NCBI GenBank assembly: GCA_016872285.1
Contig: VGZZ01000017.1
Span: forward strand, 1-47,447
Source: SAR202 cluster bacterium
GTDB taxonomy: Bacteria > Chloroflexota > Dehalococcoidia > Lucifugimonadales > GCA-2712585
Direction of reading: 5' to 3'
Length of the DNA stretch: 47,447 bases
The notes under the pieces are model-generated. The model was given only the letters and a program-made list of their open reading frames with translations. It did not search any database and was not told the DNA's origin. Numbering within the stretch: the first letter of the stretch is position 1; each line of letters opens with the position of its first letter. Of the stretch, positions 1 to 47,447 are shown in pieces. Made by a program: the position numbers and the translations under genes.

Positions 1-585
1 CTTCGTGCTCGGCACGTCCCCCGGCGACCGCGGGTCCTCCTCCACCGCCATCCGCAGCGCCTTCGCCAGCGCCTTGAAAGTGCACTCCGCCTTGTGGTGC
101 GCGTTCTGACCCGACAACACCTTGGCGTGAAGGTTGAACTTCCCCTCCAGCGCCATCGACTCTAGAAAGTGATGCACCATCTCCCCCGGCAGGCTCTCCG
201 CCATCTGCCCGTCCAACTGCAAATCAACGCTGGCGTACCCCCGCCCGCTTAGGTCCACCGCCACCATCGCCAGGCTTTCGTCCAGCGGCACCAGCGCGTG
301 CCCCATCCTCCGAATCCCCCGGCCCTCCCCCAGCGCGTCCTTAAACGCGCGGCCTAGCGCGATGCCGCAGTCCTCCACCAGGTGGTGCCACCCCACCTCC
401 ACGTCGCCCTTGGCCTGTAACGATATATCGATCAAGCTATGCCGGCTTATCTGCGACACCAGGTGGTCCAGCATCCCGTTCCCCGTGGACACCTGGTACT
501 TCCCCTGCCCGTCCAGGTCCAGCGACAGGCTTATGCTGGTCTCGCGAGTCTTACGCTCCAGCTTGGCCGTGCGGTGCGACTTCAC
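1..585 (-). CDS. hisB: Imidazoleglycerol-phosphate dehydratase, 3' end cut by window
   Basis: This enzyme dehydrates imidazole-glycerol phosphate to imidazole-acetol phosphate in histidine synthesis. The frame reads 195 codons from a GTG at 585 to the window edge without a stop. Family hallmarks are visible: the motif DHLVSQISRHSLIDI, then GWHHLVEDCGIALG, then the second metal-site region EMVHHFLESMA and NAHHKAECTFKALAKALR. The frame ends in DVPSTK, and HisB proteins normally stop only a few residues after PSTKG, so very little is missing. The GTG overlaps the hisC stop (GTGA), a translational-coupling arrangement that supports this start. It is the last gene seen in the his cluster. Identity is near certain; only the exact C-terminus is unseen. 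Confidence 0.93.
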   Translation of the reverse strand, partial: MKSHRTAKLERKTRETSISLSLDLDGQGKYQVSTGNGMLDHLVSQISRHSLIDISLQAKGDVEVGWHHLVEDCGIALGRAFKDALGEGRGIRRMGHALVPLDESLAMVAVDLSGRGYASVDLQLDGQMAESLPGEMVHHFLESMALEGKFNLHAKVLSGQNAHHKAECTFKALAKALRMAVEEDPRSPGDVPSTK

Positions 586-1685
586 TTCCCCGCCACCGCC
601 TCTCGAAGCGCCTTCACGAACCCGTCCGTCTCCCACCCCTGCCCCACGCTCACCCGCAGGCAGTCCGCCATGTCACCGTCCTGGTAGTAGCGCACGAACA
701 CGCCCTTCCTCGCCAGCGACTGGTATATCTCGACGCCCCGGCCCTTGGGCAGCCGCACCATCATGAAGTTGGCCTGCGACGGTATCGGCGTCACCCCGGG
801 TATCTTCTTTATCAAATCGAACATCCGCTCCCGCTCTTTGATAACGGGCGTGATGCGGCTCATCAGCAGTTCCTTGTCCTCCAGCGACGCCTTCAGCGCC
901 ACCTCCGCCGCCACATTCATGTTGTACGGCGGCTTGATGGTCATCATCAGCTTGGCTATCTCCGGGTCCATGACCCCCATGCCCACCCGCAGCCCCGCCA
1001 GCCCCGCCCACTTACTGAAGGTCCTGAAAATAATCAGGTTGGGGTACTCGTCCAGTAGGCCGATGAAGCTCTGTCCGCAGTACTCGTAGTACGCCTCATC
1101 CACCACCACAATAACCCCCATCTCCAGCAGCGCCCGTATCTGCGACTCGCTGGGCGCGTTCCCCGTCGGATTGTTGGGATGCGCGATGAATATAATCTTA
1201 GTCTTCTTGTTCTTGGCTAACGCAATGGCCTCTACATCTAGCTCAAAGTTCTTGTCCCGCTTCACCGATATAACCTCTGCCGGTATCAATCGCGCCGAGA
1301 ACCGATACATGCCAAAGGTCGGCACCGGCTCGATGATGTTGTCGCCTGGGCCAACGAATAATCGCATCACCAAATCGATCATCTCGTCGCTGCCGTTCCC
1401 CGCGACGATGCGCTCCTCCGGTGAGCCTGTGTACACCGCCAGCGCCTTCTTTATCTCCCGTTGCTGCGGGTCGGGGTATCGATTGTAGTTGCCGTAGCTG
1501 GCCAGTGCTTTCGCCACCTTCGGCGACGGCCCGTAGGAGTTCTCGTTGCCGTTCAGTCGAATAATCTTGTCCGGCGGTATGCCGGCGTCGGCGGCCATAG
1601 CCTCCAGCGACCGTATCCCGTCGTACCCCTTGGGCGTCTGAAGATGCGGCTGCACCATACCCTTGACGTTGACCTTTTTGTTCAT
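582..1685 (-). CDS. hisC: Histidinol-phosphate aminotransferase
   Basis: This PLP-dependent fold-type I aminotransferase converts imidazole-acetol phosphate and glutamate to histidinol phosphate. The protein has 367 residues, the usual family length. It shows the N-terminal motif RLNGNENSYGPSP, the NPNNPTG cofactor loop, the Asp-Tyr pair in VVVDEAYYEY, and the Schiff-base lysine in RTFSKWAGLAGLRVG followed by the phosphate-binding arginine. The ATG start lies just before the conserved sequence. Its stop overlaps the hisB start. Upstream, a 440-base repeat-filled gap separates it from hisD, so it may need its own promoter. A role in another aminotransferase pathway (HisC is promiscuous in some bacteria) cannot be excluded, but the neighbours support histidine. 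Confidence 0.95.
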   Translation of the reverse strand: MNKKVNVKGMVQPHLQTPKGYDGIRSLEAMAADAGIPPDKIIRLNGNENSYGPSPKVAKALASYGNYNRYPDPQQREIKKALAVYTGSPEERIVAGNGSDEMIDLVMRLFVGPGDNIIEPVPTFGMYRFSARLIPAEVISVKRDKNFELDVEAIALAKNKKTKIIFIAHPNNPTGNAPSESQIRALLEMGVIVVVDEAYYEYCGQSFIGLLDEYPNLIIFRTFSKWAGLAGLRVGMGVMDPEIAKLMMTIKPPYNMNVAAEVALKASLEDKELLMSRITPVIKERERMFDLIKKIPGVTPIPSQANFMMVRLPKGRGVEIYQSLARKGVFVRYYQDGDMADCLRVSVGQGWETDGFVKALREAVAGK

Positions 1686-2125
1686 GAATAATTTCTCCCT
1701 TAAGTACGCCTGGTTTCAATTGAGGTCGGAAAACGGCAAAACGAATCGTCGGCTAACAAGGATATCCCTTCTCCTCTTGTGATGGGTGTTGCTAGATGAT
1801 ATGTGACCAGTGTCCAGATTAGTTGCCGCTTATCATAACCGGGCCTCCCCTTTACCCCTTCTCCCCCTCGATGGGGGAGAACAGAAGAGAGGGTGAAACC
1901 CTGCCACCAACAATCCTTTATCACCTCCAGTAACCCCCTTTTCTTCTATACTCGCTATTGGAAGAACCGGTGATATCCATGCTTATGGGAGAAGGCGCGG
2001 GTCGAAGACTGGCCGTGGAGAGATGAGGGGTAAGCCCTGAAGATACACTCCATCTGGCAGACCAATCTAGCGTCACCTCCCCGTTCCTTCCCCTCTTAGA
2101 TGGAAGGACTACATTTGCCATACGT
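1686..2125. other. hisC-hisD intergenic region, repeat-derived
   Basis: No gene is supported. The left half holds an intact family A repeat (1856-1902). The right half (about 1980-2080) is a degenerate copy recognisable by a GGGAGAAGGCGCGGG segment and a TGAGGGGTAAGCCCTG segment. Short ORFs here on both strands are repeat-encoded and have no family features. Confidence 0.6.
1856..1902 (+). repeat. Family A palindromic repeat, copy 1
   Basis: A stem of the form CTCCCC...GGGGGAG with a TCGATG loop is followed by the signature GAGGGTGAAACCCT. Homology to copy 4 (12378-12424) continues through the following CCTTTATCAC segment, so the full unit is longer than the stem. Confidence 0.8.
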
Positions 2126-3472
2126 TTATGAATCCTTTGCCTTGGGCGTTATTCGTCCCCTGGTATCTCTAATTCTCATCTCCATCGCCCGCGCGTGCGC
2201 CGTCAGCCCCTCCGCCCGCGCCATCCGCGCCGCCGCCTCGGCGATGCCGTCCATGTCCTCTTCTCGAAGCGCCACCACCGGCATAGTGCGCAGGAACTGC
2301 CGCACCCCCAGCGCCGACGAGAACCGCGCCGTCCCACCCGTCGGCATTACGTGGCTCGGCCCCGCAATGTAGTCCCCCGCCACCTCCGGCGACCAGTGCC
2401 CCAGGAACAGCCCGCCGGCGTTCCGCACCTTCCCCGCCCACTTCCACGGCTCCTCCACCACCAGGCACATATGCTCTGGCGCAACGTAGTTCGCCAATTC
2501 TATAGCCTCGTCTAAATCCTCCACCAGCGCCAGGCACCCGCCGTTGCTCACCGCCGACTCGGCTATCTGCCGACGCTCCAGCGACGCCGCCTGCTTCGAC
2601 AGCTCCGCCTCCACCTCCGCCACCAACGCCAGCGAGTCCGTAATAAATATAGGCGACGCCATCGAGTCGTGCTCCGCCTGCGCCAGCAGGTCCGCCGCGC
2701 AGTGGTTAGCCTTTGCCGACCTGTCGGCCACTATAACGGTCTCCGTCGGTCCGTACAGCCCATCGATGCCCACGTCCCCATATACCATCTTTTTCGCCAG
2801 GGTCACAAAAATGTTCCCAGGGCCGCAGATTATGTCAACTTTCGGCACCGACGCCGTCCCGTAGGCCATGGCCCCGACCGCCTGCGCCCCCCCGATTCGA
2901 AATACCCTGTCCACCCCTGCCACCGACGACGCTGCCAGCACCACAGGGCTGGTGGTCGGGCTGCACAATATAACCTCTTTCACGCCCGCCACTCGCGCCG
3001 GCACCGCGCTCATCAACACCGTCGATGGATATGCCGCCGTCCCGCCCGGCGCGTACAGCCCCGCCCGCTCCAGCGGCACCAACCGCTCCCCCAGTCCCCG
3101 CTCTACGTCCATCCATCCCTTAGGCATGGCCGACTCGTGATAATCGCGAATCCGCTGCGCCGCCAGCCTCAGAGACGTCAGCAGTTCTTTATCCGTCTGC
3201 TCCAACGCCCATGAAATCTCGTCCTTCGATACCTCCAGCGAGTCCAGTTCAGTCTTGTCCAGCAGCCGGCTGTAGTGACGCACCGCCTCGTCCCCACCAC
3301 TCCGCACGTCGTCCAGTATCCGCCGCACTGCCTCCTCCGGCCCCAACGCCTCGCCGAAGACCTCCCTGCTCCGCTCCTTCACCCTGTCAGTAATACGAGA
3401 TAGGTCTAGCGTCCCTTTTCGCGCCAGGGCCTTTTTCCCCTCCTCCAGCCCTCGCACTACCCTAAGCTTCAT
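2126..3472 (-). CDS. hisD: Histidinol dehydrogenase
   Basis: This zinc enzyme performs the last two oxidations, L-histidinol to L-histidine with NAD+. The 448-residue product matches the family length and shows GPGNIFVTLAKKMVYG, the AQAEHDSMA stretch with catalytic and zinc residues, APEHMCLVVEEP and GPSHVMPTGGTARF. I place the start at the ATG at 3472 (MKLRVVRG). The frame stays open to 3619, but the extra 49 residues read through a family D repeat (3544-3587) and are not HisD-like, so a longer start would be an artefact. It lies downstream of the phospholipase-like gene and upstream of hisC. Confidence 0.95.
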   Translation of the reverse strand: MKLRVVRGLEEGKKALARKGTLDLSRITDRVKERSREVFGEALGPEEAVRRILDDVRSGGDEAVRHYSRLLDKTELDSLEVSKDEISWALEQTDKELLTSLRLAAQRIRDYHESAMPKGWMDVERGLGERLVPLERAGLYAPGGTAAYPSTVLMSAVPARVAGVKEVILCSPTTSPVVLAASSVAGVDRVFRIGGAQAVGAMAYGTASVPKVDIICGPGNIFVTLAKKMVYGDVGIDGLYGPTETVIVADRSAKANHCAADLLAQAEHDSMASPIFITDSLALVAEVEAELSKQAASLERRQIAESAVSNGGCLALVEDLDEAIELANYVAPEHMCLVVEEPWKWAGKVRNAGGLFLGHWSPEVAGDYIAGPSHVMPTGGTARFSSALGVRQFLRTMPVVALREEDMDGIAEAAARMARAEGLTAHARAMEMRIRDTRGRITPKAKDS

Positions 3473-3543
3473 CGAAAGTCCTGTTTCCTTGGGAGTGTCC
3501 CAAGCATGGTTTGTAAGCAAGGCCTCTTGGAATCCCCTCAGGT

Positions 3544-3587
3544 CCCTTCCCCCCTTGAGGGGGAAGGTTAGGATGGGGGGTCGGGGT
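3544..3587 (+). repeat. Family D palindromic repeat, copy 1
   Basis: CTTCCCCCCTTGAGGGGGAA stem followed by GGTTAGGATGGGGGGTCGGGGT. It is open in the hisD frame and artificially lengthens that ORF. Confidence 0.8.
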
Positions 3588-3621
3588 CTTGGCGGGGACG
3601 CGTCTTTGATTAACGCCAACT

Positions 3622-4392
3622 TTAAGCAAGTGGTGCCTCACCCAGGTTCTCCTTGATCAGCCGCACTGACTCGCTCACGGACTTCTCGTTGAACTCCTTT
3701 ATACGCTTCTTCGGCACCCGGCTATACACTCGATTCAAGTTGGTGTAGAGGCCCGATAGGAAGCTCTCCACCACCATCTGCGCCTCCTGGTCCTCTTTGT
3801 ACATGCGACGCACCAGGAACGACAGCCTGCCCCACGAAAACGGCCTCCGCCCAAAATCGACTACCCACGCCCGCCACTGGGCCAGCGTTGGCGAGTCGAT
3901 GAACCCGATGCTCACTCCATCATCCGACCCGTTCAGCATATCCAACACCGACTCTATACTCAGCACCTCTTCCCACGCCTGCCTGTCCAGGTCCAACTGC
4001 AGCGCCCTGTCCGAAACGTTGGCCTCGACTTCGCTGGGGAACTCCTCCCGATTTCCGAAGTGCGGCTGGTACACATGCGTAATCCACGTCTCGTCCGTCG
4101 TCAGGTGGCTGATATACCCCGCGATAAACGCGCGAGTCGCCGGGCTACGACGCATCGCCTCCTTCAGCCTCGGGTTGGCGATAAACATCCCCGCTGTGCC
4201 GTCGCCCACACCTTCCACTTCCAAAGGCGTGAAGTGCGTATAGTCGCGCTTCCATTTAGTCACCGCGCGAATGTCCGGCGTGGTGCACCCCAGCAAGAAA
4301 CTCCCCTTGTGCGCCTCCACCATCGGGTCCTGCAGCGCCTCCAGAGTGCGTAACGCAAAGTTGAAATGTGTAGCTAAATTAGGCATGTTCAC
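3622..4392 (-). CDS. Zinc-dependent phospholipase C-like protein
   Basis: The 256-residue product begins MNMPNLATHFNFA and carries the features of the bacterial zinc-dependent phospholipase C/S1-P1 nuclease-like family: an early His, a GxxTPDIR motif near residue 35, then DYTHFTP and HLTTDETWITHVYQPHFG, giving several His/Asp residues that could form a tri-metal site. No signal peptide or membrane segment is visible, so a cytoplasmic hydrolase is likely. The substrate is unknown. It sits between hisG and hisD on the same strand, an unusual partner for a histidine cluster with no known role there. The ATG start fits; a strong Shine-Dalgarno site is not evident. Family assignment is fairly secure, function is not. 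Confidence 0.72.
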   Translation of the reverse strand: MNMPNLATHFNFALRTLEALQDPMVEAHKGSFLLGCTTPDIRAVTKWKRDYTHFTPLEVEGVGDGTAGMFIANPRLKEAMRRSPATRAFIAGYISHLTTDETWITHVYQPHFGNREEFPSEVEANVSDRALQLDLDRQAWEEVLSIESVLDMLNGSDDGVSIGFIDSPTLAQWRAWVVDFGRRPFSWGRLSFLVRRMYKEDQEAQMVVESFLSGLYTNLNRVYSRVPKKRIKEFNEKSVSESVRLIKENLGEAPLA

Positions 4393-4438
4393 TTACTTCC
4401 ATACCCACCATAGCACACTTCAAGCCCCCTGTCCTTTT

Positions 4439-4461
4439 GTAGGGGCGAGGTCGCCTCGCCC
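4439..4461 (+). repeat. Family F repeat, copy 1
   Basis: Short palindrome of the form TGTAGGGGCGAGGTCGCC followed by TCGCC; other copies at 38032, 42918, 45328 and 45543, all in this orientation. Confidence 0.75.
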
Positions 4462-4474
4462 TTCTTCTCTACCC

Positions 4475-4515
4475 CTTCCCTCACTCGGCTGGGGAAGATT
4501 AGGAATGGGGCGCCC
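4475..4515 (+). repeat. Family D-like repeat, degenerate
   Basis: Contains CCTTCCCTCACTCGGCTGGG then GAAGATTAGGAATGGGGC, the same order of motifs as other family D copies with a diverged loop. Confidence 0.5.
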
Positions 4516-4524
4516 CTCTCAGGT

Positions 4525-4570
4525 CTCCTCTCCCTTGATGGGAGAGGATTTAAGGTGAGGGTGAAGCCCT
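4525..4570 (+). repeat. Family A palindromic repeat, copy 2
   Basis: CCTCTCCCTTGATGGGAGAG stem, then AAGGTGAGGGTGAAGCCCT. The following ACGTCCGTCAGGCGAGACCA is shared with copy 5 near 25044. Confidence 0.8.
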
Positions 4571-4685
4571 GTGGACACATCACGTCCGTCAGGCGAGACC
4601 ATACCCTCCATGATCTCTCACTTAGGTCCTCTTCCCTCCTGAGGTCGAGCTCCTTACCTAACATCAATCTGAGATCCCAATGCCA

Positions 4686-4752
4686 ATCGGGAGGGAGAGT
4701 TAGACCTGTCCCGAGCCCGGTCGAAGGAGAGAGGAGTCGGGGTGGGGTAGGG
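4686..4752 (+). repeat. Family D repeat interrupted by a 24-bp short E insert
   Basis: The right part of a family D unit (GGGAGAGTTAGA, then GAGAGGAGTCGGGGT) is split by bases 4705-4728, which carry the short E core with GGTCGAAGGA. Against the uninterrupted copy at 6101-6145 the difference is exactly 24 bases. Confidence 0.7.
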
Positions 4753-4771
4753 CGGAAGTTGTTTTGCATCC

Positions 4772-5788
4772 CTACACCCCCAGCTTCCTCAGCAGCGCCT
4801 CGTACGCCGCGCACTGCTCCTTGAACATATACCCCAGCGGCGACACCGATATATCCGTCGCCCCCACGCTCCGCAGGTGGTCCGTCACCTCCAACATCCG
4901 CTCCCTGGATATCACCAGGTTCACGGTGTGCCACCCCTCGCCGTCCACATTATACACTCGCGACACCGTCGGCCCTCGAAAACCTGCCAGCTCCCGCTTC
5001 GTCAGTATCTTCGACGCCACGTCCTCCGCCGATTTCGCCCTCAAGTTAGCCGACAGCCGGTAGTACCCCCTCGATTGCAGATACCCCTCCATCATCTCCA
5101 GGATCGCTCGAGTCTGCCGCAGCGCCTGCGAGTTCTTTCGCAGCGTCGCCCGGTTCCCCACCAGGCACGCCTGCGCCGACAGCACCGTCCCGTCCTCCAA
5201 CGGCCGCAGCCGGTTCTCTCGCAGCGTCTCCCCGCTGGCCGTCAGGTCGGCGATGAGGTCGGCGAAGCCCGCCGCCGGCGCCGCCTCGATGGCCCCGCTG
5301 GTCATGATAAGGTTGAAGTGGTTGATGCCGTGTTCCAGCAAGAACCGCCTCACCAGCCGATGAAATTTAGTCGCGATTCTCAATGGCCGGCCCTGCTGCC
5401 GAAACTCCAGCGCCACGTCCGCCAGATCGCTCATCGATGTCACGTCCAGCCATGCGTTGGGCACCGCCAGCACCAGGTCACACTGCCCGAACCCTAGGTC
5501 CTCCATAATCAGGATGGCGTCCCCGCCCTCCCGATGGTACTCCAAATACCTGTCCAGCCCCGTAATACCCAGGTCAGCGCTGGCCTCCTCAATTTTCGAC
5601 GTCACGTCCGCCGCCCGCTGGAACAGCACCGTCGCGCCCTTTATCGTTGGAATAAAACCTGTATATCTACGCGAGCTTGGCCGCTTCACCGACAGGCTGC
5701 ACGCCTTCATAAAATCGCGCGATGGCTCGTCCAGCGCGCCGTCGCTGGGCAGGATAAGCCGCAATCCGTTGCTTCCGTTATAGCTCAT
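4772..5788 (-). CDS. hisG: ATP phosphoribosyltransferase, long form
   Basis: HisG joins ATP and PRPP in the first step of histidine synthesis. The 338-residue product has the two-domain catalytic part, with the PRPP-binding stretch TSGAIEAAPAAGFADLIADL and TASGETLRENRL. It ends in a HisG_C-type regulatory domain (about residues 265-338, from GPTVSRVY to GATDISVSPLGY), as in long-form HisG. The N-terminal LPSDGALDEPS replaces the usual LPSKGRL, so it is divergent. I start at ATG 5788 (MSYNGSNGL); the frame is open to 5926, but the extra 46 residues are not family-like and run into repeat-rich DNA. A HisZ-like gene lies just upstream, which is unusual because HisZ normally serves short-form HisG. 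Confidence 0.92.
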   Translation of the reverse strand: MSYNGSNGLRLILPSDGALDEPSRDFMKACSLSVKRPSSRRYTGFIPTIKGATVLFQRAADVTSKIEEASADLGITGLDRYLEYHREGGDAILIMEDLGFGQCDLVLAVPNAWLDVTSMSDLADVALEFRQQGRPLRIATKFHRLVRRFLLEHGINHFNLIMTSGAIEAAPAAGFADLIADLTASGETLRENRLRPLEDGTVLSAQACLVGNRATLRKNSQALRQTRAILEMMEGYLQSRGYYRLSANLRAKSAEDVASKILTKRELAGFRGPTVSRVYNVDGEGWHTVNLVISRERMLEVTDHLRSVGATDISVSPLGYMFKEQCAAYEALLRKLGV

Positions 5789-5950
5789 GCCCCCGACCCC
5801 GCCTTTGATTCTATTCGTTGCACAATGTTCCAGGCAGCGCCCGCAAATAAGGCCAGCGTCGGAGCCCCCTCTGGTCCCTTCCCTCCTTGAACGGCTTGTG
5901 CTAATTGAGGTGTGATGTATATCCAAGGGTTGCCTAGCACCGAGGAACTT

Positions 5951-5996
5951 CCTTCTCCCCTTGTGAGAGAAGGCGCAGGATGAGGGGTGAAACCCT
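5951..5996 (+). repeat. Family A repeat, variant copy 3
   Basis: CTTCTCCCCTTGTGAGAGAA stem with GATGAGGGGTGAAACCCT. The intervening segment resembles the degenerate copy near 1980-2040. Confidence 0.75.
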
Positions 5997-6035
5997 GGAA
6001 GTACAATGCTTTATCAATGCCACTTGCCACCCTGC

Positions 6036-6085
6036 CTTCCTCCCTTCTCCTGCAATAAGCGGGGGAGGGACAAAGGATAGGGGTC
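6036..6085 (+). repeat. Family D repeat, variant
   Basis: TTCCTCCCTTCTCCTGCAAT, then AAGCGGGGGAGGGACAAAGG and ATAGGGGTCCTCC; resembles 25091-25140. Confidence 0.6.
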
Positions 6086-6100
6086 CTCCCTTCCGTCTGG

Positions 6101-6145
6101 TCCTCTCCCCCCTTGAGGGGGAGAGTTAGAGAGAGTGGTCGGGGT
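6101..6145 (+). repeat. Family D repeat, uninterrupted reference copy
   Basis: CTCTCCCCCCTTGAGGGGGA stem followed by GAGTTAGAGAGAGTGGTCGG. It serves as the empty site for the interrupted copies at 4686 and 19640. Confidence 0.8.
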
Positions 6146-6167
6146 GGAGTAGCGATGGGGCTTTGAT

Positions 6168-7409
6168 TCATACCCCAGCCCTCTCCAGCACCCTGTCCAG
6201 CGTGTAGGCAAACCCCAGCGCCGCCAGGTCCCGACTGCCACCCATCGCCCTCGCCAGCCCGTCGTACCGCCCGCCTCCGCCCAAAGAGGCTTCGCCCTTC
6301 GAGTCCATAATCTCAAATACAATCCCCGTGTAATACGCGATACCCCGCGCCAGACCTAAATCAAGCGTAACCTCGGCGCCACCCAGCTCCTCCTTCTCCA
6401 CCAGCGACATCACCAACTCCAGCCGCTCCACCGATTCCATCGGCAGCTTGTTTGACGAAAACAGCACCCTGGCCTGCTTCAACGCCTTCCCCGGCTCCCC
6501 TCGAATCCCCGCCAGCTTCGACGAAAGCTCCAACGCCTTCTCCAGCCGCTTCGGGTCCTCCCCTCCTTGCAGCTTCCGCATCAGCCGCTCCGATATCTCG
6601 TCCGGCTGCCGCTGCCCCAGCGCCCCCGGTTCCTCCCGCTGTAGCAGGCTGCTGATCAACGCCTTAGACGGCGCTTCCGACAGTCCCTCGGGGAGCGGGC
6701 CGAGCGCAGCGAGTCCTGAGCGAAGTCCGTACTCGGACGTAGTCGAAGGATCTAATTCCTTTAACACCGTCTTACCGTTCCCCAACAACCGAAATCTCCT
6801 CGCCCGCTCCATCGCCGCCTCCAGCCCCTTGCCGCCCTCCCTAAGCAGCCCCACCTGGCTCAATACAAATACTCGCGCCCGCTCGCTCAACTTCTGGCTC
6901 TCCAGCAGCGCGTTGAATAACGACAGGTCCCCCAATACCAGCCGCACCTTCCCCACGCCCATCGACGCCAGCCCTTGGCACGCCAGCCCCAGCACCTCGC
7001 TGTCCGCCTCCGGCTCCCCTGACCCGATAAGCTCCACCCCTGCCTGGTTGAACTGTCGATATGCCTTCGAATCGTCGCTGTATCGAAACACCGGCCCAGC
7101 GTACTGCACCCGCACCGGCAGCTTCGGCATTCGCTCCCTCTCAATGAGCGAACGCACTATCGACGACGTGTACTCCGGCCGCAGGCTGACCTGGTTGCCC
7201 CCCGGGTCCGTAAACGAGTACATCTGCGACGCCATCTCCCCGCCGCCCTTCCTAAAGAACAGCTCCGTCGGCTCCAAAATGGGCGTCTCCATCAGCGCGT
7301 ACCCGCGCTTGGCAAAAAGGCGTGTCAGCTTGGCCTGGGCCTCATTCAGCGCCGCCCACGACTCCTGCGGCATGTCCCGCATCCCAGGCAGTTTCCGTAA
7401 TTTTTCCAT
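6168..7409 (-). CDS. hisZ: ATP phosphoribosyltransferase regulatory subunit (HisRS-like)
   Basis: HisZ is a histidyl-tRNA synthetase paralogue that supports HisG. The product (413 residues from ATG 7409) has class II synthetase features: KLPGMRDM at the N-terminus, a motif 2-like AGPVFRYSDDSKAYRQFNQAGVELIG, and LARGIAYYTGIVFE near the end. It stops at the motif 3 region (LGFAYTLDRVLERAGV), so the HisRS anticodon-binding domain is missing. This favours HisZ over a true synthetase. A TTG at 7442 would add 11 residues. Residues 220-238 contain STTSEYGLRSGLAALGP, encoded by a family E repeat inserted in frame. A near-identical peptide occurs in Asd. It is the first gene of the his cluster. Confidence 0.85.
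   Translation of the reverse strand: MEKLRKLPGMRDMPQESWAALNEAQAKLTRLFAKRGYALMETPILEPTELFFRKGGGEMASQMYSFTDPGGNQVSLRPEYTSSIVRSLIERERMPKLPVRVQYAGPVFRYSDDSKAYRQFNQAGVELIGSGEPEADSEVLGLACQGLASMGVGKVRLVLGDLSLFNALLESQKLSERARVFVLSQVGLLREGGKGLEAAMERARRFRLLGNGKTVLKELDPSTTSEYGLRSGLAALGPLPEGLSEAPSKALISSLLQREEPGALGQRQPDEISERLMRKLQGGEDPKRLEKALELSSKLAGIRGEPGKALKQARVLFSSNKLPMESVERLELVMSLVEKEELGGAEVTLDLGLARGIAYYTGIVFEIMDSKGEASLGGGGRYDGLARAMGGSRDLAALGFAYTLDRVLERAGV
6697..6753 (+). repeat. Family E mini-element in frame inside hisZ (57 bp)
   Basis: This copy runs from GGGCCGAGCGCAGCGAGT through GTCCGTACTCGGAC (itself palindromic) to TCGAAGGATCT. It equals 19 codons and is stop-free in the hisZ frame. It has the same length and reading frame as the copy in asd. 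Confidence 0.85.
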
Positions 7410-7442
7410 GGCTTGAAGTGTAGATTGTACATCCGTACGCAA

Positions 7443-7458
7443 TCACGCTTCAACCAAA
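7443..7458 (+). repeat. 16-bp direct repeat, left copy
   Basis: TCACGCTTCAACCAAA occurs here and again, identical, at 8481-8496. The two copies bracket vapBC and the decayed antitoxin gene. Confidence 0.7.
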
Positions 7459-7502
7459 GAATCTGCGAACTCATCCCCCCAGGTTGATGGAGACATGTGA
7501 TG

Positions 7503-7548
7503 CCGTATATTATTATGCATATCCAGTATGTATAAATGAGGTGCTATC
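7503..7548 (+). promoter_or_regulatory. Probable vapBC promoter, operator and ribosome-binding region
   Basis: AT-rich stretch in otherwise GC-rich DNA, with -10-like TATTAT (7510-7515) and TATAAA (7531-7536), the palindrome TATGCATA, and GAGGTG shortly before the GTG start of vapB. Such modules are usually autorepressed, but the operator is only inferred. Confidence 0.4.
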
Positions 7549-7752
7549 GTGAGGCGCACCGTTGTGATTGACGATAAGCTGCTTGATGAGGCGCGACGGG
7601 TTCTGGGTACCAGAGGCATCCGCGAGACCATCGAGGTCGGACTTAGACAAGCCATCCGTCGCCAGCGCCTGGAAGAGCTGCGCCGCTCGTTGGGTAAGGT
7701 GGAGCTGGACCTGACCTCCGAAGAACTGGCGAGGCTAAGGGATGAACGCTGA
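7549..7752 (+). CDS. vapB: VapB-type antitoxin
   Basis: A 67-residue protein. Its N-terminus MRRTVVIDDKLLDEARRVLG resembles the beta-strand and first helix of a ribbon-helix-helix DNA-binding domain. GIRETIEVGLRQAIRRQ follows, and an acidic C-terminal tail (LTSEELARLRDER) probably wraps the toxin. This layout is typical of VapB antitoxins paired with PIN toxins. The GTG start has GAGGTG at 7538-7543. The coding end overlaps the toxin start by 11 bases, consistent with translational coupling. It should neutralise VapC and repress its own operon. Confidence 0.8.
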   Translation: MRRTVVIDDKLLDEARRVLGTRGIRETIEVGLRQAIRRQRLEELRRSLGKVELDLTSEELARLRDER

Positions 7753-8158
7753 GCGCTACCTGGTGGACACATCTGTGTGGCTAGAGGTGCTGCCGCCCGA
7801 CAGGGGAACTGGCGCCCTTCGACAGCGAATCGATGAACTCCTGGCGGCAGACCGCGTGGCGACGACGGGCATGATTAGGCTGGAGCTCCTGGGAGGCGCG
7901 CGAACCCAAGAGGAATGGCGGCGTCTGCGTGACCTCCTCTCAGCCCTTCACCTCTTACCTGTGGATGAGGACCACTGGGATGAGGCGTCCCAATTGGGTT
8001 TCCGACTCCGAAGGCAAGGAATTGCTGTTCCTTTTACTGACCTGCTCGTTGGAGCAGTCGCCATGCGGGACGGGGCCGTAGTGCTTCATCGCGACCGCCA
8101 CTTCGATCTAATGGCGGCGCATGTCTCCTTAAAGGTGGAAAGCCGGGTTACGATGTGA
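7742..8158 (+). CDS. vapC: VapC-type PIN-domain ribonuclease toxin
   Basis: A 138-residue PIN-domain protein. The acidic residues expected to bind Mg2+ are present: Asp9 in YLVDTS, Glu48 in IRLELLGG, Asp100 in PFTDLLVGA and Asp118 in HRDRHFD. Length and spacing fit VapC, which cleaves specific RNAs (tRNA or rRNA in studied cases); the target here is unknown. The ATG start overlaps vapB. The gene appears intact. It lies with vapB and a decayed antitoxin inside a segment bounded by 16-bp direct repeats, suggesting a small acquired islet. Confidence 0.87.
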   Translation: MNAERYLVDTSVWLEVLPPDRGTGALRQRIDELLAADRVATTGMIRLELLGGARTQEEWRRLRDLLSALHLLPVDEDHWDEASQLGFRLRRQGIAVPFTDLLVGAVAMRDGAVVLHRDRHFDLMAAHVSLKVESRVTM

Positions 8159-8171
8159 GATGTGCTCAGGG

Positions 8172-8419
8172 CTAGGCAGATAACACCTTCGCCAGGTGGC
8201 GGTCATGCTCTGCTGCCAAATCCCTGTAACCTGAATGAGACCGCCCAGCCTCCGCCATAGCTCGGCGTTGCTTCTGCTCCTCATCCACAGCGCCGCCACT
8301 TTTGATGACATAGTCGGCGCCCTCCCTGATGAACTCCGTTACCGAGACCCCCCGCCTACGGGCAGCTCTTTCAGTTGCTGCATCTGCGATTCGGTAAGCT
8401 ATACCTGTGTACGGATCAT
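8172..8419 (-). pseudogene. Decayed ribbon-helix-helix antitoxin gene
   Basis: On the - strand an ATG at 8419 opens MIRTQV, then a TAG at 8399-8401, then LTESQMQQLKEL. After a one-base loss near 8361-8366 the frame continues ARRRGVSVTEFIREGADYVI and on to a TAG at 8172. The joined sequence (about 82 residues) looks like a CopG/RHH antitoxin. The total of 248 bases is one short of a whole frame, as expected for a single deletion. It is convergent with vapC. Both lesions could be sequencing errors, but two in so short a gene argue for decay. Confidence 0.6.
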
Positions 8420-8480
8420 AATATACCCCTGGATATCGATGTTATCACTTTTTACCATAATGATGTCACTTAGTGCGCCG

Positions 8481-8496
8481 TCACGCTTCAACCAAA
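8481..8496 (+). repeat. 16-bp direct repeat, right copy
   Basis: Second exact copy of TCACGCTTCAACCAAA, 1,038 bases from the first. The 8420-8616 gap around it contains no recognisable gene. Confidence 0.7.
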
Positions 8497-8608
8497 AGCG
8501 GCCCGCAGAAGGGCCAAGTGAATCGATTCTTGTCCGCGGTAACATATCTAACTTTATTCCAGCCTTAGAAACCCCATTGCTCAGCGGGCTTCGGCAGTCC
8601 GCAGGTTT

Positions 8609-8633
8609 AGGTCGGCCTATCCAGGGCCGACCT
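8609..8633. terminator. Hairpin at the end of the secreted-protein gene
   Basis: Perfect 9-bp stem AGGTCGGCC / GGCCGACCT overlapping the stop codon at 8617. No T-tract follows on the - strand, so a Rho-independent terminator is only possible. Confidence 0.35.
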
Positions 8634-10290
8634 CGACCCTGATTTCGATCCGCACCCGTCCGGCTACGGGGTTAGCGTTGCGAGGCCCCGTACACGTACC
8701 GCAAGAATAATCGTCGACCACCGCAGTTCCACGAGGGACCACATCACTTGTACCGGTCGCCCGAACGCTCGGGGCGCAGCCCTGTTGTCTAATGACAATA
8801 CGCGATTCCGACGACTGTGTAGCAATGCTACATCCTATAGTAAATGGGGTGCCAAAGGTTTGGGGGCTGACAAAGACCTCAAGTCCCAGCGAGAACAGTT
8901 CCGCCCGGTTGGCATCCATATCGGAATCGAGGACGAATCGCCATGTTGTTGAATTCGTTCTCTCGCTAGTAAGGCTCCCTTGGATGGCGCATGTTGTTCC
9001 GCCTGCTTGGAGCGTCTCTTCGATCTGGTCAATGGTGGGAGATGAAGGAACTGCTGATGCGACTTGGGTGGCCCTGTTAGTGATCTGTCGGCTCGTGCCA
9101 GAGCATCCCAATGTGAGCCGTACCTGGCTTATTTGCCCGGCAGTTGAAGTTGCCGTCGGCGTAGCCGTTGGCGTCGGCGTCGCGCTCTGCCTTCGCTCGC
9201 AAATGCTTCGCAGCAACAAATCAACTATCCCCGCACACGGACCCGGCCCCTCCACCTTGATCGATACCTCCCGGCACACGAAGTCGCCCCTTAGGTCCAC
9301 CGCGCAGACCACGAACCGATAGGTCTTCCCCGCTGTACTCTTGTGAGGCGTGCCCGTCAGTTGTCCGTCCTTCCCGAGATACATACCGAACGGGGGGAAT
9401 CCGCCCACGGTGCCCAGTTGGAAGTGGTAGGGAGGACTTCCTCCCGACGGGTTCCGAGCGGTTGTGCCGGGCGGCGGACACTGGGTAGTGAAACCAATTG
9501 TCGGAGGGTCGCAGAAGGAGAAGGGCGGCAGGTTATAAGGTTTACCAGCGACTGCAGGTACCAGCGTCGCAGGCGTGTTGAACTGGAACTTGGGTGTGCC
9601 TGTAGTCACAGTCATCGTCGGCCCCGGCGGCGCATTCTGGTCAATTATGGCAACTTGAAGCTCGGCCAGCCCAGTCAAAACCTCGAGGACGTCGTCATCT
9701 TCCACCTTGCCAGGGTCGAATTGTACGAAAAAGTGGATCAGTACGGTTCGATACGCAATGGATAATTCTACCTGTCGCCCACTTCCATCACTATAGGTCT
9801 GGCCACAGGCGCGGGCCGCCTCTCCCACCGTCCGCGATAGCGAAAGTTGCTTCACCTTATCCAGGGAGGACCCTGTGCAACCCCGTTTCACTAGATCCAG
9901 CGCCGCTTTCGCTGGTTCATCACGTGTTTCATAGGTAAAGACAGTCAGACTGAAAGTCCTATACCCGTCGGAACCGGAATTTCTCAGTTGGCGGATAAAG
10001 CCGCCTGCTGCAAATGTCTCATCCTCAACTGTAAGCGTGTAGCCGGGTAGGGGAAACTGCTCGAACGTCATTAGCAGTTCGCCGGACGGCTTGATGATGG
10101 GATTTATTTTGGGCGTCGGCGTTGGCTCTGGCGTCGCCGTCGGCGTAGGCACTCGTGTGGGTGTCGCCGTTACCGTGACTTTAGGCGTCGGCGTGGCCGT
10201 GCTGCTCACAGGACGGGTCGTCGGCGTCGGGGTGGCCTGCAGTTGCTGAAGGATATCCTGGTTAAGCGCGGCGGCTGTCTTCCCCCCCAT
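8617..10290 (-). CDS. Secreted repeat/Ig-like protein, probable 3' part of a split lipoprotein gene
   Basis: The 557-residue product has no signal peptide. It begins with a Thr/Pro stalk (TPTPT repeats, residues about 20-65), then a Cys-containing domain, then a putative Ig-like domain of He_PIG type with GMYLGKDGQLTGTP (about residues 285-350), a second TPTPTATPTAT linker, and a C-terminal domain with paired cysteines. Such a layout is extracellular, yet there is no export signal here. The upstream ORF supplies a lipoprotein signal, overlaps by 29 bases, and the two frames meet at a run of seven C (G on the coding strand). I infer one gene of about 730 codons split by a one-base shift. Function unknown. 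Confidence 0.65.
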   Translation of the reverse strand: MGGKTAAALNQDILQQLQATPTPTTRPVSSTATPTPKVTVTATPTRVPTPTATPEPTPTPKINPIIKPSGELLMTFEQFPLPGYTLTVEDETFAAGGFIRQLRNSGSDGYRTFSLTVFTYETRDEPAKAALDLVKRGCTGSSLDKVKQLSLSRTVGEAARACGQTYSDGSGRQVELSIAYRTVLIHFFVQFDPGKVEDDDVLEVLTGLAELQVAIIDQNAPPGPTMTVTTGTPKFQFNTPATLVPAVAGKPYNLPPFSFCDPPTIGFTTQCPPPGTTARNPSGGSPPYHFQLGTVGGFPPFGMYLGKDGQLTGTPHKSTAGKTYRFVVCAVDLRGDFVCREVSIKVEGPGPCAGIVDLLLRSICERRQSATPTPTATPTATSTAGQISQVRLTLGCSGTSRQITNRATQVASAVPSSPTIDQIEETLQAGGTTCAIQGSLTSERTNSTTWRFVLDSDMDANRAELFSLGLEVFVSPQTFGTPFTIGCSIATQSSESRIVIRQQGCAPSVRATGTSDVVPRGTAVVDDYSCGTCTGPRNANPVAGRVRIEIRVEVGPG

Positions 10291-10798
10291 CGGGGCAATC
10301 GAAACTGGCCGAGGCGAAAATCACTGTCGATGGATCGTTTAGATCATGCCTTGTGACAAACAGGTCCCCATGCAGCGATTCCACGTGCGCTTCAGCAACT
10401 CTCTCCCAGATCCCACTCCATTCCGTTCTGTCGGGCTCGCCCATTCCCCTCGCTAAGGGCCGGCCTGGACGACCTCTCGATGTATCTAGAGTTAATTGCC
10501 GCCATTCCTTCGCCGCGACTCCATCAAACTCAAACTCGTCATCTCCGCCATTAAGGCGGAAATATATGTTGACTCCCTGGCCGACCTCGCTGGCCGTAGC
10601 CATGCCGCCCGCGGCAACCCTGATTGTAGTGGATTTCTCGCCCTCGTACGTTAGCGTACAGGCGGCTATCTCAACAGATGCGTAACGCCGCACCAGTTGA
10701 AAGTCCGTTGTAGCGGTTGGGGTCGACTGCGGCGCGGCCGACTGGCAGGCAGCCGCCACCACAATTAAGACCAGCAGCATACCAACCCACGAAAACAT
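10262..10798 (-). CDS. Lipoprotein N-terminal part, probable 5' part of a split gene
   Basis: The 178-residue product begins with a lipoprotein signal peptide (MFSWVGMLLVLIVVAAAC, lipobox VAAAC), a short TPTAT linker and a compact domain with no recognised family. It ends CPDGGEDSRRA right after a G7 run. A one-base change in that run would continue it directly into the following 557-residue frame, which carries the stalk and Ig-like domain but lacks a signal. It is divergent from the class III aminotransferase gene. The mature protein is probably anchored outside the membrane; function unknown. Confidence 0.65.
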   Translation of the reverse strand: MFSWVGMLLVLIVVAAACQSAAPQSTPTATTDFQLVRRYASVEIAACTLTYEGEKSTTIRVAAGGMATASEVGQGVNIYFRLNGGDDEFEFDGVAAKEWRQLTLDTSRGRPGRPLARGMGEPDRTEWSGIWERVAEAHVESLHGDLFVTRHDLNDPSTVIFASASFDCPDGGEDSRRA

Positions 10799-10936
10799 TG
10801 TCCGATGTTACCACACCTTGCTAGTAACCCGCTTTGCAGCCTCTTAATTATTCTCTCTCCCCTTGCCCCCTCCCCTCCCTTCCCCGATAATGGCCCCACC
10901 CAAGACCCCTCCCCAACAACCACCCAGGAGGCCCCC

Positions 10937-12292
10937 ATGACCAGCAAGCGCAACCAGCAGATCATCGCCGACGCCAAGGACCACCTCTGGCTCGGCCACA
11001 TGCAAGTCCGCGACCACGACGACCCTACCCCCATGGGCATCATGGCCAAAGGCGAGGGCTGTTATATCATCGATGCCGACGGCAAGCGCTACCTGGACGT
11101 CACCGGCGGCTCCCACTGCTGCGGCATCGGCCACGGGCGAAAAGAGATCGCTGACGCCGTCTATAAGCAAATGCTTAATCTCGAGTTCGCCAGCTCCGGC
11201 ATCCTCCCCTTCGTCAGCGAGGCCACCGCCAAGCTCTCCAAAAAAATCGCCGACCTGGCCCCCGGCGACCTTCAAAAGGTCTATTACACCCTCTCCGGCT
11301 CGGAAGCCGTGGAAGCCTCCCTGAAAATCGTGCGGCAGTACCACGCCCAGAACGGCAGCCCCAAAAAGTACAAAGTCCTCTACCGAGACTACTCCCACCA
11401 CGGCTACACCTGGGGCGCCATGAGCGTCAGCGGCGACCCCGCCATCCGCTCCAACGTCTTCGAGCCGACTATCCCCATGGGCGTCGTCGTCCCCGAAGGC
11501 AACCCCTATCGATGCCTCTACTGCACCGGCAAGTGCAACATGGGCTGCTTCAAGGCCATCGAAAAGACTGTTAAGTACGAAGACCCCGCCTCCATAGCTG
11601 CCTTCATCGTCGAGCCCATCGCCAAGGGCGCCCTCATCCCCCGCGACGACTTCTGGCCCTCCGTCCGCGAACTCTGCGACAAGAACGATATCCTCCTCAT
11701 CACCGATGAGGTGGTCACCGCCTTTGGCCGCACCGGCGCCTGGTTCGGCGGCGACCACTGGGGCCTCATCCCCGACCTCATGGTCCTGGGCAAGACCCTG
11801 GGCGGCGGCTACCAGCCCGTCGGCGCCGTAGTCACCACCATGGACGTCTATGAACGCTTCCTCGGCAGCCCCGACAAGACATTAGTCCAGGCCCACACCC
11901 TCGGCGGCCACCCCGTCGTCTCCACCGCCGCCCTTACCAACCTGGAAATCATTGAGCGCGAAAATCTAGTCGAGCGCGCCGCCAAGATGGGGCCTTATCT
12001 AAAGACCCAGCTGGAGACCCTCAAAGAACACCCCGTCGTCGGCGAGGTTACATCCATCGGCCTGCTGGCCGGCATCCAGCTGGTGAAGGACAAGAAGACC
12101 CGGGAACCCCTGGGCGGCAAAGAGGTGGGCAAAAAGCTCACTCGATTTATGGTCGACCAGGGCCTCTACCAGCGATGCGGCGGCTCCGTCCTCTTTATCC
12201 ACCCGCCCCTCACCATCACCAAAGAGGACATCGACTTCATGGTCGCCGCCTTCGACAAGACCCTCACCTACGCCGAGCGTGAGCTTATCTAG
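10937..12292 (+). CDS. Class III PLP-dependent aminotransferase
   Basis: A 451-residue omega-type aminotransferase. Visible features: GGSHCCGIGHG near residue 57, the PLP phosphate site LSGSEAVEASLK (119-130), Asp257 in LLITDEVVTAFGRTG, and the Schiff-base Lys286 in MVLGKTLGGG. The ATG at 10937 has AGGAGG five bases upstream; the frame is open earlier but that extension is not family-like. Candidate reactions are pyruvate- or 2-oxoglutarate-dependent transfer from an omega-amino donor; I cannot choose. Odd feature: four cysteines at 193, 196, 200 and 204 (CLYCTGKCNMGC) that could bind metal. The gene stands alone, divergent from the secreted-protein gene. Confidence 0.85.
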   Translation: MTSKRNQQIIADAKDHLWLGHMQVRDHDDPTPMGIMAKGEGCYIIDADGKRYLDVTGGSHCCGIGHGRKEIADAVYKQMLNLEFASSGILPFVSEATAKLSKKIADLAPGDLQKVYYTLSGSEAVEASLKIVRQYHAQNGSPKKYKVLYRDYSHHGYTWGAMSVSGDPAIRSNVFEPTIPMGVVVPEGNPYRCLYCTGKCNMGCFKAIEKTVKYEDPASIAAFIVEPIAKGALIPRDDFWPSVRELCDKNDILLITDEVVTAFGRTGAWFGGDHWGLIPDLMVLGKTLGGGYQPVGAVVTTMDVYERFLGSPDKTLVQAHTLGGHPVVSTAALTNLEIIERENLVERAAKMGPYLKTQLETLKEHPVVGEVTSIGLLAGIQLVKDKKTREPLGGKEVGKKLTRFMVDQGLYQRCGGSVLFIHPPLTITKEDIDFMVAAFDKTLTYAERELI

Positions 12293-12377
12293 TCTAGGAC
12301 TAGTTGCTCTTTCCGACGCTCTCCCGGCTCCCTTCCCCCTTGAGATGCCGCTTGTCATGGCTCGGCCCTTCTTTTAC

Positions 12378-12424
12378 CCTTTCTCCCCCTTGATGGGGGA
12401 GAATAGAAGAGAGGGTGAAACCCT
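12378..12424 (+). repeat. Family A palindromic repeat, copy 4
   Basis: TTCTCCCCCTTGATGGGGGA stem, then GAGAGGGTGAAACCCT. Homology with copy 1 continues to about 12470 (CCTTTATCACTTCTAGTAG). It fills much of the 12293-12537 gap. Confidence 0.8.
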
Positions 12425-12537
12425 AGCGCCACGACCCTTTATCACTTCTAGTAGCCTCTGTTTTCTTCTCCCCTTAATACTGGGAGAATCAGCACCAGGC
12501 ATTTGTGGGGATTAAGGTGAGGTCTCTATCCCCAGAG

Positions 12538-12891
12538 TTACCTGTTCTCCGCCAGCGCCGCGTCCAGCTCCTGGAACATCGCTATCAACGCGCCGTCCGA
12601 AAGGCGGGCAAGGTCCGGGCCGGTATCAAACTTGGTCGGGCCGCCCGGGGCGTTATTCTCCGCCCACTGGTGCTGCGGCCCCTCGTTCAAATACTCGTCA
12701 ATGTCCTCCAGCCCGGCCCCCATCCTCTCCACCGTCAGACCGTCCGTCCAGTAACGCCACCTGTACAGAGGCTTGGGAACTATCGTCGAGGCGGTCCCAT
12801 CCTCCAGCGAATCATAATAGGAGCGTAGAATAGTCAGGACCGCCTCTAACTCCTTTGTCTGAACGTCAATCTCCGCCGAGTAGACTTCCAT
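12538..12891 (-). CDS. Conserved-looking hypothetical protein, 117 aa
   Basis: Starts MEVYSAEIDVQTKELEAVL after a GGGGTGGAAG stretch that could act as ribosome-binding site. The protein is soluble, acidic, with an N-terminal predicted helix rich in Glu/Leu, a Trp/Tyr/Arg-rich centre (PLYRWRYWTDGL) and a C-terminal helix (LSDGALIAMFQELDAAL). No signal peptide or membrane segment. I do not recognise a family. Codon use follows the - strand pattern of neighbouring genes, which supports a real gene. It may be co-transcribed with the 133-residue gene upstream (120-base gap). Confidence 0.6.
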   Translation of the reverse strand: MEVYSAEIDVQTKELEAVLTILRSYYDSLEDGTASTIVPKPLYRWRYWTDGLTVERMGAGLEDIDEYLNEGPQHQWAENNAPGGPTKFDTGPDLARLSDGALIAMFQELDAALAENR

Positions 12892-13011
12892 CTTCCACCC
12901 CCTTAGATTCTTCTTATCCGCCTCACTACTTCTCTCTTCTGTTCGGGGCGGACCTCGTCCGGCGCGTACCTTCGAGTTGGCTGAGCATCCGGCTTCGTCT
13001 CTGGCGTCGTC

Positions 13012-13413
13012 CTAACTGGGGTCATCGGATTGGCTGGCATAAGTAACCTCCATGGCTTCAGGGAGGCCTAGTTGTGGTATGTCCTTCACGTGTGTCGCTA
13101 GATTGAACTCCAGAATCGCGTTGTAAAGTTTCGACTTGATCGAAAACCCTTCCGCCACCTCTGATTTCCCAACCCGGTCAAAGATGCTGATAACTTCTCT
13201 AAACAGCCAGCAGTCTTTGTGGGTCAGCGCAAGCTCAATCGGTTTATCTTCTTTGGCCGAGATCAGAGCATGTCCAATCTGCAGGGCCATCTTTACCAGG
13301 TCGTCATCTGTTATGGGTGGAACGCCGAGTACTGTGCGGGGGGCGTTATAGGAAATGACTCTCTCTAAAAGCAACAACTCGTTAATGCTGAACTGAATTG
13401 TTTTGGTATCCAT
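13012..13413 (-). CDS. Hypothetical protein, 133 aa
   Basis: Starts MDTKTIQFSINELLLLERVI. Mostly helical, soluble, with the stretch LVKMALQIGHALISAKEDKPIELALTHKDCWLFREVI in its centre (positions about 40-80). No signal peptide, transmembrane segment or catalytic motif is visible and no family is recognised. A 324-base gene-free stretch lies upstream and may hold its promoter. GC content is lower than in the flanking housekeeping genes, so recent acquisition is possible. Confidence 0.6.
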   Translation of the reverse strand: MDTKTIQFSINELLLLERVISYNAPRTVLGVPPITDDDLVKMALQIGHALISAKEDKPIELALTHKDCWLFREVISIFDRVGKSEVAEGFSIKSKLYNAILEFNLATHVKDIPQLGLPEAMEVTYASQSDDPS

Positions 13414-13737
13414 CCTGGGTACCTGCCTTTGTCGTTAGCTGTTAATCAGTCCTCACCTGAAACCTTTTAGAATTCACTTTGCGAGTAGGCTGTGCTGCCT
13501 TGGGGGTATAAATTTATTAAAGCACCCAAATACTAGGTTTGCCAGTAAAAAATCCTTAAAACTGCCTGGTAGGGCAAAAATTAGGTCATACAGACTAAGA
13601 AACTTATGAGGTGCGGATGACTATTTAGGATGTGCTGCTTCTAGTCCCATTGGTTTTCGGCAGAGGAAATCGTGCCTGACCGTGCCTTCTATACCCTCGC
13701 CAAGCCCTTTCTCCGCCGCCTCCCAACCCCACAACCC
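13414..13737. other. Lower-GC gene-free region
   Basis: Contains AT-rich runs (for example around 13508-13520 and 13546-13560) and no coding frame I can support on either strand. None of the repeat families seen elsewhere is present. It may hold the promoter for the gene ending at 13012. Confidence 0.5.
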
Positions 13738-14445
13738 TCAGAACGGCGCCGTCTCTCCCCTCAACTCCTTCAGTTTTATCAACGCCTTCCGCGTGTCGCT
13801 GGCCACCCGCGCCGGGTCCCAGTACTGCATTCGATGCTTAAATAGCCAGTACGTGAACTCTTTCATCTGTGTCAGGCTGAAGGACACCCGCGACGCATGT
13901 CCCTTCTCCTTCCGAAACCGCCGCATCAAGCTATCCCTGGAGTCCGCATACAACCGCTGGAACGGTTCCTCCCCCAGGTCGTCCCCCACCACCCGCCCTG
14001 ACCCCCGCATCTCCTTCCGCACCTCCTCCTCCACCGCCTGCTGAAGCGCCTCCTCCACCACCACACCGTACCAGTAATTCAGCGCCCCCCGGTACTTGTT
14101 GTATCCCAGGATGCGGCGCATCTCCTTCTCACTGGTCCCCATTGGCAGCCGCCCGCGAAACAGCAGCTCCTCCACCGCCTCCTGAGGCGCCAGCCCGTTC
14201 ACTCCGTCCAGCAAACGCTCCGCCAGAAGCAGCCAGTCGAAGGCCTCCTCCGCTATCACATATCGATATATCCGCCCCTCCCGCTCTTCCTCCGGTGTCG
14301 TCCACATTCCCATCGACTCCAGCAGCGCCTCATGCCACGGCCGCCCCATCCGAAGCTCATTCTTGAAATGCGACAACGCCGGCGCCTCCACGGTCGCCAG
14401 CGCCTCCATCGAATTTGTTACCGCGGCGTAGGTCTGGTTCTCCAT
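13738..14445 (-). CDS. Hypothetical protein, 235 aa
   Basis: Starts MENQTYAAVTNSMEALATVE. The protein is charged, helical and soluble, with a probable coiled-coil or amphipathic segment around residues 130-150 (VVEEALQQAVEEEVRKEMRG) and a basic stretch RRFRKEKGH near 175. No export signal or known motif. Codon bias matches neighbouring - strand genes, so it is very probably a real gene, but I cannot assign a family. It stands alone between gene-free stretches. Confidence 0.65.
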   Translation of the reverse strand: MENQTYAAVTNSMEALATVEAPALSHFKNELRMGRPWHEALLESMGMWTTPEEEREGRIYRYVIAEEAFDWLLLAERLLDGVNGLAPQEAVEELLFRGRLPMGTSEKEMRRILGYNKYRGALNYWYGVVVEEALQQAVEEEVRKEMRGSGRVVGDDLGEEPFQRLYADSRDSLMRRFRKEKGHASRVSFSLTQMKEFTYWLFKHRMQYWDPARVASDTRKALIKLKELRGETAPF

Positions 14446-14530
14446 AAGCCCTAATTTTACCAGTTACTGCTTCCCCAAGTTGATCGAGACGATGTTGTGC
14501 CAAAGCTGCTGAACTGCCTCAGTCCAATGT

Positions 14531-14545
14531 AAGAAACCGCCCCGA
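14531..14545. repeat. Mini-hairpin, family G
   Basis: CCCCGACGCAATCGG, an arm-loop-arm unit with TGCAA-like loop. Related units are at 4673-4690, 14702-14718 and 43346-43363. Confidence 0.4.
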
Positions 14546-14579
14546 CGCAATCGGTGGTGGTGAGTCGGGGGGTTTCCCT

Positions 14580-14742
14580 CTGGTTCCCCTTCTTCTCCTA
14601 TTGCAAAGGTGAAGAAGGGGCTAGAGCCTGCCCTGAGCTTGTCGAAGGGGGATGATGAGGTGACCCTACTAATTCTTCCCCTTCCAGCAGGCTGTACTCA
14701 GTCCCGATGCAGTCGGGAAAGGGGCCAGGGGATGGTATACCG
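14580..14742 (+). repeat. Family B composite repeat with two inserts
   Basis: Core CTTCTCCTATTGCAAAGG, then GAAGAAGGGG, GATGATGAGGTGA, CTTCCCCTTCCAGCAGG and AGGGGATGGTATACC. Against copies at 26716 and 41041 it carries a 24-base short E insert at 14627-14650, and a second insert containing the hairpin TCCCGATGCAGTCGGGA near 14702. The region 14446-14780 holds no gene. Confidence 0.75.
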
Positions 14743-14780
14743 CTTAAGCATTGGCGACATCTTGTGGCTTAGGAGCCGCC

Positions 14781-16556
14781 CTAACCGCCCAGCCTCTGGT
14801 TAAACACCCTCATCCTCTCCGGCTTCGGCGTCTTGATAAACGCCATGAAATCTTCCAGCGGCAGCGTGTTCAAAATATGCCGCGCCTCGCACCACCACCG
14901 GCGCGCCACCGCCACGCCGTACCGCAGCTTCTCCAGGCTTCCCGTCGAATGCGAGTCCGTGCTGATGACCAGCGGCGCCCCCAACTCTTTCGCCCGCATC
15001 ACATGCGTGTCGTTCAAGTCCAGCCGCTCCGGCGACGCGTTTATCTCCATGGCCGTCCCCGTCTCCACCGCCGCCCTGAACAACGCCTCCATGTCCGCCT
15101 GCACCGGCTCCCTGCTCCCCAGCAATCGAGTCGTCGGATGGCCTATGACCGTCACGTGCGGGTTGCGCATGGCCTTGATAATGCGCTCCGTCATCTTCTC
15201 AGACGACTGCCCCATAGCTGAATGCACCGATGCCACCACCACGTCCAACTCCGCCAGCACCTCGTCTGGGTAGTCCAACGTCCCGTCGGCCCTGATGTCC
15301 ACCTCCGACCCGCACAGCACCTTCATCGCCATCCCTCTCATCGACCGCAGTATCCCTATCTGCGACCTCAGCCGCTCCTCCGTCAGCCCATTGGCGATGC
15401 CTCTCCCCGATGAGTGGTCCGTCAGCGCCACGTATTGATATCCCGCTTCCTCCGCCGCCTCCAGCATCACTTCAATCGGCGCGCGGCCGTCGCTCCAATC
15501 GCTGTGCATGTGCAGGTCCCCCCGAATGTCCCCCACCTCCACCAGTCGAGGCAGCGCGTGACGCCGCGCCAGTTCAATCTCTCCCCTCGCATGTCGAATC
15601 TCTGGCGTCGGCGTGTCCATCCCCAGCCGGCGATAGAACGCCTCCTCCTCGGTGAATTTCTCCATCCTCCCCGTTTTCATATCCGTAATACCGTACTCGC
15701 TCAAAGACAGGCCCATGCTGTTGGCGTAGTCCCTCAACTGAATATTGTGCTGCCTGTCCCCCGTGAAGTGCTGCAGCATCGCCCCAAAGGACTCTTTGTC
15801 GATAATCCGAAGGTCCACTTGCAGGCCGTTGTCCAGTATCACGCTGGTCTTCTTGACACCCTTGCCCAGCACTCGTGTCACGTACGGCAGGCCCACAAAG
15901 GCCTTCACCGCCTGCTCCGGGTCATCGGTAGTAGCCATCATGTCGATGTCCCCCACCGTCTCCTGCCACCGCCGCACGCTGCCGCCCGGCGTTATCTTCT
16001 CCAGGGCCGGGCATCGTTCCCGCAAGTCGGCCATAATACGCTCTACCACAGGCATCGCCCGCCCCAGCGGGATGCGTCTATCCTTGGTGCGAAGCGTGCG
16101 AATGTTCCGCAGTATGTTCTCCGCCGTCTTCTCGCCCATCCGGGGCAGTTTCTGCAGCCTCCCATCCGCGATGGCCTTCTCCACCCCCTCCACCGTCGAT
16201 ACCCCCGCCTCCCTCGCGATGAGCATCGCCGTCTTGGGCCCAATGCCCGGAACGTTCATCAACTGCAGCACCCCGTCCGGCATCTCCGCCTTCAGCTTTT
16301 CCAGCGCTGACACCCGCCCGGTAGTGACGTACTCGTGTATCTTCCCCCGAATCGCCTCCCCAATCCCAGGCAGCCCCTTCAGCTCCTCCCCCGCCGCCAC
16401 CGCCTCCTCCAGCGACCCCGGCAGCCCTTCGATGACGCGCGCCGCCCTCTGGTAAGCCCGAATCTTGAAAATACTGTCGCCTTTGGCTTCCAGCAGCCCC
16501 GCCATCTCATCAAAGACCCCGGCTATCTCCTGATTAGATACACCTTTGGTCTTCAC
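14781..16556 (-). CDS. polX: DNA polymerase X family protein with PHP domain
   Basis: A 591-residue bacterial/archaeal PolX, a gap-filling repair polymerase. Order: N-terminal helical domain with helix-hairpin-helix motifs (GLPGIGEAIRGKI near 61, VPGIGPKTA near 102, LPRMGEKTAENIL near 137). The polymerase site has GGS (191-193) and the metal aspartates Asp203, Asp205 (VGDIDMM) and Asp248 (QVDLR). A C-terminal PHP metal-dependent domain starts at DLHMHSDWSDG (347) and continues with ALTDHS, SEVDIRADG, SVHSAMGQ, GHPTTR and STDSHS. PHP domains of PolX provide 3'-5' exonuclease or related activity. The GTG start has GGAGAG upstream. Length is normal and all key residues are present. Confidence 0.93.
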   Translation of the reverse strand: MKTKGVSNQEIAGVFDEMAGLLEAKGDSIFKIRAYQRAARVIEGLPGSLEEAVAAGEELKGLPGIGEAIRGKIHEYVTTGRVSALEKLKAEMPDGVLQLMNVPGIGPKTAMLIAREAGVSTVEGVEKAIADGRLQKLPRMGEKTAENILRNIRTLRTKDRRIPLGRAMPVVERIMADLRERCPALEKITPGGSVRRWQETVGDIDMMATTDDPEQAVKAFVGLPYVTRVLGKGVKKTSVILDNGLQVDLRIIDKESFGAMLQHFTGDRQHNIQLRDYANSMGLSLSEYGITDMKTGRMEKFTEEEAFYRRLGMDTPTPEIRHARGEIELARRHALPRLVEVGDIRGDLHMHSDWSDGRAPIEVMLEAAEEAGYQYVALTDHSSGRGIANGLTEERLRSQIGILRSMRGMAMKVLCGSEVDIRADGTLDYPDEVLAELDVVVASVHSAMGQSSEKMTERIIKAMRNPHVTVIGHPTTRLLGSREPVQADMEALFRAAVETGTAMEINASPERLDLNDTHVMRAKELGAPLVISTDSHSTGSLEKLRYGVAVARRWWCEARHILNTLPLEDFMAFIKTPKPERMRVFNQRLGG

Positions 16557-16705
16557 TGGCTCAACTCTCCTACATGTCCGGTGCTAGCTGAGGTCTGATT
16601 TTCATGAACGGGATCAGCAGCGCTAAGAAAACTATATCTCCGCTCGAAAGCCGGGTGCTAACCGAGGGTTGAAGTCTATGATAGGGCTGACCGCCTCCGA
16701 GAAAA

Positions 16706-16772
16706 TCCCTTCTCCCCTGGAGCCTGCCCTGAGCCTGGTCGAAGGGCCGAAGGAATAAGGGGTGAAACCCTG
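16706..16772 (+). repeat. Family A variant interrupted by short E core
   Basis: CCCTTCTCCCCTGG, then the short E core (16723-16746, ending GGTCGAAGGG), then AAGGGGTGAAACCCTGG. It lies in the 16557-16857 gap, which holds no gene. Confidence 0.65.
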
Positions 16773-16857
16773 GCACTACAAGACACACATTAGAGCCACC
16801 TGCCATCGTCGTTTCATCCCCAATTGGTATAAGGGCAAGCGACCGAACCAGCCCTCT

Positions 16858-19560
<2,703 letters not shown>

Positions 19561-19639
19561 GGTCTCCTATGGGTCCTATCGGCTTGGAGGTGCGGCAAGC
19601 TGGTTTTGAATCAAGGCCCTATCCCTGTCCCCTGTCTGG

Positions 19640-19709
19640 TTCTCTCCCCCCTTGAGGCCTGTCCTGAGCCTGGTCGAAGGAGGGAGAGCTAGAGCGGGGG
19701 GGTCGGGGT
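19640..19709 (+). repeat. Family D repeat interrupted by a 24-bp short E insert
   Basis: CTCTCCCCCCTTGAGG is followed by the insert (19658-19681) and then GGGAGAGCTAGAG and GGGGGGGTCGGGGT. Compared with 6101-6145 the extra length is exactly 24 bases. Confidence 0.8.
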
Positions 19710-19752
19710 AGGGCGGGGAGTTGCTGCCACCATCTCCAAGCACTAGTTTTTC

Positions 19753-20703
19753 CTACTGGAACAGAGCGCCCACTGACTCCCCTCTATGTATCCGGCTGAT
19801 GGCCTCCCCCAAAAGGGGCGCCACCGACAGGACAGTTATCTTCCCGTTCCGCCGCTTGTTGTCCAGAGGCACCGTGTCCGTCACCACAAATTCACGTATC
19901 TCGCTCTTTACGATTCTATCAGTCGCCGGCCCCGAAAATATGGGGTGCGTCACGCACGAGTATATCTCCTTGGCGCCCCGGGCCTTCAGCGCCTCCACCG
20001 CCGCCAGCGTTGATCCCCCCGTGTCTATCTCATCGTCGAAAGTTATCACGTTCTTATTCTTCACATCGCCGATGACGTTCAGGCTCTGCGCCATCGAATT
20101 ATTCCCGTCCCGCCGCTTTTCGATGATCGCCAGCGGGCAGCCCAGCCGCTCCGCCACGTCCCGCGCCCTCTTGCTTATGCCGATGTCTATGGCCACCACC
20201 ACCAGGTCTTCGATAGCTTTATCCCTGAAATAGCTCACCAGCAGCGGCAGGGCCGTCAGTTCGTCCACCGGTATGTTAAAGAACCCCTGTATCTGGCCGG
20301 CGTGCAGGTCCACCGTCAAAAGCCGGTCCGCCCCCGCCGCCGTCAGCAAGTCCGCCACCAGCCTTGCCGTTATAGGTACACGGGGCTGGTCTTTCTTGTC
20401 CGTTCGCGAATACCCGTAGTACGGCACCACCGCCGTTATTCGCCCCGCCGACGCCCGCTTCGCGGCGTCGATCATTATCAGCAGCTCCATTATGTGGTCG
20501 TTCACGGGAGTGCATGTTGGCTGCACTATAAATACGTCCCGTTCCCTAATATTGTTCAGTATCTTAACGAAGGTGTTGTCGTTCGTGAACTTGAACACCT
20601 CCGCCTGGCCCTGGGGTATGCCCAGGTAGCGGCAGATGTTTCTCGACAGCTCCGGGTGGGCGTTCCCGCTCAGTACACAAAGCTCTTCGCTTAAAGAAAC
20701 CAT
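19753..20703 (-). CDS. prs: Ribose-phosphate pyrophosphokinase (divergent type)
   Basis: PRPP synthase makes the activated ribose used by HisG, purA-pathway enzymes and others. The 316-residue protein has the family landmarks VPYYGYSRTDKKDQPRVPI, LTVDLHAGQIQGFFNIPVDEL, the flexible-loop lysine/arginine region KRARD, and the PRPP-binding loop FDDEIDTGGS (about residues 220-230). Departures from the canonical form: FTNDN in place of F-x-D-G-E, GYSRTDKK for GYARQDRK, and GGS for GGT. Length is normal. A GGGGGA ribosome-binding site precedes the ATG. It may be a subclass; a Prs-like paralogue is the main alternative. Confidence 0.88.
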   Translation of the reverse strand: MVSLSEELCVLSGNAHPELSRNICRYLGIPQGQAEVFKFTNDNTFVKILNNIRERDVFIVQPTCTPVNDHIMELLIMIDAAKRASAGRITAVVPYYGYSRTDKKDQPRVPITARLVADLLTAAGADRLLTVDLHAGQIQGFFNIPVDELTALPLLVSYFRDKAIEDLVVVAIDIGISKRARDVAERLGCPLAIIEKRRDGNNSMAQSLNVIGDVKNKNVITFDDEIDTGGSTLAAVEALKARGAKEIYSCVTHPIFSGPATDRIVKSEIREFVVTDTVPLDNKRRNGKITVLSVAPLLGEAISRIHRGESVGALFQ

Positions 20704-20949
20704 TAAGCTAATCCCCCGTTAGCTCGCAATTTAGATATAAACTCCCCTTATCCAAATGTGCCGTACCCATTGGGATTATACACTGGCGCGGATACCGTGG
20801 GGTAGTCCAAAGCTGTAGTCGCTAGAATGCCTTCCGCGTCGATATCATCATGGTCTCCCTGTGCAGCCCCTCATGGAGAAGTTACAATTTATTTATCAGC
20901 TTTCTCATGTGTCATGCGGAGTGGATGGGATTTAGAGGGGGTTATACAC

Positions 20950-21279
20950 ATGCAAAGTTCCGAAGGTCTATCGCCGTCAGCCCGTGAATCATTGCAAAGC
21001 CGTCTCGAAGCTCAGCGTCAAGAACTTGAGCGGCAGGCGGAATCCCATACCCGCGCCAACCCTCCAGACCAGCGCCTTCGCGACGTCAACGCCGCCCTCA
21101 AGCGCCTGGAAGTCGGCACCTACGGCGTGTGCTTCGACTGCGCAAAGCCTATCCCCCAACCCACCCTCGATGCTGACCCCCTGGCCATCCGTGACACCGA
21201 ATGCCTGCAAGCCTATGAGGCCATTGGAAAGGACCAGGCCGCCGGCGCTATCGTTTCGCCTGCACGGCCTGGTCTGTAA
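20950..21279 (+). CDS. DksA/TraR-type zinc-finger protein
   Basis: A 109-residue protein with an N-terminal helical hairpin (SARESLQSRLEAQRQELERQ) and a C-terminal DksA-like finger. The finger begins GTYGVCFDCAKPIP and ends AIRDTECLQAYE, so the ligand set is Cys, Cys, Asp, Cys; the third expected Cys is Asp. DksA-family proteins bind RNA polymerase through the secondary channel and modulate initiation, often with ppGpp. The ATG at 20950 follows GAGGGGG; the frame is open upstream to 20827 but that part is not family-like. Convergent with the substrate-binding gene next to it. Confidence 0.75.
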   Translation: MQSSEGLSPSARESLQSRLEAQRQELERQAESHTRANPPDQRLRDVNAALKRLEVGTYGVCFDCAKPIPQPTLDADPLAIRDTECLQAYEAIGKDQAAGAIVSPARPGL

Positions 21280-21286
21280 ACGCAAG

Positions 21287-22413
21287 CTAGGGTCTGCTGG
21301 CTGCCGCCTCCTTGGCAAACTGTAGCGCGACGTAGTCCGCCAGGTTAACCTTGCTCAAATCCGGAGGTGTCTGGCTCTCCGGAAACAGCTTGTGTGCAAT
21401 CTCAATGCCCTCCACGGAGACCTCCGGCGTCTGAGGCACGGCTGGCTCATAGATGGCGACGATAGTCTCCACCAGTTGCCGGTCACGGCCAGGGACGGCC
21501 TGCAGAACAGCCTCCACCGCCGCCTTCTGGTCTGAGTGCGCCAGCCGCTGCGCCCGCAGAATCGCCCTCGTCATAGCCGCCAGGGCCTCAGGCTTGGCTC
21601 CGACATAATTTCGAGTAGTGACCATCGAATGTATCTGCCGGCCTGATATTTCCGGGACCTCTCCCTTGGACTGATTAACTAGGATCACCGCGTCCTGCTG
21701 CACCAACGCCTTCTCCAAAAATGGCGTGTGAGCGTACAAGGCGTCCACCCGTTTATCCCCAAACGCCTGGTTCTGCTCCTCGCCATGAATGACCACCATC
21801 TCAATGTCCTTGTCCACATCCAGCCCCACCGACGCAAATAGCGCCCGCAGTCTGGTCGGCGGTCCGGGCGCTACACGCACCTTCAGCCCCTTGATCCCCT
21901 GCAGCCGCTCCTCCAGGGGCGCTGTGGGCGACAGCTTATGCGCCTCAAGGATATCTTTGCGCACGATAAGATTGATCTGATCGTTTGTAAGCAGATTCGC
22001 GAAGACAACTACTGGCTGTTGCTGTCCAATTAGGTTCAAATACATAGGTGGCGGCATGACAGCCACGTCCGCCCTTCCTTGAAGCAGCATTTGGGGTGCG
22101 CCTTGCGGGACCGGCGGCGTCACCAATTGGACGTCCAGCCTTCCTCCTTGAAAAGGCCCGCGCCCAGGGCCACCCAGAAGCTCACAAACTGCAAGTTGTC
22201 CAAGGTGGGGACCATCACCCGCACCGTGGTAAGGGCGGCCGGCGCCGGCTGAGTCGCCGTCGCTGTGGGCGATGGCACGGCGGTGGGCGACGGCGCAGAC
22301 GTCGCTGCGGGTGGAAGTGTGGCGGTCGCCGTGGGGCTGGGCTCGGCCCCTCCGCACCCTGCGAGAAGAAAAGCGCCCGCAATGCTGATAATAAACAGCG
22401 CTAAAGACTTCAT
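21287..22413 (-). pseudogene. Frameshifted ABC-type substrate-binding lipoprotein (NMT1/SsuA-like)
   Basis: Two frames make one protein. The first (22413 to 22120) encodes a lipoprotein signal (LLAGCGG lipobox), a TPTA-rich stalk and the start of a binding domain, TVRVMVPTLDNLQFVSFWVA. The second, open to 21287, continues LDVQLVTPPVPQGAPQMLLQGRADVAVMPP and covers the rest of an NMT1/THI5/SsuA-like periplasmic binding domain. The frames join near 22137-22143, where one base is missing; total length 1,127 bases is one short of 376 codons. No ABC permease or ATPase gene is nearby. Either a recently broken gene or a base-call error. Ligand unknown. Confidence 0.75.
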
Positions 22414-22631
22414 GACTCCTCCTGTTTCGCTAGCTCTTGCGGAGATTGACCATAGGCTATTGGCGCTTCTTCGGGCCGTCAGGAGGCCGCGAACCCTTTT
22501 TACCAGAGGAAAGAGTCCCTAGACCATCAGGAACCTTTAAGTCCATACTGTTGGGCGCCAAGCCGGGAGTCCCGTTCTGCCAGGGCCTCCAGTCCCTCGG
22601 TTGACGCTGGAACATAGAGTATCCTTACGCC

Positions 22632-24011
22632 ATGAGGAAGTCCGCAATGCTTTCGCGAATGCTGGACCGCCAAAGGTGGGTGCTGCTAATTGCTTTAGGC
22701 TTCGTCGCAGGCGCGGTGGCCCTGTACGCCTTCTACGGCCTGCGGGCTGCGACGCCGCTTCTGGCCGTCGCCCTCATTCTTCTGGCCCTCAAGCTGGGCG
22801 CCGGAGGGCTGGCCCAGCTGAGCGCCCGCGCTCCACTGAGCCTCCGATGGAAGGTTTCGGGCACCATCTTCCTGATGCTAGGTATCTTCCTGGCGGTCTC
22901 CATCGCCGGCCTCGCCGCCATTAACTACACCCATAGCGAAATCCATGACATTCAAGGATTCCGCGACATATCGGTGCAGCCCGTGATAGCCCGCATCCTG
23001 GAGGACACGCAGGGTCCCCAGGGCGAACTGCTCAGGCAAATGCAGGCCCGAAACGGACGGATGTCCGCCGCCCTTGATGACTTGGAGAACACCCAGCACG
23101 GCATCCTCGCCTGGACACCTTGGATCGTTTTCGCGGGCGGTCTCATCGCGGTTGGCCTTGGCGCCGCCCTCTCCTCCTCCCTCGTCCGCCCCCTCGAAAG
23201 GATGGGCGAGGCGACCCGCAGGATCGCCGGCGGCAACTTCTCCCAACCCGTTCACGTGCCAAATCGAGACGAGGTAGGCGAGTTGGCCCAAAGCCTCAAC
23301 AACGCGGCCCAAGACCTGGGCCGCCTCCAAGCGGCCCTCCTGGCAGAAGAACGCGCTCGGTCCCTCCAGGAGCGTATCGCCCAGGCCACCTTGGCCCAGG
23401 AGGAGGAGCGACGGCGTATCTCCCGCGAACTGCACGATGGCCTGGGCCCTTCCCTGGCGGACCTGGGCAACCGCCTCACCGTCTGCCGGCAGTTAGTCCG
23501 CTCCGACCCCTTAAAAGCGGAAACCGGCCTGGATGAGGCCGCCATCCTGCTGCGGGGCCACATCGGACAGATTCGGGAGCTTATCAACCAGCTCAGGCCC
23601 TTAACCCTGGACCAGTTGGGACTGATTGGCGCCCTCCGTCAATACATTGACCGATTCAGCGAAGAGTCCGGAATTCAAGCCTCCCTTACAGTAGCGGGCG
23701 CTATCCCCGCGGACTCTCTGACCGAGGTGACCATATACCGTGTGGTGCAGGAAAGCCTGACCAACGTGCGAAAGCACGCCCAGGCCAGGACCGCCCGGGT
23801 ATCCCTTCGCGGCTCCGACGGCAATGTCGAAATCATCGTGTCCGACGACGGCCAGGGCTTCGATGCGGAAAAGGCCGCCGTATCTAAAGCTAAAGGCATT
23901 GGCCTCGCCAGTATGCGGGAGCGGGCGGAACTGGTCGGCGGCGCCTTTACAATTAATAGCAGCCCCGGCGGCGGATGTCAGACCGTCCTCCGCATCCCGG
24001 CTAGAAGGTAA
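22632..24011 (+). CDS. Sensor histidine kinase, NarX/LiaS type
   Basis: A 459-residue membrane kinase. Two hydrophobic segments lie near 15-60, then one near 77-97, an extracytoplasmic stretch (about 98-155), another membrane segment (about 158-182), a HAMP domain (RPLERMGEATRRIAGGNF), a coiled coil, and a HisKA_3 dimerisation domain with the phosphoacceptor His268 in RRRISRELHDGLGPSLA. The HATPase domain shows QESLTNVRKHAQA, VSDDGQGFD and GIGLASMRERAELVGG. The next gene, four bases downstream, is its NarL-type partner. The signal sensed is unknown; the short external loop resembles stress or small-ligand sensors. Confidence 0.88.
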   Translation: MRKSAMLSRMLDRQRWVLLIALGFVAGAVALYAFYGLRAATPLLAVALILLALKLGAGGLAQLSARAPLSLRWKVSGTIFLMLGIFLAVSIAGLAAINYTHSEIHDIQGFRDISVQPVIARILEDTQGPQGELLRQMQARNGRMSAALDDLENTQHGILAWTPWIVFAGGLIAVGLGAALSSSLVRPLERMGEATRRIAGGNFSQPVHVPNRDEVGELAQSLNNAAQDLGRLQAALLAEERARSLQERIAQATLAQEEERRRISRELHDGLGPSLADLGNRLTVCRQLVRSDPLKAETGLDEAAILLRGHIGQIRELINQLRPLTLDQLGLIGALRQYIDRFSEESGIQASLTVAGAIPADSLTEVTIYRVVQESLTNVRKHAQARTARVSLRGSDGNVEIIVSDDGQGFDAEKAAVSKAKGIGLASMRERAELVGGAFTINSSPGGGCQTVLRIPARR

Positions 24012-24014
24012 GCC

Positions 24015-24686
24015 TTGGACGTTATACGCATTCTGGTGGCCGATGACCACACCCTCTTCCGCAAGGGCCTTCGCTCGCTGCTGGAGAGCATGTTCGGCTT
24101 GGAGGTGGTGGGGGAAGCGACGGCTGGCCCGGAGGCTGTGGCCCTGGCTGAAAAGCTTGTTCCTGACGTTGTGCTAATGGATATAAAGATGCCCGGCCTC
24201 AGCGGCATTGAGGCCACCAAGCAGATAATTCAAGAAAACTCGCACATCGGCATCATCCTGGTGACCATGTTTGACGACGCGGAGTCCGTCTACTCCGGTA
24301 TGCGGGCGGGCGCGCGAGGATACGTTCTAAAGGGCGCCGAACCCCAGGAGCTGCGGCACGCCATTGAGGCCGCCTACCGTGGCGAGGTCCTTTTGAACCC
24401 TGCCATTGCCTCCAAGCTGCTGCGCCGCTTCCACCCCGCCGACCAGCCTCGCCAGGCCGGCATCCCCTACGAGGAGCTTACCCCCAGAGAGCTGGAAGTC
24501 CTCCGGCTGGCCGCCGAAGGGCTGAGCAACAAAGAGATCGCCCACAAGCTGGTACTCAGCGAAAAGACTATAAAAAACCGAATCAGCAACATCTTCGCTA
24601 AGCTCCGCGTCAACGACAGGACCCAGGCCGTCCTCCACGCCCTCCGCACCGGCCTCGTCCGCCTCCCCGACGAAAACCCCAGCTAA
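24015..24686 (+). CDS. NarL/FixJ-family response regulator
   Basis: A 223-residue regulator with a receiver domain (DD at 10-11, phosphorylated Asp56 in VVLMDIKMPG, Lys in YVLKGA) and a C-terminal LuxR-type HTH, LTPRELEVLRLAAEGLSNKEIAHKLVLSEKTIKNRISNIFAKL (about 155-200). Translation appears to start at TTG 24015, just after the kinase stop, with AGAAGG upstream. The pair forms a compact two-component operon. Targets are unknown. Confidence 0.88.
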   Translation: MDVIRILVADDHTLFRKGLRSLLESMFGLEVVGEATAGPEAVALAEKLVPDVVLMDIKMPGLSGIEATKQIIQENSHIGIILVTMFDDAESVYSGMRAGARGYVLKGAEPQELRHAIEAAYRGEVLLNPAIASKLLRRFHPADQPRQAGIPYEELTPRELEVLRLAAEGLSNKEIAHKLVLSEKTIKNRISNIFAKLRVNDRTQAVLHALRTGLVRLPDENPS

Positions 24687-24776
24687 CCCTCCGCTTACTA
24701 CGTCTCCCGCCTCGTCATTCCAACAGAGGATAAAGTCCAGTCCCTTCCTTATGGGGTGGGGTTAGGGTGGTGAAAA

Positions 24777-24814
24777 GTCATTTCGCCCCGCCTCAGGCGG
24801 GAGAAACCTCAGCG
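24777..24814 (+). repeat. Family C repeat, copy 1
   Basis: GTCATTTCGCCCCGCCTC, then AGGCGGGAGAAACCTCA. The first member of a composite array filling 24687-25242, a stretch without genes. Confidence 0.75.
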
Positions 24815-24860
24815 TGCCGTCCGCTGACGACCCCTCACTTCAGCATCCACGCCCTCCCCC

Positions 24861-24898
24861 AAACGTCGGCTAACGTATTCCGAGAGTAGGCAGTAAAA
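24861..24898 (+). repeat. Array spacer module I, copy 1
   Basis: AAACGTCGGCTAACGTATTC then CGAGAGTAGGCAGTAAAA. A close copy is at 46931-46967, in both cases just before a family E element. Confidence 0.7.
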
Positions 24899-24904
24899 TA
24901 GTCC

Positions 24905-24949
24905 TGTCATCCTGAGCACAGCCCGTACTAGGACGTAGTCGAAGGATCT
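24905..24949 (+). repeat. Family E element, intergenic
   Basis: TGTCATCCTGAGCACAGC, then GTACTAGGACGTAGTCGAAG and GATCT. The intergenic form has TGTCAT as left arm instead of the GGGCCGAGCG arm seen in genes. Confidence 0.75.
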
Positions 24950-24990
24950 GCGCCCATAGACTGGCCTCACATGGTCCCTTTCTTCTGGTC

Positions 24991-25035
24991 TCCTCTCCCC
25001 TGATGGGAGAGGATAAAAGGTGAGGGTGAAGCCCT
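24991..25035 (+). repeat. Family A palindromic repeat, copy 5
   Basis: TCCTCTCCCCTGATGGGAGA stem, then AAAAGGTGAGGGTGAAGCCCT, followed by AGCACTACGTTCCGTCCGTC shared with other copies. Confidence 0.8.
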
Positions 25036-25090
25036 AGCACTACGTTCCGTCCGTCAGGCTAAACCACACCCCCACCTGGCCCTCTCCGCT

Positions 25091-25140
25091 CCTCCCTTCC
25101 CCCGCGGGAAGCGGGGGAAGGATAAAGGATGGGGGTCGGA
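25091..25140 (+). repeat. Family D variant repeat
   Basis: CTTCCCCCGCGGGAAGCGGG, then GAAGGATAAAGGATGGGGGTC. Confidence 0.65.
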
Positions 25141-25184
25141 GATGAGGCGGGGGCCTCCCCTCCCTAGCGCCTTCCCTCCCCTTT

Positions 25185-25193
25185 TGTTATACT
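25185..25193 (+). promoter_or_regulatory. Candidate extended -10 promoter for purA
   Basis: TTGTTATACT fits the TGnTATAAT extended -10 pattern (TATACT at 25188-25193), about 50 bases before the ATG. No clear -35 box. Confidence 0.35.
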
Positions 25194-25242
25194 CCCCCTT
25201 GGGCGCCTCTCGGTGCCACTTTCTTTGTTTGCGGGGACTCAG

Positions 25243-26526
25243 ATGCCGGCTTACGGACTCATCGGCGGTCAGTGGGGCGACGAAGGTAAAGGCAAGGTCG
25301 TCGACTACCTGGCCAACCAGACCCACTGGGTCGTCCGCTACTCCGGCGGCAACAACGCCGGCCACACCGTCATCAACGAAAAAGGCTCCTTCTCCCTCCA
25401 CCTCGTCCCCTCAGGCGTCTTCCGCCCCAACGTCTCCTGCGTTATCGGCAACGGCGTCGTCGTAGACCCCGACGTCCTCCTCCACGAGCTCGCCCAGCTC
25501 GAAGACCGCGGCGTCGACACCTCCCGCGTCTACGTCAGCGACCGCGCCCACCTCATCATGCCCTACCACATCCTCATCGACGGCCTGGAAGAGGCCTCGC
25601 GGGGCAAAAGCGCCATCGGCACCACCAAAAAGGGCGTCGGCCCCGCCTATGTCGATAAAGCCGCCCGCACCGGCATTCGCGCCGGCGAGCTCCTCGACCT
25701 CAAAGCACTCATCCCCCGCCTCAAGACCGTGGTCGAGGCCAAGAACGCTGTCCTCACCAAGCTCTACGACGCCCCTCCCATCTCCTTAGCCGAACTCTCC
25801 AACAAGTGCGTCTCCTGGGCCGACCAGCTTAAAGACCTCCTTCGCCCCACCGAGCTTGTTCTTCAAGAAGCCCTGGTTAAAAAGGAAAACATCCTCCTGG
25901 AAGGCGCCCAGGGCGCGCTCCTGGACATGGACCACGGCACCTACCCCTACGTCACCTCCTCCTCCTCCTCCATCGGCGGCGCCCTCACCGGCCTCGGCTT
26001 CGGCCCCTCCCACATCAAAGGCGTCATCGGCGTCTTCAAGGCCTACTGCACGCGAGTCGGCGGCGGCCCCTTCCCCAGCGAGATGACCGACAACACCGCC
26101 CATATCCTCCGAGAGCGCGCCTGGGAGTACGGCACCACCACCGGCCGCGCCCGCCGCATCGGCTGGTTCGACGCCATCGCCGCCCGCTACTCCAACAATA
26201 TCAACGGCCTCACCTCCCTGGTTCTCACGCGCCTGGACGTTCTCGACGGCTTCAACCCTGTGAAAATATGCGTCGGCTATAAGGTCGACGGCCAGACCCT
26301 CGACCACTTCCCTGCCAGCGTCGATCTCCTGGCGCGATGCCAGCCCGTCTACGATGAGATGTCCGGCTGGGACAAGCCCACCGCCGGCGCTACCGACATC
26401 GCCCAGCTCCCTGAACAGGCCCTCAACTACGTCCGCCGCCTGGAAAAACTCATCGGCACCCCCTTCCACATGATCTCCACCGGCCCCCACCGCAACGAGA
26501 CCATCCCCCTCAAACCCCTCATCTAA
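25243..26526 (+). CDS. purA: Adenylosuccinate synthetase
   Basis: PurA joins IMP and aspartate with GTP, the first committed step to AMP. The 427-residue product starts MPAYGLIGGQWGDEGKGKVVDYL, with the catalytic Asp and the GDEGKGK phosphate loop. It continues with GGNNAGHT, GTTKKGVGPAY, the LEGAQGALLDMDHGTYPYVT stretch, TRVGGGPFPSEM, GTTTGRARRIGWFD and, near the end, TGPHRNETIPL. Length is normal. I use ATG 25243; the frame is open to 25213 but the ten extra residues are not conserved. Codons end strongly in C. Stands alone in a repeat-rich neighbourhood. Confidence 0.97.
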   Translation: MPAYGLIGGQWGDEGKGKVVDYLANQTHWVVRYSGGNNAGHTVINEKGSFSLHLVPSGVFRPNVSCVIGNGVVVDPDVLLHELAQLEDRGVDTSRVYVSDRAHLIMPYHILIDGLEEASRGKSAIGTTKKGVGPAYVDKAARTGIRAGELLDLKALIPRLKTVVEAKNAVLTKLYDAPPISLAELSNKCVSWADQLKDLLRPTELVLQEALVKKENILLEGAQGALLDMDHGTYPYVTSSSSSIGGALTGLGFGPSHIKGVIGVFKAYCTRVGGGPFPSEMTDNTAHILRERAWEYGTTTGRARRIGWFDAIAARYSNNINGLTSLVLTRLDVLDGFNPVKICVGYKVDGQTLDHFPASVDLLARCQPVYDEMSGWDKPTAGATDIAQLPEQALNYVRRLEKLIGTPFHMISTGPHRNETIPLKPLI

Positions 26527-26544
26527 CCCCCCGTCTCTTTCTCT

Positions 26545-26573
26545 GTCATTCCAGCGAAAGCTGGAATCCAGTG
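26545..26573 (+). repeat. Hairpin repeat of the ATTCCAGC type
   Basis: ATTCCAGC-GAAA-GCTGGAAT (26548-26567), flanked by GTC and CCAGTGCC. This resembles a very widespread bacterial dispersed hairpin. A decayed version may be at 24713-24742. Confidence 0.6.
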
Positions 26574-26612
26574 CCTCCTCTTCTATTGCTGGGTAGCAGG
26601 GTAGGGTGATAC

Positions 26613-26660
26613 GTCATTTCGACCCGCCTCTGGCGGGAGAAACCTCAACAGCCCGTCCGC
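26613..26660 (+). repeat. Family C repeat, copy 2
   Basis: GTCATTTCGACCCGCCTCTG, then GCGGGAGAAACCTCA and CCGTCCGC. Lies in the gene-free 26527-27013 region. Confidence 0.75.
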
Positions 26661-26715
26661 CGCCATCACGCTCCATCTCGGACAAGTCACGTCCCACACT
26701 GCACCTTCCCATCTG

Positions 26716-26825
26716 GCCCTTCCTCTTCTCCTATTGCAAAGGAGAAGAGGGAGATGGAGGGTGATGAGGTGATCCTTATTTCCTTCCCCTTCCAGCAGGA
26801 AGGGGACACAGGGGATGGTATCCCG
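26716..26825 (+). repeat. Family B composite repeat, uninterrupted copy
   Basis: CTTCTCCTATTGCAAAGGAG, then GGTGATGAGGTGATCC, CCTTCCCCTTCCAGCAGG and AGGGGACACAGGGGATGGTA. Reference copy for the inserts in 14580-14742. Confidence 0.75.
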
Positions 26826-27013
26826 ACTAAAAAGTGGTTTTAGGCTGAAGGCTAGGCCTTGACTAGGAGTCTCTCTTCCCTAGTCCTTTCGCATAATCTC
26901 CCCTAATTCCCTCCCCTCGCCATGGAACCTTCCCCCTTTTCCCGCCGTCCTTTCTAATAGAACACCCCCTCATCATGGGCCCACGCCCCAAAGGTATTTG
27001 AAAGGACAACCCT

Positions 27014-27595
27014 ATGCGCGCACCCTCCCTCGCACCCAGACCCTGGCGGCTCCTCCTCCCCTTCCTCCTCCTTACCCTCACCCTGGCCCTCGGCCTCGTC
27101 GCCTGCGCCGACGCCTCCACCCCGGCCGGCGGGGAACCGAGCGTAGCGAGTCCTGAGCGCAGCGAAGGACCTACCGCCGACCAGTCCAACGACGGCGGCT
27201 CCTCCGGGCGGGGGCCGAGCGAAGCGAGTCCTGAGCCTGTCGAAGGACCTCAGCGCTCCGCCCTCTCTAAAAGCGAGACCAGCGCCGGCGGGTCTGGCGG
27301 CGCCACCCAGCCCATGATGGCCGCCCCCGACCCCAACATGACCTATCAGTGGATCGGCGAAATCCTGGCCGGTGACGGCCGCGGCATCGAGCTCCGCTCC
27401 TCTATCTGCGGCGGCGAGGTCTGGGCATTGACCTTCGCCGACCCCGATCTCGAAAAGAAGGCTGCTAGCAGTGATGGTCAAAAGGTCATTATCTGGGGCA
27501 AGGTGTCCACCAAGAGCGACGTAAGCATTCAACCTCTAGCCCCAACCGCCTCCGCCGACACCGCCGTCTACAGCCGCCCCGCCATCGCCGTCTAG
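27014..27595 (+). CDS. Secreted lipoprotein, N-terminal part before in-frame amber codon
   Basis: The 193-residue ORF begins with a lipoprotein signal (hydrophobic run ending LVAC). A low-complexity linker follows in which two family E elements are translated (GEPSVASPERSEGP and RGPSEASPEPVEGP). The first globular module starts at MTYQWIGEILAGDGRGIELR and includes DGQKVIIWGKVS. It ends at TAG 27593-27595. The next ORF is in the same frame and opens with a second copy of the module (YAWIGAVVVSD...GQKVIIWGQVS), so the two are very likely one gene of 539 sense codons. An SD-like GAAAGGA precedes the ATG. Function unknown; a cell-surface protein. Confidence 0.65.
   Translation: MRAPSLAPRPWRLLLPFLLLTLTLALGLVACADASTPAGGEPSVASPERSEGPTADQSNDGGSSGRGPSEASPEPVEGPQRSALSKSETSAGGSGGATQPMMAAPDPNMTYQWIGEILAGDGRGIELRSSICGGEVWALTFADPDLEKKAASSDGQKVIIWGKVSTKSDVSIQPLAPTASADTAVYSRPAIAV
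27134..27172 (+). repeat. Family E mini-element in frame in lipoprotein gene (39 bp, copy a)
   Basis: Starts GAACCGAGCGTAGCGAGT and ends AGCGAAGGACCT; 13 codons, stop-free. Read from the opposite strand to the copies in hisZ and asd. Confidence 0.8.
27212..27250 (+). repeat. Family E mini-element in frame in lipoprotein gene (39 bp, copy b)
   Basis: Starts GGGCCGAGCGAAGCGAGT and ends CCTGTCGAAGGACCT; 13 codons. It lies 39 bases after copy a ends, so two insertions sit in one linker. Confidence 0.8.
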
Positions 27596-27619
27596 GCCGT
27601 CTACCTCGCCGACGAGCCT

Positions 27620-28633
27620 ATGCCCAGAATCTACGTCCAGGAATACCCTTGCATGGACGACGACATGATCGACCAGATGTACGCCTGGATCGGCGCCGTC
27701 GTCGTCAGCGACATCGAAGGCCGACACCTGGAGCTGGACCGCGGCTGCGATAGCTGGGTCCTCGTCGCCGAGTCTGATGAAGTCGCCCGGCGAATGGAAG
27801 CCAACGTCGGCCAGAAAGTCATCATCTGGGGCCAGGTCTCCCGCGACCCCAGCATCTACATGCGCCAGACCATCAAAGTCGACTCCGCCCACCGGCCCGG
27901 CGACCCTATCCCGGATATCTACATCGCCGACTACCCCTGCGGCGGCGTCACCCCCATCGACTCCGGTCCTATCTACGCCGATCCCATCTACCCCAGCTTC
28001 GGCCTCGAGTTTGGCGAGCTGGCCGCCGTCGGCAAAATCGTCAAATCCGGCGACGCCGTCTACCTTGAGACCCCCGCAGGCAAAATCCTCCTCCAGGGCG
28101 AGGCCGCCAAGTCCTGGCTAGCTAGCGGCGGCTACGACGCCCCAACCCCCTGCTGCAGCTGCCAGGCCTCCAGACCCTACGAGGGCGAGGTCATCGTCGT
28201 CGGCAAGTGGGAGATGAGCGGCGGCAGCCTCATCATCCACGCCCGCTATATCGCCCCCTACGCCTACGACACGGTCTGCCCCAAGCCTACCGACCCTCCT
28301 CAACCTCCCCCTCCCTCTGATAACCTCGGCGTTCTTTACGGCCAGGTCCACATCGGCCCCCTCTGCCCCGTCGAACCCTGCTCCCCCAGCGTCCCCAACC
28401 CCTTCGAGTCCCGCTCCCTCCTCCTCCAGCCCTCCGACGGCCGGGACATCCTCCTGGAAGTCCCCCTCACTCCCGACGGCTGGTTCAAGTGGCAGCTAAA
28501 CGCCGGGACCTACGTCGTCAACCTCAGCGACTGCGACTTCATGGGCTGCAAGACCGCCCTCCCCCTCAAAGTCGACATCCGCCCCGGCGAAGTCACAGAA
28601 CTCCAAATCAGAATCGACACCGGCATCCGCTAG
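27620..28633 (+). CDS. Secreted repeat protein, C-terminal part after amber codon
   Basis: The 337-residue ORF has no signal peptide and continues, in the same frame, the upstream lipoprotein. It holds the second copy of the roughly 75-residue module (residues about 15-90). A region with a Cys cluster follows (TPCCSCQAS), then EVIVVGKWEM, a Pro-rich linker (PTDPPQPPPPS) and a C-terminal beta-sandwich resembling a carboxypeptidase-regulatory-like domain (GVLYGQVHIGPLCPVEPC...GWFKWQLNAGTYVVNL). The ATG at 27620 lies in the linker without a ribosome-binding site, so independent translation is doubtful. A strong hairpin terminator follows. Confidence 0.65.
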   Translation: MPRIYVQEYPCMDDDMIDQMYAWIGAVVVSDIEGRHLELDRGCDSWVLVAESDEVARRMEANVGQKVIIWGQVSRDPSIYMRQTIKVDSAHRPGDPIPDIYIADYPCGGVTPIDSGPIYADPIYPSFGLEFGELAAVGKIVKSGDAVYLETPAGKILLQGEAAKSWLASGGYDAPTPCCSCQASRPYEGEVIVVGKWEMSGGSLIIHARYIAPYAYDTVCPKPTDPPQPPPPSDNLGVLYGQVHIGPLCPVEPCSPSVPNPFESRSLLLQPSDGRDILLEVPLTPDGWFKWQLNAGTYVVNLSDCDFMGCKTALPLKVDIRPGEVTELQIRIDTGIR

Positions 28634-28662
28634 CACGCCTCCTCGCTAGCCTGCCGAAACCA

Positions 28663-28698
28663 GAGCGAGCGCCCCGATATAAATCGGGGCGCTCGCTC
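28663..28698. terminator. Bidirectional hairpin terminator
   Basis: Perfect 16-bp stem GAGCGAGCGCCCCGAT / ATCGGGGCGCTCGCTC with a four-base loop, between the lipoprotein (+) and the converging membrane gene (-). A short T-rich stretch follows on the + side. Confidence 0.75.
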
Positions 28699-28727
28699 AT
28701 TTCCTTTCCGTCATCCCATGGGTTTAT

Positions 28728-29493
28728 TCAAAACGCCTCTTTGTTTTTGGGCGTCTTTGGATACTGGCGCTTTAATATCAAAACTATTAAATACCCACCG
28801 ACAATTTCTGAAAGGCCAATAACAAGGACAATTGCAAGTCTATCAACACTACTTGTAGAAAATTCCGTAACCCATGCAATAAAAGTAACTAGCGTTATCA
28901 GTGCCCCTGCCTTTATAAGGCCTGCTGCTGTCAACCATAGCCATACACCAAGCGCATCTTTATAACGTAACAACAGCTTGATCTCTCCCCCGCGTCTCTT
29001 CTCGTCATTAGAAGTCATCTCCTTAGTGACCGCTGCGGCCAACCTACTCTCAGGCCCCTTTACTATCTTTGCCAGCTTCGCGCTTGCCAAAAGAAGACCG
29101 AGCGAACATACCCAGGATAATGCCAAGTAGGGCAACATTATCACCCAAATGTCCAAGTCCCTGTCCAAGACCAAAGATGCTATATGCAGCCCCCCGAAGA
29201 GACTGAGGAATAATATTGAAAGGTAAGCGCCCACAATGCCGAAGATTAAAAAAAGCCCATGCCGCTAGTTCCAATACTATAAATTTAAAGTCTGGTATTT
29301 CTTCCAGCGCTGCCTCAACCTGACCATCGGTTTGCCCTTCCCATGCAGATACTGCCACTATTCCAAATAACAGAAAAACGCTCAGAACCCCAGATATACC
29401 AGAAAATGCCTTCACCAAGCCCGAATTTGTGGCTTCAGTGGTCGCTAGTAGAAGCATCATGGAAACAAAGCATCCTAACGCAGAGGCTCCCAT
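28728..29493 (-). pseudogene. Multi-pass membrane protein gene broken in a T7 run
   Basis: Two overlapping frames form one membrane protein of about 255 residues. The first starts MGASALGCFVSMMLLLATTE and runs to LELAAWAFF; the second continues LIFGIVGAYLSILFLSLFGG to KTPKNKEAF. They join at seven T on the coding strand (29248-29254); removing one T restores a continuous frame. About six hydrophobic segments are visible, with a basic loop (NDEKRRGGEIK) between them. No family recognised. GC content is clearly lower than in the neighbours, suggesting acquisition. Either real decay, length variation in the run, or an assembly error. Confidence 0.6.
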
Positions 29494-29514
29494 CCAACTT
29501 AGGTTAGCCCTTGA

Positions 29515-29769
29515 CTAAGCTGCTATACGGTCTCGCCAAGTCAATGATCTAGTTGACTTATTTTTAGACCATGATTTCGCGATGAGAAAGATTCCAGTTG
29601 TAGCCACAAAAAACCCGATAGCCATCAATACCTGTCCAATTACAGCCACCGCATCTTCTGCTGTTGTCCCTCCGTGTTCAATTAGAAGAACTTCACCCAC
29701 GGCCCCTAAGAAAAATAGTCCTACGCCCCAATATATTGCCCTTCTGGGTTTTAAGAATAGGATTTTCAC
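29515..29769 (-). CDS. Small two-span membrane protein, 84 aa
   Basis: Starts MKILFLKPRRAIYWGVGLFF. Two transmembrane segments are visible (about 13-30 and 42-65), separated by an acidic loop (EHGGTTAEDAV), and a basic tail SWSKNKSTRS. No family recognised. It ends with TAG at 29515-29517. The following membrane gene is in the same frame 22 bases later and lacks a good ribosome-binding site, so the two could once have been one gene. Low GC like its neighbour. Confidence 0.55.
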   Translation of the reverse strand: MKILFLKPRRAIYWGVGLFFLGAVGEVLLIEHGGTTAEDAVAVIGQVLMAIGFFVATTGIFLIAKSWSKNKSTRSLTWRDRIAA

Positions 29770-29830
29770 TCTTTATCGCTAGCCTAACTAATACTGCCTT
29801 TGAGCAGGCCAGCGAATAGTTTACACAAAA

Positions 29831-29863
29831 AGCAACTCCGCCCACCCTTACGAGTGAGCGGAG
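29831..29863 (-). terminator. Rho-independent terminator after dapA
   Basis: CTCCGC / GCGGAG arms with inner CAC/GTG pairing (one mismatch) followed on the - strand by TTGCTTTTTG. It sits 30 bases after the dapA stop. Confidence 0.6.
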
Positions 29864-29892
29864 CCTTAAAGTCCGCGAATTGTATATTCCCC

Positions 29893-30804
29893 CTACCCCA
29901 CCGCCAAATCCACCCTATACTCCTCCAGCCACTTGTCTATCACCGCCGCAGCCTTGGCGTCCGGCTCCACCAGCGGCAGCCGGGGCTTCCCCACCCGGAA
30001 CCCCGCCTTATTCATGGCGTACTTGATGGGTATCGGGTTCGTCGACACGCTGCAGAACCCTATCCCTATCGGCATCAGCCTCAGATGCTCCGCCTGCGCC
30101 TCCCTCATCTTCCCCGACGCCGTCAGCTCCACCAGCCGCTTCATCTGCCGGCCGAACAGGTTCCCGATAACGCTGACGATGCCATAGCCCCCCAGCGCCA
30201 TAATCGGGTACGTCTCCCCATCGTTCCCGCTCCACACCTTGAACCCGTCCCTCGACCCGTCGATTATTCTCGCAATCTGCTCCATGTTCCCGCTGGCCTC
30301 TTTGACCCCGACGATGTTGTCAATCTGGCTGCATCGCACCGTCGTCTCTACCGACATGTTCACCGACGCGCGGCCCGGTATGTTGTACATCATGCACGGC
30401 AGATGCGTTGAGCCCGCGATAGCCTTGAAATGCTGATAGATGCCTTCCTGGGGCGGCTTGTTGTAGTACGGCACGGTGAGCAGCAGCCCGTCCACCCCCA
30501 CCTCCTCCGCCTGTTTGGTCAGTTCGATGCTTTCGTGGGTGTTGTAGTTGCCGGTGTTGGCCACCACCTTCCCCTTCTTGCCGATGGCCGCCTTCGTCTC
30601 GGCCCACATCCGCAGCTTCTCCTCGTTGGTCAGCGTCGGGTTCTCCCCCGTCGTCCCGCACACCACCACCCCGTCGTTCCCCGACTCTATCAGCCCCTTC
30701 GCCAGCTTCTTCACCTGCCCCCAGTCGATGCGCCCCTGCTCGTCCATAGGCGTCACCATCGCCGTTAGAAGTCGTCCTAAGTCAGACCCCTGCGAGTTAG
30801 CCAT
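29893..30804 (-). CDS. dapA: 4-hydroxy-tetrahydrodipicolinate synthase
   Basis: DapA condenses pyruvate with aspartate semialdehyde, the first step of the diaminopimelate/lysine branch. The 303-residue TIM-barrel protein shows GTTGENPTLT (Thr51-Thr52), Tyr140 in CMMYNIPGR and the Schiff-base Lys168 in IVGVKEASGN. A ribosome-binding site AAAGGAGTGA precedes the ATG. It follows asd and dapB on the same strand, so the three consecutive enzymes are grouped; a 278-base repeat-filled gap separates it from asd. A terminator follows. Confidence 0.95.
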   Translation of the reverse strand: MANSQGSDLGRLLTAMVTPMDEQGRIDWGQVKKLAKGLIESGNDGVVVCGTTGENPTLTNEEKLRMWAETKAAIGKKGKVVANTGNYNTHESIELTKQAEEVGVDGLLLTVPYYNKPPQEGIYQHFKAIAGSTHLPCMMYNIPGRASVNMSVETTVRCSQIDNIVGVKEASGNMEQIARIIDGSRDGFKVWSGNDGETYPIMALGGYGIVSVIGNLFGRQMKRLVELTASGKMREAQAEHLRLMPIGIGFCSVSTNPIPIKYAMNKAGFRVGKPRLPLVEPDAKAAAVIDKWLEEYRVDLAVG

Positions 30805-30847
30805 TTTAGTTCACTCCTTTGCGAGAATGGGACTGGCGGCTTTTATT

Positions 30848-30891
30848 GTCATTCTGAGCGGAGTCGGTACCCCGACGTAGTCGAAGAATCT
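30848..30891 (+). repeat. Family E element, intergenic
   Basis: TGTCATTCTGAGCGGAGTCG then GTACCCCGACGTAGTCGAAG and AATCT, in the dapA-asd gap. Confidence 0.75.
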
Positions 30892-30975
30892 GTTCTGCCT
30901 GCAACCTCGCCTCATTATTTGCCACTACGTCTCCCCTGGAAATGAAGGGGGTCGCCTTGCCTCTCCTTCTCCTTT

Positions 30976-31019
30976 CCTCTCCCTTGATGGGAGAGGACAT
31001 AAGGTGAGGGTGAAACCCT
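30976..31019 (+). repeat. Family A palindromic repeat, copy 6
   Basis: CCTCTCCCTTGATGGGAGAG stem, then AAGGTGAGGGTGAAACCCT. Confidence 0.8.
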
Positions 31020-31082
31020 GTAGGCTCGATGCATCTGGCAAACCAATTCATCATATCTTCTAAGAAAATTAGGTGTCCTCCC

Positions 31083-32198
31083 CTACTCTCCTCTGGCCGA
31101 CGCGCTATCCTTCCCAACCTTCAAGCACCCCCTCTTCAGCACCTCCTCCGCTATCTGCAAGGCGTTCAGCGCGGCGCCCTTCCTCAGGTTATCACTCACC
31201 ACCCACATCGCCAGGCCGTTCGACACCGTCGGGTCCCTCCGAATCCGTCCCACATACACATCGTCCGTGCCGCCCAGGTCCCACGGCATCGGGTACTTCG
31301 ACGACCCCGGCTCGTCCACCACCGTCACCCCCGGCATCGACGACAGCAGCCGCCGCGCCTCCTCCACCGACATAGGCCGCTGGAACTCGACATGTACCGC
31401 CTCGCTGTGGCACGTGTACACCGGCACCCTCACGCACGTCGCCGACACCTTGATGCTCGAATCGTGCATTATCTTGCACGTCTCCGCAATCATCTTCTCC
31501 TCTTCTTCGCTGTACCCGCTAGCGGCGAAGCTCCCAATCTGCGGCACCAGGTTGAACGCGATCTGATGCGGCAGCGCCTTGGCGTCCACCCTCTTGGGGC
31601 GGGGGCCGAGCGAAGCGAGTCCTGAGTGAAGTCCGTACTCGGACGTAGTCGAAAGATCTAAACCTAACAATTCAACCGACTGATCGTTTAATTCCGTCAC
31701 GGCCTGTCCTCCCGCTCCCGACACCGCCTGGTACGTGTCCACCACCACCCGCTTGATAGGGTTGGCTTTATGTAAAGGATGCAGCGCCATCACTAGCTGC
31801 GTCGTCGAGCAGTTGGGTATCGATATAATTCCGCGATGCCACTCCACGTCCTTGCCGTTGACCTCCGGTATCACCAGCGGCACGTCGTCCCGCATCCGGA
31901 ACGCCGAACTGTCGTCGATGACCAGGCACCCCCGCTCGTTGGCAAAGGGCTGTAGCTGTTTGCTGATGGTCGAGCTTACCGATATGAACGCGATGTCGAC
32001 GTTCTTGAAGGACTCTTGCTTGGTCTCCTGCACCACCATCTCCTGCCCCGCCACCGACATCCTCTTCCCTGCCGAACGATGCGATGCCAGCAGCTTCAGG
32101 TGGTTGATAGGAAACGGACGCTGTTCCAGTATCTTCAGGAACTCCCGCCCGACAGCTCCCGTAGCCCCGACCACCGCTATGTTCACTTCCCGTGCCAT
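31083..32198 (-). CDS. asd: Aspartate-semialdehyde dehydrogenase with repeat-encoded insert
   Basis: Asd reduces aspartyl phosphate to aspartate semialdehyde, the substrate of DapA. The 371-residue protein has the NADP loop VVGATGAVGREF (9-20), the catalytic Cys130 in IPNCSTTQLV, VDTYQAVSGAGG, and the His264 region VPVYTCHSEAV. Between VTELNDQSVELLG and ALPHQIAFNL, a variable surface segment in relatives, residues 181-199 read DLSTTSEYGLHSGLASLGP. This is the translation of a family E element and nearly the same as the insert in HisZ. GGACAGGAG precedes the ATG, 17 bases after the dapB stop, so dapB-asd is an operon. Confidence 0.95.
   Translation of the reverse strand: MAREVNIAVVGATGAVGREFLKILEQRPFPINHLKLLASHRSAGKRMSVAGQEMVVQETKQESFKNVDIAFISVSSTISKQLQPFANERGCLVIDDSSAFRMRDDVPLVIPEVNGKDVEWHRGIISIPNCSTTQLVMALHPLHKANPIKRVVVDTYQAVSGAGGQAVTELNDQSVELLGLDLSTTSEYGLHSGLASLGPRPKRVDAKALPHQIAFNLVPQIGSFAASGYSEEEEKMIAETCKIMHDSSIKVSATCVRVPVYTCHSEAVHVEFQRPMSVEEARRLLSSMPGVTVVDEPGSSKYPMPWDLGGTDDVYVGRIRRDPTVSNGLAMWVVSDNLRKGAALNALQIAEEVLKRGCLKVGKDSASARGE
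31603..31659 (+). repeat. Family E mini-element in frame inside asd (57 bp)
   Basis: Starts GGGCCGAGCGAAGCGAGT, passes GTCCGTACTCGGAC and ends TCGAAAGATCT; 19 codons, stop-free in the asd frame. It differs from the hisZ copy at few bases. Confidence 0.85.
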
Positions 32199-32214
32199 AT
32201 GCTCCTGTCCTTGG

Positions 32215-33012
32215 CTATTGCAGCCCCAAAATCTTGTCCAGCCCCACTACCAGGCCCTTCCGATTCACCACCTCCCGGACCGCCGCCAGCACCCCGGGCA
32301 TGTAGCAGTCGCGCCCCAGCACGTCGTGGCGAAGCGTCAGCGTCTGCCCCTGTATCCCCATGACGACCTCGTGGTGCGCACTCCGTCCCGGCTGTCGAAG
32401 GCTGTGTATGCCGACTCCCCCCTGCTCGCCGCCCATAGTCCCCGCCAGCGTCTGCTTCTCAGGCCTGTTCCGCTTGAACGCCTTCTTCGACTGTGTCGCC
32501 GCCCGCGCTATCGACAGCGACGTCCCCGACGGCGAATCTATTTTCTGCTCGTGATGCGACTCGATTATGTCAATATAGTCGAAATACGGCGCCGCCTTCC
32601 TCACCAGGTCCATCAGCACCACCGCCCCCAGCGCAAAGTTGGACGCCAGCACCACCCCCACCTTCCGCTCCGCCGCCATGCTTTCAATTCTCGATATTTC
32701 CGCCTCGCTCAGCCCTGTGCTCCCCGACACAAACCGCACCCCCCGCTTTATCGACTCGCTGGCCGCAGACTTGCATCCTTCGGCGTTGGTGAAATCCACC
32801 ACCACGTCCGGCTTCGTCTCCTCCAGCACCGCCCCCAGGTCTGACGACAGCGGTATAGTCCGGCTGTCTCCAGGAATGCTGAGCAAGTTGGTCTTAGCCG
32901 TGCGGTCCGCTGCCCCTACGGCCTCCATGTCCGGGGCCTTGGTCACAGCTCTCAGCACTTCCTGGCCCATCTTGCCCAGGACGCCGTGGACTACAACCCT
33001 TATGGCCGCCAT
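32215..33012 (-). CDS. dapB: 4-hydroxy-tetrahydrodipicolinate reductase
   Basis: DapB reduces the DapA product with NAD(P)H. The 265-residue protein shows a nucleotide loop HGVLGKMGQEV, VVVDFTNAEG, GSTGLSEAE, the catalytic and binding stretch ESHHEQKIDSPSGTS, and SLRQPGRSAHHEVVMG in the C-terminal domain. AGGAAGGG precedes the ATG. It is the first gene of dapB-asd-dapA. The 174-base gap to the divergent HD/LuxR gene should hold promoters for both. Normal length, all key residues present. Confidence 0.95.
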   Translation of the reverse strand: MAAIRVVVHGVLGKMGQEVLRAVTKAPDMEAVGAADRTAKTNLLSIPGDSRTIPLSSDLGAVLEETKPDVVVDFTNAEGCKSAASESIKRGVRFVSGSTGLSEAEISRIESMAAERKVGVVLASNFALGAVVLMDLVRKAAPYFDYIDIIESHHEQKIDSPSGTSLSIARAATQSKKAFKRNRPEKQTLAGTMGGEQGGVGIHSLRQPGRSAHHEVVMGIQGQTLTLRHDVLGRDCYMPGVLAAVREVVNRKGLVVGLDKILGLQ

Positions 33013-33186
33013 CCAACCCTTCCTACAATAAATTGTTTAAAGTGTACCCCTATTTGGCAGGAGGTCAAGAGGTAATTTGGGAAAAGGCTATCCGCCGTAT
33101 TATGCTTATATCGCCATGGTGAAATCCTTCGTGTTTATATCTGAAAAACCCGGAAGCCACGACTCCCGGTATTAAGCGGAGAAGCC

Positions 33187-34629
33187 GTGAGCCAGCCACT
33201 CCCTCCCCGCCTCGCCGAAGTCGTCGCTGCTCTCTCCTTTGCCACTGACCTCGGCATGGGCCAGCCCATGGGCCACGCCCTCCGCACCTGCCTCCTGTCC
33301 ATGCGGATAGGGCGCGCCCTGAATCTTAAGGAATCAGAACTCGGCGGACTGTACTACGTCTCCCTCCTGCGCCGCATCGGCTGTACCAGCGACTCCCACG
33401 ACCTCGCCGGCTGGTTCCCAGATGACATCGCTGCCCACGCCCGGCTGTTCCTCATCGACTTCGCCAAGCCTTCTCAAGTCCTCCGCGATGTTGTAAAACA
33501 CGCCGGTGGGGGCGCAGGCACCGTGCGCAGGGCGCGCATGCTAGTAGGCGCTTTGACAGGCGGAAAGAGCGGCGTTGAGGTGTTCTTCCGCTCAAGCTGC
33601 GAGGTGGCGCAAAGGTTAGCGGAGCGTTTGCAGTTTTCAGATAACGTCCTCCGACCTCTTGACCAGACCTTCGAGCGATGGGACGGCAAGGGCTTTCCTA
33701 AGAATATAAAGGGGGAACAGCTTGCCCTCTCTACTCGCATCGCCCAGGTAACGGAAGACGCCGAGGTCTACCACCGGCTGGGCGGCCCCGAGGCAGCCGT
33801 TGCCATCGTGCGTCAACGCTCCGGCCACACCCACGACCCGGCCTTGGCAGACCTCTTCTGCAAAATGGGGCCGGAATTGTTCCGCCAGATCGATGTCCTA
33901 TCGCCCTGGGAAGCGGTCATGGCCGAAGAGCCAGGCACGCCGAAGTTGCTCTCTGAGGCTGAGTTCGACAGAGCTCTCGAAGCCATGGCAGACTTTACCG
34001 ATCTGAAGTCACCTTACTTCACCGGCCACTCTCGAGGCGTTGCCTCCTTCGCCGCCCTGGCTGCCCAGTGTCATGGGCTTCCCGAGGCGGATGTGCGCCT
34101 CTTGCGCCGCGCCGGCCTGGTTCATGACTTAGGAAAGTCAGGTATTCCCAACAGCGTTTGGGAAAAGCCAGGTTCCCTCTCCGACGGCGAGTGGGAACAG
34201 GTACGTTTGCATTCCTACTATACCGAGCGCGTTCTTGCACGCCCCCCTGCCCTCGCCGCCATCTCCTCCGTGGCTTCTATGCATCACGAGCGTATTGACG
34301 GTTCCGGATACCATCGTGGTGTGACTCGACAAGCCCAGCCTATTACCTCACGCATCCTAGCGGCGGCGGACACATATCAAACAAAGATTGAGCACCGCCC
34401 ACACCGCGCGGCCTTGGCCCCGCAGGACGCCGCCGCAGAACTGCAATCCCTGGCTAATCAGGGGCGGATCGATAGTGAAGCCTTGGCCGCAGTTCTTACT
34501 GCCGTTGGTCACAAAGCCGCCCGTAAGGAATGGCCCGCTAGCCTGACTTCTCGCGAAGTAGAGGTGCTACGCCTCATCGCACAGGGATATTCCCAAAAGC
34601 AGGTCGCAGCAGACCTCTATCTCTCCTAG
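33187..34629 (+). CDS. Tandem HD-domain phosphohydrolase with LuxR HTH cut by an amber codon
   Basis: The 480-residue ORF has two HD-type regions. The first is degenerate (FERWDGKGFPKNIKGEQL near 165-180). The second is better conserved: HSRGVASFAALAAQ, HDLGKSGIPN, HHERIDGSGYHRG, ILAAADTYQ. It resembles HD-GYP-like proteins. It ends in the first part of a LuxR HTH (LTSREVEVLRLIAQGYSQKQVAADLYLS) and stops at TAG 34627-34629. The same frame continues with the missing recognition helix to 34752, so full length would be 521 residues. GTG start with GGAG upstream. Likely a regulator coupling a phosphohydrolase to transcription; substrate unknown. Confidence 0.75.
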   Translation: MSQPLPPRLAEVVAALSFATDLGMGQPMGHALRTCLLSMRIGRALNLKESELGGLYYVSLLRRIGCTSDSHDLAGWFPDDIAAHARLFLIDFAKPSQVLRDVVKHAGGGAGTVRRARMLVGALTGGKSGVEVFFRSSCEVAQRLAERLQFSDNVLRPLDQTFERWDGKGFPKNIKGEQLALSTRIAQVTEDAEVYHRLGGPEAAVAIVRQRSGHTHDPALADLFCKMGPELFRQIDVLSPWEAVMAEEPGTPKLLSEAEFDRALEAMADFTDLKSPYFTGHSRGVASFAALAAQCHGLPEADVRLLRRAGLVHDLGKSGIPNSVWEKPGSLSDGEWEQVRLHSYYTERVLARPPALAAISSVASMHHERIDGSGYHRGVTRQAQPITSRILAAADTYQTKIEHRPHRAALAPQDAAAELQSLANQGRIDSEALAAVLTAVGHKAARKEWPASLTSREVEVLRLIAQGYSQKQVAADLYLS

Positions 34630-34752
34630 TTCACAGTGAACCACCACATCCGCCACATCTACAACAAGATCGGAGTATCCACACGTGCCGCTGCGACCCT
34701 CTTTGCCATGCAGCACCAACTGCTAGAGCCCGTTGACCTCTCCGAAAAATAG
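34630..34752 (+). pseudogene. Orphaned end of the LuxR HTH after the amber codon
   Basis: Reads FTVNHHIRHIYNKIGVSTRA and on to PVDLSEK then TAG at 34750. FTVNHHIRHIYNKIGVSTR matches the recognition helix and dimerisation helix of LuxR/NarL domains and is in the same frame as the upstream ORF. It has no start of its own. Confidence 0.75.
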
Positions 34753-34821
34753 CCTGTTTAAGCGATGCCCCCTCCCGACTGCGCCTCCTAAAATCAAATC
34801 ACCTTTCCACGGAGGCCTGTC

Positions 34822-35262
34822 ATGACCCAGCAGAATCGAACACTTATCCATCGCTACTTTGACGAACTCCTCAGCAAGGGTAATCTGGCAGTTATGGATC
34901 AGATCTTAGCCCACAACGTAACGGTGTACCCGCCTGCGTACATGGGTGAACCCTTGCGCGGCATCGATGCGGTGCGCGGCTGGTTCACCGCGCTGCGGCG
35001 TGCATTCCCCGATTTCCAGTTCAACCTCGGTGAGGAGTTCGGCGACGGCAACACCATCGCCAGTACTTTCCGAATGCACGGCACCCACAAGGCAGAATAT
35101 ATGGGGTTGCCCGCCACCGGCAACAAGATCGACCTAAGCGGCGCCGACGTGTTCAAGTTCGCCAATGGCAGAATCCAGGAAATCCACATCTTTTACGATA
35201 CCCTTGGCCTGGTCAGCCAGCTTGGGGTAGTAAAGTGGCCCCCGCAGCCTGCGCCTAGATAG
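34822..35262 (+). CDS. SnoaL-like ester cyclase-fold protein
   Basis: A 146-residue protein of the SnoaL/NTF2-like family: RTLIHRYFDELLSKGNLAVMDQILAHNV at the N-terminus, PLRGIDAVRGWFTALRRAFPDFQ, and GADVFKFANGRIQEIHIFYDTLGLVSQLG at the end. These fit the conical cone-shaped beta-barrel of small cyclases and isomerases. A GGAGG site precedes the ATG. It lies 69 bases after the HD/LuxR frame and may be its target or partner. The substrate cannot be inferred. Confidence 0.75.
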   Translation: MTQQNRTLIHRYFDELLSKGNLAVMDQILAHNVTVYPPAYMGEPLRGIDAVRGWFTALRRAFPDFQFNLGEEFGDGNTIASTFRMHGTHKAEYMGLPATGNKIDLSGADVFKFANGRIQEIHIFYDTLGLVSQLGVVKWPPQPAPR

Positions 35263-35282
35263 GCGGCCAGCGCCACTCCCCC

Positions 35283-35681
35283 TCACATCCTCTTCGTCAA
35301 ATCCCCCGCAATCCTCTCCTCGTCCACAAATCGAGTCACCACAAACGTCACCAGGCTAATAATCAGCGCCCCCAGCACCGCCGGCCAGAACCCGTCGATG
35401 GCGAAGTTCAGGTCGTCAATCTTCTCCGCAATCCACTCCGTCAAAAGCAGCAGCAGCGCGTTTAAGACAATCAAGAAGATGCCCAGAGTCAAAATCGTTA
35501 TCGGCAGCGTGAGAATCTGCAGCGCTGGCTTCACATACGCGTTCAGCAGCCCCAGTATCAGCGACACCGCGATGATCGACACCGCCCCCTCCAGCTCAAT
35601 CCCATCCACCAGCGCCGCCGCCACCCACACTGCCAGCGCCAGTATCGCCCACCAAATGACGAATGTAATTATTCCAGCCAT
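35283..35681 (-). CDS. Phage holin family IV-like membrane protein
   Basis: A 132-residue protein with four hydrophobic segments: IITFVIWWAILALAVWVAAALV, VSIIAVSLILGLLNAYV, LPITILTLGIFLIVLNALLLLL and WPAVLGALIISLVTFVVTRFV (each within the stated order, N to C). The NAYVKPALQILTLPITILTLG core is typical of the superfamily annotated as 'phage holin family protein' (PF04020, YvlD-like). Despite the name it is a widespread chromosomal envelope protein and no phage genes are nearby. It starts one base after the stop of a 57-residue gene, so they are co-transcribed. Confidence 0.8.
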   Translation of the reverse strand: MAGIITFVIWWAILALAVWVAAALVDGIELEGAVSIIAVSLILGLLNAYVKPALQILTLPITILTLGIFLIVLNALLLLLTEWIAEKIDDLNFAIDGFWPAVLGALIISLVTFVVTRFVDEERIAGDLTKRM

Positions 35682-35682
35682 G

Positions 35683-35856
35683 CTATCGTCTTATTATCGA
35701 CCCGCCGGGCCTCGACCATATCGCCGCCCCCGACATGATGAGAACAATCCCCACCAACACAAACGCCAGGTCCCTCGATGACATATCCAGCGCCTCGAGT
35801 ATTAGCGCGAACCCTAAGGCCACCAAGCCAATCGACAGCAGCCTCCAAAGCGTCAT
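35683..35856 (-). CDS. Small two-span membrane protein, 57 aa
   Basis: Too short for most ORF callers. It starts MTLWRLLSIGLVALGFALIL, then LEALDMSSRD, a second hydrophobic span LAFVLVGIVLIMSGAAIW and a basic end RPGGSIIRR. AAAGGAG lies seven bases before the ATG, a good ribosome-binding site. Its stop lies one base before the start of the holin-like gene, and its start lies 26 bases after the NHL lipoprotein gene. The tight spacing supports a real gene in a three-gene operon. Function unknown. Confidence 0.65.
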   Translation of the reverse strand: MTLWRLLSIGLVALGFALILEALDMSSRDLAFVLVGIVLIMSGAAIWSRPGGSIIRR

Positions 35857-35882
35857 GGGTAGCTCCTTTATACCGTACTGCC

Positions 35883-37808
35883 CTACCCCTTGAACACCTG
35901 CACCCGGTCGTTATTCCCGTCCGCCACGTAAACAAACCCGCCCTCGTCCGCCGCCACGCCCCGCGCGAACCGTAGCCGCCCTTCATGCGTCCCGAACCCC
36001 CCGAACTCCCCCAAATACGCCCCCTCCGACGAGAATTTTTGCACTCGCTGGTTCTGATAGTCCGCCACGTACACGTTCCCCGCGCGGTCCACCGCTATGC
36101 CGCGAGGCGACAGGAACTGCCCCGGACCCGCGCCGTGCGACCCTATGTTCATCAGCGGGTTCCCATCCGGCGACAGCTTCCTCACCCTAAAGTTGAATGT
36201 GTCCGCCACGTATAAATTCCCCACCGCGTCCAGCGCCAGCCCAAAGGGGTTATCGAAACCTTCGCCGCCTCCGCTGCCGCCCCCAACCCCGGTCAATCGA
36301 TTCACTTCCTGCCCATTCGGCGTGAACCGGATTATGACCCCCTCCGCCGGCAGCGACACGTATACGTAATCCTTCGACGCCGCTATCGCCCACGGCCTTC
36401 CCGGCACAGGCCATATCCCCTCCAGCGCTCCTGCGGGCGTGTATTTCTTCACTCGATTGGTAAATGTGTCCGCCACATAGACAAATCCGCCGCCGCTGGC
36501 AATGCTTCGAGGAAAGTTGAACTGTCCCTGGCCGTTGCCGGGCTCGCCCCACATCCGAACAAAATACGACGGCGGCGTGGGCGGCGTCACCGCCACGGGC
36601 GGCGCCGGCGGCGGCACGCTGGCCCGCAGCCTCTCAGGCCCGAATATCTGTACCCTATCGTTATTCCCATCGGCCACATACAACAGCCCGTCCGGCCCCG
36701 ACGACAGCGCCCTGGCAAATCGGAACTGCCCGTCCCCCGCCCCAAAGCCTCCCCACTCGGATATGAATGTCCCGTCCCTGGCGAACTGCTTTATCCTGAA
36801 GCTCTCCATATCCGTGACAAAAACATTTCCTATCCTGTCCACCGTTATCCCCGTGGGGTAGTTGAAATCTCCAGGCCCCGTTCCCTGCTTCCCCCACTTG
36901 GCCCTGAACCTGCCGTCAGGCCCAAAGACCTGTACCCTGTGGTTCCCTCCATCCAGCGCATATATCGCCCCCACCTCGTCCACCGCCACCGCCCTCACCG
37001 ACTGGAGCTGCCCGTCCCCGGTGCCCCAGCTTCCAATGGTGTCCACATACAAGCCCTCGGAAGTGAACCTCTGGATCTGGCCGTTGGCCGTGTCCGCCAC
37101 ATACACCCTCCCATCCGGCCCCACCGCGATGCCGAAGGGCGTCTCGAAAGTCCCCTGCCCGTCGCCCTGGCCCCCCCACTGCTTGACCATCACCCCTTCG
37201 GGCGACCACTTCTCCACTAGGTTCTCCCCGGGATGCAGGGTGTACACAAACCCCTGCGCGTCCACCGCAATCCCCCACGGCCTCCCCTGCGTCGGCCACG
37301 ACGCCAAAGGTTCCCCCCTCGCCGTGAACTTCTGCACTCGCAGCGAATATGTGTCCGCGATGTAGACGTTCCCCGCGCTGTCGAAGGCGATCCCCCTGGG
37401 CAGATTCAACCGCCCCGGCTCCAATCCCCGCTGTCCCCACTTCGATATATAGACCTGCGGCTCCAGATTCCCAATTATTATCGGCGTAGGCGTGGGTACC
37501 GGTACGAGCGTTGGTGTTGGTGTGGGTGTCGGCAGCGCTGTGGGCGTGGGCGTCGGCTCTGTAGTAGGCGTCGGGCTTGGAATCCCCGTCGGCGCCTGAT
37601 ACGGCGTTCGCGTCGGCGTCGGTGTGGACAGAGGGCCCAGCGCAGGCGTAAGTGTTGGCGTCGCCGTAGGCCCCTCCCCCTGCGGATTATTAGCTACCGT
37701 TGTCGGCGTCGGCGTCGGTGGCACCCAGGCATCCGTGCCGCCGCACCCCGCCGCCAGCAGCAGCAAAGTAAATGAGATAATACATCCGGCGACTTTTAAG
37801 GGCATCAT
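35883..37808 (-). CDS. NHL-repeat beta-propeller lipoprotein
   Basis: A 641-residue surface lipoprotein. The signal peptide ends in the lipobox LAAGC. A long Thr/Pro stalk (TPTPT, about residues 30-110) follows, then at least ten NHL repeats of the type GQF-x-PRGIAVD-x-GNVYVAD-x-N-x-RVQKF, in two blocks separated by a Pro-rich linker (PPPAPPVAVTPPTPP near residue 395). Each block probably forms a six-bladed propeller. Such proteins bind proteins, polysaccharides or RNA; no active site is visible. It is the first gene of an operon with two small membrane proteins. The start is one codon earlier (MM) or at the second Met. Confidence 0.85.
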   Translation of the reverse strand: MMPLKVAGCIISFTLLLLAAGCGGTDAWVPPTPTPTTVANNPQGEGPTATPTLTPALGPLSTPTPTRTPYQAPTGIPSPTPTTEPTPTPTALPTPTPTPTLVPVPTPTPIIIGNLEPQVYISKWGQRGLEPGRLNLPRGIAFDSAGNVYIADTYSLRVQKFTARGEPLASWPTQGRPWGIAVDAQGFVYTLHPGENLVEKWSPEGVMVKQWGGQGDGQGTFETPFGIAVGPDGRVYVADTANGQIQRFTSEGLYVDTIGSWGTGDGQLQSVRAVAVDEVGAIYALDGGNHRVQVFGPDGRFRAKWGKQGTGPGDFNYPTGITVDRIGNVFVTDMESFRIKQFARDGTFISEWGGFGAGDGQFRFARALSSGPDGLLYVADGNNDRVQIFGPERLRASVPPPAPPVAVTPPTPPSYFVRMWGEPGNGQGQFNFPRSIASGGGFVYVADTFTNRVKKYTPAGALEGIWPVPGRPWAIAASKDYVYVSLPAEGVIIRFTPNGQEVNRLTGVGGGSGGGEGFDNPFGLALDAVGNLYVADTFNFRVRKLSPDGNPLMNIGSHGAGPGQFLSPRGIAVDRAGNVYVADYQNQRVQKFSSEGAYLGEFGGFGTHEGRLRFARGVAADEGGFVYVADGNNDRVQVFKG

Positions 37809-38092
37809 TAACTCGCGACGCAGCTAGGCGCTGCTTTTGGTGCAATGCGCTCACAAACCATTACTACTATTAGCTTCGTCCCGCGCCTCTGCGACAACAA
37901 ACAGACAGACGAATCCTTTATCGCCCGCACTAATCCAAAAGGATGCCTACCAGCCCGCTAGACGCCCAACCACCTGTGTCATTCCAAATGCGGCCTAGTC
38001 TTCGCCTACTATTAAACGATGCAACTATTTATGTAGGGGCGCGGTGACCGCGCCCATCCCCTTACGCCCTCACCACGCTTCCCCAAAAACCA
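37809..38092. other. Gene-free region between pnp and NHL lipoprotein genes
   Basis: Holds a family F repeat (38032-38055) and otherwise unique sequence. No frame looks coding. It should contain the promoter of the NHL operon. Confidence 0.5.
38032..38055 (+). repeat. Family F repeat, copy 2
   Basis: TGTAGGGGCGCGGTGACCGC then GCCC; compensating changes keep the arms paired relative to copy 1. Confidence 0.7.
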
Positions 38093-38120
38093 GAAGGCCC
38101 CCGATATATCGGGGGCCTTC
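38093..38120 (-). terminator. Hairpin terminator after pnp
   Basis: Perfect 13-bp arms GAAGGCCCCCGAT / ATCGGGGGCCTTC with a minimal loop, 26 bases after the pnp stop. On the - strand it is followed by TGGTTTTTGGGG. Confidence 0.8.
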
Positions 38121-38145
38121 TCTCCATTATCTCTATTGTCTCTTC

Positions 38146-40617
38146 CTACGGCCTCTGATACGGCTTCCGGTACCCGCCGCCTCCACCGCCGCCTCCGCGA
38201 TATCCACCACCGCCGCCGCCGCCACCGTAGCCGCCCCGGCCTCCGCCGTAACCGCCGCGGTCGCCGCCTCCGCCATACCTGGGGCCGCGGTCTCCGCCCC
38301 TATCAGGGCCACGGTCTGGCCCCCTATCGGGACCTCTATCCGGCCCTCTATCGCCGCCCCGGTCTCCATCGCCGTATCTGGGCGCGCGGTCCCGGTCTCC
38401 GCCACGGCCAAAATCGCGAGGCCCGCTATCCCGGTCTCGAGACGGCGCCGGCCCCCGGTCCCGTCCGCCGAACCCGCCCCTGGGCCCCCGGTCCCGGTCA
38501 AACCCGCGGTCCGGCGCCCTCTCGGCCACCGGCCTGGGCTTGTCCTTGTCCTCGAACAGCGCCCGGCGGGACAGGTTCACGCGGCCCATCGAGTCTATCT
38601 CGTGGATCATCACCGTGACTTCCTGTCCTATCGAATATCCATTGTCCATTTCGGACATCTCCTCGCGCCTCAGCAACCCGTCCTTCCCCGGCAGCAGCTC
38701 TACGAACACGCCGAAGTTGGCCGTTCGCGTCACCTTGCCGGTGAAGATGTCGCCTATCTGCAGCTCGCGAGTCATCCCCTCGATTCTCGCTCGCGCCTTC
38801 TGTATCGACGCGTCGTCCACCGCCCCGATGACCACCACGCCCGCGTCGTCTATGTCCACCGTGGCGCCGGACTCTTCGATGATCGACCTTATATTTTTGC
38901 CTCCCGGCCCTATGACCGCTCCAATCTTCTCGACAGGTATGGTCATGCGGTACATCTTCGGCGCGTAAGGGCTTAGCGTCGCGCGAGGCTCCGGCAGTGC
39001 CGCCTTCATCTTGTCCAGGATGAACAATCGCGCCGCCCTCGCCTGCTCCAGCGCCATCGCCAGAATCTCGTCCGGCAGGGCGTGAATCTTCATATCCATC
39101 TGCAGGGCGTTGATGCCTTCCGACGTCCCCGCCACCTTGAAGTCCATGTCCCCCAGGAAGTCTTCGATTCCCTGGATGTCCGTCAGAACGGCGTGCTTTC
39201 CGTCCTCGCCCATAATAAGGCCCATGGCAATACCCGCCACCGGTGCCTTAATAGGCACCCCCGCGTCCATCAGCGACAGCGTGCTGCCGCAGACGCTGGC
39301 CATGGATGTGCTGCCATTGGAACTGACCACTTCCGATACCACACGAATAGCGTAGGGGAACTCTTCTTCGCTCGGCAGCATCGGCTCCAACGCCCGCTCC
39401 GCCAGCGCCCCGTGCCCTATCTCACGGCGGCCCGTGAACATGCGGCCCGTCTCCCCCGTCGAATACGGCGGGAAGTTGTAATGGTGCAAATAGCGCTTGC
39501 TCTCCTGCGGGCTCAAGGTGTCCAGCTTCTGTTCCATCCCTATGCTGGCCAGCGTCGCCAGGCTCAGCACCTGCGTCTGCCCTCGAGTAAACAGCCCGCT
39601 GCCGTGCGTCCGAGGTATCAGCCCCACCTCTATCGATATGGGCCGTATCTCGTCCGACTTGCGGCCATCCGGTCGAACGCCCCGCTCCAGGATGCGGCTC
39701 CGCACCAGGTCCTTCAAAATGCTCTTGAACACGCCGGCGACGGCCTTGGCGTCATACTTCTCTTTCAGCGCCTCCTCCGCCTCCGACCGCAGCGCCTCGA
39801 TGGCGTCCTCTCGCTCCGACTTCATCGGCGCCCGCTCCAGTGTCTCCACCAGCCGGTTCCCCAGTATCTCCCTCACGGAGCCCTCTAGCTCCGACTTGTC
39901 AGCTTCCGGCGGCGGCTCCTGCTTGGCCTTCCCAACGGCTCCGGCCATCTCTTCAATCAGATCGATGATCTCGTTGTTGGTGCGCTTCGCCAGCTTGATG
40001 GCCTCTATCACCACCTCCTCCGAAACCTCCGTGGCCCCGGCCTCCACCATCCCCACGCTGTCCCTTGCCCCCGCCACTACCACGCTGAGCTGGCTGGCCT
40101 CTATCTCTTCATATGTGGGGTTGACAATATACTGCCCGTCTTTATACGCGACGCGGCACGCCCCCACCGGCCCGCCAAACGGTATGTCCGATATCGACAC
40201 CGCCGCCGACGCCCCCACAATCCCCAGCACGTCCGGCGGGTTCTGCCGGTCTGCCGACAGCACTGTGACAACAATCTGTAAATCGTTATGTAACGACTTG
40301 GGGAAAAGCGGCCTCATGGGGCGGTCGATTAATCGCGCGCTCAGCACCGCTTCCGACGTGGGCCTCCCCTCGCGGCGGAAGAAGCTGCCCGGTATCTTCC
40401 CCACGGCGTACAGCCTCTCCTCAAACTCCACCGTCAAAGGCAGGAAATCGATATCCGGCCTCGCCGACTTCGACATCGTCGCCGTCACCAGCGTCACCGT
40501 GTCCCCATACCTCACCTGCACCGACCCGCTGGCCTGAAACGCCATGCGGCCAGTCTCAAGGACTAGCTTCTGCCTTCCAATTTGCCTCTCAAAAACGCGG
40601 ACCATGCTCTGAACCAT
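38146..40617 (-). CDS. pnp: Polyribonucleotide nucleotidyltransferase with RGG-rich tail
   Basis: PNPase degrades RNA 3'-5' by phosphorolysis. The 823-residue protein has the two RNase PH-like cores ([22 protein letters not shown] in the first, [21 protein letters not shown] and [20 protein letters not shown] in the second). A KH domain follows ([22 protein letters not shown]), then an S1 domain ([28 protein letters not shown]). Beyond the usual end there is a tail of about 130 residues made of [14 protein letters not shown] and GGYGGG-type repeats, ending YRKPYQRP. The tail is positively charged and probably disordered. AGGAGGT lies upstream of the start; MVRVFE four residues later is an alternative. 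Downstream of rpsO, as in many bacteria. Confidence 0.95.
38160..38540 (-). repeat. Tandem-repeat DNA encoding the PNPase RGG tail
   Basis: Imperfect short repeats encoding [10 protein letters not shown] and RDRGP units. Length differences between strains would be expected here. Confidence 0.7.
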
Positions 40618-40661
40618 AGGTAAAGCAATACCTCCTAAAATTGGAGCGCAGAAAAGAAAAA

Positions 40662-40679
40662 AGCACCCCGCAGGGTGCT
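40662..40679 (-). terminator. Terminator overlapping the rpsO stop codon
   Basis: AGCACCC-TGCG-GGGTGCT hairpin (as read on the - strand) followed by TTTTTTCTTTTC. The TAG stop of rpsO lies in the first arm. It should limit read-through into pnp. Confidence 0.8.
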
Positions 40680-40941
40680 ATTTCCGCAGACCTAATCTGC
40701 CGATAAGGGTCCTGTAGTGTGCGACGTCGTGCCGGGTCAGATAGCTTAATAGCTTCCTTCGACGGCTTACCATCTTCAGGAGGCCTGCTCGTGTGGAGGT
40801 GTCCTTGCGATGGGTCTTGAGGTGGCGCGTCAACTCGTTAATCCTCTCGGTAAGCACCGCCACTTGTACATCCACTGAACCTGTATCGCTGTCGCTGAGC
40901 CTGTTAGCGGCTATTACCTCCGCCTTCCTGTCCTTATCCAC
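40678..40941 (-). CDS. rpsO: 30S ribosomal protein S15
   Basis: An 87-residue S15, which binds the central domain of 16S rRNA early in 30S assembly. Diagnostic stretches: [36 protein letters not shown], and [12 protein letters not shown] before [15 protein letters not shown] start. The gene precedes pnp, the classical rpsO-pnp arrangement, with a terminator directly at its stop. S15 often autoregulates through its leader; I did not recognise such a structure here. Confidence 0.97.
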
Positions 40942-41040
40942 TAATCCCTTACTTCCCTTATCTTTTTCTTTTTACTCGCAGCCATTATACCACACAATCC
41001 AAATCCGCAACCCCCGCCCCTCCCGTCCCAATCCCCTCTG

Positions 41041-41152
41041 GTTCCCCTTCTTCTCCTATTGCAAAGGAGAAGAAGGGGCTAGGGGATGATGAGGTGCTCC
41101 TATTTATCTTTCCCCCTTCTCAGAAAAGAGAAGGGGGACAAAGGGGGATGAG
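41041..41152 (+). repeat. Family B composite repeat, copy 3
   Basis: CTTCTCCTATTGCAAAGGAG, AAGAAGGGGCTAGGGGATGA, then a second stem CCCCCTTCTC...GAGAAGGGGG. This copy lacks the 24-base insert seen at 14627 and so shows the empty site. Confidence 0.75.
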
Positions 41153-41211
41153 TTGGCTTGTAGGTGAACAACATGCCGTACAATAACACGAGTCCCCGCT
41201 AAGGATAGGAT

Positions 41212-42060
41212 ATGCCGACTTTATTTATAGTCTCCACCCCCATCGGCAACCTCGAAGACATCACCCTCCGCGCCCTCCGCATCCTCCGCGACACCCCCCT
41301 CATCGCCGCCGAGGACACCCGCGTCACCCGCAAGCTCCTCGCCCGTCACTCCATCTCCACACCCCTCCTCAGCCTCCACGCCCACAACGAGCCCGCCCGA
41401 ATCCCCGCCATCCTCGACGCCTTGGCTAAACACGATGTCGCCCTCGTCACCGACGCCGGCTCACCCACCCTCTCCGACCCGGGCGCCCACCTCGTCCGCG
41501 CCGCCGCCCAGGCCGGCTGCCCCGTCGTCCCCATCCCCGGTCCCTCCGCCATCACCGCCGCCCTCTCCGCCTCCGGCCTCCCCGCCGACACCTTCACCTT
41601 CCTCGGCTTCCTCCCTCGACGCTCCAAAGACCGGCTCTCCACCCTCAAATCCGTCGTCTCTCTTCAGCATACGTTGGTTATATTCGAGGCCCCCCACCGC
41701 CTTCAAGACACCCTCCAATCCCTCCTCACCGCCCTCGGCGACCGACCCATCGCCGTCTGTCGCGAGCTAACCAAACTCCACGAAGAAATCTTCCGAGGCT
41801 CCATCAGCGACGCCCTCGCCCACTTCACCGCCCCCCGCGGCGAGTTCACCCTGGTCATCGAAGGCTCCTCATCCGTCCCCTCTCTCCCCCCCCAACCCCA
41901 AGCCATCCCTCTCCATCAACAACTCGCCGCCCTCAAAGCCCAGGGCCTCCGCGCCAAAGACGCCGTCGCCCAAGTCACCGCCTCCACCGGCCTCCCCAAA
42001 CGAGACGTCTACAAGGCCTGGCTGGAGCTAGGAAAGCAAGCTGGCAAAGGGGTGGGGTGA
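41212..42060 (+). CDS. rsmI: 16S rRNA (cytidine-1402-2'-O)-methyltransferase
   Basis: RsmI uses S-adenosylmethionine to 2'-O-methylate C1402 in the ribosomal P site. The 282-residue protein has the tetrapyrrole-methylase-type fold and RsmI landmarks: TLFIVSTPIGNLEDITLRAL, IAAEDTRVTRKLL, LVTDAGSPTLSDPGA, VPIPGPSAITAALSASGLP and FLGFLPR. A C-terminal helical region ends TGLPKRDVYKAWLELGK. AAGGATAGGA precedes the ATG. A TACAAT at 41179-41184 may be the -10 box. The codons are extremely C-rich. Complete. Confidence 0.95.
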   Translation: MPTLFIVSTPIGNLEDITLRALRILRDTPLIAAEDTRVTRKLLARHSISTPLLSLHAHNEPARIPAILDALAKHDVALVTDAGSPTLSDPGAHLVRAAAQAGCPVVPIPGPSAITAALSASGLPADTFTFLGFLPRRSKDRLSTLKSVVSLQHTLVIFEAPHRLQDTLQSLLTALGDRPIAVCRELTKLHEEIFRGSISDALAHFTAPRGEFTLVIEGSSSVPSLPPQPQAIPLHQQLAALKAQGLRAKDAVAQVTASTGLPKRDVYKAWLELGKQAGKGVG

Positions 42061-42068
42061 GGTGATAC

Positions 42069-42110
42069 GTCATTTCGACCGAAGCGGAGAAACCTCAGCG
42101 TGCCGTCCGC
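42069..42110 (+). repeat. Family C repeat, copy 3
   Basis: GTCATTTCGACCGAAGCGGA then GAAACCTCAGCGTGCCGTCC, immediately after rsmI. Confidence 0.75.
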
Positions 42111-42145
42111 CACCTTTACCCGCTGTTTTTGCTGCCATGGTAGTC

Positions 42146-42361
42146 TTAACGAGAACTCTTTATGTCATCCAACGACAAGGGCTTTATATCATCAAGGTCA
42201 ATCGCAAAGTAGCAATCGTCGCAAAGCTTAAGCGGCTCGCCAACATCAAAATGGTCTCCGTGCCCCCAATGAGGTTCTCCATCCTCATCCAGGTGATACA
42301 TACCCAGTTCTAAGCACGCCCACCTCGTGGCTTCATTAGTATGACACTTTTGACATTGCAT
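42146..42361 (-). CDS. Small zinc-ribbon-like protein, 71 aa
   Basis: Starts MQCQKCHTNEATRWACLELG and carries a second pair LCDDCYF near residue 47, so two CxxC knuckles could bind one zinc. His residues in PHWGHGDHFD lie between. The C-terminus repeats DLDDIKPLSLDDIKSS. No family recognised beyond the zinc-ribbon pattern. It follows the 124-residue gene by 19 bases on the same strand, so they may form an operon. Lower GC than neighbours. Confidence 0.55.
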   Translation of the reverse strand: MQCQKCHTNEATRWACLELGMYHLDEDGEPHWGHGDHFDVGEPLKLCDDCYFAIDLDDIKPLSLDDIKSSR

Positions 42362-42380
42362 TAAGGCCTGCCCCTATTTT

Positions 42381-42755
42381 TTAACTATGCTCCAGTGAGG
42401 CCGCATGCGACACATTTAACAATAATCTGGCAGCCTCCGGAACCGCTCTTGGGCTGTCCAAGAAAAACCTCGCCCCAAAGTCCCTTCCGAAGCCTCCACT
42501 CGTCGGCATCCTCGCCTGAATACTAATGTTGGGATACTTCGACTCATCATCAACCTCCCCCAGGAACCAAACTTCGATGCGGCCCTGCTCCTTTCTATGG
42601 TTCATATAGGCAAATCTCTTGTTTCCTTTTTGAAAATAGCCGCACCACTTAGCTGATTGCGACCTCTGCAAATCTGGCACCTTTGCCTTTAGGCTTGAAT
42701 AGAGAGCATCGCATAAATCTCTGGACCCTTGGCCAGCTTCCGTGTGATTAGACAT
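42381..42755 (-). CDS. Hypothetical protein, 124 aa
   Basis: Starts MSNHTEAGQGSRDLCDALYS. Soluble, with a central alpha-beta pattern around WCGYFQKGNKRFAYMNHRKEQGRIEVWFLG and a C-terminal helix. The composition (a hydrophobic strand followed by charged turns) is reminiscent of small DNA- or ligand-binding domains, but I cannot name a family. Low GC and isolation with the zinc-ribbon gene suggest acquired DNA. Confidence 0.55.
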   Translation of the reverse strand: MSNHTEAGQGSRDLCDALYSSLKAKVPDLQRSQSAKWCGYFQKGNKRFAYMNHRKEQGRIEVWFLGEVDDESKYPNISIQARMPTSGGFGRDFGARFFLDSPRAVPEAARLLLNVSHAASLEHS

Positions 42756-42917
42756 CTATCCTCCAAAGGCGCGATTGCCGGTGATTGTACCTTGACCAAC
42801 GACCCACTAATAGACCTTGTCTGTTGTGACAACTTTTTGTTGCGCCAACCTCCTCCCTTCCCTTATCCTCTCCCCATGCCCACCAACCGCTATCCCATCG
42901 CCACCTGTCCCTATAAT

Positions 42918-42940
42918 GTAGGGGCGAGGTCATCTCGCCC
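42918..42940 (+). repeat. Family F repeat, copy 3
   Basis: TGTAGGGGCGAGGTCATCTC then GCCC. Confidence 0.7.
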
Positions 42941-43392
42941 TTCCTCTCATTCCCCTTCTACGAATTTCGGATTCGTTTGTGATTCGTTCGTCAAATAATA
43001 AAGATGTTAATTTCTGTCAGACACCAAAATGAACCGATTGCCGAGAGGTTGTTCCGGTTGTTTTCAGGCATTTTAGGCACCAAACATCCCCCTTTTTGGA
43101 GAAACAACCTCCTCCCATCCCCGCTAATCATCTCGCCTTCCCTACCTCCGAAAACCAACCCCGCACCTTAAAAACGACCAAAACGGCTCCATGCCTAGCT
43201 CGTGCCTAAATATTCGATTCGCTTTGAGAAAAAATCGCAAAACGACTCCCTGAAAACGAATCACACCATGTAGCCAGCGAACGCACTGAACGAGCCTATG
43301 CCGCACCCTTCAGTGCGTCGAGCACCTTAAAAACACATAACGGAGACCCCGATGACAATCGGGGCGGTACTGATCCCCTCCCCTCTCTCCCT

Positions 43393-43418
43393 CGTAGGGG
43401 CAGGTCTTAGACCTGCCC
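43393..43418 (+). repeat. Family F-like repeat, variant
   Basis: CGTAGGGGCAGGTCTTAGAC then CTGCCC; same left arm as family F, different centre. Confidence 0.5.
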
Positions 43419-43459
43419 TGTCCCAACCCCCACCCTGCCACAGCCCGCTTAGACCAATG

Positions 43460-43479
43460 CCGCACCATTCATGGTGCGG
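43460..43479. repeat. CCGCACCAT hairpin
   Basis: Perfect arms CCGCACCAT / ATGGTGCGG with a TC loop, about 57 bases before metG. A partial relative, ATGCCGCACCCTTCAGTGCG, lies at 43299-43318. Confidence 0.6.
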
Positions 43480-43520
43480 TAGGGCTCCCCCTTCCACATC
43501 TGCCCCCCTCTCCCTTCGTA

Positions 43521-43529
43521 TGCTAGACT
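43521..43529 (+). promoter_or_regulatory. Candidate extended -10 promoter for a leaderless metG transcript
   Basis: TGCTAGACT (TG-n-TAGACT) ends seven bases before the ATG at 43536. No Shine-Dalgarno site is present, which together suggests transcription starts at or near the A of the start codon. Confidence 0.35.
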
Positions 43530-43535
43530 ATCCCC

Positions 43536-45224
43536 ATGCCTGCACAGAGTGAAAAAGTCTTCATCGCCGTCGCCTGGCCCTACGCCAACGGCCCCCTCCA
43601 CCTCGGCCACATCGCCGGCTGCTACCTCCCCGCCGACATCTTCGCCCGCTACCACCGCCTCAAAGGCAATCGAGTCCTCATGGTCTCCGGCTCCGACCAG
43701 CACGGCACCCCCATCACCGTCCGCGCCGAGCAGGAGGGCCTCACCCCCCAGCAGGTCGTCGATAAGTACCACGCCAGCTTCCTCGACTCCTGGAAGCGAC
43801 TCGGCATCACCTTCGACCTCTTCACCACCACCGGCACCCCCAACCACCGCCAGGTCGCCCACGACATGTTCCTCACCCTCCTCAACAAGGGCTACATCAC
43901 TAAGGGTACGATGCTCCTCCCATACTGCCCCACCTGCCGCCAGTTCCGGCCAGACCGATATATCGAAGGCATCTGCCCCCACTGTCGATACGTCGGCGCC
44001 CGCGGCGACCAGTGCGACAACTGCGGCCGCACCCTCGACCCCCAGGACCTCATCGAGCCCAAATGCCGCGTCTGTATGTCCACCCCCGAGTTCCGTGAGT
44101 CCGAGCACTTCTTCCTCAAGCTCACCGCCTTCGAGAAGCCCCTCCAGGACTGGGTCGCCCAGCAGAGTGAGAAGGCCGGCTGGCGGCTCAACGTCCGCAA
44201 CTTCACCGCCCGATATCTCGCCGACGGCCTCAAGGACCGCGCCATCACCCGAGACATCTCATGGGGCATCCCCGTGCCCGTTCCAGGCTTCGACTCCAAG
44301 CGCATCTACGTCTGGTTTGAGGCCGTCTGCGGCTACCTCTCCGCCGCCAAAGAATGGGCCCAGAAACAGGGCGCGCCGGACGCCTGGCAGCACTTCTGGC
44401 AAGACCCCTCCTGCCGCGCCTACTACTTCATCGGCAAGGACAACATCCCCTTCCATACCATCATCTGGCCCGCCATGCTCATGGGCCACGGCGGCCTCAA
44501 TCTCCCTCACGATGTCCCCGCCAACGAGTTCCTCAACCTGGCCGACATGAAGTTCTCCACCAGCCGAAACTACGCCGTCTGGCTCCCCGACTATCTCGAT
44601 AAGTATGAGCCCGACCCCCTGCGCTACGTCCTGTCCGCCGCCATGCCCGAGACCAGCGACGCCAACTTCACCTGGGCCGATTATGTTCGACGCAACAATC
44701 AGGAGCTGGTCGCCACCTACGGGAACCTGGTCCACCGCACCCTCACCCAGGTCCATCGCAACTTCGATGGCAAGTTCCCCCAGCCAGGCCCCCTCGACCC
44801 CGACGACCACGCCCTCCTCCACCGCCTCCCCCAGGCCCTCGACTCCACCAGCGACGCCCTGTCCAAATGCAGCTTCCGGCAAGCCCTCGGCGTCGCCATG
44901 AGTCTCGCCCAGGACGCCAACCGATATATCGACGCCAAAGCCCCCTGGAAGACCCGCAAGACCGATATCCAGCGCACCGCCACCACCCTCTGGGTCTGCC
45001 TGAACGTCATCTCCTGCCTCCGCACCATCACCTACCCCTTCCTCCCCTTCTCCGCCCAGAAACTCCACACCCTCCTCGGCTTCGCCGGCGATGTCCAGTC
45101 CTCCGGCTGGCGCCTCCACAACATCAAAGGTGGACACCCCTTCCCCGAACCCACCCCCCTCTTCACTAAACTAGACGAGTCCCTAATAGAATCCGAAACC
45201 GCCAAACTCCGCTCCCCCACCTAA
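43536..45224 (+). CDS. metG: Methionyl-tRNA synthetase
   Basis: MetG charges tRNA-Met. The 562-residue class I enzyme has the HIGH-type motif HLGH at 22-25 (PYANGPLHLGHIAG). The zinc-knuckle domain contains the cysteine pairs CPTC, CPHC, CDNC and CRVC. The KMSKS-type motif is KFSTS at 339-343, and an alpha-helical anticodon-binding domain follows. The C-terminal tRNA-binding (EMAP/Trbp111-like) domain present in some MetGs is absent; the size fits the short four-cysteine-pair class. Codons are strongly C-ending. Confidence 0.96.
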   Translation: MPAQSEKVFIAVAWPYANGPLHLGHIAGCYLPADIFARYHRLKGNRVLMVSGSDQHGTPITVRAEQEGLTPQQVVDKYHASFLDSWKRLGITFDLFTTTGTPNHRQVAHDMFLTLLNKGYITKGTMLLPYCPTCRQFRPDRYIEGICPHCRYVGARGDQCDNCGRTLDPQDLIEPKCRVCMSTPEFRESEHFFLKLTAFEKPLQDWVAQQSEKAGWRLNVRNFTARYLADGLKDRAITRDISWGIPVPVPGFDSKRIYVWFEAVCGYLSAAKEWAQKQGAPDAWQHFWQDPSCRAYYFIGKDNIPFHTIIWPAMLMGHGGLNLPHDVPANEFLNLADMKFSTSRNYAVWLPDYLDKYEPDPLRYVLSAAMPETSDANFTWADYVRRNNQELVATYGNLVHRTLTQVHRNFDGKFPQPGPLDPDDHALLHRLPQALDSTSDALSKCSFRQALGVAMSLAQDANRYIDAKAPWKTRKTDIQRTATTLWVCLNVISCLRTITYPFLPFSAQKLHTLLGFAGDVQSSGWRLHNIKGGHPFPEPTPLFTKLDESLIESETAKLRSPT

Positions 45225-45246
45225 CCCTATGCCTACCTTGCGAACA

Positions 45247-45273
45247 TGTCATCCTGAGCCCCGCGAAGGATCT
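45247..45273 (+). repeat. Family E element, short intergenic form
   Basis: TGTCATCCTGAGCCCCGCGA then AGGATCT. First of seven repeats that fill 45225-45745, a region without genes. Confidence 0.7.
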
Positions 45274-45327
45274 AATCGCCGTGACCGCTGCCACATCCCA
45301 TCCATTACTCCCGTCTCAATTTCTAAA

Positions 45328-45351
45328 TGTAGGGGCGAGGTCGCCTCGCCC
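45328..45351 (+). repeat. Family F repeat, copy 4
   Basis: TGTAGGGGCGAGGTCGCCTC then GCCC, identical in its core to copy 1. Confidence 0.75.
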
Positions 45352-45360
45352 TCTCTCTCT

Positions 45361-45405
45361 TGTCATTCTAAGCGAAGAGCGTACTCGCACGCGGCCGAAG
45401 GATCT
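45361..45405 (+). repeat. Family E element, intergenic
   Basis: TGTCATTCTAAGCGAAGAGC, GTACTCGCACGCGGCCGAAG, GATCT. Confidence 0.7.
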
Positions 45406-45482
45406 ATGCCCAGCACCAACCTATCGATTACCTACACCTTGGCTTCTCGCCCTTCTCGGGACGTGGCCAGGTGTGGTGTCCC

Positions 45483-45510
45483 GTCATTGCGACCGAAGTG
45501 GAGAAACCCC
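45483..45510 (+). repeat. Family C repeat, copy 4
   Basis: GTCATTGCGACCGAAGTGGA then GAAACCCC. Confidence 0.7.
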
Positions 45511-45542
45511 AACACCCCATTGTCTACTTCACCTCTTTTTAA

Positions 45543-45566
45543 TGTAGAGGCAAGGTCGCCACGCCC
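45543..45566 (+). repeat. Family F repeat, diverged copy 5
   Basis: TGTAGAGGCAAGGTCGCCAC then GCCC. Confidence 0.6.
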
Positions 45567-45573
45567 TCTCCAC

Positions 45574-45619
45574 TCCTTCTCCCCCTTGATGGGGGAGAAT
45601 AGAAGAGAGGGTGAATCAC
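45574..45619 (+). repeat. Family A palindromic repeat, copy 7
   Basis: CTTCTCCCCCTTGATGGGGG stem, then AGAAGAGAGGGTGAATCACT, followed by the shared CGCTCCGTCCGCCAGGC segment. Confidence 0.8.
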
Positions 45620-45680
45620 TAGCACAACGCTCCGTCCGCCAGGCCAGACTACCCTTCCCTCTGGACTTCTCCTTCTGGTC

Positions 45681-45723
45681 TCTTCCACCCTTGAGGGGGA
45701 AGATTAAGATGGGGGGTCGGGGT
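45681..45723 (+). repeat. Family D palindromic repeat
   Basis: TCTTCCACCCTTGAGGGGGA then AGATTAAGATGGGGGGTCGG. It ends just upstream of the polyprenyl synthase start and extends that ORF artificially. Confidence 0.75.
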
Positions 45724-45745
45724 GGTGATGGGCGGTGTTCCCAGA

Positions 45746-46729
45746 ATGCTTAAAAACCTAGATCCCACCACCACCCAGATCTACGCCCCCGTCCGGCAGG
45801 AACTCGCCCAGGTAGAAACCCGCCTCCGAGACCTCGGCCAGGGCCAGGAACAACACCTCGACGACCTCCTCTCCTACCTCTTCGAACGCGGCGGCAAAGG
45901 CATGAGACCCGCCCTCACCCTCCTCGCCTCCAAACTCTTCGGCAAAGGCTCCGACGCCGCCGTCATCATGGCCGTCGCCGTCGAACTCCTCCACATCGCC
46001 ACCCTCATTCATGACGACACCGTCGATAACTCTGACCTGCGGCGCGGCCAGCAGACCATCAGCAGCCGGTGGGGACGCAACGTCGCCGTCCTCCTCGGCG
46101 ACTACGTCTTCGCCACCTCCGCCACCTTTGTCTGCGACACCCACAACGTCCGCGTCATCCGACGCTTCTCCGAGACCATCATGGAGCTATCCAGCGGCCA
46201 GCTCATGGAGTTCTTCAACACCCGCAACCCGGACGTGGACCGTAAGACCTACGAGGGCCGCATCTTCCGAAAGACCGCCTCCCTCTTCCAGACCGCAGCC
46301 GAGACCGGAGCCATTCTGGGCGGCGCCCCGGAAAACGCCGTTCAGGCCCTCAAACAATATGGCTACAACGTCGGCATGGCCTTCCAGATCGTTGACGACA
46401 TCCTGGACGTCAAAAGCACCGCCGCCGAAATGGGCAAGCCCGTCGGCAATGACCTCCTCCAGGGCGTCCTCACCCTCCCCACCCTCATGCTCCTGGAGCG
46501 TTACCCTGACGACAACCCCATCCCCAAACTCTTTGCCGCCCCGGACCAGCGCCAGCACTTAGACAAAGCTCTGTCCATGATCCAAAACTCGGACATCATC
46601 GACCGCTGCTACGCCGATGCCGAGGCCTACTGCCGCCGCGCCACCTCAGACCTCTCCGCCCTTCCCTTCTCCCCCTCCCGCGACTCCCTCCTCACCCTCG
46701 CCGGCTACGTCACCACCCGCCGCAAATAG
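45746..46729 (+). CDS. Polyprenyl (trans-prenyl) diphosphate synthase
   Basis: The 327-residue protein elongates allylic diphosphates with IPP, probably to the C35-C50 chain of a quinone or the undecaprenyl-type precursor. Landmarks: GGKGMRPALTLLASKLFG, the first Asp-rich motif LIHDDTVDNSDLRRG, LLGDYVFATS, ELSSGQLMEF, and the second Asp-rich motif FQIVDDILDV. Residues before the first DDxxD do not identify chain length with certainty. I use ATG 45746 (MLKNLDPTTTQ); the frame is open to a GTG at 45722, but that lies in a family D repeat. Confidence 0.9.
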   Translation: MLKNLDPTTTQIYAPVRQELAQVETRLRDLGQGQEQHLDDLLSYLFERGGKGMRPALTLLASKLFGKGSDAAVIMAVAVELLHIATLIHDDTVDNSDLRRGQQTISSRWGRNVAVLLGDYVFATSATFVCDTHNVRVIRRFSETIMELSSGQLMEFFNTRNPDVDRKTYEGRIFRKTASLFQTAAETGAILGGAPENAVQALKQYGYNVGMAFQIVDDILDVKSTAAEMGKPVGNDLLQGVLTLPTLMLLERYPDDNPIPKLFAAPDQRQHLDKALSMIQNSDIIDRCYADAEAYCRRATSDLSALPFSPSRDSLLTLAGYVTTRRK

Positions 46730-46824
46730 TGACATCTTCTAATAGACTTAAGCAGCTCCTGTCACTTACCATTTATTAGTTATTAGCACCCAAGCGCCAT
46801 ATACGTCATTTAGGTGAGCCTTTA

Positions 46825-46859
46825 GCCCTGAGCGAAGTCCGTACTCGGACGTAGCCGAA
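46825..46859 (+). repeat. Family E element apparently nested in a family C repeat
   Basis: CCCTGAGCGAAGTCCGTACT then CGGACGTAGCCGAA, lying between a family C-like left end (GTCATTT at 46805) and right end (GAGACCTCAACGTCCCGTCC). Confidence 0.6.
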
Positions 46860-46930
46860 TGGGGAAGTCGAGAGACCTCAACGTCCCGTCCGCTACCATC
46901 ACCTTTCATATTGCTGACCACACTGTTCCT

Positions 46931-46967
46931 AAGCGTCGGCTAAACATTCCCAGAGTAGGCAGTAAAA
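46931..46967 (+). repeat. Array spacer module I, copy 2
   Basis: AAGCGTCGGCTAAACATTCC then CAGAGTAGGCAGTAAAA; see copy at 24861-24898. Part of the gene-free region 46730-47236. Confidence 0.7.
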
Positions 46968-46974
46968 ACAGGAT

Positions 46975-47019
46975 TGTCATCCTGAGCGAAGTCGGTACTC
47001 CGACGCAGCCGAAGGATCT
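46975..47019 (+). repeat. Family E element, intergenic
   Basis: TGTCATCCTGAGCGAAGTCG, GTACTCCGACGCAGCCGAAG, GATCT. Confidence 0.75.
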
Positions 47020-47056
47020 ATGTCCAAAACCAACCTTTTGCCTGGCCCCTCTTCTT

Positions 47057-47101
47057 TCCTCTCCCTTGACGGGAGAGGATAAAAGGTGAGGGTGTAACCC
47101 T
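47057..47101 (+). repeat. Family A palindromic repeat, copy 8
   Basis: TCCTCTCCCTTGACGGGAGA stem, then AAAAGGTGAGGGTGTAACCCT. Confidence 0.8.
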
Positions 47102-47159
47102 GGCTCAACGATGCTGTGTCATCACCAACCTCTCACATAGCCCCTTCCTCTCCACTGCC

Positions 47160-47203
47160 CCCTTCCCCCGCTCGGCGGGAGAAGGTTAGTTAGGGGTCCT
47201 CCC
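47160..47203 (+). repeat. Family D variant repeat
   Basis: CCTTCCCCCGCTCGGCGGGA, then GAAGGTTAGTTAGGGGTCCT; same position in its array as 25091-25140. Confidence 0.6.
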
Positions 47204-47236
47204 ACTCCTAGCACTCCCTTCTCCCCCTCACCCCTC

Positions 47237-47447
47237 CTACACCACCTCTCCCCCCAGCACCACCATCCCCACCCTAGCTCCCCTCTCCCCCAACTCCCCC
47301 TCCACCACCACCAAATCCCCCGCCTTCCCCACCTGCACCGACCCCAGCAACCCATCCTGCAACCCCACGTACGACCCTCCCAGCGTCCACGCCCGCACCG
47401 CCTCCTCCACCCCCACCGACTCCCTCTCCCCCACCACTCCACCCCCC
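47237..47447 (-). CDS. Amidohydrolase family protein, C-terminal end only
   Basis: The frame runs from the window edge to a stop at 47237 (about 69 residues). It shows the typical end of YtcJ-like/composite-domain amidohydrolases: VEEAVRAWTLGGSYVGLQDG, LGSVQVGKAGDLVVVEGE and VGMVVLGGEVV, where the GS-x-x-x-GK-AGDLVV pattern is the returning beta-sandwich domain. The metal-binding core lies outside the window, so substrate and completeness cannot be judged. Confidence 0.65.
   Translation of the reverse strand, partial: GGGVVGERESVGVEEAVRAWTLGGSYVGLQDGLLGSVQVGKAGDLVVVEGELGERGARVGMVVLGGEVV

Follow-up and report, generated by a model that had tools for sequence, protein, structure and literature searches.

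The question raised by this locus is how a stop-free repeat came to lie inside hisZ, and by what route such a sequence could enter genes, in a window (the whole stretch of 47,447 nucleotides analysed here) where a nearly identical peptide is also encoded in asd. A first-pass annotation had placed a repeat inside hisZ, translatable in the hisZ frame, and both its place and the lack of stops were confirmed. The 57 bp, or 19 codons, that it assigned hold as a stop-free inner part of the element; the ends set by comparison of copies lie at 6691-6753, which gives 63 bp, or 21 codons. The minus-strand reading is DPSTTSEYGLRSGLAALGP, HisZ residues 220-238 counted from MEKLRK; these 19 amino acids follow from the codon-aligned positions 6696-6752, and an earlier version of the peptide had omitted DP. 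The claimed recurrence of the peptide in Asd was borne out, the copies in the two genes having 58 of 63 bases in common. When the window was shuffled with dinucleotides preserved, no repeat match appeared at up to three mismatches (expected 0.00).

6168 to 7409, minus strand: hisZ, ATP phosphoribosyltransferase regulatory subunit (PF13393), frame intact on both sides of the insert
6691 to 6753, plus strand: class A (long form) palindromic element inside hisZ; no relative's HisZ has the peptide
31083 to 32198, minus strand: asd, aspartate-semialdehyde dehydrogenase; best PDB match gapped by 18 residues at the insert
31597 to 31659, plus strand: class A element inside asd; minus-strand reading DLSTTSEYGLHSGLASLGP, with S as residue 183

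When HisZ of relatives was aligned, as had been proposed, the peptide was missing from all 29 Dehalococcoidia genomes compared and from 80 further public HisZ sequences, mostly from Dehalococcoidia or Chloroflexota, and it is therefore an insertion in this lineage. The nearest HisZ, at 57% identity, has an 18-column gap across the insert site, and the Asd of solved structure, when aligned with this Asd, lacks 18 residues at the peptide. In both genes the frame is kept and conserved sequence lies on both flanks of the insert. These alignments show that the hisZ sequence is inserted. The loop was modelled too, as suggested earlier: in the AlphaFold2 model of HisZ (mean pLDDT 76) the insert, at 223-241, is placed in an unstructured loop with pLDDT<50 between helices 194-206 and 246-258, and it is probably a disordered loop. 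The hisZ of an element-free relative (L225/L034; OY282371.1, G001) carries a 10-residue tandem duplication, PVLAQPVLVQ, exactly at the insert site, which is therefore a tolerant linker.

Copies with the class A prefix were found in hisZ, asd, recG, hutH, the genes of a solute-binding, a thioredoxin-like and a DUF3179 lipoprotein, at the end of a methyltransferase gene, and twice in the following ORF of the window, which has no Pfam match.

27014 to 27595, plus strand: putative lipoprotein ORF (from the ORF list), two elements in its linker
27128 to 27172, plus strand: class A element, short tip, in this ORF; co-directional reading GGEPSVASPERSEGP
27206 to 27250, plus strand: class A element, short tip, in the same ORF; co-directional reading GRGPSEASPEPVEGP

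Related copies without the exact prefix lie in fakA and in the genes of a DUF2298 membrane protein and a TenA-like protein. In hutH (PF00221), fakA (DAK2), DUF2298 and TenA a known domain surrounds the insert or lies past it; the recG insert is N-terminal to the wedge domain, and several lipoprotein inserts lie in the linker after the lipobox. Of the six frames of the 63-bp consensus, four contain no stop. One frame, DPSTTSEYGLRSGLA, is common to the six well-supported genes that read the element on its opposite strand (hisZ, asd, recG, hutH, fakA, DUF2298), so that one of three open frames is used in 6/6 such cases, probably because the peptide is a bland hydrophilic loop. Genes read with the element use GPSEASPE..VEG, the only co-directional frame open in the consensus, and TenA uses a different co-directional frame, opened by a TAG to CAG change. 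The copies in hutH (G000 C14:47273-47367) and fakA (C28:32486-32535) hold an extra palindromic piece nested inside, still in frame. A second fakA copy (G000 C28:33825-33890) stands directly after a stop and the sequence downstream resembles the continuation of the protein, so the insertion may have truncated the gene. Judged from the reading frames, insertion in frame is compatible with coding in many genes; a foreign, element-derived peptide is encoded within HisZ, Asd and some ten further proteins and would be translated in the cell.

The copy number implied by the first-pass annotation was too low, since the window holds extra copies and the genome (G000; a single draft of 2.6 Mb in 83 contigs, 95.6% complete) more than 100, as counted by sequence searches and in chosen stretches. 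The elements measure 45-63 bp and take two forms. Class B reads TGTCAT[T/C]C[T/C]GAGC - tip - GAAG[A/G]ATCT, and its prefix gave 104 matches versus 1 for the reversed control; class A, known from 13 prefix copies, reads GGGCGGGGGCCGAGCGAAGCGAGTCCTGAGC - tip - GAAGGATCT (13 matches versus 0). Besides the copies in hisZ, asd and the lipoprotein ORF, the window has at least five outside called genes.

24903 to 24949, plus strand: class B palindrome, intergenic, TGTCATCCTGAGC...GAAGGATCT (copy search)
30845 to 30891, plus strand: class B palindrome, intergenic, TGTCATTCTGAGC...GAAGAATCT (copy search)
45359 to 45405, plus strand: class B palindrome, intergenic according to the crude gene caller (copy search)
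46819 to 46865, plus strand: related palindrome with other ends, GGTGAGCCTTTAGCCCTGAGC...GCCGAATGGGG (copy comparison)
46973 to 47019, plus strand: class B palindrome, intergenic (copy search)

In the hairpin an outer stem (ATTCT/AGAAT) is followed by an internal loop rich in purines and by a tip that varies. The outer stem covaries in 52/53 copies (TCT/AGA 28, CCT/AGG 16, TCC/GGA 8, one exception), and so do the tips (GTCCG/CGGAC, GTCGG/CCGAC, GCCTG/CAGGC, GTTCG/CGAAC, GTCCCGATG/CGTCGGGAC). Across the alignment 98.3% of cells are paired and five pairs are changed on both sides; neither the pairing percentage nor the covariation score is equalled in any of 500 shuffles. Since stems and tips covary, the structure is what is conserved. 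The plain folding energy of most single copies is not significantly below that of shuffles, and the hairpin is thus supported by covariation, not by folding energy. A riboswitch or other known RNA was ruled out, as at gathering scores the window had no match to any Rfam family. About ten class B copies (for example L186, L198, L187, L092, L175, L176, L170, L188, L209-L211) have another small repeat, CCTGTCCTGAGCCTGGTCGAAGG, nested in them, always at one point (GAAG^GAATCT). Class B copies of this genome are also followed by three recurrent tails (GTTATGACNGCNACC, AATCGCCGTGACYGCTGCCAC, ATGCCCANNNCCANCCT) and preceded by an A-rich stretch, so that the full unit may be about 100 bp. Dispersed repeats of another kind (CTCTCCCTTGATGGGAGAGGATAAAAGGTGAGGGTGAAACCCT and relatives) lie in the window at 1821-1909, 4519-4606, 12343-12431, 24984-25071, 30968-31055, 45539-45627 and 47050-47110, several of them near palindromes and oriented as these are.

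Genic and intergenic placement was scored with a crude 3-periodic Markov gene caller over 0.73 Mb, in stretches chosen around copies. Of the class B copies 3/92 were called genic, one of them a chance match on the wrong strand, in sequence with a coding fraction of 0.73; for class A the figure was 9/13, and two further sites, in the DUF3179 lipoprotein and at the fakA end, were recognised on inspection. The genic share of class A is close to the coding fraction, and this form is therefore tolerated in genes rather than targeted to them; class A as a gene-targeting form was ruled out. The only other class A genome among the 393 sampled (G097) has it inside a longer repeat, mostly outside long ORFs. 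Copies that broke a frame would probably have been lost by selection.

Copies have a marked polarity relative to GC skew, which served as a proxy for replication direction. In 41 stretches of G000 the C-rich strand carries 104 copies against 1 for the G-rich strand, and all 13 class A prefix copies obey the rule. In a closed, single-contig relative of the same family (G004) the ratio is 39:1 in favour of the C-rich strand, and orientation tracks the sign changes of the skew, with one exception where the skew is weak; in G121, which belongs to another family, the ratio is 9:0 in favour of the C-rich strand. In five weakly skewed genomes (G006, G311, G057, G278, G244) the skew is too weak or mixed for polarity to be read, with 0:11 for the strict pattern in G311. 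Genes are divided 247/306 between the strands, and stretches that have genes on both keep a uniform skew, so polarity follows replication and not transcription; a gene-strand bias was ruled out as its cause on the same count. Base-composition skew was also rejected: counted by hand, the consensus is slightly richer in G than in C on the C-rich strand, from which the opposite polarity would be expected. The leading strand is usually G-rich and, given this, the strand reading TGTCATTCTGAGC would be the leading-strand template. In a search of open-access literature we found no report of comparable replication polarity.

The distribution of the repeat across the class is patchy: 105/393 genomes have it, copy numbers range from 0 to 454, and the family relatives G001 and G002 have none. 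The richest genome sampled by far is a 6.5 Mb Dehalococcoidia genome (G083), with 454 exact copies of the 17-mer TGTCATTCTGAGCGNAG. An IS110-family transposase, identified by tblastn to annotated IS110 transposases, has its 3' end joined to the palindrome at the same base (GGTTG|CTGAG) at 8/8 contig ends of G000 (C78, C33, C56, C14, C30, C26, C9, C29; L207-L214). The palindrome is therefore the fixed target of the IS110 element, which was ruled out as mobiliser since it is inserted within the palindrome. A test for MITEs found no autonomous partner, the IS110 insertion was the only IS at the repeat, and the relatives are too distant at the DNA level for target-site duplications to be read.

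From these results we consider it probable that the hisZ insert is a copy of a non-autonomous, REP-like palindromic mobile hairpin that enters in fixed polarity relative to the fork. Such an element would spread through the genome in one polarity, and the simplest cause would be insertion as single-stranded DNA at replication forks, because this would account for polarity, hairpin and dispersal alike. Copies of 63 bp, or 21 codons, landing in exposed linkers without a frame shift would be tolerated and translated, because the length is divisible by three, stops are few and the landing sites are loops. More tentatively, the hairpin element might have no transposase, or be moved by some other enzyme, and enter in one polarity only, its variant serving as a portable 21-codon in-frame linker.

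The main rival is biased loss, according to which both orientations are inserted and copies with the stabler hairpin strand in the lagging-strand template are deleted by replication slippage or hairpin nucleases. The two strands are indeed not equivalent: G.A pairs and a GCGAAGC turn (seen in the simple form TCTGAGCGAAGCGAAGA) are open to the top strand, and the bottom would have T.C mismatches. If the leading strand has its usual excess of G, the lagging-strand template does not contain the top strand, which is the one that survives. Nevertheless, even among short copies whose predicted hairpins are weak, more than 97% share one polarity, and predicted DNA folding energies differ between strands by only 0.2-0.8 kcal/mol, with parameters that treat G.A pairs poorly; we judge biased loss unlikely, if less so than the other alternatives. 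A canonical REP mobilised by its own RAYT (TnpA-REP, a Y1 transposase), the gene being merely missing from the draft, has in its favor that REPs are also short imperfect palindromes of high copy number, are IS110 targets and occur in frame on occasion (PMC3733652, PMC1525189), and that RAYTs act on single strands and their IS200/IS605 relatives use the lagging-strand template (PMC6006769). However, PF01797 (Y1 transposase/RAYT) is absent from G000 and from six family relatives, including the copy-rich, single-contig G004. Across the class Y1_Tnp is present in 7/15 copy-rich versus 6/15 copy-free genomes, and is therefore not associated with copy richness; the element does not flank the Y1_Tnp loci fetched, apart from scattered matches at one of them (L330), and copies do not start with GTAG or CGTC. 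A RAYT was rejected as mobiliser on its absence from the family genomes sampled and the lack of a class-wide association, and a gene lost from the draft seems to us quite improbable.

Two further readings invoke selection. Functional polar marks held in one orientation, like KOPS or Chi, would explain the near-perfect alignment of copies with the replication strand, but hardly the patchy presence across the class, the lack of copies in G001 and G002, the freely varying tips, the nested copies or the copies inside genes, and we think them very improbable. A peptide selected for its function in HisZ, Asd and the other proteins would fit the single frame used by all six well-supported opposite-strand insertions; yet the target proteins are unrelated, hosts on the element's own strand give a different peptide, GPSEASPERSPYSDVVEG, and the HisZ loop is predicted to be unstructured, so that we attach almost no weight to this idea.

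The family bears on more than this locus. Translated palindromic elements are extended to Chloroflexota, with a large family and a measurable property, replication polarity above 97% in two related genomes and 9:0 in a third, which narrows how such elements move, a question shared with Rickettsia and CGTC-type repeats. Proteins predicted from metagenomes can gain inserted peptides in common in this way, with neither domain homology nor contamination behind them. The portable-linker reading, if true, would mean that foreign peptides are written into proteins by a route coupled to replication.

In-frame palindromic elements were first described in Rickettsia (Ogata 2000, 2002; reviewed in PMC10969869), and in-frame REPs were reported in several other bacteria and phyla in 2013 (Di Nocera 2013, PMC3733652). 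The likeness to Rickettsia palindromic elements (RPEs) drawn in the first-pass annotation stands insofar as the present family works alike in another lineage (palindromic, in frame, in unrelated proteins, in a flexible loop); it is not the only such case outside Rickettsia (PMC3733652). As in RPEs, palindromic repeats lie in frame in unrelated protein genes at sites predicted to be compatible with structure. The RPEs first reported measure about 150 bp, against 45-63 bp here, and belong to Alphaproteobacteria, not Chloroflexota; near-absolute replication polarity is not reported for them in the literature covered. RPE-4 and RPE-6 are CGTC-tagged (PMC3733652), whereas the Chloroflexota copies do not start with CGTC, and the family, compared with RPEs by description, is not filed as a member.

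With the GTAG and CGTC REPs the family shares short, high-copy palindromes that are mostly intergenic and in several phyla sometimes inside genes, and CGTC repeats likewise lack a flanking transposase (PMC3733652). It has no terminal tag: 99 class B copies start with TGTCAT and typically end with GAAGRATCT, and class A starts with GGGCGGGG. Consequently it is not filed among the GTAG/CGTC REPs. Its copies also lie nearly all in one orientation, which follows replication, and do not form inverted dimers, and the cognate Y1_Tnp gene flanked by the repeat that marks the GTAG REP/RAYT system was not found. In the loose sense the elements are REPs, being short imperfect palindromes of high copy number, mainly extragenic and under structural constraint. 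IS200/IS605 elements (IS608) resemble them in having hairpins at their ends and in being tied to the replication fork through the lagging-strand template (PMC6006769), but differ in that the genome and sampled family have no Y1 transposase and the element is only 45-63 bp long. The IS110 family is known to target REPs (PMC1525189, PMC11208160), and the IS110-type element at one fixed position here is likewise a user of the palindrome and not its source. A literature search with the repeat sequence found no relevant paper; in viral contigs the specific tip was not found, and 58 stretches match the simple form. On the tests applied, the palindrome family is new. The kind of system, translated REPs or RPEs, is already known; what is new is the missing mobiliser together with a near-absolute replication polarity.
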